From: Peribacillus simplex
GTDB lineage: Bacteria > Bacillota > Bacilli > Bacillales > DSM-1321
Length of the DNA: 64,000 bases
Assembly (NCBI RefSeq): GCF_001578185.1
Contig: NZ_CP011008.1
Coordinates: 3,066,001-3,130,000, forward strand
Direction of reading: 5' to 3'
Below, piece after piece: positions 1-64,000 of this stretch (position 1 is the first letter of the stretch; each line of letters starts with the position of its first letter). A program made the position numbers and the translations under genes. The notes under the pieces are model-generated. The model ran no database searches. It was not told where the DNA came from and saw only the letters and a list, made by a program, of their open reading frames with translations.

Positions 1-8
1 ATCCTTCG

Positions 9-1181
9 TCAAAACAAGTTTAGTGTGCGAATTCGTTCCACAGCCTCTTTTAACCGCTCTTCCGAAGTCAGAAGCCCTACCCTTACGTAACCCTCGCCAA
101 ATTCACCGAATCCATTCCCTGCGGCAACAGCTACGTGGGCATGCGTTAATAAATAGTCTGCAAAACTCTCTGACGTAAAACCTTTTGGTACCTTGAGCCA
201 GGCAAAAAACGATGCTTCAGGAGCTTTGACTTCCCAGCCGATTGCCCTTAATCCCTCAATGAAAACATTCCTGCGCCCCTCATACATCTTCACTAATTCC
301 TCTACACAGCTCTGCGAGTCAAGCAATGCACTTGCCGCTGCTTCCTGTATCGCCGGGAAGAGACTCACATAAAGATGGTCTTGTAATAGTTCAAGAGCCT
401 CTATGACACTTTTATTCCCCATTGCGAAGCCAACTCTCCACCCTGCCATATTGTATGTTTTCGATAGTGTGTATATTTCTATTCCTACATCCTTCGCTCC
501 CTTTGCCTGGAGAAAGCTTGTCGGTTTTTTTCCGTCGAACCCTATCGCTCCATAAGCGAAATCGTGGACCACACAAATTGAATGCTCTCTTGCGTGGGAG
601 ACGGTTTCATCAAAAAAACTTTCAGTTGCAGAAGCACCAGTGGGATTATTCGGATAGTTCAAGAACATCATTTTGGCTTTATCAAGCACGTCTTTATGTA
701 TAACTTTGTAATTCGGAAGAAAACCACTTTCTTCTGTCAAGGGCATGAATTCGGTTTTTGCCTGGGCTAACACTACACCTGAAAGATAATCCGGATAGCC
801 GGGATCAGGAACCAGGATCGTATCACCTGGATTTAATAAACACTGCGGCAGTTCGACAAGACCTGCCTTTCCTCCAAAGAGAATCGCCACTTCACTATTT
901 GGATCCAGCTTGACTCCATATTCACGTTCATAAAAGACGGCAGCGGCATCCTTTAAATATTGATGTCCCCGGAATGGTGAATATTTATGATTAATCGATC
1001 TTTCAGCGGCAGTCTGTAAACTTTTCACGATATGTTCAGGCGTCGGTTGATCAGGATTTCCCTGGCCTAAATTAATGACATCATGTCCTTGCGCCGTAAT
1101 CGCATTGACTTTTGCGACAAGTGAGGCAAAAAACTGCTTTGGCAGGTCCTGAAGCTTTCCGGATTTTTCGAATTGCAACAT
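9..1181 (-). CDS. mtnE: MtnE-like methionine-salvage aminotransferase
   Basis: Pyridoxal-phosphate aminotransferase (fold type I, 390 aa). In the methionine salvage pathway this family transaminates 4-methylthio-2-oxobutyrate to methionine in the cytoplasm. Visible motifs are the N-terminal NLGQGNPDQPTP stretch, NYPNNPTG, the HDFAYG aspartate and the PLP-binding lysine in LSKTYNMAGWR. Its length and sequence closely resemble B. subtilis MtnE (YkrV). The start follows a GAAGGTG ribosome site. It is divergent from mtnU across a 99-bp gap and near mtnK-mtnA, which supports the salvage role over a generic aspartate aminotransferase. The stop codon lies 9 bases from the window edge, so nothing downstream can be judged. 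Confidence 0.9.
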   Translation of the reverse strand: MLQFEKSGKLQDLPKQFFASLVAKVNAITAQGHDVINLGQGNPDQPTPEHIVKSLQTAAERSINHKYSPFRGHQYLKDAAAVFYEREYGVKLDPNSEVAILFGGKAGLVELPQCLLNPGDTILVPDPGYPDYLSGVVLAQAKTEFMPLTEESGFLPNYKVIHKDVLDKAKMMFLNYPNNPTGASATESFFDETVSHAREHSICVVHDFAYGAIGFDGKKPTSFLQAKGAKDVGIEIYTLSKTYNMAGWRVGFAMGNKSVIEALELLQDHLYVSLFPAIQEAAASALLDSQSCVEELVKMYEGRRNVFIEGLRAIGWEVKAPEASFFAWLKVPKGFTSESFADYLLTHAHVAVAAGNGFGEFGEGYVRVGLLTSEERLKEAVERIRTLNLF

Positions 1182-1280
1182 TTATACACCTTCTCTGAAA
1201 TTTCTTGAAATTCTAGTCACAAATGATATATGTTTATCATAGTCTTGTAAAGCATTTTTTACATGTGGGGGTTTTAAACG

Positions 1281-2063
1281 ATGAAGTGGAAAATAGCCTG
1301 TATTCAAATGGATATTGCCTTCGGGCAACCGGATATCAATTTTCAGGTTGCGGAACAATGGTTGGAAGAAGCAGCACGGTCAGAACCCGATATCGTCATT
1401 TTACCAGAGCTTTGGACAACTGGATACGACTTGACCAGGTTAAATGAGATTGCTGATGAAGAGGCAGAGAAAACGATGGAATTTTTAAAAACCCAGGCAA
1501 AGGAACACCAGTTTCACATCATTGGAGGTTCCATTGCCAAAAAAACAGGCAAGGGTATCTATAACACCATGATCATCATCAATAAGGATGGAAAACTCAT
1601 TAAAGAGTATGATAAGCTTCACTTATTTCAATTGATGGATGAACATCGCTACCTACAGCCAGGTGAAAAAGAAGGTTTATTCACTCTTGATGAAAAAATA
1701 TGTGCTGGATTCATTTGTTATGACATCCGCTTCCCGGAATGGCAGCGAGCCCATGCTGTTCAAGGTGCCGAAGTTCTATTCGTAACCGCAGAATGGCCTA
1801 AGCCGAGACTCGATCACTGGAGAGCCTTATTGATTAGTCGTGCCATCGAGAACCAAGCCTATGTTGTAGCCGTTAATCGTTCAGGTTCGGATATCAATAA
1901 TATATTTGCTGGTCATTCCTTGATTATTGATCCATGGGGAGTTATCGTAAGTGAAGCGGGAGAAGAAAACGAACTATTGACAGGCACCTTGGACTTCACT
2001 AAAGTTACGGAAGCACGTAACAAAATACCTGTATTCGAAGATCGCCGGCCGGACTTTTATTAA
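1281..2063 (+). CDS. mtnU: MtnU carbon-nitrogen hydrolase
   Basis: Nitrilase-superfamily amidohydrolase of 260 aa, the usual size. The catalytic Glu-Lys-Cys triad is visible as E in ILPELW, K in YDKLHLF and C in GFICYDIRFPEW. In B. subtilis the equivalent gene (ykrU/mtnU) lies beside the methionine salvage genes. Omega-amidase activity on 2-oxo-4-methylthiobutyramate, the amide left by glutamine-dependent transamination, has been proposed for such neighbours; here that is inference. It is divergently transcribed from mtnE and lies just upstream of the mtnK promoter. Confidence 0.85.
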   Translation: MKWKIACIQMDIAFGQPDINFQVAEQWLEEAARSEPDIVILPELWTTGYDLTRLNEIADEEAEKTMEFLKTQAKEHQFHIIGGSIAKKTGKGIYNTMIIINKDGKLIKEYDKLHLFQLMDEHRYLQPGEKEGLFTLDEKICAGFICYDIRFPEWQRAHAVQGAEVLFVTAEWPKPRLDHWRALLISRAIENQAYVVAVNRSGSDINNIFAGHSLIIDPWGVIVSEAGEENELLTGTLDFTKVTEARNKIPVFEDRRPDFY

Positions 2064-2071
2064 TTTCCCCA

Positions 2072-2101
2072 TTGACAAACTATTTAAAAAGTTGATATTA
2101 T
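2072..2101 (+). promoter_or_regulatory. SigA-type promoter of mtnKA
   Basis: A perfect -35 TTGACA (2072-2077) and a -10 TATTAT (2096-2101) are separated by 18 bases. They lie about 33 bases upstream of the SAM riboswitch and just after the mtnU stop codon, as expected for the promoter of the riboswitch-mtnK-mtnA transcript. Confidence 0.75.
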
Positions 2102-2133
2102 TTTCCCGAAGATTAAAATTTCAGAATACATTT

Positions 2134-2290
2134 ACTCTTATCAAGAGCAGGCTGAGGGATAAAGGCCCTATGAAGCCCAGCAACCGACTGTAATACCATT
2201 GTGAAATGGGGCGGATCCACCGCCGGATTATAAAATCCACAGAGCACGGTGCTAATTCCACCAGAATTCATTTTTCTGGGAGATGAGAGG
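2134..2290 (+). ncRNA. SAM-I (S-box) riboswitch aptamer
   Basis: The leader contains the S-box signature: CTCTTATCAAGAGCAGGCTG, GAGGGA, a CAGCAACC segment, a GGTGCTAATTCCA segment and a closing GATGAGAGG that pairs with CTCTTATC to form P1. S-box RNAs bind S-adenosylmethionine and stop transcription when it is abundant. That suits mtnKA, which recycles methylthioribose to methionine. An intrinsic terminator follows at once, and the 3-prime P1 strand can pair with the terminator's CCTCTTTC as an antiterminator. Confidence 0.97.
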
Positions 2291-2308
2291 TCCGAAGCCA
2301 AAACTTCT

Positions 2309-2337
2309 GCCTCTTTCTATATGAAAGAGGCTTTTTT
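2309..2337 (+). terminator. Riboswitch-controlled intrinsic terminator
   Basis: The 9-bp hairpin GCCTCTTTC/GAAAGAGGC with a TATAT loop is followed by six T residues. It is the expression platform of the SAM-I riboswitch; its left arm can instead pair with the GAGAGG strand of P1. Confidence 0.93.
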
Positions 2338-2367
2338 ATTCTTAATTTTGAACCTGGAGGGAAAAAA

Positions 2368-3570
2368 ATGACTCAAAACCATTCGAATTTTAAAAGATTG
2401 ACGAACGAAACAGCTATAACATTTGCAAAAAAACTTGGGCTGGTCAATACGGATGCCAGTTTAAACTGTAAAGAAATCGGAGATGGTAACTTAAATTATG
2501 TTTTTCATATTACAGAAACTGATACAAATAAAGGAATAATAATCAAACAGGCTGTCCCATATGCCAAGGTAATTGGCGAAAGCTGGCCGCTGACATTGAA
2601 AAGGGCTGCCATTGAAGCGAATGCACTTATTCATTTCAAAAGCTATTGCCCCGAATTCGTACCGCAAGTCTATTATTCGGATGAACAGCTTGCCATCACA
2701 GTCATGGAAGATTTATCGCACTTGAAAATCGTTAGAACAGGATTGATCGATGGTGATCCATATCCATTGCTTTCACAGCATATCGGTGAGTATGTAGCGA
2801 AGACAGCATTTTATACATCCGATTATCATTTAGAACCCTCTGCGAAAAAAGAAGTGGCCCGGCACTTCACGAATCCGGAGCTTTGCAGAATCACTGAAGT
2901 CTACATTTTCACGGATCCTTTTTTCGAGGAGCTCCCCGGAGATTTCGAGGTGGAATTGGCTGATGCCGCCAAAAGTATTTGGAATGATCAAGATGTGTTA
3001 CTTGAAGTCGCCAAGCTGAAACAAAGCTTTGAAACCGAGCAGGAATCCTTGCTTCATGGAGATTTACATACAGGAAGTATATTTGCAAGTGAAACTGAAA
3101 CAAAGGTTATTGATGCAGAATTCGCTTTTTATGGCCCAGTTGGTTTTGACCTAGGTCAATACACAGCCAACCTTCTTTTTCAGGCAGTCACACGTAATGG
3201 CGCTGGAAAGGAAGAGATTTTCACACACCTCCATCAATTTTGGAATGCCTTTGAAGAAGCATATACTGAACTATGGAACACCCAAAATATAAGCCCATTC
3301 CGCAATGTGAAGGGTTATCTACCTTATTTACTGGCTAAATTCAAAAGGGACGCATTCGGTTTTGCCGGCTGCGAACTGATTCGGCGAACCATTGGCCTAT
3401 CACATGTTGCCGATCTCAATGTCATTGAAGATAAAGAAACTAGGATCGCTGCGAAAACGACAACATTGAAGATTGGTGCTTTTTTAATTAAAAAACGGGA
3501 AGAATTGGATGTTCCAGCTGTCATTGATGCTTTGAAAAACCATACACTTCCATTTTATTCAACCCTTTAA
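2368..3570 (+). CDS. mtnK: Methylthioribose kinase MtnK
   Basis: 5-methylthioribose kinase (400 aa; family about 397). It phosphorylates methylthioribose at C1 with ATP in methionine salvage. It belongs to the APH-like kinase fold: the catalytic loop [12 protein letters not shown] and the metal-binding [18 protein letters not shown] block are both present. A strong GGAGGG ribosome site precedes the ATG. It is the first gene of an operon with mtnA (14-bp gap), behind the SAM-I riboswitch, so SAM starvation should induce it. Confidence 0.96.
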
Positions 3571-3584
3571 AAGGAGACCTGTAC

Positions 3585-4631
3585 ATGACGACACTAGCAC
3601 CCTTACCATATTCGGTCCAATGGGATGATACCCATATTACATTATTAAATCAACAGGCCCTGCCTTCCTTAACTGAATTCATTGAACTTCATTCAGTTGA
3701 TGATGTATACGACAGCATTTTGACATTAAAGGTACGCGGCGCCCCTGCAATCGGACTGACGGCAGCATTTGGCGTTGCACTCGGTGCCAAACAGGAAACA
3801 ACCACTGAATTAGGGGAATTCAAGAAGAATGTAACGGGGCATATTGAAAAGCTCGCCTCTTCCAGGCCTACTGCGGTCAACCTTTTTTGGGCATTAAAGA
3901 GGATGGAAAGCACCTTGCAAGCAGCACAAAGCATTTCAACTGCCAAGGATGCACTTGTAACGGAAGCCAAAGCCATCTTTACTGAGGATGAAGAAATGTG
4001 CAGGAAAATCGGGGAACATGGTTTATCCTTATTCGCTAAAGGAGATTCCATCTTAACGCATTGCAACGCTGGTGGGATTGCCACAGCCCGTTATGGAACA
4101 GCCTTGGCTCCATTCCACCTTGCAAAAGAAAGGGGCTTTCCGCTAAAAGTGTACGCTTGTGAAACCAGGCCTGTCCTGCAAGGGGCGCGTTTGACTGCTT
4201 GGGAACTGATGCAATCAGGAGTTGACGTCACCTTAATTTCCGATAATATGGCTGCACATACGATTCTTCAGAAACGGATCAATGGAATTATAGTTGGTGC
4301 CGACAGAATTGCGGCTAATGGTGATACAGCCAATAAAATCGGGACATTGGGATTGGCCATATTAGCCAGGCACTTTAGTATCCCTTTTTATGTGGCTGCC
4401 CCATCAAGCACATTCGACCTTTCTATCGAATCCGGCTCATCCATCCCGATCGAAGAACGGGATGAAGCGGAAATCACCTTCATTCAAGGTGTACGGATCG
4501 CTCCGGAAAACGTGAAGACATTCAATCCAGCCTTTGACGTTACACCGAATCAGCTAATTACCGGCATCATTACAGAAAACGGCATCATTGCATCGGATTT
4601 TGTAAAAAACATTCCGCATTTTGTTAAGTGA
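3585..4631 (+). CDS. mtnA: Methylthioribose-1-phosphate isomerase MtnA
   Basis: Isomerase of 348 aa converting 5-methylthioribose-1-phosphate to the ribulose form. It is homologous to the eIF2B alpha-type fold. Family signatures are [16 protein letters not shown] near residue 50, the catalytic cysteine in [17 protein letters not shown] and the catalytic aspartate in [18 protein letters not shown]. An AAAGGAG ribosome site precedes the start. It is co-transcribed with mtnK and shares its riboswitch. Dehydratase and enolase-phosphatase steps (mtnB, W, X, D) are not in this window. Confidence 0.96.
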
Positions 4632-4658
4632 TCCAGGTCATTTTATTGATATAAAAAG

Positions 4659-4692
4659 ACGAGACGGATTTAAGTATCCCTCTCGTTTTTTA
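4659..4692 (+). terminator. Terminator of mtnKA
   Basis: A hairpin with ACGAGA/TCTCGT outer arms and GGAT/ATCC inner arms is followed by a T run, 28 bases after the mtnA stop codon. Confidence 0.75.
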
Positions 4693-4806
4693 AAGAAGAT
4701 CAAATAGTAATATTCTTGCGAGGTCTATTATAAAATAATTTAAGTGATTTGAACAAATCACTTCTTTCGATTGATGTTTTCGATAACAAATGACGATTAG
4801 TTATTC

Positions 4807-5694
4807 TTATTTTGTAAAAAATTCCTGAAGTGCCTTCTTATTTTTAGTATAGTCCATTTCCAACACGGCTCCGGTATGGGGATATAATTCATCTTTATAG
4901 CTTCCTTCTACGGGGATCCTTAGAGTTTCAACGATGTCCGGTGTATGGAAGACTGCTTCTGGACCCATTTCCATTATCGTTTTCACCCCAATATCAGTAT
5001 TTAAATACGAAAGCCCTTGTTCGATTATACTAGGTAGGGTCGCTATCCCTTCGATGGATGTGATTTGATTTATAAACGCTGATTTTAATTGAACCAATAC
5101 TTCCTGTTGACGCTCTACCCTTCCAAAATCACTTTCATCGTCATGTCTAAAACGGACATATTTCAATATTTCCTCACCATGTAAAACATTTTTACCGACG
5201 CTTGCTTGAATGCTCATATCATCAATAATTTCCTGATCCACATCCACCACTACCCCCTCAGGGGCAAGCAAATCCACCATCTTCACAAATCCCTGAAAGT
5301 CAATAACTGCAACATGATCGACCTTGACATCAAGGTTTTCCTGAATGGTTTTCTTTAGCAGCTCCTTTCCACCATAATAATAAGCAGCATTTATTTTGTT
5401 ATATGCTGATTTATCACCAGGGATTTTCACATAACTATCACGCATAATGGAAGCAAGCTTTAGTTTTTCCTGCTCTGGAAAGTATTTTGCCAGTATAATC
5501 GCATCTGATCTAGATTTTTCCTCCCCGCGAGAATCAACACCAATTAACAGAAATGTTTTCACGCCTTCTTGGATCACTTCTTTGGTTAGCTTTTTTTCCG
5601 TACCTGCATTTCCATTTTGTTTAGGTAAAGGTGCATAGGTGCAACCTGCCAGAATCCAGACCATTAGATATATGAACAGTACCTTTTCTTTCAT
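4807..5694 (-). CDS. LytR-CpsA-Psr (LCP) family protein with lipobox
   Basis: LCP proteins transfer lipid-linked anionic glycopolymers such as teichoic acids onto peptidoglycan at the outer membrane face. This one is 295 aa. Conserved LCP blocks are FLLIGVDSRGEEKSRSDAI, LASIMRDSYVKIPG, KINAAYYYGG and VRFRHDDESDFGRVERQQ, with the expected Asp and Arg residues for polyprenyl-phosphate binding. Most family members have an N-terminal transmembrane helix; this one has a short hydrophobic leader ending in a lipobox (ILAGC, Cys at about 18), suggesting lipoprotein anchoring. It is monocistronic. Which polymer it handles cannot be told. Confidence 0.88.
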   Translation of the reverse strand: MKEKVLFIYLMVWILAGCTYAPLPKQNGNAGTEKKLTKEVIQEGVKTFLLIGVDSRGEEKSRSDAIILAKYFPEQEKLKLASIMRDSYVKIPGDKSAYNKINAAYYYGGKELLKKTIQENLDVKVDHVAVIDFQGFVKMVDLLAPEGVVVDVDQEIIDDMSIQASVGKNVLHGEEILKYVRFRHDDESDFGRVERQQEVLVQLKSAFINQITSIEGIATLPSIIEQGLSYLNTDIGVKTIMEMGPEAVFHTPDIVETLRIPVEGSYKDELYPHTGAVLEMDYTKNKKALQEFFTK

Positions 5695-5761
5695 TACCTC
5701 ACCTCATCGGAAAATTAACCATATCTTTTACCTTATATTGGAATACTATTCATTGAACGAC

Positions 5762-5800
5762 AAAAAAGCCTGCCAACGATAATCGCTGACAGGCTTTTCC
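5762..5800 (-). terminator. Terminator of the S41 protease gene
   Basis: An imperfect inverted repeat (AAAAGCCTGTCAGCGAT and ATCGTTGGCAGGCTTTTTT on the minus strand) lies immediately after the protease stop codon and ends in six T residues. Confidence 0.85.
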
Positions 5801-5802
5801 AT

Positions 5803-7260
5803 TTATTTGATTTCTTTCTTTAATACTTCAACCGCTTTTTTCACTTGTGTGTCGTTTTTTAGTATTTTTTCCCGGATGACCTGCATCAATTTCACGGTAG
5901 TATCATCTTTGATGGTACCAGTTTCTTTAATTTTATGTTCCCTTTGGAACGCTTTTACCGCATTTGTAGTTGCTTCATCAAAGAATCCATCTATCTTGCC
6001 TGGATTATAACCTGCTACCTTCAGCATCTCTTCGGCTGCTTTCACTTCACTGGAAGAATCAGATGCTTTCAATTCCTTATCCGGTGAAATAAATGGAAGG
6101 CTGGCATAATCAGGAAGCTTCACATTAATATCCGGCTTGATCCCTTTCTTATGAATCCAATTGCCTTCAGGAGTCAACCATTTGGCTGCCGTATATTTGA
6201 AGTTTGATCCATCATCAAAGTCTTGGGCAGTCTGCACAGTCCCTTTCCCAAATGATTTGACTCCGATCAAAGGAATGTCCGCAGATTCACTGACAGCGGC
6301 CGCAACAATTTCAGAAGCGCTGGCACTGCCATCATCAATCAACACGACTACCGGTATCTTCAGCTCTCCATCATTCTTCGATTTATAGACTTCTTTTTTC
6401 CCGCTGCGATCCTCAACTTGAAGGACCACTTTCCCATTAGGTATGAACAGGCTTGCCATTTTTATTGCTTGGTCAAGCAGTCCCCCTGGGTTTCCTCGCA
6501 AATCCAATACAAGACCCTTCATATCCTTCTTCGACATCTCTTCAAGCGACGTTTTCAGCTCTTGGACTGTATGTTCGGAAAAACTGGTCACTTGAATTTT
6601 TGCAACTCCATCATCAAGCATTTCCGCATAAACTGTTTCAATCGGAATTGTATCACGTTTAATCGTGAGCTCAATCGGTTCCGACTCACCAGCTCTTGAG
6701 ATGGACAAATCCACTTTCGTACCCTTTTTGCCCCTGATTTTCAGGACAGCTTCAGAAGAGCTTAGTCCTTCAACGCTTTTACCGTTCACACTCAAAATGA
6801 TATCATTCGGTTTTACCCCTGCTTTTTCTGCTGGGGACCCTTTTATTGGTGAGACGACCATGATTTTTCCATCCTGCTCCTGAATCTCTGCACCGATTCC
6901 TTCAAAAGATGAAGAGATGCTCTCATGGAAACTAGATGCTTCCTTTTTATCCATATATGCAGAGTAAGGGTCATCCAATGATTTAATCATTCCATTAATT
7001 GCCCCGTCAACCAGCTTGTCTTGATCAATCTTTTCATAGTAGTTACCCTTTATTGTATCGTATGTAGAATACAGCTTTTCAAATTCCGCATGTTTATCAG
7101 GTGCTAATGACTCTACTTTTTCATCTCCAAAGGTCAAGGCTATTGTAGTAATCCCTGCTGTTAGAAATATGACTAAGAAAATCCCCATAATGAACGTAAA
7201 CTTCTTTATTTTAATGAATTTCCCTGCCTCTTTTGGCTGTTTTTGATTTTCTTCTTCCAC
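5803..7260 (-). CDS. Carboxy-terminal processing protease (S41 family, CtpA/CtpB type)
   Basis: Secreted or membrane-anchored serine protease of 485 aa. The order is an N-terminal cytoplasmic tail and one transmembrane helix (about residues 20-45), a PDZ domain (about 115-195, with SSFEGIGAEI and GVKPNDIILSVNG), the S41 core, and a C-terminal PG_binding_1 domain (about 405-465, with GYNPGKIDGFFDEATTNAVKAFQ). The catalytic dyad is visible as Ser in DDGSASASEIVAAA and Lys in SFGKGTVQT. CtpB cleaves SpoIVFA during sporulation in B. subtilis. CtpA lies in the yod region there, so location favours a CtpA-like role; the two are hard to separate from sequence alone. Confidence 0.92.
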   Translation of the reverse strand: MEEENQKQPKEAGKFIKIKKFTFIMGIFLVIFLTAGITTIALTFGDEKVESLAPDKHAEFEKLYSTYDTIKGNYYEKIDQDKLVDGAINGMIKSLDDPYSAYMDKKEASSFHESISSSFEGIGAEIQEQDGKIMVVSPIKGSPAEKAGVKPNDIILSVNGKSVEGLSSSEAVLKIRGKKGTKVDLSISRAGESEPIELTIKRDTIPIETVYAEMLDDGVAKIQVTSFSEHTVQELKTSLEEMSKKDMKGLVLDLRGNPGGLLDQAIKMASLFIPNGKVVLQVEDRSGKKEVYKSKNDGELKIPVVVLIDDGSASASEIVAAAVSESADIPLIGVKSFGKGTVQTAQDFDDGSNFKYTAAKWLTPEGNWIHKKGIKPDINVKLPDYASLPFISPDKELKASDSSSEVKAAEEMLKVAGYNPGKIDGFFDEATTNAVKAFQREHKIKETGTIKDDTTVKLMQVIREKILKNDTQVKKAVEVLKKEIK

Positions 7261-7554
7261 TTAGCCTCACCACTTTCATTCTTCATGACGATATAAACGA
7301 TTTCATTCTATTTTATCAGCTTTCATGCCAATCGAAAAATAATTGTTATCAAAAATAACAACTTATGATCATATGTATTTTTATAACCCTCAGTAAACGG
7401 TAAATCAAATGGAACACTAAGGACACCCAGGCAATTCCTGAATGAGCCTCGACATTACAAAAATGCGGATACCAAGGAATGAATGAGCCTCTATCCCAAC
7501 TTTCATTATCCAGCATCACTTATTCCTGGTCACCCGCCGTAACACAGCCAATTA

Positions 7555-8259
7555 TCAGTCTTGGATAGCTGCTTCCAATGCCACTTCAACCATTTCGTTA
7601 AAAGTTGACTGGCGCTCATCCGACGATGTTTCCTCACCGGTTAAGATGTGATCGGAAATGGTTAATACAGATAAAGCTTGGCGGCCAAATTTAGCAGCAA
7701 GCGTGTATAGGGCTGCTGATTCCATTTCTATCGCAAGGATTTGGTATTTTGCCCATTTTTCCAATTCACTATTATCGTTATAAAACTGATCGGCCGTAAA
7801 TACATTGCCGACCTTCAATTGCAAGCCCTTAGCTGTGCCCGCGTCATAAGCTTTTCTTAATAAATCGAAATCCGCGGTTGGGGCAAAGTCCACTCCTCCG
7901 AAAGTCATGCGGTTCATTTGGGAATCGGTGGAAGCACTCATCGCAAGGATTACATCCCTGACTTTTACATCTTTTTGAATGGCCCCTGCAGTTCCAACGC
8001 GAATCAGTTTCTGGACATTATAGCTGTTCATCAATTCATTTACGTAGATGGAAATGGATGGGACACCCATGCCTGTGCCTTGGACAGAAATTCGTTTCCC
8101 TTTATACGTTCCTGTATATCCAAACATGTTACGAACTTCATTGTAAAGTTTAGCATCTTCTAAAAATGTTTCAGCAATATATTTTGCACGCAACGGATCC
8201 CCAGGAAGTAAGACCGTTTCCGCAATTTCATTTTCTTTTGCACCAATATGTACGCTCAT
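7555..8259 (-). CDS. deoD: Purine-nucleoside phosphorylase DeoD
   Basis: Hexameric-type purine nucleoside phosphorylase (234 aa; family about 233-239). It splits purine ribo- and deoxyribonucleosides with phosphate. Signatures are the N-terminal [14 protein letters not shown] phosphate site, [20 protein letters not shown], the nucleoside-binding [11 protein letters not shown] and the catalytic Asp in [10 protein letters not shown]. It begins after an AAGGAGGAC ribosome site. B. subtilis also has deoD next to ctpA and the yod genes. Confidence 0.97.
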
Positions 8260-8421
8260 ACAACTATGTCCTCCTTAACTTGTGGTTGAAATGATATTCA
8301 AAACTACTATACCATATCAGCCACAAGTTAGGAAAATTGAACCTTATCCTAGAGACTTAAAAGATAAGGAAAACTGGTAATCAAGAAAAGGCTTTTGGCA
8401 CCCCCTTCTAAATTGCAAACA

Positions 8422-8448
8422 AAACGGCGGAGGTCCGCCGTCTTTTTT
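8422..8448. terminator. Intrinsic terminator between yozD and deoD
   Basis: The GC-rich hairpin ACGGCGGA/TCCGCCGT has a T7 tract on the plus strand and a TTTTGTTT tract on the minus strand. It probably ends the minus-strand yozD transcript before deoD. Confidence 0.75.
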
Positions 8449-8500
8449 TAATGGTTTTTAAAATTAAGGGAAAGGAAGCTGCTAACCGTCGTATGACAGG

Positions 8501-8671
8501 TTACTCATCGACTTCTTCATCAATTATGCATTTTTCAAGAAGATACTCGAATGTGATGTCAGCAAGATCTTCAACTTCAGCTTCTGTTGGAAGATAGCCC
8601 CGTCTTATCAATTCTTGAAAAAAGAATTCCGCTATCTCTTCTGTATCAATAAAAACCTCAATTTCTCGCAA
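8501..8671 (-). CDS. yozD: YozD-family small protein
   Basis: A 56-codon gene read from a TTG start placed 7 bases after an AAGGGGG ribosome site; an ATG two codons upstream is in another frame. The product begins REIEVFIDTEEIAEF, contains RGYLPTEAEVEDLADITF and ends in an acidic DEEVDE tail. It matches what I remember of B. subtilis YozD, a small protein of unknown role encoded between yodM and yodN. Its place beside yodN here agrees. No membrane segment or signal peptide is visible. Function is unknown. Confidence 0.8.
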   Translation of the reverse strand: MREIEVFIDTEEIAEFFFQELIRRGYLPTEAEVEDLADITFEYLLEKCIIDEEVDE

Positions 8672-8845
8672 ATCATCGCCCCCTTAATTAAAGGTCTATG
8701 AGTGTGTAGAGACAAATATTCCAGTAAGGCATTCCATTATGGAAAATCATTTTAAGGACCTACATTTACCATGGTCCCTTCTCGGCCAATTAAATGGTTT
8801 TTTAAGAAACTTGGAAATTGATCCTTTAAAAGTTTGGCATACTTT

Positions 8846-9553
8846 TCACTTCGTTTGCTTTTTTTTATGATCTGGGTAAATTTCCTCTGCCGCTTTTTCA
8901 ATTTTAGCAAGGGCAATCTTCATGATATGACGATATTCATCATCGCCAAAATGTTCATAGAGCTTACAATAATCATTATATAAATCCAACAGTCCATCAA
9001 TCATTTCCTTTTTTTCATTTTTTGTCATTGTCATTTCTCGCTCACCTTTACCAGGGTTGTTTTGTTTAGCAATGATAGCAAGCTCATTATTCTTTTTAGA
9101 AAGGAGCAGTCCTAACTTTTTAATGATCCCATCTGCACGTTTAGCATCGGCTATCAAAGTCAGTTCTTCTTCATGCGCTTCAAGCCATTCACCATCCGAG
9201 ATTCTTGATAACTCATAGATTACATCCTCCCAGGCATTTTCCTTATAGCGCCAAATCTCCGTTCGATAACCGATTATCTTGAAATAATCCTGTTCATATC
9301 CATCTACCTGGACTAAGTCACCTAATAAATATTTATATTCAATATCGATTTGTTCTTTTTGATAAAGGATTTCTCCTTCATATTCATTTATGGATTGCAA
9401 TGTTTTTTCGATATAAAGACCTTCACTATAGTTCACTTCATACACATAAGCACCATCGAGAAATTTGACATCGGTTATTTTCCCGACTGTCCCATACATT
9501 GTTATTACGACTGTATCGCCTAATTTATATTTCGGCTGTTTTTTTTTGCCCAT
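8846..9553 (-). CDS. yodN: YodN-like protein
   Basis: Conserved Bacillus protein of 235 aa, function unknown. The N-terminal third (YKLGDTVVITMYGTVGKITD, then YVYEVN) looks like a small KOW/SH3-like beta-barrel. A second similar block follows around YLLGDLVQVDGYEQDYFKIIGY. The C-terminal third is charged and helical and ends in a lysine tail. The ATG at 9553 was chosen because it sits 9 bases after a GGGGG ribosome site; an ATG three codons earlier would abut that site. Synteny with yozD and yozE supports the name. Confidence 0.75.
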   Translation of the reverse strand: MGKKKQPKYKLGDTVVITMYGTVGKITDVKFLDGAYVYEVNYSEGLYIEKTLQSINEYEGEILYQKEQIDIEYKYLLGDLVQVDGYEQDYFKIIGYRTEIWRYKENAWEDVIYELSRISDGEWLEAHEEELTLIADAKRADGIIKKLGLLLSKKNNELAIIAKQNNPGKGEREMTMTKNEKKEMIDGLLDLYNDYCKLYEHFGDDEYRHIMKIALAKIEKAAEEIYPDHKKKQTK

Positions 9554-9728
9554 AAGAGACATCCCCCAATATGGTCCTTATCGTTGATTAGTAAATTATA
9601 TGCACAAACAAACATGGAGGTTAATGGAAAAGAGAGGGCATTTTGCTCATTTAGATAAGTAACTTGCCATTTTATTAAAGAGGAATGAAAAACCCTGTAC
9701 ATTATTTTACTACAACCAAAAAGCCGTC

Positions 9729-11495
9729 TCATTTTATGAGACGGTTCGTAGTAGGGATTATGAGCGTCACTTTCGTTCCTTCGTCGTAAACGCTCTCAAT
9801 TTGGAATCTCCCTTTTAATTCCTCCATTATCTGGATGCAGGTCGCTACACCTAAGCCGTTTCCATCAGGTTTAGTGGTATAAAAGGGCATGCCGATTTTT
9901 TTAAAATTCTCGGGACTGATGCCTTTTCCATCATCTCTGATCATTAATTTTACATATTGGGACACGGCAGTCAGGTGTAGTTCAATCTGGCCTTTTGCTT
10001 CGATAGCTTCAGAAGAATTATTCAGGACATTCAAGAGGACCTGTCTTAACCGGTTTTTGTCTGAATAAACAAAGACGGATTGTGTCACTCCATTAATTAA
10101 TTTTACAGGAGAACTAGGAATTGAAGAAGTATAGGTATCTATAATTTCATCAAGGAAATCTTTTAAATCTATTTTCTCCCATTCTAATTGATGAGGTTTA
10201 GCCAAATCAAGAAGTTGTGTCACGAATACATTGACCCGATCCACTTCATGCAGCATGACATCACTATATTTTTCTATTAATGTTTTATCATGATCCTGGC
10301 TCTTCAATAGTTGGAAAAAGCCCTTTATTGTCGTCAGCGGGTTCCTGATTTCATGGGCGACCCCGGCAGCAAGCTGGCCAACGTATTTTAATTTTTCTGT
10401 ACGGACGATTTCCTTTTCACGATCTTCTATCGTTTCCATCATTCTTAGAAAGGCGAGATTCAATTTTTCCATTTCTTCGAAGCTTCTTTTATTGGAAACG
10501 ACGAATTCCTTCCCTTCAATGAAATCTTCAGTCGCTTCGACAAGATCTTGAACTGGACGCACAAGTGTCTTTGTAAGTAAATAGACTGCCAGAATGATAG
10601 AAACAAATACGATGCTGTAGATGGTCAGATACCGTGATAAAAGGTCATTCAAAGGCTGAAACACCTGTTTCTTATCTGCACCAACAACAACAAACCACTT
10701 ATTCTCCGTTTGTGCTATCGTATGGACAGGCTGGATAGAATGTATTTTTTCCCCATTCTCTGCACTGTACAATTCATCCGATAACGAAGCTTCCATCAGT
10801 TGTTCCTTCGTTAATCCCATTTCCTCCAAGGCTGAATCCTGAATGACGCCATGTGGTTTTTTTTTCGAAATCATGATACCGTCCTGATTAATCATGAAAA
10901 AGTCCACTGGGTATTTATCGCTAATTTCATTAGCCTTTTTCTCCATCATCTCCCAAAGCCCTTCCAATCGGAAAGCTGGAGACACAACACCGGTCATCTT
11001 CCCTGTATTATCATATACCGGCGCACTTAAAGCAATTATGGGTTCTGAGTAAGCCTTGGTTTTATATACGTCAGAAAGGAATTCATGACCTTCTTTGGCC
11101 TCTTTGAACCATATTCTCTTCGCGAGGTTATCCCCGATCATTTTATTGGAGGTATCTGCAATGACATTGCCTTCCATATCCAAATGCAAGACACCGTAAT
11201 AATTTCCTTTTGCATCGATAAACTTTTTTAGTTCAACTGACTTCTCTTCTTTTGAAGAGTCAGGATTGATGATTACCGAATTCGTACTCATTAACTTCAC
11301 ATCACTGATCCGTTCGTTCAAATAGCTATATGCTTCATTTACAATATTCATCGAACCTGCATTCAAGGCATTTTTTGCTTCCTTTTCCAGCAGGGACCGT
11401 TGTGATTCATAGGATATGATTCCCAATATCAGAACAGGAACACTTGCTATAAGTAAAGAATAAAGCAAAATTCGGGTTTGAAGGCTTTTAAGCAT
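9729..11495 (-). CDS. Orphan sensor histidine kinase with extracellular Cache domain
   Basis: Membrane histidine kinase of 588 aa. It starts with a transmembrane helix (about residues 8-28), then an extracellular double-Cache-type sensor (about 30-285, with DSSKEEKS, GNYYGVLHLDMEGNVIADTS and SEPIIALSAPVYD), a second helix (about 292-313), a HAMP-like linker, a HisKA H-box (LAAGVAHEIRNPLTTIKG, His at about 381) and an ATPase domain with N (NNSSEAIEA) and G (DDGKGI, GNGLGVATC) boxes. The ATG at 11495 follows a GGGAGG site. The H-box resembles Bacillus sporulation and DctS-like kinases. No response regulator is adjacent. In B. subtilis yodN and yozE are neighbours, so the gene appears inserted there. 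Confidence 0.9.
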   Translation of the reverse strand: MLKSLQTRILLYSLLIASVPVLILGIISYESQRSLLEKEAKNALNAGSMNIVNEAYSYLNERISDVKLMSTNSVIINPDSSKEEKSVELKKFIDAKGNYYGVLHLDMEGNVIADTSNKMIGDNLAKRIWFKEAKEGHEFLSDVYKTKAYSEPIIALSAPVYDNTGKMTGVVSPAFRLEGLWEMMEKKANEISDKYPVDFFMINQDGIMISKKKPHGVIQDSALEEMGLTKEQLMEASLSDELYSAENGEKIHSIQPVHTIAQTENKWFVVVGADKKQVFQPLNDLLSRYLTIYSIVFVSIILAVYLLTKTLVRPVQDLVEATEDFIEGKEFVVSNKRSFEEMEKLNLAFLRMMETIEDREKEIVRTEKLKYVGQLAAGVAHEIRNPLTTIKGFFQLLKSQDHDKTLIEKYSDVMLHEVDRVNVFVTQLLDLAKPHQLEWEKIDLKDFLDEIIDTYTSSIPSSPVKLINGVTQSVFVYSDKNRLRQVLLNVLNNSSEAIEAKGQIELHLTAVSQYVKLMIRDDGKGISPENFKKIGMPFYTTKPDGNGLGVATCIQIMEELKGRFQIESVYDEGTKVTLIIPTTNRLIK

Positions 11496-11509
11496 CCTTC
11501 CGATCCTCC

Positions 11510-11752
11510 CTATTCCTGATCTCCCAATAGGAGTCCTTCTTCTATTTGGACATATTGTTCCCATGCATGATCGAATACTGACATACTTTCGAGATAGTCT
11601 GCATTCAATTCTAAATAACTGCTCACTTCATTATAATCAGTCGACTGTTTTGGAAAGCCATGATCCTGATAGGCATGATTGGCAAATTTAGTGATTGAAT
11701 CAATTTCCTTTGGTTGTCGAAATTTCATTAAATATAAATAAAATGGTCTCAT
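11510..11752 (-). CDS. yozE: YozE-family SAM-like protein
   Basis: Protein of 80 aa matching the YozE/DUF1250 family (B. subtilis YozE is 74 aa). Characteristic blocks are FYLYLMKFRQPK, ITKFANHAYQDHGFPKQS and NEVSSYLELNADYLE. The B. subtilis structure is a small helical bundle resembling sterile alpha motifs; function is unknown. The ATG at 11752 follows a GGGGGG ribosome site; earlier in-frame codons lack one. It lies 14 bases upstream of the kinase gene and is probably co-transcribed with it. Confidence 0.88.
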   Translation of the reverse strand: MRPFYLYLMKFRQPKEIDSITKFANHAYQDHGFPKQSTDYNEVSSYLELNADYLESMSVFDHAWEQYVQIEEGLLLGDQE

Positions 11753-11775
11753 AATGTCGAGCCCCCCTAAAATAA

Positions 11776-11985
11776 CTATGATTTCTGCTTTAATATATCG
11801 GAAACTTTCGCTTCCGTCCACTTTTTTAGAAATCGATTTGGTTTTTTCTTCCTCAATTTATAAGAATATACGATTTTTCTACAAGAACCGCATTCGATAT
11901 AAGCTGAAAATACAATATAAATATCCTTCTCATTCCTTATTAATTCCATCCTTGTAAAGACGGGAAATTTTTTGTACTCATTCAC
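11776..11985 (-). CDS. Small hypothetical protein upstream of yozE
   Basis: Possible 69-aa protein from a GTG start (alternatives are poor; only a weak AAAGG precedes it). It contains the cysteine pair ECGSCRK near the middle and a very basic C-terminal half, so a small metal- or nucleic-acid-binding protein is conceivable. It is 23 bases upstream of yozE on the same strand. I do not recognise a family. Coding is plausible but not secure. Confidence 0.35.
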   Translation of the reverse strand: MNEYKKFPVFTRMELIRNEKDIYIVFSAYIECGSCRKIVYSYKLRKKKPNRFLKKWTEAKVSDILKQKS

Positions 11986-12115
11986 GCTTTAGCCTTTTAT
12001 GTTCATCATTAAAAGCATGTTCATTCATGCCGCATAATGTGCGGTATTACTTCAAATATTCAATGACCCGATTGTTTACTTTTAGTGATTGGGAAAATCC
12101 CCTTCATCAAAGATA

Positions 12116-12143
12116 GAAAAAGCGATTTACGCTTTTTCTGCCT
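12116..12143. terminator. Bidirectional hairpin upstream of the yozE group
   Basis: The perfect stem AGAAAAAGCG/CGCTTTTTCT with an ATTTA loop is T-rich on both strands. It lies between the decayed yokU copy and the yozE cluster and would stop minus-strand transcripts coming from the island. Confidence 0.6.
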
Positions 12144-12172
12144 AAAATGAGGGGATTGGTAATTTATCCTTT

Positions 12173-12407
12173 ATTCTAAAGGCTGTTTTCACATACTTTG
12201 TTGCTATTTACCAGGTAGTGAGTTGTGGTTGATTTCCCCTCCAGATGCTCGCTTTCCTTGGTGCGGGCGGTGAGCCTCCTCGGCGTAAACGCCTGTGGGG
12301 TCTCACCTGTCCCGCTGCTCCCGCAGGAGTCTCGCACTTCCGCTCCAATCAACCTTAAATAGTTTCGTTTTAAAAACAACAATCTTTACGAAAAGAGCCA
12401 TTCTAAA
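12173..12407. mobile_element. MITE copy A (ISL3-like ends, 8-bp target duplication)
   Basis: Non-coding element of 219 bp (12181-12399) flanked by a perfect 8-bp direct repeat ATTCTAAA (12173-12180 and 12400-12407). Ends are imperfect inverted repeats: GGCTGTTTTC on the left and, reverse-complemented, GGCTCTTTTC on the right, followed at matching distance by TTGTTG in both. Ends beginning GGCT[C/G]TTT with 8-bp duplications are typical of ISL3-family elements as I recall them; mobilisation in trans by such a transposase is inference. It carries the GC-rich core (12228-12353, minus orientation) and interrupts the 3-prime end of the decayed yokU copy. Confidence 0.85.
12228..12353 (-). repeat. 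GC-rich structured core, copy A
   Basis: The 126-bp core begins GTTGATTGGAGCGG and ends GGAAATCAAC on the minus strand. It folds as one long hairpin: GTTGATT/AATCAAC outer stem, GCGGG/CCCGC, GGTGAG/CTCACC, and an apical GGCG-TTTA-CGCC hairpin. Similar cores lie at 36950, 44722 and 60941. Confidence 0.85.
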
Positions 12408-12554
12408 AGTCAAAGTAGTTAAGTTTCAACAGCCTTTTCATGTTCATTAGCTCACTGTACTTCGTTTGTTTCAATCTGTTTCGAATCAGTTCCCAATACA
12501 CCGTCCCCTTTACCGATGCAAGCTCCCTTTCTCACACCATGGACACATCTCCAT
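12408..12554 (-). pseudogene. Decayed second copy of yokU
   Basis: This segment aligns with the intact yokU at 19048-19329. It keeps the last codons (Asn-Tyr-Phe-Asp-like, 12408-12450) and the first codons (MNIMEMCPWCEKG), but about 130 bases of the middle are missing, including the second cysteine pair. MITE copy A sits at its 3-prime end. It lies next to yozE, exactly where B. subtilis has yokU. Confidence 0.8.
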
Positions 12555-12555
12555 G

Positions 12556-12937
12556 ATATTCATCTCCCTTTGGAGTGCTCTTTTTTGCTGTGCCTGGAAT
12601 TTCTCTTCTTTTAACAGATCTTTCTTTCCAAGCTGGTTTTTCAATGAAGCATGCTCTGGGTTAGTCACGTAATTTTCCCGTCGATGCATTCGTTTCAGTC
12701 CTTCAGGCACTAAAATTGCTTGTCGTTCATTAAACAGAATACACCTATATCTGATCGTTTATCTTCCATATCAGGATATACCCCAATAATCATCCGCAAG
12801 TCCAGGAGTATAATGCTCAGGTTCAGGATATGTTGTTATCGCACCTTCAAAATTTCGCAGCACCGTTTTTGTTGGAGATTGTGAAAGGATATAATTCGGC
12901 TGCAGTGTGATTTTCCCTCTCCCCCTGGAGGTCGTTT
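12556..12937 (-). pseudogene. Truncated, decayed 3-prime end of a second kamA copy
   Basis: About 380 bp closely match the last part of the intact kamA (19331-19720), including the segments encoding LSQSPTKTVLRNFEG and YPEPEHYTPGL. The copy has substitutions, small deletions (such as the loss around 12790) and a lost stop codon (TAG to TAT). Similarity ends abruptly near 12937, where the intact gene continues into the PLP-lysine region. No intact product can be made. Confidence 0.85.
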
Positions 12938-13733
12938 TTTATTGTAAGTATGGGATGTGTGTCTTATCTAAAGAAAACATGCGAAAAGAAGCCAAAAGAC
13001 ACACGGTTGTTCAACTGATTCCTTAGTTATTTTGCTAGCACCATCTGTTACTTTAATATGCAAAAAGAACTTAGCTATTGTTTAACTTACTTTATAAGTG
13101 AGTACATATAAATTAAAAGGCAAGTATAGAATAATCATCTCTACTTGCCTTTCAATTGGACCTATTGTTAGTTTTTCCATATTATTTATTGCTTTTATTT
13201 GCTGTAATAAATCCAGTCTTTTCACTATCGCCTTACACCTACACATTTTTTGATATTGGGGTTCTTACGATTAGTATGAAGAACATATAACTCACGAGTA
13301 GGATTTTCACGATGAAGTTCTAGATAAGCTTCATTGCATCTGGAGAAATAGTAATTTCTATTTGATACCCTTTCCCCACATCAAACACCTTGCTATTACT
13401 TTTCCCCAAGCACTATCAGTGGCTATTTCCCCCAGCAAATCGCTTGTTTCTGTCACTAAAGACCCCCATTAGTTAGATTCCATAATCAAAACATTAAATA
13501 CATATACTTAAATAACAATGCATCCATTAGAGTAGAGTGTATTATTTAATTTGAATAGCGAGAATGTTTAAACGTTGGAAATAACCTTAAAAGGGAATTA
13601 CAAAAGCCATACCCCTTTATCAGCAGTTATATTGTGATAGTGCATTCTAAACTTTTCCCTATTCATGGCTCATTGTCCCTATTTCCAACTTCAATTACTC
13701 ATAATTCGCCTTCTGTTTCCCAACTGTTTCATA
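12938..13733. other. Gene-poor spacer downstream of the qox operon
   Basis: About 800 bases with no intact gene. It holds a hairpin GTGTGTCTT...AAGACACAC (about 12956-13005), a probable terminator with arms AAAGGCAAGTA/TACTTGCCTTT (about 13117-13153) and a decayed small reading frame (13225-13469). It is AT-rich and looks like degenerate DNA left by the rearrangement that brought in the oxidase genes. Confidence 0.6.
13225..13469 (-). pseudogene. Decayed small hypothetical gene
   Basis: Reading the minus strand from an ATG at 13469 gives MGVFSDRNKRFAGGNSH, then two stops, then VFDVGKGYQIEITISPDA. After a frameshift it runs NEAYLELHRENPTRELYVLH...CVGVRR to a stop. Coding-like periodicity across frames suggests a roughly 80-aa gene broken by substitutions and an indel. 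I do not recognise the family. Confidence 0.3.
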
Positions 13734-14021
13734 TCAATAACTCCAACCCCAGATCATACATAATATTGTACCGAAGACAGTAATTAGAGCTAGGAATATA
13801 GCGCAATATAGAGTCATAAAAATTGATTTGCTATCATCAGTTTCTCGAGCGTGCATAAACACAACTAGTTGAACAGCTGCTTGTATGAATGCTGTCAATA
13901 TAAAAATCGTCATGCCTGTTGCTTTTGACATATTGAAGAAGTAAACCAAAAGAGCTACAACCGTCAATATCAATGAAAATACAAAACCCCATACTTGTTT
14001 AGCCGGGAAAAATTCCTTCAT
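13734..14021 (-). CDS. qoxD: Quinol oxidase subunit IV (QoxD)
   Basis: Small membrane subunit of the aa3/bo3-type quinol oxidase, 95 aa with three predicted helices (VWGFVFSLILTVVALLVYFF, MTIFILTAFIQAAVQLVVF and a C-terminal one). The ATG at 14021 follows the qoxC stop codon by 2 bases with an AAAGGA site upstream. CoxIV-type subunits assist assembly of the CuB site. It is the last gene of qoxABCD. Confidence 0.9.
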   Translation of the reverse strand: MKEFFPAKQVWGFVFSLILTVVALLVYFFNMSKATGMTIFILTAFIQAAVQLVVFMHARETDDSKSIFMTLYCAIFLALITVFGTILCMIWGWSY

Positions 14022-14023
14022 GT

Positions 14024-14620
14024 TTATGTCATTCCTTTCATGTAGATAAAGGTGAAGATGAAGATCCAAACGATATCCAAGAAATGCCAGTAAAGAGAAA
14101 AAATGAAGGATTTATTGGCTGTTTCAGGTGTCAATCCGCGGTTTTTCACTTGAAGGATAATGAATGACCCCCAGAAAAGTCCTAATGTAACATGTGCTCC
14201 ATGTGTCCCTAATGTTGTAAAGAGCATCGATGTAAATGCACTAGTTTGCAGTGTAGCTCCTTCGCGATAATAGGTAATGAACTCAGTAATTTCAAATCCT
14301 ATGAATCCTACTCCAAGAAGAAGAGTGATTACGAAGAATGTCAACATGGCTTTCTTGTTGCCAAGTCGCATAGCATGAATTCCAAGCCCGATGACAAAAC
14401 TGCTTGTTAAGAGCAAAAATGTTTCAGCAAGTACTGGAGTGATTTCAAAAATTTCTGCTCCAATAGGACCGTTACCCGTACGATCAACTAATGTAAAATA
14501 TGATGCAAAGAGTGTTCCAAAAAGCATAATTTCGGCTCCAAGGAAAATCCAGAAGCCTAAAATATTTAGACGATTTTGTTCCGTACTATATTCAAGAGGT
14601 TGCGAGTGATCTATTTCCAT
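14024..14620 (-). CDS. qoxC: Quinol oxidase subunit III (QoxC)
   Basis: Heme-copper oxidase subunit III of 198 aa with five predicted helices, the usual length for quinol oxidases. Family blocks are LGFWIFLGAEIMLFGTLFASY, ETFLLLTSSFVIGLG, TTLGTHGAHVTLGLFWG and SLYWHFLDIVWIFIF. It stabilises subunit I and lies in the cytoplasmic membrane. Its start overlaps the end of qoxB by 10 bases, showing translational coupling. Confidence 0.95.
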   Translation of the reverse strand: MEIDHSQPLEYSTEQNRLNILGFWIFLGAEIMLFGTLFASYFTLVDRTGNGPIGAEIFEITPVLAETFLLLTSSFVIGLGIHAMRLGNKKAMLTFFVITLLLGVGFIGFEITEFITYYREGATLQTSAFTSMLFTTLGTHGAHVTLGLFWGSFIILQVKNRGLTPETANKSFIFSLYWHFLDIVWIFIFTFIYMKGMT

Positions 14621-16566
14621 TTACTAACACCCCCAAATTTTGCTTCTGTCTCTTTAATTTCTTCTACAGAAATGTAATGCCCATGATCTATTTCGAATGA
14701 ACGATAAGCCATGCAAACAAAGATGCCGATTAACCCAATAATCGCAAGAAACCATATGCTGAATACTAACGCAAATCCAAAGACAAAGAAGATGCAGGAC
14801 ATGATAAACGGTCCGCCGGTGTTATTGGGCATATGAATTTTTTCATAGTCACCCTTGAATAATTCATGACCTTTATATTTAGCATCCCAAAACGTTTCCC
14901 GTGAGTTCACTTGTGGAATAATAGCAAAGTTATATTCTGGTACGGGGTTATGAGTAGCCCATTCAAGGGAACGTGCATCCCACGGATCATCACTAACATC
15001 TCTTGAAGCATGGCGAATGCTATAATAAATCGTATATACGATTAATACAAAACTGATTGCCATTAATGCTGTCCCGATAAACGAAATCATATTCAATGGT
15101 CCAAATCCAGTCGATTCAGAAAATGTGTACATACGACGTGCTTGACCATCTAAACCAGTGATATACATAGGGAAGAATGCTAAGCAAAAACCAATGGTTA
15201 GAAACCAGAACGCCCATTTCCCAATTCTTTCATTTAACATGAAACCAAACATTTTCGGCCAGTAGTAAGTACCGGCACCAAGCACAGCAAATACTACACC
15301 CGGAATAATGACATTGTGGAAGTGAGCTACTAAAAACATTGTATTATGGTATTGATAATCCGCCGCTGACATCGCAAGCATAACCCCGGTAACTCCACCT
15401 ATTGTGAAAAGAGGTATGAAACCTATTGAATAAAGCATAGGTACAGTAAATCTGATTCTACCTTTCCACATCGTGAACAACCAGTTAAAGATCTTGATTC
15501 CAGTCGGAATAGCAATTACCATCGTTGTAATCGAGAAAATACTATTAACATATGCTGCTTGCCCCATTGTAAAGAAATGGTGCGTCCAAACGAAGAATGA
15601 ATATATAGAGATAAATACCATTGAAGCAACCATTGATCGATAGCCATATAGGTTACGTCGTGAAAAGGTTGGGATAATCTCACTAAAAAGACCAAATGCA
15701 GGCAAGATTAAGATATATACTTCAGGATGTCCCCAAACCCAGAACAGGTTAGCCCAAAGCATATCCATACCGCCATCAGTGATTGTGAAAAACTTGGTTG
15801 CGAATAGTCGATCCATTGTTCCCATGATCAGCGCCACTGTTAATACAGGGAATGCGAAAATGATAATAATGCTTGTGACTAAAGAAGACCATGTAAACAT
15901 TGGCAGTTTCATTAATGTCATACCGGGTGCTCTCATTTTAAGAATGGTCGTCAAAAAGTTTATCCCCGTCATTAATGTGCCTATTCCGGCTATCTGAATA
16001 CCAATCATATAATAATTCGTTCCAACATGCGGGCTAAATTCATTACCTGCAAGCGGGAAATAAGATGACCACCCTGCATCAGGAGAACCACCAATTACAA
16101 AAGAGATGTTGAATAGCATCGCACCCATAAAAAATAACCAGAAACTTATGGCATTTAGACGTGGGAATGCTACATCTCGGGCTCCAATTTGTAATGGCAC
16201 TACGAAATTCATTAAGGCCATAATGTACGGCATCGCCATAAAGAGAATCATCACAACCCCGTGTGTTGAAAAAATTTCATTATAGTGCTGTGAATCTAAT
16301 AATTTGTTATCCGGTACGGCAAGTTGCGCACGCATCATCACAGCATCTACTCCACCACGAAATAGCATCAACAACGCAGATATAAGATACATAATACCTA
16401 TTCTTTTATGATCGACCGTTGTAAGCCAGCCACTCCATAAATGAAACCATTTTTTAAAGTGGGTTAAACCAACAATGATCAAGAGAACAGTAACACCAAT
16501 GGCCACCATTGATGAGTAAATGACAGGACTAGGATTTGGTATAAGAAATCTAGAGAAAAAACCCAT
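14611..16566 (-). CDS. qoxB: Quinol oxidase subunit I (QoxB)
   Basis: Catalytic heme-copper subunit of 651 aa, the normal size for QoxB/CyoB. It reduces oxygen to water with electrons from menaquinol and pumps protons. The low-spin heme ligand is in FSTHGVVMILF. The CuB and cross-linked Tyr region is WGHPEVYILILPAFGLFSE, followed by the HH pair in WTHHFFTMG and the heme ligands in VAHFHNVIIPG. At least 14 helices are visible, with one extra at the N-terminus. The residues needed for activity appear present, so this subunit is not decayed although pseudogenes flank the operon. Confidence 0.96.
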   Translation of the reverse strand: MGFFSRFLIPNPSPVIYSSMVAIGVTVLLIIVGLTHFKKWFHLWSGWLTTVDHKRIGIMYLISALLMLFRGGVDAVMMRAQLAVPDNKLLDSQHYNEIFSTHGVVMILFMAMPYIMALMNFVVPLQIGARDVAFPRLNAISFWLFFMGAMLFNISFVIGGSPDAGWSSYFPLAGNEFSPHVGTNYYMIGIQIAGIGTLMTGINFLTTILKMRAPGMTLMKLPMFTWSSLVTSIIIIFAFPVLTVALIMGTMDRLFATKFFTITDGGMDMLWANLFWVWGHPEVYILILPAFGLFSEIIPTFSRRNLYGYRSMVASMVFISIYSFFVWTHHFFTMGQAAYVNSIFSITTMVIAIPTGIKIFNWLFTMWKGRIRFTVPMLYSIGFIPLFTIGGVTGVMLAMSAADYQYHNTMFLVAHFHNVIIPGVVFAVLGAGTYYWPKMFGFMLNERIGKWAFWFLTIGFCLAFFPMYITGLDGQARRMYTFSESTGFGPLNMISFIGTALMAISFVLIVYTIYYSIRHASRDVSDDPWDARSLEWATHNPVPEYNFAIIPQVNSRETFWDAKYKGHELFKGDYEKIHMPNNTGGPFIMSCIFFVFGFALVFSIWFLAIIGLIGIFVCMAYRSFEIDHGHYISVEEIKETEAKFGGVSKWK

Positions 16567-16616
16567 ACTTTTGTGTTTCCTTTCTGAAACGATTTTTCTT
16601 GAGTTGGACTAAGAAA

Positions 16617-17558
16617 TTATTCATGATTGTGTGCTGATTTTTCTTTACTATTACTTGACTTATGATCATGCTCCATATGTTCACCTTTTGAATTCGAGTT
16701 AGAGTCACTTGAACCATGATGATGTCCAGCATTTTCACCTTCTGGAGCTGGTGAGAAGCCTAAATGTGTTCCAGTAAACGTTAACTGTCCCTCATGACCC
16801 GGTTTTAATAATTCATTGAATCTTACTTCAGTAATAGGATTCGCAGTTTCTTTAACTTCCTTTACCCATTCATCAAACTTATCTTGAGATATCGCTTCGA
16901 CGTGGAACGTATTTTCTGCGAATCCTTTCCCACTAAAGTTTGCATTTCGTCCCATCATTTCCCCTGATTCGTCCGCTGCTAAGTGTAATGTGGTCACCAT
17001 GTTAGACATGGCATATTTTTGACCGCCAAGTTGTGGAATCCAGAAACTCGTGATAGGCCCGAATGAATAAAGTTTAAATTCAAGTGGTCGATTTGTTGGA
17101 ATATACAAGTAGTTTATTGTCTCGATATCGTTTTCTGGATAACTAAAATGCCACTTCCAGTCAGATGACGAAGCGTAAATAACTAATGGATCTTGACCTT
17201 TGTACCCTTCCGGCGTGGCTTCCACTTTATTGTTGGAAATTACAGAAACAACGGAGAAGAAAATGACGATTAAAATTGGCACCCCCACAATAATCGATTC
17301 AACAATATGATTCCCTTCAATGTAGGGTGGTTCATAATCTTTAGGTAGTTTAGAGTCACGGTATTTCGCTAACACAAAGACTAAAATAGCACAAACAACA
17401 ATAACAATAACCGTCATGATCGCAATTGATAGCCAAATCACATTGGCTTGCGTTTGGGCTTGAGGTCCTTTAGGATCTAAGACCGCTAATGATTCACAGC
17501 CAGAAAGCAGATTGACTATGGTAGAAAGAATAGCAAATAAAACCCATTTTGTTTTCAT
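16617..17558 (-). CDS. qoxA: Quinol oxidase subunit II (QoxA) with His-rich tail
   Basis: Subunit II of 313 aa. An N-terminal lipoprotein-type leader ends LLSGC (Cys at about 21), followed by two helices (about 41-65 and 85-108) and an extracellular cupredoxin domain (about 125-270). The Cys-x3-Cys CuA site of cytochrome c oxidases is absent, which marks it as quinol-oxidising. The last 40 residues are histidine- and serine-rich (GHHHGSSDSNS, EHMEHDHKSS, SAHNHE), unusual for QoxA; metal binding is an inference. It is the first gene of the operon, after a GAAAGGA ribosome site. Confidence 0.94.
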   Translation of the reverse strand: MKTKWVLFAILSTIVNLLSGCESLAVLDPKGPQAQTQANVIWLSIAIMTVIVIVVCAILVFVLAKYRDSKLPKDYEPPYIEGNHIVESIIVGVPILIVIFFSVVSVISNNKVEATPEGYKGQDPLVIYASSSDWKWHFSYPENDIETINYLYIPTNRPLEFKLYSFGPITSFWIPQLGGQKYAMSNMVTTLHLAADESGEMMGRNANFSGKGFAENTFHVEAISQDKFDEWVKEVKETANPITEVRFNELLKPGHEGQLTFTGTHLGFSPAPEGENAGHHHGSSDSNSNSKGEHMEHDHKSSNSKEKSAHNHE

Positions 17559-17837
17559 ATATGTATCCTTTCATTTAAGATTTAAGATTTCATTTTTAAG
17601 TTATCCACAAAAAATGAAGTTATCCCAAAAAATGTGTATTAAGAATGGTAATTTCTCACAATTACATTTTTAGGCGGGATGAATATGTATGAATTCAATT
17701 AGAGAATGTTCAGAGAAACAGGTAATCTAAATACCTACTTGCTTTGAAAAGGAATTTGAATATGTGAGGAGTTACTGCATGGATTTTTTTTCCTAGTGGT
17801 CATAATAAGGGTAGTGAAGAAGAAAATTTAAAAAGGT
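17559..17837. promoter_or_regulatory. Divergent intergenic region upstream of qoxA
   Basis: 280 bases between qoxA and the permease remnant. It contains two near-identical direct copies GTTATCCACAAAAAATG and GTTATCCCAAAAAATG (about 17598-17631) just upstream of qoxA, which could be a regulator site. A weak minus-strand promoter (TTGTGA, 17 bases, TACACA) is possible. No assured regulator can be named. Confidence 0.35.
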
Positions 17838-17849
17838 GCAATTGTCCTT

Positions 17850-18826
17850 AATAGGGGTTTGCTGCACTATTTGTACTGGATTTTTTTCGCAGCTATTGGA
17901 ACCTATATTGTATACAGCTTATTAGCTAAAATGACGGCTGAAGATCCTCAAGTTGGATCTTTCTGCTACTATGCAAACAAAGCTTATGGGCGTTGGGTCA
18001 AATTTAGCGCGGCTGGAACTATTGGAGTTCAAACATCCTCATTATGGGTGGCCAATTAACGGCTCTTTCGACCTTATCAAGATTTTGGCTTCCAAATGTT
18101 CCTCTTTGGCTCTTTGCAGCTGGATACGCCATTCTCACGATTATTGTCGTTTTAATCGGCAATGAGGGTTTTATTTACTGACCGTTATCAAAACGGCGGC
18201 TATTGTTATTTTTATTATTCTTGCAGCGGCTGCCGTGTCGGATGGATTCACGGGGATGTAAAACATGCTGGGTTGCCTAATTTTAGTCAATGAACTATTT
18301 CCCGAAAGGTTGGAAAGGTTTTTGGTCATTCTTAATCTATGACTTTTACGATTATGGAGGAATAGAAGTAATTGGACTTATGGCCATGAGACTTAAAAGG
18401 AAGGAAGATGCTCCCAAAGCGGTTATCATTATGTTAATAGTACTAGTGGTGATTTATATCATTTCACTCCGACTTGCAGTTTATATGGCTGCACATGGGG
18501 CGTTTAATAAAAGGAAAGTCCCTTTGTAACGGCACTGGATAAATAACGCAACTATTATCTTAGCTGGTTTTTCAACGATGACCGTTTCATTTATTTAGGG
18601 TAACAACACTCCTTGTGACCCTCGCAGATGGCGGTGATGCTCCAGCTTTGTTCTTTAAAAAGCTAAAAAAGTTTAAGGAACTCCCTCTTCCTTCATTATG
18701 TATAGCAATAATCGGATTAATTGCATCTATTATCACTGCGTTGCTGTTACCTGGTAAGATTTACGAGAACATTACGACAGCCGCAGGGATCTTAATTTTA
18801 TTAATTAGCCTTTCATTCGTATTTTG
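17850..18826 (+). pseudogene. Frameshifted amino-acid permease
   Basis: Fragments in three frames reconstruct an APC-superfamily amino-acid permease: IFFAAIGTYIVYSLLAKM then AEDPQVGSFCYYANKAYG; TALSTLSRFWLPNVPLWLFA-like; VIKTAAIVIFIILAAAAVSD; FPKGWKGFWSFLIYDFYDYGG; LVTLADGGDAPALFFKKLKK and a final helix. At least five frameshifts or stops separate them and the start is missing. The order is collinear, so this is one decayed gene of the GABA/proline permease type. It is divergent from qoxA. Confidence 0.85.
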
Positions 18827-19004
18827 AAAATAAAAATTAGTTGTTTTATTGAAGAAATTTCAAAAGACCTCTCCAAAAGAGGCTTCTAAATAATCCATCT
18901 CAATTCACTTCAGAATTCCGCGTCACCACGGAAAGCCACCGCTACTAATGCCTTCACCGTTCGGGATGTGCACCCTATAGACCGCACCGCCGGGCGCACA
19001 GAAA

Positions 19005-19032
19005 AACCTCACCAAAAAAGTAGATGAGGCAA
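19005..19032 (-). terminator. Terminator of kamA-yokU
   Basis: On the minus strand a CCTCATCTAC...GGTGAGG hairpin, with a T-rich loop, is followed by five T residues, 16 bases after the yokU stop codon. Confidence 0.6.
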
Positions 19033-19047
19033 CTTCTAATTATTTTG

Positions 19048-19329
19048 TTATTTCCCAAAATCAAAATAATTCCGCTTTAACACCCGCTTCATCTTCAATA
19101 ACCCGTCATACGTCGTCTGTTTCCCTAACTGTTTCGTATCAATTAAAAACAGCTGGTCTTCAATCTCTTTAGTCGTTTCATCACTCTGAAATAGCGCATG
19201 GCAATTATCACAATGGAACGATGGCGTTTCATCAATTTCAACAGCCCTCGAACCATCCGGCAGTTCCCAATACACCGTCCCCTTTACCGATGCAAGCTTC
19301 CCTTTCTCACACCATGGACACGTCTCCAT
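19048..19329 (-). CDS. yokU: YokU, YgiT-type zinc-finger protein
   Basis: Protein of 93 aa with two Cys pairs (CPWCEKG near the start and HCDNCHALF near residue 43) that form a YgiT/MqsA-type zinc ribbon, then a helical basic C-terminus ending NYFDFG. Function is unknown; B. subtilis has yokU next to kamA as well. The second of two nearby ATGs (19329) was chosen because it lies 9 bases after GGGAG, while the first abuts that site. The gap to the kamA stop is one base, so the two are translationally coupled. Confidence 0.85.
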   Translation of the reverse strand: METCPWCEKGKLASVKGTVYWELPDGSRAVEIDETPSFHCDNCHALFQSDETTKEIEDQLFLIDTKQLGKQTTYDGLLKMKRVLKRNYFDFGK

Positions 19330-19330
19330 G

Positions 19331-20734
19331 CTATTCATCTCCCTTTGGAGTGCTCTTTTTTTGCTGTTCCTGGAATTTCTTTTCTTTTAACAGATCTCTC
19401 TTTTCGCGCTGGTTTTTCAATGAAGCATGCTCTGGGTTGGTCCCATAATTTTCCCGTCGATTCATTCGCTTCAGTCCTTCAGGGACCAAATTAAATTGCT
19501 TGTCGTTCATCAAACCAGCAATTCCTATATCTGACCGTTTTTCTTCCATTTCAGGATATATCCCTTTGAAATAATCATCTGCAAGCCCTGGTGTGTAATG
19601 CTCAGGTTCCGGATATGTTGTAATCACTCCTTCAAAATTACGAAGCACTGTTTTTGTCGGTGATTGTGAAAGGATATAATTCGGTTGTAATGTGATTTTC
19701 CCGCCACCCCCTGGTGCATCGACAACAAAGGTTGGTACGGCATACCCGGATGTATGGCCACGTAGCCCCTCGATGATTTCAATCCCTTTTGATATGGGAG
19801 CCCTGAAATGACCGATGCCTTCCGACAGATCGCACTGATAAATATAGTAAGGTCGAACCCGAATCTTGACAAGGTCATGCATCAGCTTTTTCATGATAGC
19901 GACACTGTCATTTATCCCCGCTAAAATAACGGCCTGATTGCCCACAGGTACACCCGCATCGGCAAGCATCTCACATGCTTTCTTTGACTCTTCGGTAATT
20001 TCTATTGAGGTATTGAAATGAGTATTCAGCCAAACCGGATGATACTTTTTTAAAATGGTACATAAATTTTCAGTGATTCTTTGAGGAAAAACAACCGGAG
20101 CCCGTGTACCTATCCTGATTATTTCAACATGAGGAATTTCCCTTAAATTTTTGAGGATATATTCAAGGATCGTATCATTGATCAATAATCCGTCACCGCC
20201 GGAAATAAGGACATCCCGAACTGCCGGTGTGTCACGAATATAACCGATTGCAGCGTCCAATTGTTTTTTGGGCACGCCCATTCCAATTTGGCCTGAAAAG
20301 CGTCTTCTCGTACAATAACGGCAGTACATGGAGCACTGATTCGTCACCAAAAAAAGGACGCGATCCGGATATCTATGGGTCAGTCCCGGAACAGGGGAGT
20401 CCTCATCCTCATGAAGGGGGTCTTCCATGTCATATTTGGTTTTATGCATTTCTTCCGAGATGGGAACCGATTGCATTCTGATTGGACACCTTGGGTCATC
20501 TTTATTCATTAACGAAGCATAATATGGGGTGATATTCAATGGGATGGTTTTTATGGAAATCCTCACACCTTCCTCTTCATCCGGAGTCAAGTTTATCACT
20601 TTTTTCAAATCATCAACAGTTCGGATCGTATTCGTAAGCTGCCACAGCCAGTTGTTCCATTGTTCATCGGTTACATCTTTCCAGAGCTCTATATCTTTCC
20701 AATTGCGATCTGGCTTATATAGGTCAAATAACAT
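19331..20734 (-). CDS. kamA: Lysine 2,3-aminomutase KamA
   Basis: Radical-SAM enzyme of 467 aa (B. subtilis KamA 471) that converts L-alpha-lysine to L-beta-lysine using SAM, a 4Fe-4S cluster and PLP. The cluster motif is C134-x3-C138-x2-C141 in NQCSMYCRYCTRRR; the PLP lysine lies in VVDAPGGGGKI. An AGGAGG ribosome site precedes the ATG. A sigma-54 promoter lies directly upstream, so transcription should depend on SigL and the activator gene next door. A truncated decayed copy of its 3-prime end is at 12556. Confidence 0.97.
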   Translation of the reverse strand: MLFDLYKPDRNWKDIELWKDVTDEQWNNWLWQLTNTIRTVDDLKKVINLTPDEEEGVRISIKTIPLNITPYYASLMNKDDPRCPIRMQSVPISEEMHKTKYDMEDPLHEDEDSPVPGLTHRYPDRVLFLVTNQCSMYCRYCTRRRFSGQIGMGVPKKQLDAAIGYIRDTPAVRDVLISGGDGLLINDTILEYILKNLREIPHVEIIRIGTRAPVVFPQRITENLCTILKKYHPVWLNTHFNTSIEITEESKKACEMLADAGVPVGNQAVILAGINDSVAIMKKLMHDLVKIRVRPYYIYQCDLSEGIGHFRAPISKGIEIIEGLRGHTSGYAVPTFVVDAPGGGGKITLQPNYILSQSPTKTVLRNFEGVITTYPEPEHYTPGLADDYFKGIYPEMEEKRSDIGIAGLMNDKQFNLVPEGLKRMNRRENYGTNPEHASLKNQREKRDLLKEKKFQEQQKKSTPKGDE

Positions 20735-20769
20735 GGTTATACCTCCTGAGTTATGATAGTAGTATTAAA

Positions 20770-20785
20770 TGCAAGAAGTGTGCCA
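20770..20785 (-). promoter_or_regulatory. Sigma-54 (SigL) -24/-12 promoter of kamA-yokU
   Basis: On the minus strand the sequence TGGCACACTTCTTGCA matches the -24/-12 consensus (TGGCAC, five bases, TTGCA) without mismatch. It sits about 36 bases before the kamA ATG and after the terminator of the preceding activator gene. Confidence 0.9.
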
Positions 20786-20811
20786 AAATGACCCCAAAAT
20801 TCGAAGGCACC

Positions 20812-20845
20812 TAAAAAAAAACCGGACAGCTGGCTGCATCCGGTT
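20812..20845 (-). terminator. Terminator after the sigma-54 activator gene
   Basis: On the minus strand ACCGGATGCAGCC...CTGTCCGGT forms a stable hairpin followed by nine T residues, just downstream of the activator stop codon. It separates the yodT-to-activator transcript from kamA-yokU. Confidence 0.85.
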
Positions 20846-20854
20846 GTTTCAGAT

Positions 20855-22240
20855 TCAAATATGTTTTTTTATTTTATATTGTAAGGTCTGCCTTGGAATC
20901 TGCAATAGCCTCGATGCCTGAAAAACATTTCCGTTCGTTTGAAGAAGGGCCTCGGTAATCAATTTTGTTTCCATTTCAATCATGGCCTCACGAAGGGGAA
21001 TTATTTTTTCTGATGAGGAAGGGGAACGCTTTTTTAAAAACTGGGGCAGATCTTCCATGTTCAAAACATCTTTCTCGGTATGGTTCATCATGAATTCTAT
21101 CGTATGTTTTAGCTCCCTTACGTTTCCAGGCCAATGATATTCCTGAAAAAAAACCTTTGCCTTCTCATCGATGCCCTTTATGGACAGTCCTAATTTACTG
21201 TTAAAAATGGAAATGAAATGTTCTGTAAGAAGGGGTATGTCATCAGTCCGTTCCTTTAGCGGAGGCAGCTCGTAGCTCAATACGTTTAATCTGTAAAATA
21301 AATCTGGCCTCAGCCTGTTTTCCGATACCGCCTTTATAGGATTTATATTCATCGCTGCCATGATCCTGACATCCACCTGAACACTCTTTGTACCGCCTAT
21401 CCTCCTTATGAATCCATCTTCAAGCACACGCAGAAGCTTTGCTTGCAAGTCAATCGGCATCGATTGCAATTCATCCAAAAACAAGGTCCCGCCGTTGGCT
21501 AATTCAAACAATCCCTGGCGTTCCATGGCACCAGTGTAACTTCCTTTAGCGGTACCGAATAGGAGAGATTCCAATAAATGTTCTGGCAAGGCAGCACAAT
21601 TTTGCGCAATGAATGGTTCTTTACTGCGGCTCGAATCCTGGTGGATGCTTTGAACAAAAAGCTCTTTTCCTACACCACTTTCCCCATAAACCAATACCGA
21701 TGAAGAGGAGCGGGCAGCCTTTTTCCCTTGTGATATCAAACCTTTAAACCCCGTATCATTTGTCAGGATTTCAGTAAAAGAATACAATCGGCCGTTCCCA
21801 GGCGTTTTTTTTTCAGGACTTTTGATTGTTTTGAGCGAGCTTTCCAGGTCAGCTAATCTTTCAGATAATTGCTTCAAGCTTGAATAATCCTTGGCAATTT
21901 CTATTGCACCTATCATAAACCCATCCACATATATGGGGAGCGTCGTATTTAGCGTCTCAATGATTCGCCCATGTGCATTTACATACGATTGACTATGGTT
22001 ATAGATTGGTTTTTCAGATTTAATGACCCGGAGTAATGTCGATGATTTGTGATTCAAAGAAGGAAAGGCTTCAAGCAACGGTTTTCCAAGCACCTCACTT
22101 CTTTTCATCCCATCATGATTGGCCGCCACTCCGTTATAAAAGATGGTCTGTCCTTTTGGATCTATCACATGAATGCCTTCATCAATGGTTTCTAATATCG
22201 CTTCCAACACTTCACTTGTATTAAAAAATTCACTTGGCAA
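20855..22240 (-). CDS. Sigma-54-dependent transcriptional activator (PAS-AAA-Fis)
   Basis: Enhancer-binding protein of 461 aa: an N-terminal PAS domain (about 10-120, IDEGIHVIDPKGQTIFYN), an AAA+ domain with Walker A GESGVGKE (186-193) and Walker B FLDE, and a C-terminal Fis-type helix-turn-helix (about 420-460, NGNVFQASRLLQIPRQTL). The sigma-54 contact loop reads GSYTGA (233-238) in place of the canonical GAFTGA. A TTG start follows GAGGAGGG. Its place beside a -24/-12 promoter makes it the likely activator of kamA; the PAS domain probably senses a small ligand, unidentified. Confidence 0.93.
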   Translation of the reverse strand: MPSEFFNTSEVLEAILETIDEGIHVIDPKGQTIFYNGVAANHDGMKRSEVLGKPLLEAFPSLNHKSSTLLRVIKSEKPIYNHSQSYVNAHGRIIETLNTTLPIYVDGFMIGAIEIAKDYSSLKQLSERLADLESSLKTIKSPEKKTPGNGRLYSFTEILTNDTGFKGLISQGKKAARSSSSVLVYGESGVGKELFVQSIHQDSSRSKEPFIAQNCAALPEHLLESLLFGTAKGSYTGAMERQGLFELANGGTLFLDELQSMPIDLQAKLLRVLEDGFIRRIGGTKSVQVDVRIMAAMNINPIKAVSENRLRPDLFYRLNVLSYELPPLKERTDDIPLLTEHFISIFNSKLGLSIKGIDEKAKVFFQEYHWPGNVRELKHTIEFMMNHTEKDVLNMEDLPQFLKKRSPSSSEKIIPLREAMIEMETKLITEALLQTNGNVFQASRLLQIPRQTLQYKIKKHI

Positions 22241-22322
22241 GATATCCCTCCTCTAGACCTTATTCCTAGATGTATATGAGGAAATGCCAAAAACTTGTCA
22301 TGAACCGCCTAAAAATCAGCAT

Positions 22323-23171
22323 TCAAGTAAAATTTTTCACCCAAAGGTTCATATCTTCCAGTTTATCGAAGATATAACAATTATTGGCCAAACGTCCGCG
22401 GTACGAGTATCCATGCTGATGCAATGCAGCATTCATACCGAATGAGAGCGACCGGGCAATTGAATAGATACAAAAAATCCCATGCGAAATAAGATAGTCT
22501 TCTAGTGCGGAAATCAAGTGTTTCATCAAACCATACTGCCGATGTTCCGGCAATGTTGCACAATCAGTGATTTCCGCATTATGATAAAAAGAATCAATTT
22601 CTGCGGAAGCAGCACTGACGATCCTCCCTTCATGAACAAAAACATAAAAAACCGTTCCCTTTTCCATGCACTTTTTCACATATGACGGATCATTCATCGG
22701 AGTGGGATACACTTCGAAGACTTTCCCATACAATTGTGCCAGCTGAAGTGCATCGGTAACTTCCGCCATACGGCCTTGATAAGCTGAAGGTGGATCATCT
22801 AGTCCGGTTTTTATCGGCAGACTCTGAATATCCGAGAGGATTTGATCTTCCTTTTCCCATTCTTCACTGTTTCGCCTTTCATTCCTCTTATATTTAACAA
22901 GGAAGAAACAATCGCTTCCCAAAAAGAATTTATCAATGCTTCCTTCATATAAAAAGCCCTGGGCAAGTAATTCCAGAACGTTTTCCTTGCGTGACTTGAA
23001 GATGATCTTCTCCGCTGACATACCTTTAGCCACCTTCAGAGACTCCTCTACGCATTCTTGAAAATGACCTAGATAATCATCAACCCTGACCCGCTTATTA
23101 AATTGGTCGATCGTGATATGTATTGTGCACCTTTGCTTTTGAATTCTTTTTTCAATCATTCTCGTCTCCAT
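22323..23171 (-). CDS. ablB: Beta-lysine N-acetyltransferase AblB (YodP)
   Basis: GNAT-family acetyltransferase of 282 aa. AblB acetylates beta-lysine to N-epsilon-acetyl-beta-lysine, a compatible solute in some archaea and bacteria. An N-terminal extension (to about residue 145) precedes the GNAT core, with FYHNAEITDCATLPEHRQYGLMKHLI as the acetyl-CoA loop region and SFGMNAALHQHGYSYRGRL near the end. The start follows AAAGGAG. It is in the same run as yodQRST and upstream of kamA, the enzyme that supplies its substrate. Confidence 0.88.
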   Translation of the reverse strand: METRMIEKRIQKQRCTIHITIDQFNKRVRVDDYLGHFQECVEESLKVAKGMSAEKIIFKSRKENVLELLAQGFLYEGSIDKFFLGSDCFFLVKYKRNERRNSEEWEKEDQILSDIQSLPIKTGLDDPPSAYQGRMAEVTDALQLAQLYGKVFEVYPTPMNDPSYVKKCMEKGTVFYVFVHEGRIVSAASAEIDSFYHNAEITDCATLPEHRQYGLMKHLISALEDYLISHGIFCIYSIARSLSFGMNAALHQHGYSYRGRLANNCYIFDKLEDMNLWVKNFT

Positions 23172-23251
23172 TTGTCTCGCTCCTTTAACATCAATCGATC
23201 ATTGTAAAAGAAGGCCTGACCCCTTCTAGAATCAGACCCCGGGGAAAATAA

Positions 23252-24517
23252 TTATTGCGGTTCCACGCCACACCATTCAATTATGGTCAATGCGATGATT
23301 TCTGCAACCTCCATCATTTTATCCACTTCTATATATTCGTTGGAATCATGGGCCATTTTCGTTTCCCCTGGTCCAAATACAACTACGGGAGTCGAACCAA
23401 CCCCTGAAAGATACCCTCCATCCGTCGCCCAAGGGGACGCTTCGACAAGCGGGGCTTCCCCCACCACTTTTTCATAGTATGTGCCAATGGTTTTCATAAG
23501 CGGATGATCCATTTCGAGATTGCCAGGGAGCCATCTGGCCCCAAACCATTCTAATTCAATAGGTTTTTCTTTGAACCATTCATCACCCTGGTTTAAAGCA
23601 TCTATTCGCTGTATTAGTGATTTCTGTGCCTCTTCCATGGTCTCTTTAGGTGCGACACCGAATCTTCCTTCAAGTACGGCTATATCCGGCACGGAAGAAG
23701 GCCAATTCCCACTTTGAATGCTACCTATGTTGATCGGAATGGGGATGGGTACATTTTTATAGAGTGAATGACGGAGTGACTCATTCCGTTCTTGTTCAAG
23801 CCTCTTGATTTCTTTCATTACACTAACCGATTTATCAATTGCACTGACTCCTTCATACCTCGTGCCTCCATGTGCAGACTTGCCCTTTATTTTCAGTCGA
23901 AACCACATCGAACCTTGCTGTAAAGGAAATAGTTTCATATTGGTAGGCTCCGGAATGATTGCCCCATCAGCTTCGTACCCTCGGATGACTGCCGCAAGTG
24001 TACCGGCACCACCACTTTCCTCCTCAATCACACTCTGAAAAATCAAATCCCCCTTTAATTGGATTCCAGATTCGACAATCGCTTCAATGGCTAGCAATAA
24101 AGAAACATTGCCGCCTTTCATATCTGTCGTTCCCCGCCCGAACACTTTTCCGTCCATTAACTTGCCGCTATACGGATCATCATGCCATGCTGCATGATCT
24201 CCTTCAGGAACTACATCAATATGGCCGTTTAAAATGAGGGATTTCCCCTTGCCGGTTCCTCTTTTAATAGCCACAAGGTTCGGATTCCCTTTAAAATCCC
24301 TGCGGTCACAATAAAAATGGGGATGTTTCCTTAATTGTTCATCCCCGATTTCCCATAGATCTATTTCAAGACCCAGTTGTCTGCACTTCTCGACCACTAT
24401 GGCTTGTGCACTTCCTTCTTGCCCCCTTTTACTCGGTTCCTGAACCAGTTTTTGCAAAAGCTGAATCCCATTCGTCCTTGAATCATTCAACCATTTTCTT
24501 ATTTTTTCCTCATACAT
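23252..24517 (-). CDS. yodQ: M20-family deacylase YodQ
   Basis: Zinc-dependent M20 peptidase/deacylase of 421 aa, of the ArgE/DapE type. Metal and catalytic motifs are LNGHIDVVPEGD, GRGTTDMKGG (bridging Asp), IEEESGGAGTL (general-base Glu) and the C-terminal HDSNEYI histidine. In this cluster a plausible job is removing an acyl group from an acylated diamino acid intermediate; that is inference. The second ATG (24517) was taken since it lies 7 bases after AGGAG. It follows yodR by 15 bases. Confidence 0.88.
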   Translation of the reverse strand: MYEEKIRKWLNDSRTNGIQLLQKLVQEPSKRGQEGSAQAIVVEKCRQLGLEIDLWEIGDEQLRKHPHFYCDRRDFKGNPNLVAIKRGTGKGKSLILNGHIDVVPEGDHAAWHDDPYSGKLMDGKVFGRGTTDMKGGNVSLLLAIEAIVESGIQLKGDLIFQSVIEEESGGAGTLAAVIRGYEADGAIIPEPTNMKLFPLQQGSMWFRLKIKGKSAHGGTRYEGVSAIDKSVSVMKEIKRLEQERNESLRHSLYKNVPIPIPINIGSIQSGNWPSSVPDIAVLEGRFGVAPKETMEEAQKSLIQRIDALNQGDEWFKEKPIELEWFGARWLPGNLEMDHPLMKTIGTYYEKVVGEAPLVEASPWATDGGYLSGVGSTPVVVFGPGETKMAHDSNEYIEVDKMMEVAEIIALTIIEWCGVEPQ

Positions 24518-24532
24518 ATCCATTCTCCTCTC

Positions 24533-25198
24533 TCATTCTTTTAAAATATGGATGTTTTCTGAGATGGTAAACAAGGCTTCGGTCCGATTCCTGATTTCCT
24601 GAATACTGAACGGTTCAAATACATCAGTTAATAAAAGGCCTTCCGAATTTACAGAAAACACTCCTAGCTCAGTGATGATCATATGTACGCATTTCTTGGC
24701 GGTTAACGGCAACGTACATTTTTTGACTAATTTAGACATGCCCGCTTTATCGGTATGTTCCATTAAGACGATGACCTTTTTTGCCTTTGCAGCCAATTCC
24801 ATGGCACCGCCCATGCCTGGCACCCGCTTTCCCGGGACAATCCAATTAGCGAGATCCCCCACTTCACTTACTTGAAGGGCTCCAAGAATCGTGATATCCA
24901 CCCTGCCGCGCCGTATCATCCCAAATGCAACCGTACTGTCGCAGTAGGAAGCCCCCGCTCTAATGGTGATCGGCAGCCCCCCAGCATTGCAAAGATGGGC
25001 ATCTTCTTTACCCTTTTCAGGAGAACTGCCAATACCTACAAGGCCATTTTCAGCATGAAACATAACCTTATGGTCATTCAAAAGATGATTCGGTACAAGG
25101 GATGGAATGCCAATTCCCAAATTGACCAGCATCCCATCGCTTATTTCTGATGCTGCACGTTTCGCTATTCGATTTCTATCTTCGGTTCCCAAACCCAT
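24533..25198 (-). CDS. yodR: CoA-transferase beta subunit YodR
   Basis: Subunit B of a 3-oxoacid CoA-transferase-type enzyme, 221 aa. Blocks are LVNLGIGIPSLVPNHL, the catalytic glutamate in FHAENGLVGIG and LADWIVPG-like GDLANWIVPGKRVPGMGGAMEL. It pairs with YodS to move CoA between acids. Its start overlaps the end of yodS by 34 bases; ATG 25198 was preferred over an upstream TTG because of spacing from AAAAGGAG. Confidence 0.9.
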   Translation of the reverse strand: MGLGTEDRNRIAKRAASEISDGMLVNLGIGIPSLVPNHLLNDHKVMFHAENGLVGIGSSPEKGKEDAHLCNAGGLPITIRAGASYCDSTVAFGMIRRGRVDITILGALQVSEVGDLANWIVPGKRVPGMGGAMELAAKAKKVIVLMEHTDKAGMSKLVKKCTLPLTAKKCVHMIITELGVFSVNSEGLLLTDVFEPFSIQEIRNRTEALFTISENIHILKE

Positions 25199-25878
25199 TT
25201 CCAATCGACTCCTTTTGATGGAATGATATAATCCACAAAGGCACCCGGTACAATGATGTCCTCTGGATCCAAAGAGCCAAGCGGAACGATTTGCATGGCT
25301 TCGACTATAGTGATTTGTCCGGCCGTAGCTACAAGTGGATTCGTATTCCTGGCGCTTTTATCAAAGATGAGATTTCCATAAGGATCTGCCATTTCTGCAT
25401 AAACAATGGCAATATCGGCAGTTAATGCAGATTCCACCAGATAATTTTTCTCACCTAGCTTTACGGTTTGCTTGCCGTCCCGGACGAAATCAGCCTCAAT
25501 TCCAATATCAGTCAATACCCCACCTAGCCCCATCCCCCCGGCCCTGATGCGTTCGACAAGCGTCCCTTGCGGAGAGAACTCCACTTCGAGCTCTCCATTG
25601 TTCATCAATAGTCCTGCATTTGGATTGGAACCGATATGGGAAACGATGATTTTTTTCGCACGGCGTTGGGTGACAAGTTTTCCAATTCCTATATCAGGGA
25701 AACCTGTATCGTTCCCAATCAAGGTTAAACCCTTTATACCTGACTCCAAAATCAAATTGATCAATCCTGGAGGTGTCCCTATGCCACCGAACCCCCCATA
25801 CAGGATGGACTGATTATCTTTAAAGAGATGGCGGACATCCTCCAAACGACAAATCTTCTGGAATGTATTTTCCGGCAC
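25165..25878 (-). CDS. yodS: CoA-transferase alpha subunit YodS
   Basis: Subunit A of the same CoA transferase, 237 aa. The CoA-binding glycine loop is ILYGGFGGIGTPPGLI near residue 22, followed by VSHIGSNP, FSPQGTLVERIRAGG and ANTNPLVATAGQITIVE-like ARNTNPLVATA. It uses a GTG start that shares a base with the yodT stop codon, showing tight coupling. The substrate is unknown. Confidence 0.9.
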   Translation of the reverse strand: MPENTFQKICRLEDVRHLFKDNQSILYGGFGGIGTPPGLINLILESGIKGLTLIGNDTGFPDIGIGKLVTQRRAKKIIVSHIGSNPNAGLLMNNGELEVEFSPQGTLVERIRAGGMGLGGVLTDIGIEADFVRDGKQTVKLGEKNYLVESALTADIAIVYAEMADPYGNLIFDKSARNTNPLVATAGQITIVEAMQIVPLGSLDPEDIIVPGAFVDYIIPSKGVDWKWVWEPKIEIE

Positions 25879-27242
25879 TATGACTCACTTCCTTGTTGTG
25901 CTGGCCGTTTTCCTTTGGATTCATTGAATTGCTGAAAAGTTATATCGATCCTCATTAACAATTCTGCACACTCCTCTTCCGATATCGTTAACGGGGGGGA
26001 GATGATGATGGCTGCCCCGGTCACACCGTCAAGGCCTGCCGCCGCGGGATACAGCAGTATTCCATTCCTCATTCCCAATTCAATGATTTCATTGGTCACA
26101 TCGGCCTCCTTCGGAAATGGGGACTTCGTGGCTTTATCCTGAACAAATTCGATGCCAATCAATAAACCCCTGCCACGTATATCACCGATAAAGGAATACT
26201 TCCCAGCTAACTTCTTCAGGCCCCTAATTAGGTCCTTTCCCCTATCGGCTGATTTTTCGACAAGTTCATTCCTCTCGACATATTCTAAAACGGCCAAAGA
26301 AACCGCACACGATAATGGATTTGCACTAAGCGTATGGCCTCCGATAATTGACTTCGAGCCTTTGATTATTGGCTCCATCACGTTTTTGGTCATTACTGCG
26401 GCCGCTATCGGGGTATACCCGCCACTCATACCTTTACCAAATGTTACGATATCAGGTTCCACATCCCAATATTCGGAAGCAAGCATCCTACCGGTACGTC
26501 CAAATCCAGTCATGACTTCATCGGCAATGAATAAAATATCATTCTCTTCGCAGATTTTCTTGAGTTTTTGAAAATAACCATCAGGAGGGATAATGGCACC
26601 TCCGGCTGCTCCAATAACAGGTTCTGCGATGAAAGCCGCTATATTTTCACTGCCAATACGCCGGATTGACGCTTCCAATTCAGAAGCACAGGCCATACCA
26701 CACGTATGGGGATCAAGTTGGAGTGGACACCGGTAACAATATGGAGGAGATACAGAAGGATATGATTCAAGTAAAGGAGTAAATCGTTCCCGGCGAATCG
26801 GATGGCCAGACATTGAAAGAGCCCCCATCGTGATACCATGGTAGCTCATCCACCTCGATATGACTCTCTGTTTCTTGGGCTTCCCTTTTTCCTGCCAATG
26901 CTGGATGGCAATTTTCAATGCAGTTTCAGTCGCTTCGGAGCCGCTGTTTACAAAAAAACTATATGTCAGATCCCCTTTAGTCAATTCAGCAATTTTTCCG
27001 GCAAGATTCTCTGCAGCTTCACTGGTAAATTGGGAACGATATACAAATGAAACCTGTTGAGCCTGTTTTACCATCGCCTCCATGATTTCCTGGACGCCAT
27101 GGCCAATATTGGCAGTAACAGCACCGGAAGAAGCATCAAGGTAATCCTTTCCTTCTTTGTCGTATAAAAACACTCCCTGACCATGACTGATAGTCGGGTA
27201 GGTTCCTCCCAGGACCGGCTTGATCAATGAAGACTGCTCCAT
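25878..27242 (-). CDS. yodT: Class III aminotransferase YodT
   Basis: PLP-dependent omega-aminotransferase of 454 aa. Signatures are NSGSEATETALKIA, SYHGITMGALSMSG, the PLP-contacting Asp in FIADEVMTGFGRTG and the lysine in VTFGKGMSGGYTP. Such enzymes remove terminal amino groups, so it may act on beta-lysine-derived diamines; this is inference. It is the first gene of the cluster. The ATG at 27242 was chosen, 11 bases after AAGGAG; a GTG four codons earlier abuts that site. Confidence 0.9.
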   Translation of the reverse strand: MEQSSLIKPVLGGTYPTISHGQGVFLYDKEGKDYLDASSGAVTANIGHGVQEIMEAMVKQAQQVSFVYRSQFTSEAAENLAGKIAELTKGDLTYSFFVNSGSEATETALKIAIQHWQEKGKPKKQRVISRWMSYHGITMGALSMSGHPIRRERFTPLLESYPSVSPPYCYRCPLQLDPHTCGMACASELEASIRRIGSENIAAFIAEPVIGAAGGAIIPPDGYFQKLKKICEENDILFIADEVMTGFGRTGRMLASEYWDVEPDIVTFGKGMSGGYTPIAAAVMTKNVMEPIIKGSKSIIGGHTLSANPLSCAVSLAVLEYVERNELVEKSADRGKDLIRGLKKLAGKYSFIGDIRGRGLLIGIEFVQDKATKSPFPKEADVTNEIIELGMRNGILLYPAAAGLDGVTGAAIIISPPLTISEEECAELLMRIDITFQQFNESKGKRPAQQGSES

Positions 27243-27287
27243 AAACCCACACACTCCTTCTCTTTATAAACAAATGCATTATTGTAA

Positions 27288-27315
27288 AGTGTATGTCCAG
27301 ATGAAGGCAATCTTG
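27288..27315 (-). promoter_or_regulatory. Candidate SigE promoter of yodT-yodS-yodR-yodQ-ablB
   Basis: On the minus strand CATACACT matches the SigE -10 consensus (CATACANT), and CAAGATT, 13 bases upstream, is close to the -35 consensus. The B. subtilis kamA-yodPQRST genes are SigE-controlled in the mother cell, as I recall. The site lies about 45 bases before the yodT start. Confidence 0.55.
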
Positions 27316-27387
27316 CTAAGGAAATTGACCTATGCATGTAAACGGATAAATTCTTGGTTTCATGTTCAGGAAAAAAAACGGGAACAA

Positions 27388-27422
27388 AAAAAGTGTATCC
27401 ACAAGAGATACACTTTTTTCTT
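27388..27422. terminator. Bidirectional terminator
   Basis: AAGTGTATC/GATACACTT arms (with a CACAAGA loop) carry T runs on both sides. It ends the small CxxC protein gene just upstream of the yodT promoter. Confidence 0.85.
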
Positions 27423-27750
27423 ACAATACGCTATTTAGTTTATCTTCACGAATTGACTCCAAAAAACTTTCATCCTTTAAAACAGCCAGCACATTTTTAT
27501 AAAAAGCAGTTTTATCGATAACTGAAGTATGTACATATTCATACTCTTTTAAAGACGGATGACGCAAAACATTTTTCATGCAGGAATGACAAACTTTTTT
27601 GGTTCCTAACTTATAGTAGTTCAAGTTACTTGCATCCCCATTAGAAGTGTCTTCGTTACAGACGAAACATGTATGGCTCACACGGCCTTTTTTATTATAC
27701 TCGGCCAAAGCCCCTTCTAAACGAATGGATGCGGGAATTGTTAATAACAC
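27421..27750 (-). CDS. Hypothetical protein with two CxxC pairs
   Basis: Protein of 109 aa. CFVCNED (about residue 28) and CHSCMKN (about residue 54) are 25 residues apart, spaced like a small zinc ribbon. The rest is helical and charged, ending in DKLNSVL. No helix long enough for the membrane and no signal peptide are visible. It lies alone, with a terminator overlapping its stop codon. I do not recognise the family; nucleic-acid binding is only a guess from the metal site. Confidence 0.6.
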   Translation of the reverse strand: MLLTIPASIRLEGALAEYNKKGRVSHTCFVCNEDTSNGDASNLNYYKLGTKKVCHSCMKNVLRHPSLKEYEYVHTSVIDKTAFYKNVLAVLKDESFLESIREDKLNSVL

Positions 27751-27934
27751 ATAATCACCTTTTCTATTTTAAATCTCTTAGTATTATATCAGAAAAATAT
27801 AGAATTTGAACAATTAGACTCATATTCCCTAATAATGCTTGTAAAATAGGACTATTTCCAGTGTTGGTAAGCGGAAAGACACCTAAAATACTCCAAAATG
27901 AAAAATATATTTTACATACCCTGAACAGATAAAA

Positions 27935-27962
27935 CACCGTCCACTTTTTGAACGGCGTCATC
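27935..27962 (-). terminator. Terminator of the LD-carboxypeptidase gene
   Basis: On the minus strand a CGCCGTTC...GACGGTG hairpin followed by TTTT lies just after the stop codon at 27971. Confidence 0.6.
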
Positions 27963-27970
27963 AAATTGTA

Positions 27971-28945
27971 TCATGAATGGATATGGATCGTTGCTTTTCC
28001 GTTCTCCACCTTCATTACTGCCTTTGCACCAACCGGCACCGTCACAAATGGATGTACATGACCAAAATTGGCATTAGCAATCACTGGTATCCCATTTATC
28101 TCCTTTTTGGAAGCAATGATTTCCTGCAAAGCATATTCAGTCATTCCCGAATCCTTTTGGAAACGGCCTATGACGATTCCTTTAATCCCACTTGCATCTG
28201 GCTGATGCAGCAAGGATTGTAAATCCCGGTCAAAGCTGAATGGATGGCTTTCTTCGTCATCTTCTATGAAAAGGATACTGTCCTTTAAAGAAGGCATAAA
28301 CTCTGTACCTTGCAATAGATTGAGTGTACAAAGGTTTCCCCCAATGATCGTCCCAGCCGCTTCGCCTTCCTGAATGACCATATATCCAGCATTCGGGTGG
28401 AAAGTTCGGTCATCCTGTTCTAAATGCCAAGAGTCATCACTCCACGTTTCACTTGGATCAAGATAAAAGCCTTCACTTTCAATAACAGCCTTTTTAAAAT
28501 ATTCCATCGTATATTCCAGACCAGCCTTCATCCCGAACGTCGAGAAATGAGGACCTGAGTATGTAGTTAAGCCTGTTTTTTTATGAATGGCCAGTAAAAT
28601 TGCGGTTATATCACTATACCCCATCAACACTTTTGGATTTTCCTTTATCAACTCGTAATCGATATATCGTAACAATTGGTTAGCGTTATACCCCCCGATG
28701 GCTGTAAAGATTCCCTTAACATTCGGATCCCTGAAGGCCTCATGCAAATCCTCGACCCGGTCTTCAATCGAATTCGAGAAAAAGTCATCATGGAACAAAG
28801 CCGTTTTACCATATGTCACTTTAAAACCAAGCTCAGTCAATCTTTCTTCTGCCAATCTGCGCTGTTCCCCTTTGACAATCGCCAAACTTCTTGAGGGAGC
28901 AATAACGCGAATTTCATCCCCTGCTTGTAAATGGGAAGGTTTCAT
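27971..28945 (-). CDS. Peptidase S66 (LD-carboxypeptidase / MccF-like)
   Basis: Serine carboxypeptidase of 324 aa. The S66 family includes LD-carboxypeptidases that trim murein tetrapeptides during recycling and MccF, which gives immunity to microcin C. The nucleophile is in KVLMGYSDITAILLAI (GxSD), the Glu in ILFIEDDEESHPF and the His in NANFGHVHPFVTVPVG. The HPFSFDRDLQSLL loop resembles MccF-type members. It is monocistronic; the substrate cannot be decided from sequence. Confidence 0.88.
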   Translation of the reverse strand: MKPSHLQAGDEIRVIAPSRSLAIVKGEQRRLAEERLTELGFKVTYGKTALFHDDFFSNSIEDRVEDLHEAFRDPNVKGIFTAIGGYNANQLLRYIDYELIKENPKVLMGYSDITAILLAIHKKTGLTTYSGPHFSTFGMKAGLEYTMEYFKKAVIESEGFYLDPSETWSDDSWHLEQDDRTFHPNAGYMVIQEGEAAGTIIGGNLCTLNLLQGTEFMPSLKDSILFIEDDEESHPFSFDRDLQSLLHQPDASGIKGIVIGRFQKDSGMTEYALQEIIASKKEINGIPVIANANFGHVHPFVTVPVGAKAVMKVENGKATIHIHS

Positions 28946-29300
28946 ATCTTTATCCCCCTAAATTAATTACATCTGTCGTTATTTTAGCAGAAATGGTGAA
29001 TAAAGAACAACCAAGACTCTTAAGTACTGAAATTCCCTTTTCCAATCTTCCCTGCAAAAAAACTGGGAGTCATAATTTCCTTTCGAATCCTTTTGGCGCC
29101 GTTTTCCTCATCATTGGCATCCTCTCGTCATTCCCGTTGTACCGTATTGGAAAAAGGAATGGTTATGTATTGCCTGTACTGTATATATCCTTATCCTATC
29201 AGTAAACAATTATGGATTCTGTAAAGATTCCCAGTCAAACCACCAAATTCCCTGCATAAAGAAAAGACCAGCTTTATCAACTGGTCTTTTAGTTATTCAA
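28946..29300. other. Intergenic region without a supported gene
   Basis: 355 bases between the S66 gene and the yjcZ-type gene. A plus-strand open frame at 28993-29205 has no ribosome site and no recognisable family. The only clear signal is a hairpin AAAGACCAG/CTGGTCTTT (about 29262-29291), the terminator of the yjcZ-type gene on the minus strand. Confidence 0.6.
29262..29292 (-). terminator. Terminator of the yjcZ-type gene
   Basis: AAAGACCAG...CTGGTCTTT stem with T-rich flanks, just after the stop codon at 29301. Confidence 0.75.
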
Positions 29301-29453
29301 TTAGCAACAGAATGAAGCACCGATGATAATCAACAGAATGAACAAGACAACGATTAATGCGAAGCCTGATCCAAATCCGCAACCGCCACCGCAGCCGCCA
29401 CCGAATCCACCACCATAACCAAATCCTCCACCATATCCACCATATCCGTACAT
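29301..29453 (-). CDS. YjcZ-family glycine-rich sporulation peptide
   Basis: Protein of 50 aa, below the usual gene-caller limit. The first 30 residues are Gly/Tyr/Phe-rich (MYGYGGYGGGFGYGG and so on, with two cysteines); a single C-terminal hydrophobic helix follows (FALIVVLFILLIIIGASFCC). This two-part layout and the FALIVVLFILLIIIG motif define the YjcZ/SscA family of small spore-assembly proteins found in many Bacillus copies. A strong AAAGGAG ribosome site precedes the ATG. Confidence 0.9.
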   Translation of the reverse strand: MYGYGGYGGGFGYGGGFGGGCGGGCGFGSGFALIVVLFILLIIIGASFCC

Positions 29454-29758
29454 TAAGTTCCACTCCTTTTAGAATTCTGATTTCTCTTTACACCTTACCA
29501 TATGTCATTACGCCCGCCTCGGTCTGTGCATTTGCCTATTTTTTTGAATTTAAGAAAAAACTTCTCGAATCAACACCTTCAGAACCGTTATACATACAAT
29601 AGGCGAACCACCAAGAGCAACATGAAAAATGTCAAAAAAACGTTTTATATTTATTGTGTTAAAATTGGGATATAATAAGAAAAAAACATTTCTTAGCCTC
29701 TTTAAGCTATCTCATCCCTATATAGATACATAAAAGGTTAATACGGGGGAACATAATT
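29454..29758. other. Divergent intergenic region
   Basis: 305 bases between the yjcZ-type gene and the secreted SGNH hydrolase. It has an AT-rich stretch GTGTTAAAATTGGGATATAATAAG (split as GTGTTA and TATAAT elements near 29655-29675) that may be the plus-strand promoter. Nothing else is supported. Confidence 0.4.
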
Positions 29759-30847
29759 TTGAAAAAGAACGCAAAATCCTTCATCCCTTTCGCTGCAATC
29801 GCCACGATCCTTCTCATCTGCTATGTCCTTCAAAAAGCTCCTAAAACATATGGATCAGATGATTCAGTAAATGTTTATCAAAAATTCCAATCAGGCCAGC
29901 CCATTCAGTATCTCGTTATTGGTGACAGTATCGGAAGAGGGTCAGGGGCTGAAAATCCTAATCTAACATGGTTCAAACAGTTAGAAAATATGATGATCAA
30001 AACCAATGATATTCCTTTACACGGAGAGTACGTTGTCCAAAGCGGATCCACTGCTTTTGAAGGTCTATTTAAGCTTTCCCAAAGAAGGCAGCATGATCAT
30101 AAAGATTTGATATTCTTCATTTTCGGTGAAAATGACCGCAAATATATGAATGTCGATGATTTTACCATGACATATGAAGCTTTAATGAGAAAGGCAAAAC
30201 GTCTCAATCCTAATGCTGAATTGTTCACAATAACAGAGAGTTCCTTGAAATATGAGGAATTTGCATCAGCCATCGGACTTTTATCCAAACATTATGGTGC
30301 AACTAATGTGGATATGCGTCCAATATTCAAAGATTCAGGATATACGGAAAAGCAATTGACCAGAGATCTGATTCATCCAAATGGGCTGGGTTATCAATTG
30401 TATGCTAATGCAATTTATGAACGCTTCCTGGATAATATAAAACGTGGGAAGACTGTTGCAGCCCTTCCATCTAAGCTTCATGCCCATTCTGATATTAAAT
30501 TATCGGAGATTGACCACTATGAAAAAATGAACGGTTTCCGACCAAGGGGCGGCTATTTTACTAGTAGTGAAAAGGGCAGTGTGATTGAATATAACTTCAA
30601 TGGAAGTATGCTTGGAGTGAAGCTGCTCAGGAGTCCCGATGGCGGGGAAGTTAAAGTATGGATCGATGGAAATGAAACCACGACCTTGAATACGTGGTGG
30701 CCGTTTGCCCGTGAAAGATATTTATTTGTCACAAATGGGCTTCCTCCCGGTTCACATAAGGTCCGTTTTGAGGTGACTGGCAGAACTAAAGCAATGGATC
30801 TTACCATCATTCCATATGTCCGGATCGCATCGATCATCACCGATTGA
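29759..30847 (+). CDS. Secreted SGNH/GDSL hydrolase with C-terminal beta-sandwich domain
   Basis: Protein of 362 aa from a TTG start behind GGGGGA. An N-terminal signal anchor (KSFIPFAAIATILLICYVLQ) leads to an SGNH domain (about 45-225). Block I is YLVIGDSIGRGSG (nucleophile Ser), the Asn block FFIFGENDRKYM, and the Asp/His pair DLIHPNGLGYQLYANA. A second domain of about 120 residues (SDIKLSEIDHYE to the end) is beta-rich (KVWIDGNETTTLN, PPGSHKVRFEVTG) and resembles carbohydrate-binding modules fused to esterases. Deacetylation of a cell-surface or external polysaccharide is plausible but unproven. Confidence 0.83.
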   Translation: MKKNAKSFIPFAAIATILLICYVLQKAPKTYGSDDSVNVYQKFQSGQPIQYLVIGDSIGRGSGAENPNLTWFKQLENMMIKTNDIPLHGEYVVQSGSTAFEGLFKLSQRRQHDHKDLIFFIFGENDRKYMNVDDFTMTYEALMRKAKRLNPNAELFTITESSLKYEEFASAIGLLSKHYGATNVDMRPIFKDSGYTEKQLTRDLIHPNGLGYQLYANAIYERFLDNIKRGKTVAALPSKLHAHSDIKLSEIDHYEKMNGFRPRGGYFTSSEKGSVIEYNFNGSMLGVKLLRSPDGGEVKVWIDGNETTTLNTWWPFARERYLFVTNGLPPGSHKVRFEVTGRTKAMDLTIIPYVRIASIITD

Positions 30848-30863
30848 ATCCTACCAATAATAA

Positions 30864-30896
30864 AGACCCCCCTATCATTATCAGGCAGGGGGGTTC
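30864..30896. terminator. Convergent terminator between SGNH gene and msrB
   Basis: ACCCCCCT/AGGGGGGT arms with a loop of about 14 bases lie between two convergent stop codons. Confidence 0.75.
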
Positions 30897-30899
30897 CAT

Positions 30900-31328
30900 T
30901 CAATCAAAAAGCTTTTTGTATTCTCCGAATCCTTCTTTTTCAAGCTCTTGGAGCGGGATGAACTTCAATGAGGCAGAATTGATGCAATAGCGTAATCCCG
31001 ATGGTCCCGGTCCATCATTGAAAACATGACCAAGATGAGAATCGGCAGTTTTTGAGCGAACCTCTATTCTTCTCATACCGTGACTCGTATCGAGGTTTTC
31101 CACCACTTCCTCTTCCTTTAGCGGTTTAGTAAAGCTTGGCCAACCGCAGCCTGAATCAAACTTTTCCTTTGAAGTGAAAAGAGGTTTACCTGAAACGATG
31201 TCCACATATAACCCTTCCTCCTTCAAGTTCCAATATTCATTGTTAAATGCTGGTTCCGTACCATTATTTTGCGTTACCTCAAATTGAATCGCCGAAAGTT
31301 TCTGTTTTAATTCTTCTTTACTTTTCAT
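30900..31328 (-). CDS. msrB: Methionine (R)-sulfoxide reductase MsrB
   Basis: Protein of 142 aa that reduces methionine-R-sulfoxide in proteins. Blocks are [52 protein letters not shown] (each quoted in part) and the catalytic cysteine in [13 protein letters not shown]. The two CxxC zinc pairs are absent, as in B. subtilis MsrB. Its start overlaps the end of msrA by 11 bases, so the pair is co-translated. Confidence 0.96.
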
Positions 31329-31860
31329 TTTTTTCCCCCCAGTGATGTTTTATAAATGCTTTTCGGCCTGAGCCAATCGAATATCTTTCATAATGCTCAG
31401 GTTGCTTTTTATAATAATGCTGGTGATATGTCTCAGCTGGATAAAACGCTTGAGCTGGTATAATCGGCGTTACAATCGGTTTGGAAAATTTCCCGCTCGC
31501 CTGCAGATTAGCTTTGGATCCTTCAGCAATTTTACGTTGGTTTTCGTCATGATAAAAAATGGCCGTTTGATAAGAACTTCCCCGGTCATGAAACTGCCCT
31601 CCAGCATCTGTCGGGTCAATTTGCTGCCAAAACATCTCGATTATTTTTTCATATGGATATACGCTTGGATCAAAGGTGATCTGAACAGCCTCATAATGTC
31701 CCGTGGTTTCAGAACAAACTTCTTTGTAAGTAGGATTTTCCGTAGTCCCGCCAGTATAACCCGAGATAACGGATTCGATGCCAGGCTGCTCATCGAACGG
31801 TTTCACCATGCACCAAAAACATCCACCTGCGAATGTTGCTTTCCCTAATTGCTTTGTCAA
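31318..31860 (-). CDS. msrA: Methionine (S)-sulfoxide reductase MsrA
   Basis: Protein of 180 aa, the S-specific partner of MsrB. The catalytic motif [15 protein letters not shown] lies near residue 12, with SGYTGG and [10 protein letters not shown] further on. A TTG start at 31860 was chosen because it lies 8 bases after AAGGGGG and matches the family N-terminus; the upstream ATG would add nine non-conserved residues. It is first in the msrA-msrB operon. Confidence 0.95.
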
Positions 31861-32030
31861 ATGAAAATCCCCCTTTTTTACAAACAAACCATTGAATGCA
31901 TTTTAACGCTTTTATTTTGCCCTGTAAAATAATATGCCGATAAGTCCCTATTAACGAAAATGGTCAAGACACACGTCCAAGCATATCACCATATGATGAG
32001 ATCATTATGGAAAAATGAGAGGTGTAAGAA

Positions 32031-32771
32031 ATGAGCGATAAACAATCATATTTACAAAAGGCGATAACTTATGATTTACTATCGTCTTATTATAAATACA
32101 GCAATCCGCATTTGCATGATTATTATTACCATAAGCATTTGAAAAGTTTCGAAAAAGAAGCACAACAATTGAGATTTGAACAAATGAATGTCATACTGCC
32201 TGCACAAGTTCGCATTATTCATGCTGCCCCAACAGCTCCATCGTTTGATGTTTATTTAAATGAAATGCGTATTCTTAAAAATTTCTCATTTAAAGAGAAC
32301 AATGATTATTCGACATTCCCCCCTGGCAATTACCAATTGGATATATACCGCAGCGGGCAAGGCACCTCACTTTTGAGCCGTAAAGTGACGCTCGAAAGCG
32401 GGAGGTCCTATACCATAGCCGCTACCTTGGCCACCGGGTCGTTGAATATGTTAACTTTCGAAGATCAACCGTTTGTTCCTCAAAATGAAGCCAAGGTTCG
32501 ATTCATACATCTTTCAGATGATTTACCGTCGGTAGATATTGCCGTCAAAGATGGTGATGTCGTTTTTGAAAATCTCCATTTCAGGAAAGCAAGCGATTAT
32601 CTTAATTTACATCCCATGATAGTCGACTTTGAAGTGAGGAAAGCTGGGACTAAAGAGGTTGCGCTTCATTTACCAAATAATAGTTTCTACAAAAATACTC
32701 CCTCAACCATTTATTTAATCGGATTGAATCGGGAACCATCCACGCTGGAAACCGTAACACTCTCTCCATAA
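32031..32771 (+). CDS. DUF4397 protein
   Basis: Protein of 246 aa with two tandem DUF4397 units: VRIIHAAPTAPSFDVYLNE (from about residue 60) and VRFIHLSDDLPSVDIAVKD (from about 155), each followed by predicted beta strands. The N-terminal 55 residues are Tyr/His-rich and helical and lack a signal peptide. Family members are often secreted or surface proteins; location is uncertain here. Function is unknown. It is monocistronic with a terminator at 32775. Confidence 0.82.
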   Translation: MSDKQSYLQKAITYDLLSSYYKYSNPHLHDYYYHKHLKSFEKEAQQLRFEQMNVILPAQVRIIHAAPTAPSFDVYLNEMRILKNFSFKENNDYSTFPPGNYQLDIYRSGQGTSLLSRKVTLESGRSYTIAATLATGSLNMLTFEDQPFVPQNEAKVRFIHLSDDLPSVDIAVKDGDVVFENLHFRKASDYLNLHPMIVDFEVRKAGTKEVALHLPNNSFYKNTPSTIYLIGLNREPSTLETVTLSP

Positions 32772-32774
32772 ATG

Positions 32775-32816
32775 AATAAAAAACCAGGATGAATTGATCC
32801 TGGTTTTTTATTCATT
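32775..32816. terminator. Convergent terminator after the DUF4397 gene
   Basis: AAAAACCAGGAT/ATCCTGGTTTTTT stem with a GAATTG loop lies between convergent genes. Confidence 0.88.
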
Positions 32817-32825
32817 TACTCCCTA

Positions 32826-33410
32826 TCACTGTAATGATGATGGGATGGTCAATAAAAATGAAATGTCGTCATTTTTAAGATCGAATTTTTTCGCCTTGAC
32901 CCTAATGTCACTTTTCAATTCCATATCCTGTAATGAGACATAAATACTTTTGTCATTTGGGTTGATGCTTACCCAATCCGGCATGTTATAACGCTCATTT
33001 ATTATATTCATTACATATGAAACAGGTAAGTTCATTTGTCCGATGGCAATTGATTTTTGCTTTAAGATCAAATCCCCATTTTTTTGGGCGATTGGTTCAA
33101 AAGTCAATTTCATTTCCACTTCACGATTGAAAAATGGCATTGTACCGTATAACTCGACTTCATCTGTTAAATATACTTCGTAATGAATGGATCCCGTCAG
33201 GCCTTCCTTATCAAGATACTGGTTAATTAATCTTGTCAGATCTTCCCGATTCGTGTGAATTTGAAATTGGATATCTTCTTCGTGGCTTACTTTTGGTATC
33301 AGTTCTTTATCTTTAGTCGGCAAATTAACTAAGATCAAAACAAACACGATGACCAGGATGTTTAAAGCTAATAGGGAAATAAACATAGTCTTCCATTTGA
33401 TATTTGTCAT
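32826..33410 (-). CDS. ypmS: YpmS-like protein (DUF2140)
   Basis: Membrane-anchored protein of 194 aa: a short cytoplasmic start, one helix (MFISLLALNILVIVFVLILV), then an extracellular domain with EDLTRLINQYL, YEVYLTDEVELYGTMPFF and QMNLPVSYVMNII. This is the YpmS/DUF2140 layout. Function is unknown. Its start overlaps the end of ypmR by 4 bases, so the two act as a unit; a partner role for the SGNH lipoprotein is suggested by this conserved pairing. Confidence 0.85.
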   Translation of the reverse strand: MTNIKWKTMFISLLALNILVIVFVLILVNLPTKDKELIPKVSHEEDIQFQIHTNREDLTRLINQYLDKEGLTGSIHYEVYLTDEVELYGTMPFFNREVEMKLTFEPIAQKNGDLILKQKSIAIGQMNLPVSYVMNIINERYNMPDWVSINPNDKSIYVSLQDMELKSDIRVKAKKFDLKNDDISFLLTIPSSLQ

Positions 33411-34249
33411 TCTTGGTCATCATCTCCTTTGGCACTCGCTTCCAATGTGTCCTTTCCGATAGTGGTAATATCCATATCATTGTAGATTCTTGTCGCGATT
33501 AATTCATATCCGCGGTCATTTGGATGAAAATAATCCTCATCATAAAGCAAATCCTCTTTGGAATCCTTGAAAATATCTGCTATTTCAATAAAATAGGCTG
33601 AATCATATTCTTCAATAATCTCTTTCCCGCTTTCATTCCAATCATTCATGATCATATCAAGTTCATAAAAATCTGCGAACCATTTGGAAAAGGGATTATA
33701 TACGCCCACCAGGTAAATTTGGGCATGATCATTTTCGGAACGGACCTTATCGAGTATTTGCCTCAATCTTTTTTCATACCCTAATTTAGCCGAATCAAAC
33801 TGATTCAGTTCCAAATTGGAGAAATTCTGTTTAAAGACCTTCATGATATCATTTCCACCGATCGTGACAACAATCGAGTCAGCTTGTTTTATGTCTTCTT
33901 TAATCCTAGCTTTATCCAGTCTTTTCAATAGTTGGTCGGTCCTATTTCCACGTATGCCATGATTAATCATCTCAACGGAAGTAATCGATGGTTCTTTTAC
34001 CAGCTTATTTTGTAAATAAGGCAGATACCCGCCATTATCTTTACTATCACCGACACCTTGAGTCAAGGAATCGCCTATCGATACGATTTTCACAGGGTCC
34101 GGAAAAAAGCTGGCAGGAATTGTTTCCTTTTTACTCAGCTCAACTCTGCTTTTCTGCTGAATAGTTGGCTGATTTGAGGCCGTTTCACTTTGGCCGCAGC
34201 CTGAAATCCAAACTAGGCATATGAAAAGACAGGTGATTCTGTACCTCAT
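33407..34249 (-). CDS. ypmR: YpmR-like SGNH/GDSL lipoprotein hydrolase
   Basis: Lipoprotein of 280 aa: signal peptide with lipobox ISGC (Cys at about 18), then an SGNH hydrolase. Block I is KIVSIGDSLTQGVGD, the Gly/Asn blocks are NHGIRGNRTDQLL and VVTIGGNDIMKVF, and the Asp/His pair is DYFHPNDRGYELIATRIY. It is likely an outer-surface esterase or lipase-like enzyme. ATG 34249 was chosen over an earlier one by spacing from GGAAGGTG. It is coupled to ypmS. Confidence 0.9.
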   Translation of the reverse strand: MRYRITCLFICLVWISGCGQSETASNQPTIQQKSRVELSKKETIPASFFPDPVKIVSIGDSLTQGVGDSKDNGGYLPYLQNKLVKEPSITSVEMINHGIRGNRTDQLLKRLDKARIKEDIKQADSIVVTIGGNDIMKVFKQNFSNLELNQFDSAKLGYEKRLRQILDKVRSENDHAQIYLVGVYNPFSKWFADFYELDMIMNDWNESGKEIIEEYDSAYFIEIADIFKDSKEDLLYDEDYFHPNDRGYELIATRIYNDMDITTIGKDTLEASAKGDDDQE

Positions 34250-34493
34250 GACCCTCACCTTCCTACCCATGTATTATATCATGAAGAAAACGAATAATTG
34301 CAAACAATATACCTTACTTGAGCATTCCTTACTATACAATATGAAAAATGCAAGGAATAAAAGCTAGTCCTATAAAATTTAGCATGTACTGAGCATGTAA
34401 AATCATTCTTCACTTCTCCTGATTCTTCAAAACCACTTACCTCATTTTCACCAGCGTTAATGGGTCCTACCAGAAATCCGTATGAATAGATGA

Positions 34494-34520
34494 AAACAGA
34501 AAGAACAGGTCATTTAACCT
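34494..34520 (-). terminator. Terminator of the SCO gene
   Basis: Stem GAACAGGT/ACCTGTTC with a CATTTA-type loop lies just after the SCO stop codon, with moderate T content downstream. Confidence 0.65.
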
Positions 34521-34522
34521 GT

Positions 34523-35113
34523 TCAATAATTCTGTAAAATTTTAATATGCTTAATAATTTCATCAAAGGGAATATCCTGCAGACCTGTATAATCCTTCAT
34601 GATCTTTCCTTTTTGATCAATTAGAAAAAAGCTGGTCCCATGAATCACCTGATCTCCCGTCTCTGGTTTTTTGACGATTAGTTTAAAGTTATCCCGTGCA
34701 AACTGCTCGATTTCTTCCTGACCATAACCGGTTAGAAAATGCCAATTGCTGTAATCCACATTAAATTGGTCACCATACTTTTTTAAAACATCAGGCTTGT
34801 CAATCTCCGGGTCGACAGAAAATGAAACGAACTCAACATCAGATATACCCTCATCCTTCAATTGCTGCTGCAGTTTCGTCATATTGGAAGTCATGGGCAG
34901 ACAGACCGTCTTGCAGCTGGTGAATATAAAATCCGCAACCCAAACCTTACCTTTTAGATCACTTTTTGAAAAAGCTTTACCTTTCTGATCAATGTAACTA
35001 AAATCCTCAAGATCCCAATTTTTGGCATCAGGTACACCATTGGAACCGCATGCTGTCAACAGCAATAAAATTGATGCCCCCATAGCTGCCATACGCAAAC
35101 GCAGCTTTCTCAT
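34523..35113 (-). CDS. ypmQ: SCO1/SenC-type copper chaperone (YpmQ/BsSCO)
   Basis: Lipoprotein of 196 aa with lipobox LTAC and a thioredoxin-like SCO domain. The copper ligands are the two cysteines in FIFTSCKTVCLPM and the histidine in VIHGTSFFLID. SCO proteins help build the CuA site of cytochrome c oxidase. The quinol oxidase in this window lacks CuA, so the client is probably a caa3-type oxidase elsewhere. Gene order with ypmR-ypmS matches B. subtilis. Confidence 0.92.
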   Translation of the reverse strand: MRKLRLRMAAMGASILLLLTACGSNGVPDAKNWDLEDFSYIDQKGKAFSKSDLKGKVWVADFIFTSCKTVCLPMTSNMTKLQQQLKDEGISDVEFVSFSVDPEIDKPDVLKKYGDQFNVDYSNWHFLTGYGQEEIEQFARDNFKLIVKKPETGDQVIHGTSFFLIDQKGKIMKDYTGLQDIPFDEIIKHIKILQNY

Positions 35114-35265
35114 CCCTACCCCGTCCTTTATGTATAAAATATTCTGTTACTTTATTTATTCTAACAGACCAATAGGAATGAGGACAGCAACACTTTTACG
35201 AATTTAAGACAATTTTACAAATGAAAGACATCTCCAGTACGCAATTTCATGCAGATTTATCCTTA

Positions 35266-36108
35266 TCAGTCCCAATAATACATGATTGCCATGGCGCCTT
35301 CACCTGTATGGGTACTGACAACGGCAGTGGTTGCTTCTATCTTTATGTCTTGATACCCTGTTAAATCCGCAATGGCCTGGCGGACTTTATCTGCGATTTC
35401 AAAACCATTTGCATGTACAAAACCAATGCCGCTAATTTTTTTGCCTTGTGTATCTTCTTTGAATTTCTTAATGATGAACTTCACTACCTGTGACTGGCTC
35501 CTGGCTTTGGATACAGGATTCAGGACACCATCGTCCAGAAGTGCAATCGGCTTTATGTGCAGCAGTGAACCGATAAATGCAGAAACTTTGCCAATCCTTC
35601 CGCCTTTAACGAGGTTATCAAGTGTTTCTATGACAATGATTAAACTTGACTGCTTTTTAATGTGTTTCAAGCGATCGATTATCTCTGCTACGGATTTCCC
35701 TTCCTTCGCCATCTTCGCTGCCTCGATCACCTGGAATGACATTGCTTTTGAAATGAATTTCGAGTCAAAAACGGTAACCTTCGATTCAGACATGCTTGCT
35801 GCACTTTCCGCTGAGCGTACAGTGCCGCTCATGCCACCTGTCATATGAATGGAAATAATCTCACTGCCGTCTTTTCCAAGTTCATTATATACCTCCACAA
35901 AGGTACCTGCGGCTGGTTGTGAGCTTTTTGGAAGTTCTTTTGATCGGTTCATCCTTTTCAGGAATTCTTCTTGTTCTATTTCAACCTTATCCAAAAAAGT
36001 TTCCCCATCTATATAGATCGATAAAGGAACCATTGTTATATCATAATATTCTAGTTCTTCCGGTGTCATATCAACTGTTGAGTCTGTTACTATTTTTACT
36101 TTATTCAT
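35266..36108 (-). CDS. DegV-family fatty-acid-binding protein (first paralogue)
   Basis: DegV/FakB-type protein of 280 aa. These bind one fatty acid and present it to the FakA kinase. Motifs are IVTDSTVDMTPEE at the start, TSQPAAGTF-like KSSQPAAGTFVEVY, HMTGGMSGTVRSA and VVSTHTGEGAMAI near the end. It is transcribed alone from a SigA promoter at 36141-36168. A second paralogue lies at 56000. Confidence 0.92.
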   Translation of the reverse strand: MNKVKIVTDSTVDMTPEELEYYDITMVPLSIYIDGETFLDKVEIEQEEFLKRMNRSKELPKSSQPAAGTFVEVYNELGKDGSEIISIHMTGGMSGTVRSAESAASMSESKVTVFDSKFISKAMSFQVIEAAKMAKEGKSVAEIIDRLKHIKKQSSLIIVIETLDNLVKGGRIGKVSAFIGSLLHIKPIALLDDGVLNPVSKARSQSQVVKFIIKKFKEDTQGKKISGIGFVHANGFEIADKVRQAIADLTGYQDIKIEATTAVVSTHTGEGAMAIMYYWD

Positions 36109-36140
36109 GATTACACATCCCTAATTAACATATCTATTGT

Positions 36141-36168
36141 ATTATACCTATTAAAGGTAAGCATTCAA
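36141..36168 (-). promoter_or_regulatory. SigA promoter of the first degV-type gene
   Basis: On the minus strand TTGAAT (36163-36168) and TATAAT (36141-36146) are 16 bases apart, about 33 bases before the ATG. Confidence 0.7.
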
Positions 36169-36221
36169 ACCAAATGTTATCTTTTTCAAGTGAGAGAATA
36201 CTCATCTATTGAAATGATCAC

Positions 36222-36318
36222 AAAAAAAAACCGACCCATTAGCTAACCCGAACGCACGCCGATTAACACGGCATTCGTGGTATCTCTTTTATCGGAGAAG
36301 TTAGCTATGGGTCAGTCC
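36222..36318 (-). ncRNA. Large structured terminator-ending RNA element
   Basis: On the minus strand a long stem, GACCCATAGCTAAC paired with GTTAGCTAATGGGTC, encloses about 50 bases. Those hold a CACG-AATGC-CGTG hairpin and CCGAT/ATCGG arms, and nine T residues follow. It is far longer than an ordinary terminator. It begins 4 bases after the stop of a doubtful small gene (36322) and lies before the degV promoter. I cannot match it to a known riboswitch; it may be a terminator, a 3-prime-derived small RNA or a repeat. Confidence 0.55.
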
Positions 36319-36321
36319 GCA

Positions 36322-36585
36322 TCACGCATTATTGAGTAAGCCCCCAAAGAAAATCTTGTTATAAACGGGCCATTTGAGTACGGATGCTAAGTAATGCTTA
36401 AATGAGTAATTTTCTTTATGATCTTTATTAGCAAAAACTTTCTTTACAAATACTTCCAAACGCACGGTCAACATAAAAAAATTCGGATCACTAGGCAGTA
36501 AGACAGGTATTTCTGAAATGGTGACCTTATGTCCAAAACAATCTTTGAATTCCAAGCATTTGAACATCAATATATCAATCCTCAT
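36322..36585 (-). CDS. Doubtful small hypothetical protein
   Basis: An 87-aa reading frame (start at 36585, weak ribosome site) with no recognised family. It has hydrophobic and aromatic stretches (VLKWPVYNKIFFGGLL at the end). Its stop codon abuts the large hairpin at 36222-36318, as would be expected if that were its terminator. It sits beside IS remnants and may not be a true gene. Confidence 0.3.
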   Translation of the reverse strand: MRIDILMFKCLEFKDCFGHKVTISEIPVLLPSDPNFFMLTVRLEVFVKKVFANKDHKENYSFKHYLASVLKWPVYNKIFFGGLLNNA

Positions 36586-36894
36586 TTTTAACCGATTGCT
36601 TACATTATACACAATAAATCCAAAATTATAAATATTCAAATGTGTAAAAAACAGACAAATCAAGCTTGACATCGATTAAAAAAAGGACCCATAAGTGATA
36701 TTATCCCCTTAAAGTTGAAAGTGTAAAAAGTCCATGAAAAAACATGGATGTTACACTATTACTTGGAGGGGACTTTATTATGGCTAAAAAAGGGGGATGA
36801 ATTTTAACTTATTCCAAGGAATTCAAGATCCAGGTTGTCCAAAGTTATATAAATAATTGGGGCAGCCAATCTGCTATTGAAGGAAATATGATCT

Positions 36895-37126
36895 TAAAAG
36901 TAGGCTGTTTTCACATACTTTGTTGCTATTTACCAGGTAGTGAGTTGTGGTTGATTTGCCCTCCAGATGCTCGCTTTCCGCAGGGCGGGCGGTGAGCCTC
37001 CTCGGCGTAAACGCCTGTGGGGTCTCACCTGTCCCGCTGCTCGGGGAGTCTCGCACTTCCGCTCCAATCACCCTTAAATAGTTTCGTTTTAAAAACAACA
37101 ATCTTTACGAAAAGAGCCTAAAAGTA
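36895..37126. mobile_element. MITE copy B (ISL3-like ends, 8-bp target duplication)
   Basis: Element of 216 bp (36903-37118) flanked by a perfect 8-bp duplication TAAAAGTA (36895-36902 and 37119-37126). It is nearly identical to copy A in its arms (GGCTGTTTTCACATAC left, ACGAAAAGAGCC right) and carries the GC-rich core in the same orientation. It is inserted in the orfA remnant of the IS3-family element, so it arrived after that element. Confidence 0.9.
36950..37072 (-). repeat. GC-rich structured core, copy B
   Basis: A 123-bp core like copy A, with a 3- to 4-base loss in the CCTGCGGGAG segment and one change in the outer stem (GTTGATT to GGTGATT on its 5-prime side). GGTGAG/CTCACC and GGCG-TTTA-CGCC are kept. 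Confidence 0.83.
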
Positions 37127-37999
37127 AAACGCAGTTAATGGATTGGGTGCGAAAATATCAAGATACTGACGGTTTTTTTAGACTCAACGGGAAATAGCAG
37201 TGGTAACAAGGGCTAAAAAAAACCCGTAGGGGTCGGTTTCTCATAAAAAAAATTCGATAGCGTGGAAGAAGTATTGGAATACTAAGGCCCAGGTGCCTTA
37301 CTTAAAAAAGCAGTATCCAAATCTATCAGGAGGCTCCTTTTTCAGACGAATAAGTACGAGATTATTGAAGGACTACATTCTCCCTTCAAAGTAATCTGGC
37401 TTATTGTCATTGCTCAGTTAAATCGCTCCAGCTACTATAATTGGCATTCAACAAATACTCAAAGACAATTCCGTCTTTCAAAGGACGATAAATTCGTGAA
37501 CGGATACAACAGATTAACATATAGCACAAGGAATAAGGTTACCCTCGCATGACAATTACCCTTACGAGAGAATGCTTTTTTGTGAACCACAAAAAAAGAG
37601 ATGTATACGGAACAGATTAAGGATTCCAATACACATCTCATGTTTATCATCCTAGGCTTCAACAGGCAGGTGCCCATCGGCAGCCACTCTCGCAAAGGAA
37701 ACTGCCATGACAACGCCTGTGTCGAATCATTCTGCTCTCATTTTATATCTGAAATGTTTTATCTCAATCATTTTCAAATAGAAGAAGAACAGATTCTAGC
37801 AATTAAAATTTACATCTTTCCATAACGCAAACGTTTCCAAAAACGAATGAACCATCGAGCTCCGATTGAATATCGAATCTCGATGGTTACCTAGTCTTTT
37901 TTAAACTATCTACTTGAAGGGGGTAAGTCCAATAAGGGATCTTTTTTAAGTGTCCATTATTCGGGATACTGCAGGCCAAATGCATTCAAGGGTCTTTTT

Positions 38000-38752
38000 T
38001 TACAAACCCTCCTCGTTGTTTAATGCTTCTTCCCGCAAACTTTCACGCTTCACCCTGCGTTTATAGACAACTTTAGATAATGAAATACTGATTTCGTATA
38101 ATAACAGCAGTGGAACCATTACCATAAAGTCTGACATAAAGTCAGGCGGCGTTATCGATATCGCAATGACAACCAGTACAAAGTAAGCATACTTCCTTAG
38201 CTTTTGAAGCACATAAGGATTAATTATTCCTATGGAGGTCAAAAACATGGTAACAACAGGAAGCTCAAATAAAATAGCAAAAGGTATCGTCATATTAAAT
38301 ACGAATGAAAAGTACTTATCCGCTGTAAAACTGGTTATGAACATCCCATCGCCCAATTCAATCAAAAAGTGAAGAATGGTCGGGAAGATGACAAAATAAC
38401 CAAAAGCAAGCCCTCCGATAAAAAGCAAGAAAAGCGCTGGAATATAGGCAAGGGTCGCCCTCACTTCATTTGGCATCAAAGCGGGTTTAACGAATAACCA
38501 GATTTGCAGAGCAATTACCGGTATCGTTGCCGCAATGGCTACGACGCCTGAGAGCATAAAGTAAATCCAGATAATATCACTTGGTCCCAATACCATCAGG
38601 TCAAAATCTAGATCCTTCACGAACCATTTATAAATCTCTTCTACATAAATAAAACTGGCAATAAAAAAGATGACAAAAGCAACAGCTGTAATGATGAGCC
38701 GTTTTCTCAATTCATCGAGATGATCGATAATATTTAATTCTTTATCTTCCAA
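38000..38752 (-). CDS. tatC: Sec-independent translocase TatC
   Basis: Polytopic membrane protein of 250 aa with six helices that binds twin-arginine signal peptides. Conserved are HLDELRKRLI near the start, FVKPALMPNEVRATL, FAFGYFVIFP-like GLAFGYFVIFPTILHFL and FELPVVTMFL. The C-terminal tail is charged. It lies 85 bases after tatA and forms a TatA-TatC pair, the usual minimal Gram-positive system. Confidence 0.95.
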   Translation of the reverse strand: MEDKELNIIDHLDELRKRLIITAVAFVIFFIASFIYVEEIYKWFVKDLDFDLMVLGPSDIIWIYFMLSGVVAIAATIPVIALQIWLFVKPALMPNEVRATLAYIPALFLLFIGGLAFGYFVIFPTILHFLIELGDGMFITSFTADKYFSFVFNMTIPFAILFELPVVTMFLTSIGIINPYVLQKLRKYAYFVLVVIAISITPPDFMSDFMVMVPLLLLYEISISLSKVVYKRRVKRESLREEALNNEEGL

Positions 38753-38837
38753 AGTTGATCACGCCTTCGTCTGAAAATCCGTATCTTTGTTCCAGCAAAA
38801 AGGCGCAAGACGATTCCATCTTACGCCCAGCATTCAA

Positions 38838-39029
38838 TCATTCATGATTTTTTTGTTGTATTTTTTTATCTTCTTCATAATCATCTTTTGTTAAGTCACT
38901 CGTGGATTTTTTAAATTCACGAAGTGTCTGTCCAAAAGCACGGCCTATCTCTGGAAGTTTCTTCGGTCCAAAAATAATTAATGCCAATATTAAGATGAGA
39001 ATTAGACCAGGTACTCCAATGTTCGACAT
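38838..39029 (-). CDS. tatA: Twin-arginine translocase subunit TatA
   Basis: Protein of 63 aa: an N-terminal helix ([29 protein letters not shown]), the conserved FGPKKLPE hinge, an amphipathic helix and an acidic-basic tail. It forms the pore component of the Tat pathway and is co-transcribed with tatC. Confidence 0.95.
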
Positions 39030-39221
39030 GGATACATCCCCTTTGGTGTTGTAATTATCCCTACCCCGATTATAATACCACTTCCAACCAATTGAAAGAG
39101 CACTGGCAATTCGTCATAGAATGGTAACAATTATCGACAGTAAGCCCGGATCGACTGGGAGGTAGAATAAAATGTAAAAACATAAGTAATATTCTATCCT
39201 AATTTAACACTTTGTCCATGA

Positions 39222-40490
39222 TTAAATCAATAAATGAAATAAATTACTGTCCTTATTGACTTCAACGAAAGAGAATCCTTTTTTGTTCATTCTTAGAATG
39301 AGACCTTCATAATCATTCTTATCTTTCAGCTCAACACCAACAAGGGCCGGCCCGCTTTCTTTATTGTTTTTCTTCGTATATTCAAAACGGCTAATATCGT
39401 CATTCGGTCCTAACACCTCATCAAGGAATTCCCTTAAAGCTCCAGCGCGTTGTGGGAAATTCACGATAAAATAATAAAGCAGTCCTTCATATAATAAGGA
39501 TTTTTCCTTAATTTCCTGCATGCGCCCAATGTCGTTATTCCCTCCGCTGACCATGCAAACAACCGTTTTGCCTTTGATTTGTTCTTTGTACATATCCAAA
39601 GCGGCTACAGATATAGCCCCTGCCGGCTCAGCGACAATCGCATGCTGATTATATAAATCGAGAATCGTCGTGCAGATTTGCCCTGAAGGAACGACAACGA
39701 TATCTTCCAGGTTTTCCTTACAGAGCTGATATGTCATCTGTCCCACACACTTGACAGCTGCTCCGTCAACAAATGTATCTATGCTTTCAAGTTCAGAAAC
39801 TTTTCCTTCATCAAAGGAGTATTTCATCGAAGCAGCACCAAGCGGCTCCACTCCAATGCATTTCGTTTTTGGTGAAACCGATTTGAAATAACTTGATAAT
39901 CCGGCCATTAAACCGCCACCGCCGATAGCTGCAAATACATAGTCGATTCCATCTTCACAATCATTCAGGATTTCTACGGCCGTTGTACCCTGCCCTGCGA
40001 TTACCTTTTCATCGTCAAATGGATGGATAAAGGAACGTTCTTCTTTTTCACAGCATTCCATCGCCTTGGCAAATGCATCATCGAATGTATCTCCAATCAG
40101 GATGATTTCCACATTATCCCTACCGAATAGCTGAACTTGATCGACTTTTTGCCTTGGTGTCGTAGCAGGCATATAAATCTTCCCGTGGATACCTAATTGA
40201 CTGCATGAAAACGCAACTCCCTGTGCATGGTTTCCTGCACTGGCACAAACGACTCCATTCTTCGTCTCTTCCTCGGTCAAGCTTTTCATTTTATAGTAAG
40301 CCCCTCTTAATTTAAAGGAACGTACATGTTGAAGATCCTCGCGTTTTAAATATACATTACATTCATATTTTTCAGAGAGCCTCTGATTTTTTTGTAAAGG
40401 AGTGTGTAAAACGATCTCTTTTAGTTCTCTATAGGCAATTAGAATATCTTCCAATTGGATCCCCCTATTCATGGATGCAGTCTGATTCAT
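39222..40490 (-). CDS. ilvA: Threonine ammonia-lyase IlvA
   Basis: Threonine deaminase of 422 aa that makes 2-oxobutanoate for isoleucine synthesis. The PLP lysine is in VRSFKLRGAYYKM, with SAGNHAQGVA, GGGGLMAGL (as IGGGGLMAGLSS) and SGGNND phosphate-binding loops. The C-terminal ACT-like regulatory domain (from about 330, FPQRAGALREFLDEVLG) is the short single version, as in B. subtilis. No T-box or other leader is visible in the 110 bases upstream. Confidence 0.96.
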   Translation of the reverse strand: MNQTASMNRGIQLEDILIAYRELKEIVLHTPLQKNQRLSEKYECNVYLKREDLQHVRSFKLRGAYYKMKSLTEEETKNGVVCASAGNHAQGVAFSCSQLGIHGKIYMPATTPRQKVDQVQLFGRDNVEIILIGDTFDDAFAKAMECCEKEERSFIHPFDDEKVIAGQGTTAVEILNDCEDGIDYVFAAIGGGGLMAGLSSYFKSVSPKTKCIGVEPLGAASMKYSFDEGKVSELESIDTFVDGAAVKCVGQMTYQLCKENLEDIVVVPSGQICTTILDLYNQHAIVAEPAGAISVAALDMYKEQIKGKTVVCMVSGGNNDIGRMQEIKEKSLLYEGLLYYFIVNFPQRAGALREFLDEVLGPNDDISRFEYTKKNNKESGPALVGVELKDKNDYEGLILRMNKKGFSFVEVNKDSNLFHLLI

Positions 40491-40597
40491 AACAATACCT
40501 CATTTCCTTCCTAATCGATTCAATCATTATAGCACTTTACTGACATTAATGTAATTGATTTTTCTAAAAATTCTTTCTTTTGTTCGTTCCATACAAA

Positions 40598-40638
40598 AAA
40601 ATCCGATTATGGTCATTTTTCCATAATCGGATTTATCG
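40598..40638 (-). terminator. Terminator of thyA-dfrA
   Basis: Near-perfect stem AAATCCGATTATGG/CCATAATCGGATTT with A/T runs on both sides, immediately after dfrA. Confidence 0.9.
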
Positions 40639-40639
40639 T

Positions 40640-41125
40640 TTATTTTTTTTGTAGAATAATAAAATCATGTGCATATCGATTTTTTTCATCGAGGCTTCCT
40701 GGGTTTGAGGAGATTTTATCCCATTCATTTTCATCAATCACGGGAAAGAAAGTATCACCTTCAAAGGTTTCATGAATTTCCGTTATATACAGGCGATCGG
40801 TATAAGGAAGGATTTCCTTGAAGATTTCGGCTCCGCCAATAACGAATACTTCATCCCTACTGTTGTCTGCAAACGTTTTGATTTCTAAGGTATCATGTAA
40901 AACTAAACAGCCTTCCGCTTTATACTCCGGATTACGGGTAACGATGACATTTTCACGGCCAGGAAGTACCCTTCCGATTGATTCAAATGTTTTTCGGCCC
41001 ATGATGATTGGATGGCCCATCGTCACTTTTTTAAAATACTGCAAATCTGCCGGTAAATGCCATGGCAGTTGATTATTATTCCCGATTACACGGTTTTGAT
41101 CCATAGCGACTATCAACGATATCAT
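40640..41125 (-). CDS. dfrA: Dihydrofolate reductase
   Basis: Protein of 161 aa, normal length. It reduces dihydrofolate to tetrahydrofolate with NADPH. Recognisable are [27 protein letters not shown] (in part), the [10 protein letters not shown] cofactor loop and [12 protein letters not shown]. It overlaps thyA by 4 bases, coupling it to the enzyme that produces dihydrofolate. Order thyA-dfrA matches B. subtilis thyB-dfrA. Confidence 0.97.
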
Positions 41126-41916
41126 ATGCTAACCTCACCTTTTATATGGGGATGAGCTTCGTAATTTTCCAGAACGAAGTCCTCGAAGCTAAAATCAAAG
41201 ATATTTTTCACTTCCGGATTTATTTTCATGATCGGCAATGGTTTGGGATCACGTGTCAACTGCAGTTCAACTTGTTCAAGGTGGTTAGAATAGATGTGGA
41301 CATCCCCAAAAGTATGTACAAATTCGCCAACTTCCAAATCACACACCTGGGCGATCATCATTGTTAATAGCGCATACGAAGCTATATTAAAAGGAACACC
41401 TAAAAAGACGTCTGCTGAACGTTGATATAGCTGGCACGAAAGCTTGCCATCAGCCACATAGAATTGAAAGAATGCATGACAAGGTGGCAAGGCCATTTCG
41501 TCCAGTTCCCCAACATTCCAAGCACTCACTATCAGCCTTCTTGAATTTGGATTCGTTTTGATTTGTTCAATCAATTCACTGATTTGGTCGATTTGCCTTC
41601 CATCAGCCGTTCCCCAAGAACGCCATTGATGGCCATAAATCGGACCTAATTCTCCCTTTTCATCAGCCCATTCATTCCAAATGCGCACGTTATTTTCCTG
41701 AAGGTAGCCAACATTTGTATCACCCTTCAAAAACCATAATAGTTCATGGATAATCGCTTTTAAACTAACCTTTTTCGTTGTAAGTACAGGGAATCCATCT
41801 TTTAAATTGAATCTCATTTGATATCCAAAGGTACTGATCGTTCCTGTTCCCGTACGATCTCCTTTTTGAGTGCCATTCTCGAGCACATGCTTACATAAAT
41901 CTAAATATTGCTTCAT
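41122..41916 (-). CDS. thyA: Thymidylate synthase ThyA
   Basis: Classical folate-dependent thymidylate synthase of 264 aa. The catalytic cysteine is in [14 protein letters not shown], the dUMP-binding arginines are in [11 protein letters not shown] and [18 protein letters not shown], and [12 protein letters not shown] is present. It is the 264-aa type (like B. subtilis ThyB), not the longer phage-like ThyA. First gene of the thyA-dfrA operon. Confidence 0.97.
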
Positions 41917-41973
41917 GATAAACCACCTTTTCTTCTTTCATTCTCCTTATTTTAACGTATTATAGTCCAATGG

Positions 41974-42684
41974 TTAATCTAATTGTTTAATAAAATTATA
42001 AGTCTCGGGTGCTTTTTGTTTAAGTAATTGGTTTTGTTCGAAATTCACGTAAAACATGGCAAACGTTTCTGCAAAGTATTCCTCAGGGTAATTGGAAAAA
42101 TACGACTGTCCAGGGAACAGTCCATTCACTTCCTTACCCCAAATCTTCAAGAAATCCATGTCTTCACGAATCCCACCATAAACTATATTATCAATGGAAT
42201 GCCCTAACTCATGCAGTTCCAGATTTACGGAGCCATGCCCTTTACCTTTATCGCTCGCTCCGATTTTAACCAATACAGTATGAGATCCCCCCATCCCAGG
42301 CACATCATCCCAAGTTGTTTTTTTATTCAAATAACCACGCGGCGTTTTCCCCTTTAATTTAGCCGCAGATCGATTTTCAGTTAAAGAACCATTAAAGAGT
42401 TTGATCCTTACACCGCTGTCAGCAGTTTTCACTAAAAGGGAATGAGGCAATTTATCAATGGTTCCTACAATTTTCAGTGCTTCCTTTTCATCGTATTCCC
42501 CTTCTGGAAATAAAAATATTCTTTGTAATTCTTTATTATCCTTAAAAAATTCAGCTTGTCTTAAGAGGTTATCTTTGGGCAAATTCCGCCATTTTACTCC
42601 TTCATCTTTCGCTAGGGAATAGGAGAGCATTGAGAGGAGAAAGGCAAATAATGCAAGTAAAGTTAACCATTTTTTACTTTTCAC
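41974..42684 (-). CDS. Secreted lethal-factor-like zinc metalloprotease
   Basis: Protein of 236 aa. A GTG at 42684 was chosen because AAGGGGAG lies 6 bases before it; the ATG seven codons upstream has only a weak site. A signal peptide (KKWLTLLALFAFLLSMLSYSLA) precedes an anthrax-lethal-factor-like (ATLF / Pro-Pro endopeptidase) domain. The zinc motif HELGH lies at about 158-162 in LELHELGHSIDN, and the third ligand region is PEEYFAETFAMFYVN. PPEP enzymes cut surface adhesins between prolines. No pore-forming partner is nearby. It is monocistronic. Confidence 0.83.
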   Translation of the reverse strand: MKSKKWLTLLALFAFLLSMLSYSLAKDEGVKWRNLPKDNLLRQAEFFKDNKELQRIFLFPEGEYDEKEALKIVGTIDKLPHSLLVKTADSGVRIKLFNGSLTENRSAAKLKGKTPRGYLNKKTTWDDVPGMGGSHTVLVKIGASDKGKGHGSVNLELHELGHSIDNIVYGGIREDMDFLKIWGKEVNGLFPGQSYFSNYPEEYFAETFAMFYVNFEQNQLLKQKAPETYNFIKQLD

Positions 42685-42906
42685 AATCTTCTCCCCTTTC
42701 TTCATTTCTCATAATCGTTAAGAGTGTATATGTATTTTAAAGTCTCTGAATCTTCCACACTATTATATTAGTATAACATATTAACTTAGTGTAAAAACTC
42801 TATGTTTTTATGGTAATTTTGTCGCAGCTCTTCCTTGAGAAGAACCATTTTTCCAGTCTTTTCATATATCAATAGTATATAATTGTATAAGGTTTAGGGT
42901 GATTGC

Positions 42907-43161
42907 ATGGAAACCAATAATAAAAAAGCCAGCTTGAATGAGAACCGGGAACTTGCTGATGAAGTCCTTGATATTTACAGTTTGAAGGTGTTCATCATTC
43001 TCGACCTTTTTCTGTTCTCCATTTTCTTTGGCCTACTACTGCATCCATTACTCCCTTCTCTTTGGCTTACCTTCTTATTGCCTTTGCTTTTCTTCACTAC
43101 ATTTACCGCCCTTCTTCAATTACTTGATATTCTCCAAAAAAAAAGCAGACATCATTTTTGA
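42907..43161 (+). CDS. Small two-helix membrane protein
   Basis: Protein of 84 aa. A hydrophilic N-terminus of about 27 residues is followed by two helices (VFIILDLFLFSIFFGLLL and LWLTFLLPLLFFTTFTALL) and a basic end. The stop codon falls inside the terminator hairpin at 43144. GGGTG precedes the ATG. I do not recognise a family. Confidence 0.55.
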   Translation: METNNKKASLNENRELADEVLDIYSLKVFIILDLFLFSIFFGLLLHPLLPSLWLTFLLPLLFFTTFTALLQLLDILQKKSRHHF

Positions 43162-43169
43162 TGTCTGCT
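43144..43169. repeat. Left direct repeat of the IS1182-like insertion (duplicated terminator)
   Basis: The palindromic hairpin AGCAGACATC/GATGTCTGCT with an ATTTTT loop, 26 bp, is repeated exactly at 44912-44937. It is the terminator of the plus-strand small membrane protein gene, and its duplication marks the IS insertion. Confidence 0.9.
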
Positions 43170-43280
43170 CAGTTTGTAGACAAAAGGGGTTCGGAATTAA
43201 AAAATTCCGAACCCCTTTTTGAGATTCCCTTTGAATTTTTGCCTGAAGTTAGGAGATTGGGGCTCTACGAGCCCACTATG

Positions 43281-44638
43281 TTAGGCCATTTTTGGACCTC
43301 CCCATGTCCAATTGGCCATCTTCTTTAAATTAATGGCAGCGAAAGTAAGCATCGCCTGCATCGACAATTTTTTAAGTCCCCTTAAAGTTGTCCAACGCAT
43401 ACCATGCTTTTCTTTTGCATCTGCGAATACACGCTCAATCGTTTCTTTACGTTTCGCATATATAGTTTTTACATCTTGATGATGACGCAGATGATCTGCT
43501 TCTTCCACATGTGTTTGCCAAATATGCCGTGTCACCACTTTTTGATGGTCTTTGCTTTCTGTACACTGAGATAAAAATGAGCATGTCGCACAAGTGTGTT
43601 TGGGTGATTTATACTCGCGATAGCCCTCTTTATTGGTTGTTGAGTACTTTAATAGCTCTCCCGAAGGACAAAGGTAACAATCAAAATGTTCATCGTATAC
43701 ATAGTCCTGTTTGCGGAAAAATCCTTCTTTGGTGCGAGGACGTGTATAAGGTAAAGCCGGTATGATTTCTTTGTTAAAAAGGTAGCTTGTAATCGCTGGT
43801 GTTTTATAAGCTGCATCTGCGGCAACGGCTTCTGGTTTTCCAATTTTCTCAATCACTTGTTCAACTAGTGGCTCTAAGATCTGACTGTCATGTATATTTC
43901 CAGGTGTTACAATCGTTCCCAATATAAAACCGTTGCGGTCTACGGCCGCGTGGAATGAATAGGCAAACTGTTTTGTTCGTTCATCTTTCACATAGTAGCC
44001 ACTCTCAGAATCCGTTGTACTTTCTTTAATCTCTTTGGTCTCTTCTTTATCAAATTTATCTGATGGAAAAGGCTTCTTTCCATGGTTTTCACGATCTTGA
44101 TTGATTTCTTCTTGAAGACGCCCTTGATACGCTCGTGTTTCTTTACGAACGATTTTCTTTTCAAATTTCCGTTTATTCGCACTGGCTTTCACATGTGTGG
44201 AATCCACGAAAACGTGTTCTGCACTTATTAACTTTTTATTAGCAGCTGTCATTAAAATGCGATAGAAAATCTGTTCAAACAGGTCTGTATCTTTAAAGCG
44301 TCGCTCATAATTTTTCCCAAACGTGGAGTAGGAGGTACTTTATCATGGAAACCATAGCCTAAGAACCAACGGTAAGCCATATTAGTTTCAACTTCTTCAA
44401 TCGTTTTACGCATGGAACGAATACCGAAGGTATATTGAATGAATGTCAGTTTAACTAAAATAACTGGATCAATACTTGGGCGTCCTACCTCTGAATACAT
44501 ATCTTTCACCAAGTCATAAATGAAAGTGAAGTCAATGGCAGCCTCTAGTTTACGAACCAAATGGTTCGGTGGCACCAGTTGATCTAACGTAATCATTTCA
44601 AGTTGATCTCGCTGAATAGAATCATGTTTCGAAAGCAT
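43281..44638 (-). pseudogene. Frameshifted IS1182-family transposase
   Basis: Two overlapping frames make one transposase. The first (from 44638, MLSKHDSIQRDQLEMITLDQ, then VGRPSIDPVILVKLTFIQY) is the N-terminal DUF772 domain. The second (MTAANKKLISAEHVFVDSTH, then FVDSTHVKASANKRKFEKK, AVAADAAYKTPAI and ERVFADAKEKHGMRWTTLRG) is the DDE catalytic domain. A single missing base near 44326-44331, where STFGKNYERRF should follow VPPT, breaks the frame. The catalytic Asp, Asp and Glu regions are otherwise preserved, so decay is recent. ATG 44638 follows GAGGTGATGAGG. Confidence 0.88.
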
Positions 44639-44721
44639 CCTCATCACCTCAAGTTTTAATACTTCTATTTTAAAACAAAAGCGACTCAGGGCAAAAGTGT
44701 TTATCTAAAAGATAAGACAAA

Positions 44722-44846
44722 GTTGATTGGAACGGAAGGTACGAGACTCCTGCGGGAAAAGCGCGTCTAGGGGAGACCCCGCAGGCGAAAGCCGAGGAGG
44801 CTCCCCGACCGCCCGCGGAAAGCGAGTGCCTGGAGTGGAAATCAAC
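44722..44846 (+). repeat. GC-rich structured core, copy C (inside the IS)
   Basis: A 125-bp core. Stems are GTTGATT/AATCAAC, GCGGG/CCCGC and GGGGAG/CTCCCC, with an apical GGC-GAAA-GCC hairpin, a GNRA-type loop. It lies in the IS upstream region, in plus orientation. Confidence 0.85.
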
Positions 44847-44911
44847 GGCCAAATTGTACAACTCATAAAAAATAGACAAACTCGATTTTCCTAGAGTTTG
44901 TCTACAGTCTG

Positions 44912-44937
44912 AGCAGACATCATTTTTGATGTCTGCT
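44912..44937. repeat. Right direct repeat of the IS1182-like insertion (terC terminator)
   Basis: Second exact copy of the 26-bp hairpin. On the minus strand it is followed by TCAGA rather than a T run, because the T run that originally followed is now beside the left copy; on the plus strand it keeps TTTTTT. Confidence 0.88.
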
Positions 44938-44951
44938 TTTTTAAATGGTGA

Positions 44952-45722
44952 TCAACCATGTTCTTTACGCTTTTTCCCTTTCTTCAAATGAAATACAATC
45001 GTGGTGCCGAAAATCATTAAAATAAGGGTAAAAAATATCGCAGGCGGGATTTCGATCCCTGCAACGGCAATTAGCATTTTTATAGCAATGAATCCGATAA
45101 GAATGTAAGCGGCAGTTTCCAATTCAGGAACCTTATCTATCAATTTTAAAAATAACCCCGCCACTCCCCGCATCATCAAGACACCAATCATCCCACCGGC
45201 CAAAAGGACCCAGACTTTTTCACTCACCCCGAAAGCGGCCAAGACACTATCGACGGAAAATGCTATATCCATCAATTCCACTGCCGCAACCGTCCCCCAA
45301 AATGCACCAAAGATTCGGATCAACAAGCTGTTGTTACTCATTCCCTGGATATCTTCATCAATGCCAGCTTGTTTTTTTCTTTTATCCCGAAAGTATTTAA
45401 ATGAGAGCCAACCAAGGTAGGCTGCTCCAATCACCTTCACCCACCAAAGCTTAATGAGGAAAACACCGATTCCAATCGCTATAAATCTAAAAGCGTATGC
45501 GCCTAATAAACCATAAAAAAGTGCTTTTTTCCGTCGTTTTTCCGGAAGGTGCCTGACCATTACAGCTAATACCAAAGCGTTATCCGCCGATAGTAATCCT
45601 TCCATTAAAACGAGCGTTCCGATCAATCCCCAGCTTACTGGGTCGGATAAAACCTCCACCCACATATGCCAGTCAAAAAATTGGGCATATGTTTGAATGA
45701 TATTATTTAATAACTCTGACAT
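44952..45722 (-). CDS. TerC-family membrane protein
   Basis: TerC/YceF-type integral membrane protein of 256 aa with about seven helices. Conserved are LVLMEGLLSADNALVLAVMVRHLP, with the Asp in SADNA, and the second acidic block VAAVELMDIAFSVDSVLAAFGV. Family members export metal ions such as manganese; related Bacillus proteins load Mn into secreted enzymes. No yybP-ykoY manganese riboswitch could be seen upstream. It has lost its original T-tract terminator to the IS insertion. Confidence 0.9.
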   Translation of the reverse strand: MSELLNNIIQTYAQFFDWHMWVEVLSDPVSWGLIGTLVLMEGLLSADNALVLAVMVRHLPEKRRKKALFYGLLGAYAFRFIAIGIGVFLIKLWWVKVIGAAYLGWLSFKYFRDKRKKQAGIDEDIQGMSNNSLLIRIFGAFWGTVAAVELMDIAFSVDSVLAAFGVSEKVWVLLAGGMIGVLMMRGVAGLFLKLIDKVPELETAAYILIGFIAIKMLIAVAGIEIPPAIFFTLILMIFGTTIVFHLKKGKKRKEHG

Positions 45723-45825
45723 GATAAAGACTCCTCTGCTACTATACCTGCATAATTAGAAAACCGTATAAAATAACATTGTTCCCAGTAATGTTAAAAA
45801 CTCTACTTTATTTTAAACACAAAAT

Positions 45826-45856
45826 AAATACGTTGCATGACAACGTATCATTTAAT
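45826..45856 (-). terminator. Terminator of ypjP
   Basis: On the minus strand ATACGTTG/CAACGTAT with a TCATG-type loop is followed by TTATTTTG. Confidence 0.65.
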
Positions 45857-45919
45857 GCCTATTAGAAATTTCATTCTCATCATACTCTTACACATATATA
45901 AAATCAGAGAATCGATCCA

Positions 45920-46537
45920 TTATGAGAGCCTTTGTTTACTCGTCCACTCTGGGGGCGTATTTTTGTCCCAATATATTTTCCCTATATCATAATGGGTGGC
46001 AAAGGAATCATGATGGGTATGATAGTGAAAATCGAACCAATACCCTTCCATTGGTGGATTTTCCTGCCTGACATGGAATCTGATAATATCCTTGCCGCTG
46101 TTTGAATCATAAATATGAAAAATTTTCTCGGCCCTGCCCGCACTCGGCTGCTCAGTGATCGTTAATTGCTGTAATTTTTCATCTGGAAATTGGGCAGCCA
46201 TTTCCGTAATGGCTTCTTCCATTTTTGGTAAGATGGTCATTTTGAACTCATCGCCAATTTTAGGATTGATCTTATCGCCAAACTTCATAAATGCGTTTAC
46301 CTCTGCTTTATTCAGTATGCCCGATAAAAATTCTTCCCGGTTGAATTCCTCTTCAAGTTCAATCGGTTGCTGTGAAGAAAGGTAGGCTAACCCTTCTTCA
46401 TCCACTAACCCTTTTTTAGTATCCTTTAACGAATTGGCTTCAGCAAGCCACGCCAGCTCTGAAGGCGTGACAAGACCAAACGTCAAAACGGATAATAAAA
46501 TGACGAGACTTTTCCTGAACCAAATCGCTGCTTTCAA
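45920..46537 (-). CDS. ypjP: YpjP-like secreted protein
   Basis: Protein of 205 aa with a signal peptide (WFRKSLVILLSVLTFGLVTPSELAWLAEA, in part) and a conserved C-terminal part rich in His and Trp (GYWFDFHYHTHHDSF, HYDIGKIYWDKNTPP). It matches B. subtilis YpjP, encoded next to thyB-dfrA there. The His cluster could bind metal; function is unknown. Confidence 0.83.
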   Translation of the reverse strand: MKAAIWFRKSLVILLSVLTFGLVTPSELAWLAEANSLKDTKKGLVDEEGLAYLSSQQPIELEEEFNREEFLSGILNKAEVNAFMKFGDKINPKIGDEFKMTILPKMEEAITEMAAQFPDEKLQQLTITEQPSAGRAEKIFHIYDSNSGKDIIRFHVRQENPPMEGYWFDFHYHTHHDSFATHYDIGKIYWDKNTPPEWTSKQRLS

Positions 46538-46775
46538 CTTACACTCCCCCTCCTTTTTTTGTATTATCTTTATATTTAGTATACTTTTATTCTTTAGTAA
46601 TTACTAATATATAGGTACCCATGTTTCAAAAATCAAAAAAAAGGATATATACCTATATAAACTTTATTAACCCTAACTTTTTACTAAATATCAACAATTC
46701 TACATTTTGATGAAGGATTTTGACGATAGTTGGAGAACTTAATTAGATTCAAGTCTTTTTAAGGAGGGGTCTTAT

Positions 46776-46856
46776 ATGGCTTTAACTACGACTGCCATGG
46801 TGGCTTTATGTCTTGTAACATTAGCATTTTTCGTATATTTAACATTTACTGATTAA
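46776..46856 (+). CDS. Tiny single-helix membrane peptide (26 aa)
   Basis: A very strong ribosome site (AAGGAGGGG, 7 bases before ATG) starts a 26-residue peptide: MALTTTA, then a hydrophobic helix (MVALCLVTLAFFVYLTF), then TD. A terminator follows at 46879. The isolated gene with its own strong translation signal and terminator argues that it is real. Tiny one-helix proteins in Bacillus often join membrane complexes or are sporulation or toxin peptides; no partner can be named. Confidence 0.65.
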   Translation: MALTTTAMVALCLVTLAFFVYLTFTD

Positions 46857-46878
46857 GAATAAATAAATACCTACGAAA

Positions 46879-46912
46879 AATCCCTTGTCATTTATCTCCA
46901 ATGGCAAGGTTT
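46879..46912 (+). terminator. Terminator of the 26-aa peptide gene
   Basis: CCTTGTCA/TGGCAAGG stem (one G-T pair) followed by TTTTTCTTT. It also lies upstream of ggt. Confidence 0.8.
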
Positions 46913-46972
46913 TTCTTTCACATAAAGCTTACATTTTGGCAGATTAAAGGACTGAATACTGGAGGAATCATT

Positions 46973-48661
46973 TTGGAAAACAACAATGAAAACACTAAAG
47001 ATAAGGATTACAAGAGGGAAACCGCCACAGGGAAGGCCGGAATGGTCGTTACCGCTCATCCCGTAGCCACTTCCATCGGGGAAAAAATATTACGTGAAGG
47101 TGGAAATGCAGTCGATGCGGCGGTCGCCATCCAATTTGCCCTAAATATTGTAGAACCCATGATGACTGGTATCGGCGGCAGTGGTTTCCTTATGGTATAT
47201 AACGCTAAAGATAAGGATACAAAAATATTCGATGGCCATGTAAGGGCACCTAAAGCCGCCCATCCAGACATGTTTCTAAATGAAAAAGGGGAAGTCATCC
47301 CATTTAAAGAACGTTCGATCAAGGCTACAGCAGTTGGCGTTCCTGGAATACTGAAAGCTATGGATAAAGCACTCAACGAATATGGAAGTAAGCCATTAGC
47401 TGACCTCATCGAGCCCTCCATTGAATTCGCAGAAAAGGGGGTTCCCGTCAATTGGGTTCTTTGCGATGCCCTTAAAAACTTTGAATACCGATTGGGCGAG
47501 GAAGCCCGTAAGTTCTTTATGCCAAACGGAAAACCATATCAAGATGGCGATTTACTGATAAAAGAAAAATTGGCGAATACCTACCGGATATTACAACGAG
47601 AAGGGATTTCCGCTTTTTATGAGGGTGAAATCGGAGAGGGCATCATTTCCTGTATCCAGGAACTTGGAGGGTTCATGGAACTTTCTGATTTAAAGGACTA
47701 TGAAGCGACCATTGATGAACCAATGTATGGGACTTATAAGGATTATCGAATTGCATCATCCATGGCCCCTAGTGCGGGCGGATTCACGGTCATCCAAATC
47801 CTAAAAATATTGGAGAGCTTCCAGATCGAACAATATGACGTCCGTTCTTGGGAAAAATATTACTTAATTGCAGAAGCGATGCGCCTGTCATTTACAGACA
47901 AAAAGGCATTTCTTGCTGATCCCGAATTTGCCGAATTGCCATTGGCGGGTCTAATGCATGATGAATATATAGCTAAACGCCGCTCGTTCATTAATTTCAA
48001 AGCAAGGAATAATGCCATTGACTTCGGAAACCCTTGGATATATGATTCCGTGAAAGAAAGGGAAATCATTCCACAACCAAATGACGAAGATATCAGTGAA
48101 ACGACACATTTCACTGTCCGTGACAGATGGGGGAATATCGCAGCATGCACTTCTACAGTGGAGCATCCATTCGGTTCGGGCATCATGGTTTCCGACTATG
48201 GTTTCATGCTGAATAACGAACTGACTGATTTCGATTCCATTCCAGGGGGCATGAATGAAGTGCAGCCCAATAAACGCCCTGTCAGTTGTAAAAGCCCGAC
48301 CATCATCTTTAAAGACGGCGAGCCGATCTTGACGCTGGGATCCCCAGGAGGACCAACCATCATCAGTTCTGTCGTTCAAACAATCATCAATGTACTCGAT
48401 TTAAAAATGGACTTGAAAGCAGCCATTGAAGAACCTAGAATTTTCACTCCAATGGGCCCTCATATTGAATGGGAAGCAGGGATGGATATGACCAGCAAAG
48501 GTCACTTGGAAGCAATGGGCTTTGCGTTTAATGAAGTTCCCCACTCTATTGGGAATGTCCAAGCCATTCAAATTAACCCTGATGGCTCGAATTATGGTGC
48601 TGCAGATTCAAGCCGGGAAGGCTGTGCCATGGGTCTGGACGAGACAGATTATAAATCCTGA
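46973..48661 (+). CDS. Gamma-glutamyltransferase (YwrD-type, no signal peptide)
   Basis: Ntn-hydrolase of 562 aa. A TTG at 46973, 7 bases after GGAGG, is the start; the open frame extends upstream without a site. The precursor self-cleaves before the Thr in SETTHFTVRDRWGNIAACTST. Substrate residues lie in MMTGIGGSGFLMVYN and LGSPGGPTIISSVVQTI. The N-terminus is hydrophilic (ENNNENTKDKDYKRE), so unlike the secreted Ggt it should be cytoplasmic, as with B. subtilis YwrD. It may process glutathione-like or gamma-glutamyl compounds. Confidence 0.9.
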   Translation: MENNNENTKDKDYKRETATGKAGMVVTAHPVATSIGEKILREGGNAVDAAVAIQFALNIVEPMMTGIGGSGFLMVYNAKDKDTKIFDGHVRAPKAAHPDMFLNEKGEVIPFKERSIKATAVGVPGILKAMDKALNEYGSKPLADLIEPSIEFAEKGVPVNWVLCDALKNFEYRLGEEARKFFMPNGKPYQDGDLLIKEKLANTYRILQREGISAFYEGEIGEGIISCIQELGGFMELSDLKDYEATIDEPMYGTYKDYRIASSMAPSAGGFTVIQILKILESFQIEQYDVRSWEKYYLIAEAMRLSFTDKKAFLADPEFAELPLAGLMHDEYIAKRRSFINFKARNNAIDFGNPWIYDSVKEREIIPQPNDEDISETTHFTVRDRWGNIAACTSTVEHPFGSGIMVSDYGFMLNNELTDFDSIPGGMNEVQPNKRPVSCKSPTIIFKDGEPILTLGSPGGPTIISSVVQTIINVLDLKMDLKAAIEEPRIFTPMGPHIEWEAGMDMTSKGHLEAMGFAFNEVPHSIGNVQAIQINPDGSNYGAADSSREGCAMGLDETDYKS

Positions 48662-49441
48662 TCACAGAATGGAAATGAAGCCAAAATGAAATTTGGATGT
48701 TTTTCTCTTTACTACCTCAAACCCAAATTCCTCGAAGCGGGAGCTGCGAAAATGGTCTTTCAACACGACTCGCTTTCGCGCAACCCGCTTGGCTTCTTTC
48801 ATTATTTCCATTGATAAATCCTTACCTTCCGCAAAATGAGTCAATCCTTTGATTCCATTTGATTCCTGAATCGTTTCCTCAAACATGGGATCGAAATATA
48901 CGACATCAAAATGATTATCCGGCATTGATTTCAATATTTCGTAATGATCCGCTTGAATGACCTCTATTCTTCTCATCGCAGAAATCATCGTTTCTTCTGC
49001 ATTCTCCCATGTCTTCATACCATGTTCCACGAGCAAGGCCAAATATTGATTTCCTTCCAATGCAACAACCTGTCCATGTTCACCCACCGCGAAACTTGCG
49101 ACAATCGCATCAGAGCCCAAGCCCAATGTACAATCAAGCACGGAATTCCCTTCATTTATATCTCCGGCAATGAGAAATGGATCACTTTCGCCCCGAATTA
49201 TTCTTTTTAAACGGATCATTGCAAGGTTAGGGTGAAAAAAGAATGGTTCTTTTTCTTGGTACCGATATAACTCCATCCGCTTTTTTCCAAAAACGAGGCA
49301 ATCATCCTCTTCATGTTCCGATTGGATAGCTCTCACCGATCGTTTTCTTCGCGCTATAAAGGGGATCTGTAAATCTTCAGCTAACCTTTCGGCTAATATC
49401 ATCGTTTCTTTATCGGCTCTTCCTACTGTAGTGACAAACAT
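48662..49441 (-). CDS. ypiP: YpiP-like class I methyltransferase
   Basis: SAM-dependent methyltransferase of 259 aa, resembling the RsmJ/DUF548 group. SAM motif I is NSVLDCTLGLGSDAIVASFA, the acidic motif II is VVALEGNQYL, and the catalytic-type motif is HFDVVYFDPMFEETI. An N-terminal extension of about 100 residues (FVTTVGRADKETMILAERL) is typical. RNA is a likely substrate, but this is unproven. It converges with ggt; the stop codons are one base apart. Confidence 0.85.
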   Translation of the reverse strand: MFVTTVGRADKETMILAERLAEDLQIPFIARRKRSVRAIQSEHEEDDCLVFGKKRMELYRYQEKEPFFFHPNLAMIRLKRIIRGESDPFLIAGDINEGNSVLDCTLGLGSDAIVASFAVGEHGQVVALEGNQYLALLVEHGMKTWENAEETMISAMRRIEVIQADHYEILKSMPDNHFDVVYFDPMFEETIQESNGIKGLTHFAEGKDLSMEIMKEAKRVARKRVVLKDHFRSSRFEEFGFEVVKRKTSKFHFGFISIL

Positions 49442-49508
49442 GACTCCTACCCCTTCATACTCTTATAAATTTGAAAAGAATGCCCTGTTTCCAGGACATT
49501 CCGCTTCA

Positions 49509-49946
49509 TCACTTATTTACTTGACTGAATGCTGCCAATAAATTTTCCATAATAGCTTCCATTGGCTGTCCCTCTATATCATGGCGAGGAATGAAATGTA
49601 AAACCTCTTTGCCCTTTAAGAGAGCCATGGATGGTGAAGAAGGTTCGATTCCATTGAAGTATTCCCGCATTTTAGCTGTAGCTTCCTTATCTTGCCCGGC
49701 AAATACTGTTACCAGATGATCAGGCTTATTGTCTGCTTGGAGTACGGCTTGGGTAGCTGCTGGACGGGCTAACCCGGCAGCACAGCCACAAACTGAATTT
49801 ACGACGACAAGTGTCGTACCTTCTACTGAACCCATAAAGTTTTCAACCGCTTCAGCGGATTCCAACTCCTCAAAACCTGCTTGCACCAGTTCCGCACGCA
49901 TTGGCTTCACCATTTGTTTCATATATTCATCATATGCCATCGACAT
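49509..49946 (-). CDS. brxA: Bacilliredoxin BrxA (YphP)
   Basis: Thioredoxin-fold protein of 145 aa with the active site CGC in VVVNSVCGCAAGLARPA. Bacilliredoxins remove bacillithiol from mixed disulfides on proteins. ATG 49946 lies 7 bases after GGGGG and gives the family N-terminus MSMAYDEYM. Located near ilvD, as in B. subtilis. Confidence 0.95.
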   Translation of the reverse strand: MSMAYDEYMKQMVKPMRAELVQAGFEELESAEAVENFMGSVEGTTLVVVNSVCGCAAGLARPAATQAVLQADNKPDHLVTVFAGQDKEATAKMREYFNGIEPSSPSMALLKGKEVLHFIPRHDIEGQPMEAIMENLLAAFSQVNK

Positions 49947-50150
49947 AAAAAAACCCCCTTGATTACAATTCTTCATTTAGTTTAATCATACTATATTCTT
50001 ATGTGCATATGCAAAATTGACGCTTAGAGCTTTGCAAATTCGGCGTTCAAATTTATGTATCAATAATCAAAGGTTCATTTGCGCCGCAAAAAGAAACATG
50101 GTAACAGAATCCATTTCATTCTGCCACCATGTTTTAGTATCTTCCTTGAA

Positions 50151-51836
50151 TTAAACTTTCATCACTCCGCCTGAGCTGGCATTCGTCACAAGTTTGGAAT
50201 AACGTGCTAAATAGCCTGTTCTAACTTTTGATTCGAAGCCTTTCCAATTTGCTTTACGTTTTTCGAATTCTTCATCGGAAATTTCCAATTCGATTTTACG
50301 ATTGTTCAAATCCAACTCGATGATATCTCCATCTTCCACGAAAGCGATTGGGCCTCCCTCAGCTGCTTCGGGGGATATATGACCAATGCTGATGCCGCGA
50401 GATGCGCCTGAAAAGCGGCCATCAGTGATCAAACCGACTTTGGCTCCAAGTCCCCTCCCGACAATTTGGGAAGTTGGTGCCAACATTTCCGGCATACCCG
50501 GCCCCCCTTTAGGTCCTTCGTAACGAATGACCACTACATCCCCTTCTTTTACTTTTCCAGTAATGATTCCGGAAAGTGCATCTTCTTGGGAATCGAAACA
50601 AATGGCAGGACCCCTATGGTAGCCACCAACTGATTCGTCAACTGCTCCCACTTTTATGATGGAGCCTTGAGGAGCAAGGTTGCCAAACAATACCGCAAGT
50701 CCTCCACGCTCGGAATGCGGATTATCTAACGGATGGATAACATCCTTATCCAAAATTTCACAACCGGCAACATTTTCGCGGAGCGTTTTACCTGAAACGG
50801 AAAGGCAGTCACCGTTAAAAGCGCCTGGTTTTTTGAGTAACTCATTAATGACGGCACTTACACCTCCGGCATTATGTACATCTTCAATATGATAATCGGA
50901 TGCCGGTGCAATTTTCGCTAGATGCGGTACGCGGTTAGCTATTTCATTTATGCGTTCCATCGGATATTCAAAACCTGCTTCATGTGCCAATGCAAGCGTA
51001 TGAAGCACGGTGTTCGTCGAACCGCCCATCGCCATATCCAATGCAAATGCGTTATCAATTGCATCAATCGTCACGATATCACGAGGCTTGATATCCTGTT
51101 TGATTATCTCCATCAACTGTTTAGCGGATTTCTTAACGAATTCTTTGCGTTCTTCAGCTACCGCCAAAATCGTACCATTTCCCGGAAGCGCAAGTCCTAA
51201 ACCTTCTGCCAGACAGTTCATGGAATTTGCAGTGAACATTCCTGAACAAGAACCGCAAGTGGGGCATGCAACTTGTTCGATTTCCTCCAGTTCTTCTTCA
51301 TTGATAGTACCAGCTTGATAGGCGCCCACCCCTTCAAAAACGGATGTTAATGAAAGAGATTTACCATTTTTATCTTTACCTGCCTTCATCGGTCCGCCGC
51401 TTACGAATATTGTAGGAATATTGACACGAAGTGCTCCCATCATCATTCCCGGCGTTATCTTGTCACAGTTTGGAATGCACACCATACCGTCAAACCAATG
51501 TGCCGATACAACAGTTTCCACGGAATCTGCGATGATTTCACGGCTTGGCAAGGAATAGCGCATACCAATATGACCCATTGCAATTCCATCGTCTACCCCG
51601 ATCGTATTAAATTCGAAAGGAACACCGCCTGCTTCGCGAATCGCTTCCTTCACTATTTTTCCGAATTCCTGAAGGTGGACATGACCTGGAACGATATCGA
51701 TGTATGAATTACAAACCGCGATGAACGGTTTACCGAAATCTTCTTCTTTAACCCCTGCTGCCCGCAACAGACTTCTATGTGGAGCTCGATCGACCCCTTT
51801 TGTAATCATGTCACTTCTCATATTTGATGTAGACAT
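50151..51836 (-). CDS. ilvD: Dihydroxy-acid dehydratase IlvD
   Basis: Enzyme of 561 aa that dehydrates 2,3-dihydroxy acids in valine, leucine and isoleucine synthesis with an iron-sulfur cluster. Cluster cysteines lie in [28 protein letters not shown] and [32 protein letters not shown] is near the end. ATG 51836, 7 bases after GGGGGT, is the likely start; a TTG five codons earlier has no site. A palindromic operator overlaps its promoter. Confidence 0.97.
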
Positions 51837-51885
51837 TTGTTGTACCCCCAATTTCCGCTAAATGTTTAATGATTCAGAATAATAT

Positions 51886-51934
51886 AATTTTTAGTATACT
51901 CTAAAAATTCTAACATATTTATAAACAAATGCAA
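51886..51934 (-). promoter_or_regulatory. ilvD promoter with overlapping palindrome
   Basis: On the minus strand TTGCAT (51929-51934) and TAGAAT (51907-51912) are 16 bases apart. AATTTTTAG and CTAAAAATT (51886-51909) form a 9-bp inverted repeat over the -10 and start region. It resembles, but does not match, a CodY box; CodY control of branched-chain genes is known in Bacillus. Confidence 0.55.
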
Positions 51935-52092
51935 CCTTTCAACGTTAAATATCTGCAAATATCATTTTACTAAAATAATAGAGAACAGATTTATTTACTT
52001 TAAAATACTGTATCCCATCGAAAATTAGCCATTTTGCTGTTTCGGAGTTCCACCGGACCACAGGGTCAAGCAATTGGAATTGACCAGCTTCA

Positions 52093-52132
52093 AAAAAAGG
52101 CATGCGGATTTAATCACCCGGATGCCTTTTTT
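52093..52132 (-). terminator. Terminator of ypgR
   Basis: Imperfect stem CAAAAAAGGCATCCGGG...CCGCATGCCTTTTTTTG on the minus strand with T runs, between ypgR and ilvD. Confidence 0.8.
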
Positions 52133-52161
52133 GAAGTCCATTAAGTTATTCTAATTAAATT

Positions 52162-53298
52162 TCACTTTTCATTCGCTAGCCTTGATTCTGTCATTTGCTT
52201 CCAAACTGAACCTTTTGCTTCTTCCCCATTTTCTATACGATCAATGGCCATCTTGACCTGTAGGGCCACTTCGAATTCAGGGTCCTGTTCCGCTTGCTTT
52301 AGAAGAGGAAGGGTCGTTTCATTTCCAGCTTCATATAAAAACATCGCCGCCCTCCATCTAACCAATTTATTTTTATCCGATAGTGCTTGCGACATTTCTC
52401 CCATCGCTTCTTCAAAGCCCAGATCGGATAAACAGTCACCAGCCGTTCGTCTTACTGCTGCACTTTTATCTTTCATTGCTTTGTACAAGCTCGGAAGCAC
52501 TTTTCTATCTTCGATCATACCCAAGTATACAACCGCGAGCCTTCGAATGGAGACTTTACTGTCGGAAAGTGCCATGTCCAATACTGGAATATCACCCACA
52601 GTTGGATCTTCCATTTGTTCTAAAGCCTGATATCGCTTTTCCCAACTTTCGTCATTCAGCATTTCTGCAGTCAGTTTAATTTTTGGCCGTTTCAAGAATG
52701 TTTCTTTTGTATCCACCATTTCTTTAGCAGCAGCTACTAGCCGATTAATTCGTTCTTCCGGATATGCTGCAATCAGCTCATCCGATACTTCCTTCACGAT
52801 ATCTTCCATATCACCATATCTTACGCCATAATCCTTCCATTTTCGAAGCATGACTACATTATCATCTTCTTTTTGGGCTGCGGCAATGCCCTTTATGAAA
52901 TATTCCGGTAAGGCAAAACGTTTTTCGTGTTGGCTATCACTTGCTTTAATTTGCATCGGAATGCCTTTGAATTGTTGAATGGCAACCGCTACTTCACCGT
53001 AATGTTCATTTAAAACCGTTTGTTGACTTTGTTCTTCGGTTTTTTCCCCGAACACCTGACGGATTTGGACCAAGATATCTTTCCAATCATATTTCGCATT
53101 GCGCTCAACCGCTAAGAAATCCGCAACATGATATACCCCTTTCACCCCATCAATCTTAAATAAATCTTTAATCAGCTGCGGTGCTTGTTCAGCTTGGTCC
53201 TTCTTATAGTTATTACTTTTACCTGCTAATAACTCTTCAGTTAAATTGATTTTCATTGTATTCGGACTTGGTGTAGGTTCTATTGATTTGATTTTCAA
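52162..53298 (-). CDS. ypgR: YpgR/CvfC-like protein (Nfu N-terminal plus HEAT repeats)
   Basis: Protein of 378 aa. The first 85 residues (KIKSIEPTPSPNTMKINL, then IDGVKGVYHVADFLAVER) are an Nfu/NifU N-terminal-type domain. A helical middle follows, then HEAT-like repeats (about 220-365: SDSKVSIRRLAVVYLG, KDKSAAVRRTAGDCL, SDKNKLVRWRAAMFL). It matches conserved virulence factor C in staphylococci. An iron-sulfur or protein scaffold role is an inference. Location beside ilvD agrees with B. subtilis ypgR. Confidence 0.85.
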   Translation of the reverse strand: MKIKSIEPTPSPNTMKINLTEELLAGKSNNYKKDQAEQAPQLIKDLFKIDGVKGVYHVADFLAVERNAKYDWKDILVQIRQVFGEKTEEQSQQTVLNEHYGEVAVAIQQFKGIPMQIKASDSQHEKRFALPEYFIKGIAAAQKEDDNVVMLRKWKDYGVRYGDMEDIVKEVSDELIAAYPEERINRLVAAAKEMVDTKETFLKRPKIKLTAEMLNDESWEKRYQALEQMEDPTVGDIPVLDMALSDSKVSIRRLAVVYLGMIEDRKVLPSLYKAMKDKSAAVRRTAGDCLSDLGFEEAMGEMSQALSDKNKLVRWRAAMFLYEAGNETTLPLLKQAEQDPEFEVALQVKMAIDRIENGEEAKGSVWKQMTESRLANEK

Positions 53299-53427
53299 TG
53301 CGTTTCTCTCCTTTTACAAGACGTTTCCATGTACTAGATATTATCACAACGGCAAAAGATTCTCATGCAATTGAGATTGGCTAAAAAAAGACTGGTCCAA
53401 GTTTGCTCCCTTAGACCAGTCCCCCGC

Positions 53428-55305
53428 TCATTCCTCTTCCAATTTTTCCGCTAAATACGTCCATCTTTCCATCAAATGCTCTAATTTATCCGTTAGTCCC
53501 TTTTCTTCTTCAAGTAACAGGCGGACTTGTTCAAAATCGCTTCCCGCAGCTGACATTTCAGACGTGATGTCTTTCAGACGCAGCTCGGCCCGTTCCATGT
53601 TCCCTTCTATCTCTTCCCATTCCTTACTTTCCGCATATGTTAGTTTTTTCTTTTTCTTTTCTGTGCGATTGAGTGGAGGTTCTGGTGTTTTCACTGGTAC
53701 GGCCTCTTCCGTCTTTTCCTCCAAGAACTCCGAGTAATTACCGTAATAGAAATCAATTTCACCTTTATTCTTGAAGACAAGGAGCTGATGGCACGTTTTA
53801 TCCAGGAAATACCTATCATGTGATACGGTAATGACTACACCTGAAAATGTTTCTAAATAATCCTCAAGAACGGTCAAGGTTTGCGTGTCCAAATCATTCG
53901 TCGGTTCATCCAAAAGCAGGACATTAGGTGCCGACATCAATATGTTAAGGAGATATAAACGCCTTTTCTCCCCTCCGGACAGCTTGCGAATCGGCGTCCC
54001 ATGCGAGCCCATTGGAAACAAGAACCTTTCAAGCATCTGGGCAGCTGATATGTAGCTACCATCTTTAAGGGCGATTGAATCCGCCGTTTCCCGAATATAC
54101 TCTATCATGCGCAGATTCTCGTCCATATCGACGCTTTCTTGCGTATAGTACCCTATTTTCACGGTTTGCCCTATTTCCAGATTTCCATCATCTATAGATT
54201 CCCGTCCGGCCAAAATATTTAACAAGGTGGACTTTCCACTGCCATTATTACCAACAATTCCAATCCTATCACCTGGTTTGAAGAGGAAGGAAAAATGGTT
54301 GATGATGGACTGATCCCCGAAAGATTTAGAGACATCCTGCATCTCCAGTACCTTTTTCCCTAAACGGGCACCGCTTAATTCCATTTCCAGGCTCTCGGTT
54401 TTCTGCTTATCCTTTACACCTGATTCCAATGTTTCGAAGCGTTGGATTCTGGCCTTTTGTTTCGTTGTACGGGCCTTGGCACCTTTACGGATCCAGGCCA
54501 GTTCTTTTTTGAATAGACTTTCTTTTTTCGTTCTTTCCGTCGATTCATTCTCTTCACGAATGGCCTTTGATTCTAAATAGTCTGCATAGTTTCCTTTGTA
54601 TTCGAAGAGCTTCGTTTGGGCAATTTCCCAAATCTTATTAGAAACCCGATCTAAGAAATATCGATCATGTGTTACAAATAAAACGGACTTTTGATATTTT
54701 CCCAAATATTCTTCAAGCCAGGTAATGCTTTCAAAATCAAGATGGTTCGTAGGCTCATCCAAAATCAGTAAATCCGGAGTCTCAATCAAGGTTTTTGCCA
54801 GTGCCGCCCGCTTTTTTTGGCCGCCTGACATTTCCCCCAATTTCCTTGAGTGATCAGGAAGGCCCAGCTTGGTCAGTATCGTTCTGGCATTGGCACTTGT
54901 ATCCCAGGCGCCAAGCGTGTCCATATCCTGTTGCTGTTTTAACAAACGGTCCTGTATTGCACTATTCTGTGGATCTACCTGGAGTTGGACGAGCGTCTTT
55001 TCATACTCCTTAATCAATGAAAATACAGGCGTTGAACTTTCATACATATATTCCATGATCGTCAATTTCTCATCAAATTGCGGATCTTGGGATAGGTAGG
55101 AAATCGTGTAATCATTCGGATGATCCTTCGTTCCTAAATCACTGTCTTCCAATCCTGCAATGATATTCAATAATGTCGATTTACCGGTGCCGTTTATACC
55201 AACGATCCCGATTTTTTCCCCTTCGGTAATGGAAAAAGATACATCTTTAAAAAGAAGCTTTTCCCCTTGGGTTTTCATTACATGTTCCATGCTAAAAACT
55301 TTCAT
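53428..55305 (-). CDS. ABC-F family ATPase (YfmR/Uup type)
   Basis: Soluble protein of 625 aa with two ABC ATPase domains. Walker A motifs are GINGTGKSTLL and GNNGSGKSTLL; signatures are MSGGQKKRAAL and LSGGEKRRLYL; Walker B are LLILDEPTNHLD and VLLLDEPTNDLD. A linker rich in Arg/Lys (KGAKARTTKQKARIQRFE) and a C-terminal coiled coil (about 545-625) are typical of Uup-like translation factors acting at the ribosome. ATG 55305 overlaps the stop of the upstream HD gene (ATGA). Confidence 0.9.
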   Translation of the reverse strand: MKVFSMEHVMKTQGEKLLFKDVSFSITEGEKIGIVGINGTGKSTLLNIIAGLEDSDLGTKDHPNDYTISYLSQDPQFDEKLTIMEYMYESSTPVFSLIKEYEKTLVQLQVDPQNSAIQDRLLKQQQDMDTLGAWDTSANARTILTKLGLPDHSRKLGEMSGGQKKRAALAKTLIETPDLLILDEPTNHLDFESITWLEEYLGKYQKSVLFVTHDRYFLDRVSNKIWEIAQTKLFEYKGNYADYLESKAIREENESTERTKKESLFKKELAWIRKGAKARTTKQKARIQRFETLESGVKDKQKTESLEMELSGARLGKKVLEMQDVSKSFGDQSIINHFSFLFKPGDRIGIVGNNGSGKSTLLNILAGRESIDDGNLEIGQTVKIGYYTQESVDMDENLRMIEYIRETADSIALKDGSYISAAQMLERFLFPMGSHGTPIRKLSGGEKRRLYLLNILMSAPNVLLLDEPTNDLDTQTLTVLEDYLETFSGVVITVSHDRYFLDKTCHQLLVFKNKGEIDFYYGNYSEFLEEKTEEAVPVKTPEPPLNRTEKKKKKLTYAESKEWEEIEGNMERAELRLKDITSEMSAAGSDFEQVRLLLEEEKGLTDKLEHLMERWTYLAEKLEEE

Positions 55306-55946
55306 AATCGTACATCCCATTCCTTATTAAATTCCTCTAAAAATCTAACCATATATTCATGCCTTTCACTTGCAATCCTCTTGGCTGTACAAGTATTGAG
55401 CATATCTTGCAAACGTAATAGTTTTTCATAAAAGTGATGAATGGAAGAGCTTTTCCCCGTCCTGTATTCCTCTTTTGTCATATTTCCCCTTATTGACAAT
55501 GAAGGATCAAACATGGGTTGTCCCTTTTTCCCTCCAAATGCAAATGTCCTTGCTATCCCTATGGCGCCAATTGCATCCAAGCGGTCCGCATCCTGAACGA
55601 TTTCAGCCTCGATGGAAGGAAGCTTCAACTGCCCGGAACTATAGGAAATTGTGTTGATGATCTGCTTAATGGCATTCACGCTATCAATTTCCAATTTTAT
55701 TTCATCAAACCATTCGTCCAGCTTTTTCGATCCCTCATCAGCATCCCGGTTTAATTTATCATCCGGGATATCATGAAGCAGTGCCGCCAATTCAATGATA
55801 AACTCATTCCCTTTGCGTTCTTCTTTTGCAATATGTAAAGCCAGCTTACGAACCCGATCGATATGGAACCAATCATGGCCGCTGGCATCAGATTTCAATT
55901 GGTCATATACATACTTCTCCGTTAAATCAATCATCGTTTGATTCAT
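55302..55946 (-). CDS. ypgQ: HD-domain phosphohydrolase YpgQ
   Basis: Protein of 214 aa. The metal site is HDWFHIDRVRKLALHI, then ALLHDIPDDK and the distal Asp in VQDADRLDAIGAIGIARTF. B. subtilis YpgQ is reported as a nucleotide pyrophosphohydrolase. It is translationally coupled to the ABC-F gene by a 4-base overlap. Confidence 0.9.
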   Translation of the reverse strand: MNQTMIDLTEKYVYDQLKSDASGHDWFHIDRVRKLALHIAKEERKGNEFIIELAALLHDIPDDKLNRDADEGSKKLDEWFDEIKLEIDSVNAIKQIINTISYSSGQLKLPSIEAEIVQDADRLDAIGAIGIARTFAFGGKKGQPMFDPSLSIRGNMTKEEYRTGKSSSIHHFYEKLLRLQDMLNTCTAKRIASERHEYMVRFLEEFNKEWDVRL

Positions 55947-55999
55947 TTCACCACTCCATGTCCTTTCTATTTTACCATGGTTCTCAATAATGTTGTGCT

Positions 56000-56845
56000 T
56001 TAATCTTCAGTGAACCAACTGAGTCCAATCGTCTGTTCACCGGTATGCACCCCGATTGCACTGCCCAGTGGGGATACATGTGTCAACACATGAGGAAATT
56101 CTTCAGAAATCATCTTTTTCCATCTTTGTGACTGCTCCGACACAGCTCCATATAATATGGTGCATTCTTTTACTTTACCTGCTTCGACTGATCTGCGAAA
56201 ATCAGTGAAGATCTGTTTTTCCGCTTTTTTAAGGTTCCGGGGTTTAGATTTAGTATGAAGCAAGCCATTTTCGATTGAAATGATGGGTTTAAAGCTCAAT
56301 AGGCTTCCTAAAATATACTGTGCGTTCGATAACCTTCCACTGCGATGCAGCTGATCCAAAGAACCTATTAATACATAGGTTTCATGATTATCCGCATATA
56401 TTCTCGTTTTAACGAAGGCCTCATTGACGGAATGGCCATTATCAATATAATGCATGAGCCGTTTCATTATTAAAAGCATTGGAAAGGAAATAAGCAGAGT
56501 ATCAAAAACGTCAACGGGGATCGTAACCATTTGTGCAGCTTGCCTGCTCGCGGAAACGGTCCCGCTCAATTCACTTGAAAGATGAACCGCAATGATTCGA
56601 TCATAACGTTTTTCAAGCTTCTTATATAACTCTTGGAATGTACCGACCGAGGGCTGTGATGTAGTCGCGTTTTTCTTTTCCTCACTCATTCTTCGGTATA
56701 ATTCCCCAGGTGATAGGTCGATACCATCTTCATATTCCTTCCCATCGATGATAACGATCATCGGAACGACGTAAACATGTTCATTCAATGATAATTCTTC
56801 ATCTAAAGTTCCTGTGCTATCCGTTACCCATGCAATTCGTTCCAT
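56000..56845 (-). CDS. DegV-family protein (second paralogue)
   Basis: FakB-like fatty-acid-binding protein of 281 aa: AWVTDSTGTLDEELS, TSQPSVGTFQELYK, HLSSELSGTVSASR and SAIGVHTGEQTIGLSW. It differs from the paralogue at 35266 in length and loop sequences, so they may prefer different acyl chains. ATG 56845 follows GGGGGG. Confidence 0.9.
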   Translation of the reverse strand: MERIAWVTDSTGTLDEELSLNEHVYVVPMIVIIDGKEYEDGIDLSPGELYRRMSEEKKNATTSQPSVGTFQELYKKLEKRYDRIIAVHLSSELSGTVSASRQAAQMVTIPVDVFDTLLISFPMLLIMKRLMHYIDNGHSVNEAFVKTRIYADNHETYVLIGSLDQLHRSGRLSNAQYILGSLLSFKPIISIENGLLHTKSKPRNLKKAEKQIFTDFRRSVEAGKVKECTILYGAVSEQSQRWKKMISEEFPHVLTHVSPLGSAIGVHTGEQTIGLSWFTED

Positions 56846-56984
56846 GGTTTCCCCCCTCAATTGGTGTCTCCTATTATATTCAACTCTCCCCCCATTTGTC
56901 CCTTTTAGAAAGCGTTGTGGATAAATATCTTGCCTTACAAAAAGAGCCCAACAGAAAGTACCTCTTCCGTTGAACTCGATATCA

Positions 56985-57461
56985 TCATAATAATTTTTTT
57001 AAATCCTCTTCGATTTCCAGTGGTTTTGTTTTAGGGGCATACCGACTTACGATATTTCCATCACGGTCAATCAAGAACTTTGTAAAATTCCATTTTATCG
57101 ATTTAGACCCCATCACTCCAGGAGCATTTTCAGTCAGATAGCTGAATAAAGGATGGGCCTCCTTGCCATTGACATTCACTTTTGCAAACATCGGGAATGT
57201 TACACCATGATTCAACTTACAATAAGAATCGATTTCCAGATCATCTCCAGGCTCCTGATTCAAAAACTGATTACATGGAAAACCAAGCACTGCCAACCCA
57301 TCTTCTTTATATTGTACATACAGGCTTTGCAAATCATCATACTGTGGCGAAAAACCGCATTTGCTTGCGGTATTCACTATAATCATCACTTTCCCTCTAT
57401 ATTCCTCAAGCGAGATGGTTTCTCCATTGATTTTATTGACTTCAAATTCGTAAATGGACAT
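56985..57461 (-). CDS. bsaA: Glutathione peroxidase family protein BsaA
   Basis: Thiol peroxidase of 158 aa. The peroxidatic cysteine is in VNTASKCGFSPQY (Cys, not selenocysteine), with the Gln/Trp of the catalytic set in GFPCNQFLNQEPG and KWNFTKFLIDRDG. Electrons probably come from thioredoxin or bacillithiol systems. B. subtilis bsaA is near ypgQ. Confidence 0.94.
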   Translation of the reverse strand: MSIYEFEVNKINGETISLEEYRGKVMIIVNTASKCGFSPQYDDLQSLYVQYKEDGLAVLGFPCNQFLNQEPGDDLEIDSYCKLNHGVTFPMFAKVNVNGKEAHPLFSYLTENAPGVMGSKSIKWNFTKFLIDRDGNIVSRYAPKTKPLEIEEDLKKLL

Positions 57462-57547
57462 GTATGATCTCTCCCTTTAGTATGATGATGTCATTTTACA
57501 GTATTTAAAGGTACGTTTACCAACTTTTATAATCTTACCTTTTCCAA

Positions 57548-58081
57548 TTATCCCGGAATCTTCATCGCTTGAATGGATTGTATCAAATATTCTACCATAT
57601 CTTCCAAATCCTCCATTTGCTCTTCTTTTATAAGCCTTCCAAATGAAACTTTAAATAAAGAAGAATGAACGGGTTGCACTTTTTTACTGACCGTTTCGCT
57701 GGTCGTCACTGTAATGATTCTCTGATCCCCCCAAATTTTTTCCAGATCGATCAAGAATTGTTCAGCAGTCACTTCATCAAGCTTTTTAGGAAAAGAAATG
57801 AAAATATTAACCGTGCAACCGGAATGTGTTTCATTAATAGTGGAATCAAGTAACTCCGAACTTAGATTCTGGAGTGAAGCGTGTAACTCGATGACTCCGA
57901 TAACCGAAATAGGCGCCAGCGATTCTTTCAATTCCATTTCAATCTTATATGTTCTGGACATGTTTGCGAGATTCACTATATCATCACGGTTTATGACCAA
58001 TATATCTCCAATGAAGTCACGATCATAGACCGCACCTTCCAATACCACTTTCATGTTCTCAAATGCTGTAGGATCGAACAA
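57548..58081 (-). CDS. Hypothetical conserved-type protein
   Basis: Protein of 177 aa, probably soluble. It starts FDPTAFENMKVVLEGAVYDRD and contains alternating strands and helices (ISVIGVIELHASLQNLS, TVNIFISFPKKLDE, RIITVTTSETV) and an acidic helical C-terminus (MEDLEDMVEYLIQSIQ). I do not recognise a family. Its position upstream of bsaA, with its own 86-bp gap, suggests independent expression. Confidence 0.6.
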   Translation of the reverse strand: MFDPTAFENMKVVLEGAVYDRDFIGDILVINRDDIVNLANMSRTYKIEMELKESLAPISVIGVIELHASLQNLSSELLDSTINETHSGCTVNIFISFPKKLDEVTAEQFLIDLEKIWGDQRIITVTTSETVSKKVQPVHSSLFKVSFGRLIKEEQMEDLEDMVEYLIQSIQAMKIPG

Positions 58082-58250
58082 TCTCCATACACCTCTCCAA
58101 CTTCATAAGTTTATGTAATCATGATCTCACCATTTTACCATCCCCGAGCCATTTCCCTCAGGATTTAGAAGAAATTATTAAAATAGCTTTTCTATTCAGT
58201 AATTTTCTATATAATTAAAATATTATGATTTTTGGAGAAGGAGGCTAATC

Positions 58251-59159
58251 ATGCCAATCAGAATTCCGGAACAACTGCCAGCTAAAGAAATTTTAGAACA
58301 GGAAAATATCTTCGTTATGGATGAGGATAGAGCTACCAATCAGGAAATCCGTCCATTGAATATATTAATTTTAAACCTTATGCCAGAGAAAGAAAAAACA
58401 GAGGCTCAGTTACTGCGCTTTCTTGGCAATACTCCCATTCAAGTAAACATATCATTCCTGCGTTTGAGCACACATGAATCAAAAAACACTAGTAAATTTC
58501 ATTTAGATCAGTTTTATAAATCATTTAATGATATTCGCACGAAGAAATATGACGGCTTGATCATTACGGGCGCTCCAGTCGAGAAGCTGGAATTTTCAGA
58601 CGTTAATTATTGGGAAGAACTGCAGGATATCATGAATTGGTCAACAGAAAATGTCACATCCACCCTACATATCTGTTGGGGAGCTCAAGCAGCCCTATAC
58701 CATCATTATGGAATAGGCAAACATGAACTGCCAGTGAAATGCTTCGGCATATACACTCATGAGGTACTTGAACCAACTGAAAATCTAGTCCGCGGATTCG
58801 ATGACTATTTTATGGCCCCTCATTCGCGCTATACGGATATTGACTATCAAAAATTAGTTAACCGTCCAGAATTGAAGGTTCTGGCACAGTCCGATCAAGC
58901 TGGGGTATTGATAGCTGCTTCAGTTGATGGAAAAAGAATCATGGTGACCGGCCATTTCGAGTATGATGCCGATACCCTCGGTGAAGAATATAAGCGTGAT
59001 AGGGAGCGTGGGATCAATACGCAACTCCCTGAAAATTACTTTCCTGATAACGATCCGACCAAGGTACCCCTTCACCGCTGGAAGAGCCATTGCAGTCTGA
59101 TGTTCTCGAATTGGCTGAACTATTATGTTTACCAATCAACCCCATATGAGTGGGATTGA
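58251..59159 (+). CDS. metA: Homoserine O-acyltransferase MetA
   Basis: Enzyme of 302 aa that acylates homoserine (acetyl-CoA in bacilli, despite the succinyltransferase name) to begin methionine synthesis. The nucleophile is in [18 protein letters not shown]; the His/Glu pair is in [30 protein letters not shown] precedes the ATG. No S-box or T-box leader is visible in the 160 bases upstream. Confidence 0.96.
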
Positions 59160-59232
59160 AAGGGTAAGGAAAAAGAAGCTTTCTCTTTTAAGTGACTAGC
59201 TTTTTTGTAGGCAGCAACTTTCGGCTATCATG

Positions 59233-59265
59233 GGAAACAACCTGAGTTTTTGACTCAGGTTGTTT
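59233..59265. terminator. Convergent terminator between metA and the AIM24 gene
   Basis: Perfect stem AACAACCTGAGT/ACTCAGGTTGTT with a TTTTG loop, T-rich on both strands. Confidence 0.9.
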
Positions 59266-59268
59266 CTT

Positions 59269-59964
59269 TCATGATTCTTTATTACCGAAATATACCTCTT
59301 CAAAAGGTTGGACGACTACAAACCCTTTCCCTTCGAATTTCATTTGAACGGATTCGCCGCTTCCCCTTCCAAAAAACGACTTTAATGAAACATCCGTTAC
59401 GAATTCAGGCTGAAGCTCCCCTGACCAAGCTACTGTGGCATTCGGGTCCGTATAGACTGGATTCCCAGCTTCCACCATTAAAGTGAGTGGCTCATAATGG
59501 GAAGTGAATGCGACCATCCCTCTCCCCTCGAGTCTTACATTGAACAATCCACCCGCCAATAACCCTGCAATGCGCCGCATCATTTTTATATCCCATTGAA
59601 TACCCGGCTCAAAGGCAAGCAAATCATTACCATTAACACAGATCGATTCACCATTTAACTGTAAAATTGATATCTTCTTCCCTTGATCCGCGACGTATAG
59701 CTTGCCGCTGCCGGTCGCTTTCATCAAGGATGCACCCTCACCAGTCAAGGCTTTCTTGAAGAGTTTACCAAGACCATGCTCCAAGATACCTTCCCTCTCG
59801 AATTTAATTTGTCCGCGATAAGAAATCATCGTCCCCATTTTTGCCCAGATCTGCTGTTCCAGATTAATTTCCAGAATTCGTTCCGTTTCAAGTTCAAATA
59901 AGCCTTGCCCTTTATCCTGCTGTTTCGTCTTTTCAACGAATTGATCGATTTGATACTTCTCCAT
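59269..59964 (-). CDS. AIM24-family protein
   Basis: Protein of 231 aa of the TRAP-like/AIM24 beta-helix family. Blocks are AKMGTMISYRGQIKFERE, YVADQGKKISILQLNGE, GNDLLAFEPGIQWDIK and AWSGELQPEF. Function is unknown in bacteria. The ATG shares bases with the stop codon of the upstream methyltransferase (TGATG), so they form one operon. Confidence 0.87.
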   Translation of the reverse strand: MEKYQIDQFVEKTKQQDKGQGLFELETERILEINLEQQIWAKMGTMISYRGQIKFEREGILEHGLGKLFKKALTGEGASLMKATGSGKLYVADQGKKISILQLNGESICVNGNDLLAFEPGIQWDIKMMRRIAGLLAGGLFNVRLEGRGMVAFTSHYEPLTLMVEAGNPVYTDPNATVAWSGELQPEFVTDVSLKSFFGRGSGESVQMKFEGKGFVVVQPFEEVYFGNKES

Positions 59965-60659
59965 CACTGATCCACCTTTTTTTGAAGGAGGAACAGCCAC
60001 ATGAACGATACAGCTTGTTTTAGTTCCTTTGAAAAATGCCCCAATTTTGCAAAGTCCACCCCTCTCTTCGCAACGCCGGTGTCAGAGACCACCTTCCATC
60101 CCGTTTCTGTTGCCATTTTTTCAAATTCCCAAGCCTGCATTGTATTCATAATGACTTTATCTCCTAATAGCCGTTGAAAACTGAATTTTTTTCGTGGTTC
60201 AGCCGTCGGACCAAGAATTCCAAAACAGGCATAACCGCCAGGCTTAATTACCCGTTGAATTTCCTTCAGCACCGTTAATGGTTCACCTGTATATTCCAAA
60301 GAATTAATGACCAATGCCGCATCCATTTCCTCATCCTTGAATGGAAGATCATAAAAATCTCCTTGAATGAAAGAAAGTTCAGGTATTAGAGCTGTTTTCC
60401 CCTTTGCAAATTCAATCATGACATTGGATAAATCGACTCCAGTTACTTCAAATCCCGCTTCGGCCAATTTTAAAGAACCAACTCCATCTCCACAGCCTAT
60501 GTCAGCTACCTTCACTCCCGAAGGTACATATTCAGAAAAGAACGGAATAATATTTTTTCGGCTCCCCGATTCCCACATTTCTTGCGAATTCTTCACCCAC
60601 ATAGGTGCAAAGACATCCCATTCCTTTTCCGACTCTTTATGCCAAGTATGTAAATTCAT
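59964..60659 (-). CDS. Class I SAM-dependent methyltransferase
   Basis: Protein of 231 aa. SAM motifs are VKVADIGCGDGVGSLKLAEAG, VTGVDLSNVMIEFA, IQGDFYDLPFKDEEMD (in part) and VLKEIQRVIKPGGYACFG. It belongs to the UbiE/methyltransf_11 type acting on small molecules; the substrate is unknown. First gene of a two-gene operon with the AIM24 gene. Confidence 0.87.
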   Translation of the reverse strand: MNLHTWHKESEKEWDVFAPMWVKNSQEMWESGSRKNIIPFFSEYVPSGVKVADIGCGDGVGSLKLAEAGFEVTGVDLSNVMIEFAKGKTALIPELSFIQGDFYDLPFKDEEMDAALVINSLEYTGEPLTVLKEIQRVIKPGGYACFGILGPTAEPRKKFSFQRLLGDKVIMNTMQAWEFEKMATETGWKVVSDTGVAKRGVDFAKLGHFSKELKQAVSFMWLFLLQKKVDQ

Positions 60660-60897
60660 TAAACAATCCCCCTCCCATTTAATCTCAAATTATATTAGTA
60701 CTTGAAGCATTACGGAAATTACAATCCCATTCGTTAACTAACACACAGTTTTCCCGAATCAAAATACAGGGCTTCATTATAGCTATTCTGCTCTTAATTA
60801 AAAAATCCTTTTTTAAAATACTTTTATAATGATGAATGCCCGGTTCCAGAAAACAGGTGATGTCATCTGAAAAATTTCAATTAACATAAAAATAAAA

Positions 60898-61140
60898 AAG
60901 ATTGTAGGCAAAAGCGGTTATATCTAATTGTTAAAACAGAGTTGATTGGAACGGAAGGTGCGAGACTCCTGCGGGAAAAGCGTGTCCAAGGGAGACCCCA
61001 CAGGCGCAAAGGCGCCGAGGAGGCTCCCGGACCGCCCGCGGAAAGTGAGTGCCTGAAGTGGAAATCAACGTTCGAATTTTTAAAACCCTCAAAAAAAACT
61101 GTAGACAAACTCGATTTTCATCGAGTTTGTCTACAGTCTG
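60898..61140. mobile_element. MITE-like copy D (IS1182-type ends)
   Basis: A 243-bp non-coding element that resembles the right-hand 270 bp of the IS at 43170. Its left end is AGATTGTAGGCAAA and its right end, reverse-complemented, CAGACTGTAGACAAA, giving imperfect inverted repeats. A perfect palindrome (CTGTAGACAAACTCG and its complement) forms the right end. It carries the GC-rich core. The right end abuts the mntR terminator hairpin AAGCTGCC/GGCAGCTT. No flanking duplication is evident. Confidence 0.7.
60941..61069 (+). repeat. GC-rich structured core, copy D
   Basis: A 129-bp core. GTTGATT/AATCAAC, GCGGG/CCCGC and GGGAG/CTCCC stems are kept, and the apical hairpin is lengthened to GGCGC-AAAG-GCGCC. 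Confidence 0.85.
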
Positions 61141-61160
61141 AAAGCTGCCTGAGGCAGCTT
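61141..61160 (-). terminator. Hairpin terminator of mntR
   Basis: AAGCTGCC/GGCAGCTT overlaps the mntR stop codon. Its T run is short (TTT) because the element at 60898-61140 abuts it. Confidence 0.65.
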
Positions 61161-61587
61161 ATTTTGAATTTTCTTCATTTCTTTTTTGTATCTTTCGTAA
61201 ATCCTCGACACGATCGGGAGACTCCTCAAAGAATTCAACCAGATCGCCAATCCTATCGATGGCATTCCAACTAAGGTGATGTTCAATCCCTTCAACATCA
61301 TGATAAATATTTTCTTCCTTGACCCCAAGCAATCTAAGCATCTGTTCTAAAAGTTCATGGCGGTATACGAGCCTTTTACCAACCTTTTTCCCGTTTGCAG
61401 TTAAAACGAGACCCCGGTACTTTTCATATATCAAATATTTTTCATGGTCCAGTTTTTGAACCATTTTTGTAACAGAAGATGGGTGGACGGAAAGGTTTTC
61501 GGCAATATCCGAAACTCTTGCATATCCTTTTTCTTCAATAAGTAAATAAATTTGTTCTATGTAATCCTCCATGCTAGGTGTAGGCAT
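61159..61587 (-). CDS. mntR: Manganese transport regulator MntR
   Basis: DtxR-family Mn-dependent repressor of 142 aa, the same length as B. subtilis MntR. The metal ligands Asp8 and Glu11 are present in [14 protein letters not shown], with the later set in YRHELLEQ and DVEGIEHH. The winged helix is [23 protein letters not shown] 61587 lies 7 bases after GGGAGG; an ATG five codons earlier overlaps that site. It represses Mn uptake genes when Mn is plentiful. Confidence 0.96.
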
Positions 61588-61689
61588 TCGGAATCCTCCC
61601 ATTCAAACGCATATCTAAAAATTTTACTATATAAACGCCCCTGAAACAAGAAGATAACGTCTCAGGGCGCTTTTAAATGAAGTTTCTTC

Positions 61690-63876
61690 TCATGTTTGTT
61701 TGATGTTCTGTTCTGTTTGGAATGTAAAGCTGATCTTCTTTTCAGAATCGGACCAAGATAAAATGGCATCAAAGGTTTTTTCACCTTTTTTAAAACCACT
61801 TATCAAATCCGTTTCACCGCTCGACAATAATTTTTTTATATTTGCTTGACTGATTTTCTTATTAAGGATTTTTTTGGAGATCGTAAAGTTACACTTGGTT
61901 TTTTGATAATTTACACATCCATAGAATTCCCCTTTATCGACAATCTTAGAACCGCATAGCTTACAGCTGCCCACAGATGCCGAGCTTCTCTTTTTAGGGC
62001 CGCTCCGTTGAATCGACTCGGTGTCCAGCCCTTGAAAATCCCAGCTTTCAGATGATTCCACGGCATCACTGATAATTTTTGCTGACATCTTTTTAACAGC
62101 TTCCATAAAGACGCCGGCTGAGGCCTTCCCTTCACCAATTTCCCTTAAACGCTGTTCCCATTTAGCTGTCATTTCAGGTGAAGCCAGGATTTTCTCCCCG
62201 ATTGCAGTGATCAGCACTTTCCCTTTATCCGTCGCAAACACCTGATTTTTTTTGACATCAATGTATTTACGGTCTTTGAGCATGGTAATGATACCAGCTC
62301 GAGTTGCTTCAGTGCCGAGGCCTTCGGTTTTCATCAGCACTTTTTCTAACTCTTCATTATCCAAGTGTTTTCCGGCCGTTTTCATCAAAGTGATCAACTG
62401 ACCTTCTGTATAGCGCTTTGGAGGCTGGGTTTTTCCTTCTTTCACCTTTATTTTGGCGACCTTTCCAGAATCCCCTTTTGAAACGGACGGCAAAAGGATA
62501 TCTTCATCATCCTTCTCATTTTGGAAAATCACTTTGCGCCATCCCTCTTGGATCTGCTGCTTGCCTTTAGAAATGAATTCGGCACGCTTATCGACAAGCG
62601 TTTTAATGGTGGTGTAATCGAAAATGGCTTTCTCGTAATGTGCCGCAATCAACCGGCGGACCACCAAGTCATAAATATTCCGTTCTTCAGCAGAAAGCCT
62701 CTTTGGGTCGGTCACTTGCTCCGTCGGGATAATTGCATAGTGATCAGTCACTTTTTTTTCATTTACAAACCGTTTATTATTCATGATGCTCGGTTGTTGT
62801 AAAGGAAACAGGGATTCATATTCTGAAAATCCACTTAGTTTTTGCAATATATCAGGAAATGTTTCGGCTTCCCCCTCCGTAACATAATTGGAGTCTGAAC
62901 GTGGATAAGAAACGATCCCTTTTTGATATAAACTTTGTACAATATCAAGCGTCTGTTTCGGTGAATATTTATAAATCTTGTTTACGGTTGCCTGCAATGA
63001 CGATAGATTAAATAACAAAGGTGGCTGAAATTCTTTTCTTTCTGTAGCCATTTCCGCAATTTCAGCTTCTTTACCCTTGCAAAAGGCGGCAATTTTATCA
63101 GCAAGTTCTTTTGTCTTGATTCTCGGATCATTGTTCTGCTGCCATTTTCCCTGATACTCCTTACCATCCATCTTGAAATCAGCGAACACTTCCCAGAACG
63201 GTTCAGACTTGAATTGTTCAATTTCCATTTCCCGCTTCACTATCAAAGCGAGAGTCGGTGTCTGAACCCTACCAGCTGAAAATACATCCGAAACACCCCT
63301 TTGTTTCAATAAAATACTATACGCTCTCGATGCATTCATTCCCACAACCCAGTCTGCGCAAGCTCTCGTGTACGCTTCATGATAGAGTGGCCTGGTTTTT
63401 TCCTCGCCCATCAGGTTTTGGAATCCCTCATAAATCGCTTTTGGGGTCAAAGAGGAAATCCATAAACGTTTCATCGGTTTATTGACATTACATAGATTAA
63501 CGATATTACGTACAATCAATTCTCCTTCACGCCCAGCATCGCCTGCATGAATGATTTCATCAACATCCGGTTTCCTAAGCAAAGTCTTCACTACATTGAA
63601 TTGCTTTGCCTTTTGTCGGGTCACTTCATATTGAAATTTCTCTGGAATCATCGGCAACGTTTCCATCGACCATTTTTTCCATTTTGAATGATAGGTTTCC
63701 GGCGAAACGAGTTGACATAAATGCCCGACGGCCCAAGTTACATATGCTCCGTCGGGAAAAAGTTCATTCGGCATGATTTCTATATATCCTTGCTGTTTCT
63801 TCGTTTTAAATTGAGCTGCTAACGTTGAACCTTGATCTGGTTTCTCCGCAATGATTAGCTTCATGATCATCTTCAC
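61690..63876 (-). CDS. topB: DNA topoisomerase III TopB
   Basis: Type IA topoisomerase of 728 aa that decatenates DNA. The Toprim domain starts MKLIIAEKPDQGSTLA, with DAGREGELIVR for magnesium. The nucleophilic Tyr is in GIVSYPRSDSNYV, and SAGRVQTPTLALIVKREME is present. The C-terminus has one four-cysteine zinc ribbon (CKLCGS, then FYGCVNYQKTKCNF). The third possible ATG (MKLII) fits the family start best; the ORF start is kept because the ribosome site is unclear. Confidence 0.95.
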   Translation of the reverse strand: MKMIMKLIIAEKPDQGSTLAAQFKTKKQQGYIEIMPNELFPDGAYVTWAVGHLCQLVSPETYHSKWKKWSMETLPMIPEKFQYEVTRQKAKQFNVVKTLLRKPDVDEIIHAGDAGREGELIVRNIVNLCNVNKPMKRLWISSLTPKAIYEGFQNLMGEEKTRPLYHEAYTRACADWVVGMNASRAYSILLKQRGVSDVFSAGRVQTPTLALIVKREMEIEQFKSEPFWEVFADFKMDGKEYQGKWQQNNDPRIKTKELADKIAAFCKGKEAEIAEMATERKEFQPPLLFNLSSLQATVNKIYKYSPKQTLDIVQSLYQKGIVSYPRSDSNYVTEGEAETFPDILQKLSGFSEYESLFPLQQPSIMNNKRFVNEKKVTDHYAIIPTEQVTDPKRLSAEERNIYDLVVRRLIAAHYEKAIFDYTTIKTLVDKRAEFISKGKQQIQEGWRKVIFQNEKDDEDILLPSVSKGDSGKVAKIKVKEGKTQPPKRYTEGQLITLMKTAGKHLDNEELEKVLMKTEGLGTEATRAGIITMLKDRKYIDVKKNQVFATDKGKVLITAIGEKILASPEMTAKWEQRLREIGEGKASAGVFMEAVKKMSAKIISDAVESSESWDFQGLDTESIQRSGPKKRSSASVGSCKLCGSKIVDKGEFYGCVNYQKTKCNFTISKKILNKKISQANIKKLLSSGETDLISGFKKGEKTFDAILSWSDSEKKISFTFQTEQNIKQT

Positions 63877-64000
63877 CTAATCCGTTACAAAATATCTTAC
63901 CCTATTATTATACCTTAATTATCAAAATCGGCTAGATATGACTTCGGTTTAACTCAATTGATCTAAGGAAGCTTGAAATAATTGCTTAACTCCTGAGAAG

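Follow-up and report, generated by a model that had tools for sequence, protein, structure and literature searches.

The window, a stretch of 64,000 nucleotides from Peribacillus simplex, contains four copies of a structured core, and all four positions proposed in the initial annotation were confirmed by sequence (Table 1). Cores A and B are carried by MITEs of a single type, which recurs across the window's genome (G000). Their GGCTCT/GGCTGT ends, together with the 8-bp duplications of both copies, agree with the earlier description of GGCT[G/C]TTTTC-ended copies with 8-bp duplications. Copies C and D had been assigned CAGACTGTAGACAAA-type ends, and these ends do match; however, core C was found within a full 1742-bp element of the IS1182 family, not within a sibling MITE. 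The layout of copy C is repeated in another copy of the genome (L191). Copy D, whose boundaries were read by eye, has neither a transposase nor an evident second element end; it represents an end fragment of an element like the one that carries copy C.

Table 1. Coordinates of the four cores, their carriers and the associated features in the window
Feature	Position	Strand	Description
Core A	12228..12353	minus	126 bp
Core B	36950..37072	minus	123 bp
Core C	44722..44846	plus	125 bp; located between the end hairpin of the element and the start of the transposase, in antisense orientation to the latter
Core D	60941..61069	plus	129 bp
Copy A	12181..12399	minus	219-bp MITE; ends GGCTCTTTTCGTAAAG / GGCTGTTTTCACATAC; 8-bp duplication ATTCTAAA on each side
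Copy B	36903..37118	minus	216-bp MITE of the copy A type; 8-bp duplication TAAAAGTA
Carrier of copy C	43170..44911	minus	1742-bp IS1182-family element; minus-strand transposase, frameshifted in copy C
N-terminal transposase ORF of the copy C element	44252..44647	minus	DUF772; IS1182
C-terminal transposase ORF of the copy C element	43281..44252	minus	DDE_Tnp_1_6; IS1182, 300.6 bits (cut-off 270)
Left duplicated terminator hairpin	43144..43169		26 bp; AGCAGACATCATTTTTGATGTCTGCT; single in two relatives
Right duplicated terminator hairpin	44912..44937		26 bp; copy of AGCAGACATCATTTTTGATGTCTGCT
Copy D	about 60900..61140	plus	IS1182-type end and core; without transposase; terminator-like hairpin at the right end

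The element carrying core C ends in CAGACTGTAGACAAA and TTTGTCTACAAACTG and has the hairpin target on both sides. With the NCBIfam IS1182 model, for which the C-terminal ORF of the window exceeded the cut-off of 270, the N-terminal ORF alone scored 113.5 bits and an intact copy elsewhere in the window's genome 465.2 bits. Other transposase types scored 312.3 (G251), 266.5, just below the cut-off (G228), and 107.6 for a fragment (L415). The entire terminator-like target hairpin (19-34 bp) was duplicated in 18 of 21 complete IS1182-family elements (loci L191-L220), counted with at most one mismatch per 12 and with the duplicate locus L256 and the contig-edge locus L209 set aside. In a comparison within the genus, the joined flanks of C were matched in 17 of 31 genomes. 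Two of the genomes, G708 and G692, hold an empty site with one hairpin at this locus, and C is therefore an insertion at a terminator. Among the 12 loci examined at the C site, the core was kept in G701 (partial), G256, G278 and G690, where the transposase is in fragments or gone, and was nearly lost in G699 (25.6 bits); it was not seen at L432, L434, L436 and L437, in stretches that are possibly too short.

The terminator at the C site (L429-L440) is empty in two species and carries an IS1182 element or its remnants in others. The transposase found there in G712 (L437) runs opposite to that of the window's genome, which suggests separate insertions into one terminator. The left end of IS1182 elements (L193 and others; about 44855-44911 in the window) is itself shaped as an inward-facing terminator, a hairpin followed by a T run; once the element has inserted in a host terminator, this end could shut off transcription reading through into the transposase.

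The MITEs fall into two frames, both with 8-bp duplications: frame A with the ends GGCTCTTTTC / GGCTGTTTTC and frame B with the ends GGCTCTGTTAAA. Terminal inverted repeats (TIR) with a duplication of at least 8 bp (one mismatch allowed) were detected around 48 of 199 cores, as opposed to 16 of 597 control pairings. The ends of these 48 were A-type in 35 (G000, G003, G082), B-type in seven (G003, G243, G085) and of other kinds, possibly by chance, in six. In the named genomes both arms of frame A lay near a core in 14 of 118 cases, as did both arms of frame B (14 of 118), and control windows gave 0 for each. Frame A and B MITEs contain no transposase, at lengths of 219 and 216 bp for the window copies and 184-188 bp for seven B-type copies (G003, G243). 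A decayed IS1595 element (L190; 52.5 bits, cut-off 75) has B-like ends GGCTTTGTTAA and seven of eight duplication bases; A-type ends are similar to it in layout alone. Judged by this one decayed element, frame B is probably of the IS1595 type. IS1595 was represented by one decayed copy in G000, with no match in G046, G153, G097 and G264. No transposase for frame A was found with the ISL3 and IS1595 profiles in the genomes examined, and ISL3 was rejected as its source for the window's genome, which contains no PF01610 match. Apart from L190, no convincing autonomous A or B element appeared in the DNA examined.

These observations agree with the proposal in the initial annotation that two unrelated frameworks carry the core, namely GGCTCT/GGCTGT-ended MITEs with 8-bp duplications on the one hand and IS1182 elements with hairpin targets on the other. 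The cores were not tied to a single end type, nor did the A/B and C/D arms prove homologous to each other. Among 126 cores in the named genomes, nine were assigned to frame A, 15 to frame B, seven to the IS1182 framework (frame I) and 95 to none of the three; the framework around a core is often decayed or not recognised.

The core is widespread. In the window's genome (5.5 Mb), queries with core C and with core A each returned at least 40 matches. A sample of Bacillales contained a match in 205 of 299 genomes and 85 of 116 genera. A phylum-wide search of 398 genomes, in which stricter filters lost weak matches, found four genomes, three of Bacillales (the window's own included) and one other of the same class. 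The covariance model matched 125 times in G003, 79 in G278, 61 in G029, 43 in G243, 22 in G190 and 14 in G126, and a pattern scan of the named genomes yielded at least 119 stretches. Among the matches listed (80 with titles), nearly all came from Bacillaceae and Planococcaceae-type genera, plus Pisciglobus and one record labelled Paenibacillus; the genera represented include Peribacillus, Neobacillus, Cytobacillus, Metabacillus, Rossellomorea, Sutcliffiella, Priestia, Oceanobacillus, Halobacillus, Salibacterium, Sporosarcina, Ureibacillus and others.

Carriage by phages was rejected, as core D had no match in 50,697 phage records and one stretch in viral contigs showed the exact core pattern. 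Fourteen plasmid records matched the core, with identities of up to 97.7%. On plasmids of B. subtilis SRCM102749 and P. megaterium (L121, L122), the same partial match lies beside zwf/gnd in different species, suggesting carriage on mobile plasmid segments. In G278, three cores form a tandem array with a period of about 176 bp (L258; G278:C1:4309900-4313400).

No core in the window reached an Rfam gathering score, and core C gave far sub-threshold matches only. Within the whole window, the gathering score was reached only by a SAM riboswitch at 2135-2289 (RF00162, 74.2 bits). Furthermore, we recognised no published description of the core sequence in a literature search that mostly excluded subscription papers. 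The core is a large unnamed repeat family of Bacillales. Roughly two in three genomes sampled from this major order contain it, with up to 125 matches per counted genome, yet it has no Rfam match.

The plus strand of the core (GTTGATTGG...AATCAAC) folds as one long imperfect hairpin. Across 33 diverse cores, the 45 pairs of this hairpin were 94.8% standard, and both sides had changed in 16 of them; shuffles gave 4.3 (sd 1.4), with none of 500 reaching as high, and sliding the partners gave 1-4. For the alignments used below, partial or low-scoring cores were left out. In 163 distinct cores, pairs with a Watson-Crick majority contained 250 G.T/T.G cells as opposed to 100 A.C/C.A cells. The lean toward G.T was seen in 34 of 36 genomes and the reverse in none, and it was not uniform along the hairpin, with 24 pairs leaning toward G.T and six toward A.C. 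The plus strand was also predicted to be more stable than its complement in 145 of the 163 cores with RNA parameters and in 149 with DNA parameters. The asymmetry, together with the stability of the plus strand, argues for a folded single strand and disfavours a double-stranded cruciform. The strand preference fits single-stranded DNA as much as RNA.

The near-invariant middle of the core (at least 95% over 111 sources) consists mainly of GACTCCTGCGGGA, AGACCCC, GAGGAGGCT and GGAAAGC. The GTTGATT/AATCAAC inverted repeats pointed out earlier do form the basal stem, but they are not invariant: in other genera they are replaced while the GC-rich middle stays. The replacement consists either of other complementary arms, for example GAGTTATTCGCTA / TAGCGAATAAC in G153, or of arms of the GTGGATT / AAGGAAC type. 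Since the basal stem is replaceable and the middle is kept, the unit is defined by its middle and not by its ends. Cores of other genera also have hairpins inserted at places. A coding function was rejected because the length varies between 119 and 131 and the indels are not multiples of three.

Next to genes, the core has a characteristic position. Once cores with fewer than 90 model positions had been dropped, 3 of 214 lay inside ORFs of at least 150 aa, compared with 2986 of 4280 random points. Orientation was counted where each side of the core had a called gene no more than 600 bases away, which left 146 or 147 of the 214. Gaps with a core were convergent in 42 and divergent in 14 of 147 cases (41 and 14 of 146 in a parallel count), and the gaps without a core comprised 192 convergent, 257 divergent and 809 tandem ones (Fisher p=6e-6 for convergent versus divergent against this background). 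In tandem gaps, 60 cores were sense and 31 antisense (p=0.003), a split that pools related copies and builds on crude ORFs as gene calls. The bias is not in every sample: sense and antisense cores numbered 31 and 14 in the named genomes, 12 and 3 in G290/G233/G139/G269, and 7 and 2 in G153, but were nearly even in G046 (7 and 6) and reversed in G000 (3 and 6). Tandem gaps of frame I were reversed as well (3 sense versus 8 antisense), as expected where the neighbouring gene is the transposase. Overall, the core is intergenic, occurs preferentially behind genes and favours the sense strand when the gap is tandem.

Almost all pairs observed in IS1182 elements have a core that faces away from the transposase gene, toward the outside. 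The ORF lay 5' of the core in 68 of 71 transposase-ORF/core pairs, 3' in one (in G046, with the core outside the IS element) and overlapping in two; these pairs are not independent, as G000 and a single transposase cluster supply the majority, and 63 of 74 ORFs fall in one cluster at 60% identity. A core upstream of the transposase and inside the element was present at 11 of 30 IS1182 loci, with L212 weak (15.5 bits) and L209 and L211 not judgeable, and was antisense in all 11. Such upstream cores occupy two placements. One, that of C, lies before the promoter-like TTTTAAAATAG; the other, at L200, L202 and L210, falls between this motif and the ribosome-binding site. Cores located after the stop codon of the transposase occur in G029, G126, G228 and G269, and these have the sense direction. 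The outward direction holds for both the 5' and the 3' placement and in transposase clusters below 60% identity.

This geometry could reflect a hairpin of single-stranded DNA that serves transposition. The outward strand would be the 3'-hydroxyl strand at each element end, and the hairpin might aid end processing, repair or replication restart. Such a role accounts for the outward placement, seen on both sides of the ORF and in divergent clusters, better than a reading at the RNA level does, and IS1182 elements target hairpins, in the elements examined here as in a published report (PMC5678879). On the other hand, the core is dispensable, given that the close relative L193, an IS1182 element whose transposase is 88% identical, has none. 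Moreover, the dependence among the ORF/core pairs weakens the count, and the sense bias outside IS1182 elements would be left unaccounted for. We consider a role in transposition of this kind unlikely.

An outward strand could also carry a recombination signal. AGCGG is the Chi sequence of B. subtilis and would here be oriented to stop AddAB entering from the element end. Of 245 distinct cores, 153 have one or more copies of it on the plus strand, as opposed to just five with a copy on the minus strand. However, 92 of the 245 cores have no AGCGG, cores C and D of the window included, and C and D have changed both sides of a pair (AC/GT for GC/GC), which means that the pairing was kept and not the motif. 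A recombination signal is very improbable as the function of the core.

The initial annotation had further suggested that the core moves between element types, and comparison of core alleles supported this. The IS1182 elements of G243, G220 and G143 have transposases that are 85-87% identical and cores that are 78-79% identical to the IS1182 cores of the window's own genome. Frame-B cores compared with the same IS1182 cores were 86-90% identical in G168, G261 and G265 and 75-82% identical in G003, G029, G126 and G243. Within G243, the IS1182 core is 84% identical to the frame-B cores. G029 and G126 each have one IS1182 element with two cores, before and after the transposase, which are 76% and 74% identical to each other, respectively, and the 3' cores of the two genomes are 89% identical (all medians). 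As some cores of the same frame are less alike than some cores of different frames, alleles have crossed between frameworks. On a tree of 41 cores, 11 framework changes were counted, where the minimum is 2 and the shuffled mean 19.2; starred branches force at least two changes per label, and 20 of 38 inner branches are open. None of 200 shuffles gave a count as low, and because the labels are clustered in this way, the exchange was occasional and not free. The history of the core combines exchange between frames with inheritance within frames, and the core may be a common working part borrowed by mobile elements.

The clustering of framework labels would also be expected if the core were a functionless passenger, a hairpin spread by MITE and IS amplification, its arms shuffled by recombination between near-identical cores and its complementarity kept by template switching. 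The left arm of copy A is present in 42 copies in the window's genome, and all 30 examined hold either the core or what a deletion has left of it, a pattern that fits a founder burst; the 95 named-genome cores without recognisable ends fit such a history as well. In three copies of G000 (L022, L029, L132), the 3' arm of the core complements the 5' arm almost perfectly, which is the expected outcome of template switching and suggests that it took place there. Nevertheless, template switching should produce perfect palindromes, whereas mismatched purine loops and a U-G pair are maintained and near-perfect outer arms were found in just 5 of 240 cores. The G.T/A.C asymmetry, the near-invariant middle over 111 sources and the sense bias are likewise unexpected for a neutral sequence. 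Passenger status is a somewhat doubtful explanation.

The reading we prefer, with a probability of roughly 45%, is that the core is an ERIC-like structured repeat that acts mainly through RNA, by forming a hairpin within untranslated regions, and is carried by unrelated transposons. Intergenic, repeated and folding as a covarying hairpin, it has the features of this kind of repeat. It is a single-strand hairpin module of about 125 bases, recurrent in Bacillales, with at least two unrelated DDE transposon frameworks, the GGCTCT/GGCTGT-ended MITEs and the IS1182-family elements, as its carriers. Each carrier would be copied by its own kind of transposase, and the core would contribute no known transposition function. 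Once transcribed within untranslated regions, the hairpin might be bound by a host factor that is itself conserved, such as a double-strand RNase or an RNA-binding protein, and this recognition might alter the processing or stability of the mRNA, by analogy with ERIC and Correia repeats. In the 5' placement of IS1182 elements the folding strand is antisense to the transposase, and its transcription would require an outward promoter; none was seen by eye in this placement.

A more tentative proposal is that the core is an interchangeable end-module, a one-strand hairpin for a host factor conserved across Bacillales. IS1182 elements and GGCTCT-ended MITEs would have gained this module and passed it between them repeatedly, and in IS1182 it faces outward. 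If so, transposons would possess a part of a new kind, a factor-binding cassette common to transposases from different families. If the core acts in RNA, the untranslated regions of many genes in relatives of Bacillus would be affected; if it acts in transposition, unrelated transposases would have a part in common. The question is directly testable, given that the placement is outward, that alleles have been exchanged and that core-less elements exist.

Among known systems, ERIC offers the closest comparison for the repeat reading. Two reports describe it as an intergenic repeat of about 127 bp with tens to hundreds of copies, found in many genera and predicted to form a single long stem-loop (PMC2267715, PMC10969869); by this description, the core resembles ERIC in length, intergenic site, copy number, multi-genus spread and long stem-loop. 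ERIC and Correia repeats are both structured and intergenic and are reported to act on mRNA (PMC10969869). ERIC belongs to enterobacteria and Vibrio, whereas the core was found in Bacillales, and the core differs further in being nested in transposons with different identifiable ends. The Bhal-1 family of B. halodurans, described as a stem-loop family of 74 nt with 36 copies (PMC2267715), is like the core a structured intergenic repeat of a Bacillaceae genome, although shorter; compared by description, it could overlap with the core family.

The carriers can be compared in the same way. The frame A and B copies are, like other MITEs, short and transposase-free, with TIR and 8-bp duplications. 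Their ends are probably of the IS1595 type, and they differ from other MITEs in that the IS1182 framework, to which they are unrelated, has the same interior. With its IS1182 transposase and hairpin target, the carrier of copy C is a member of a family in which hairpin targeting has a precedent in IS1272 (PMC5678879), and the elements described here are distinguished by an additional hairpin module close to one end or to both. The IS1272 element of S. aureus reportedly replaces its target hairpin without duplication (PMC5678879), whereas 18 of the 21 complete IS1182 elements described here have the whole hairpin duplicated.
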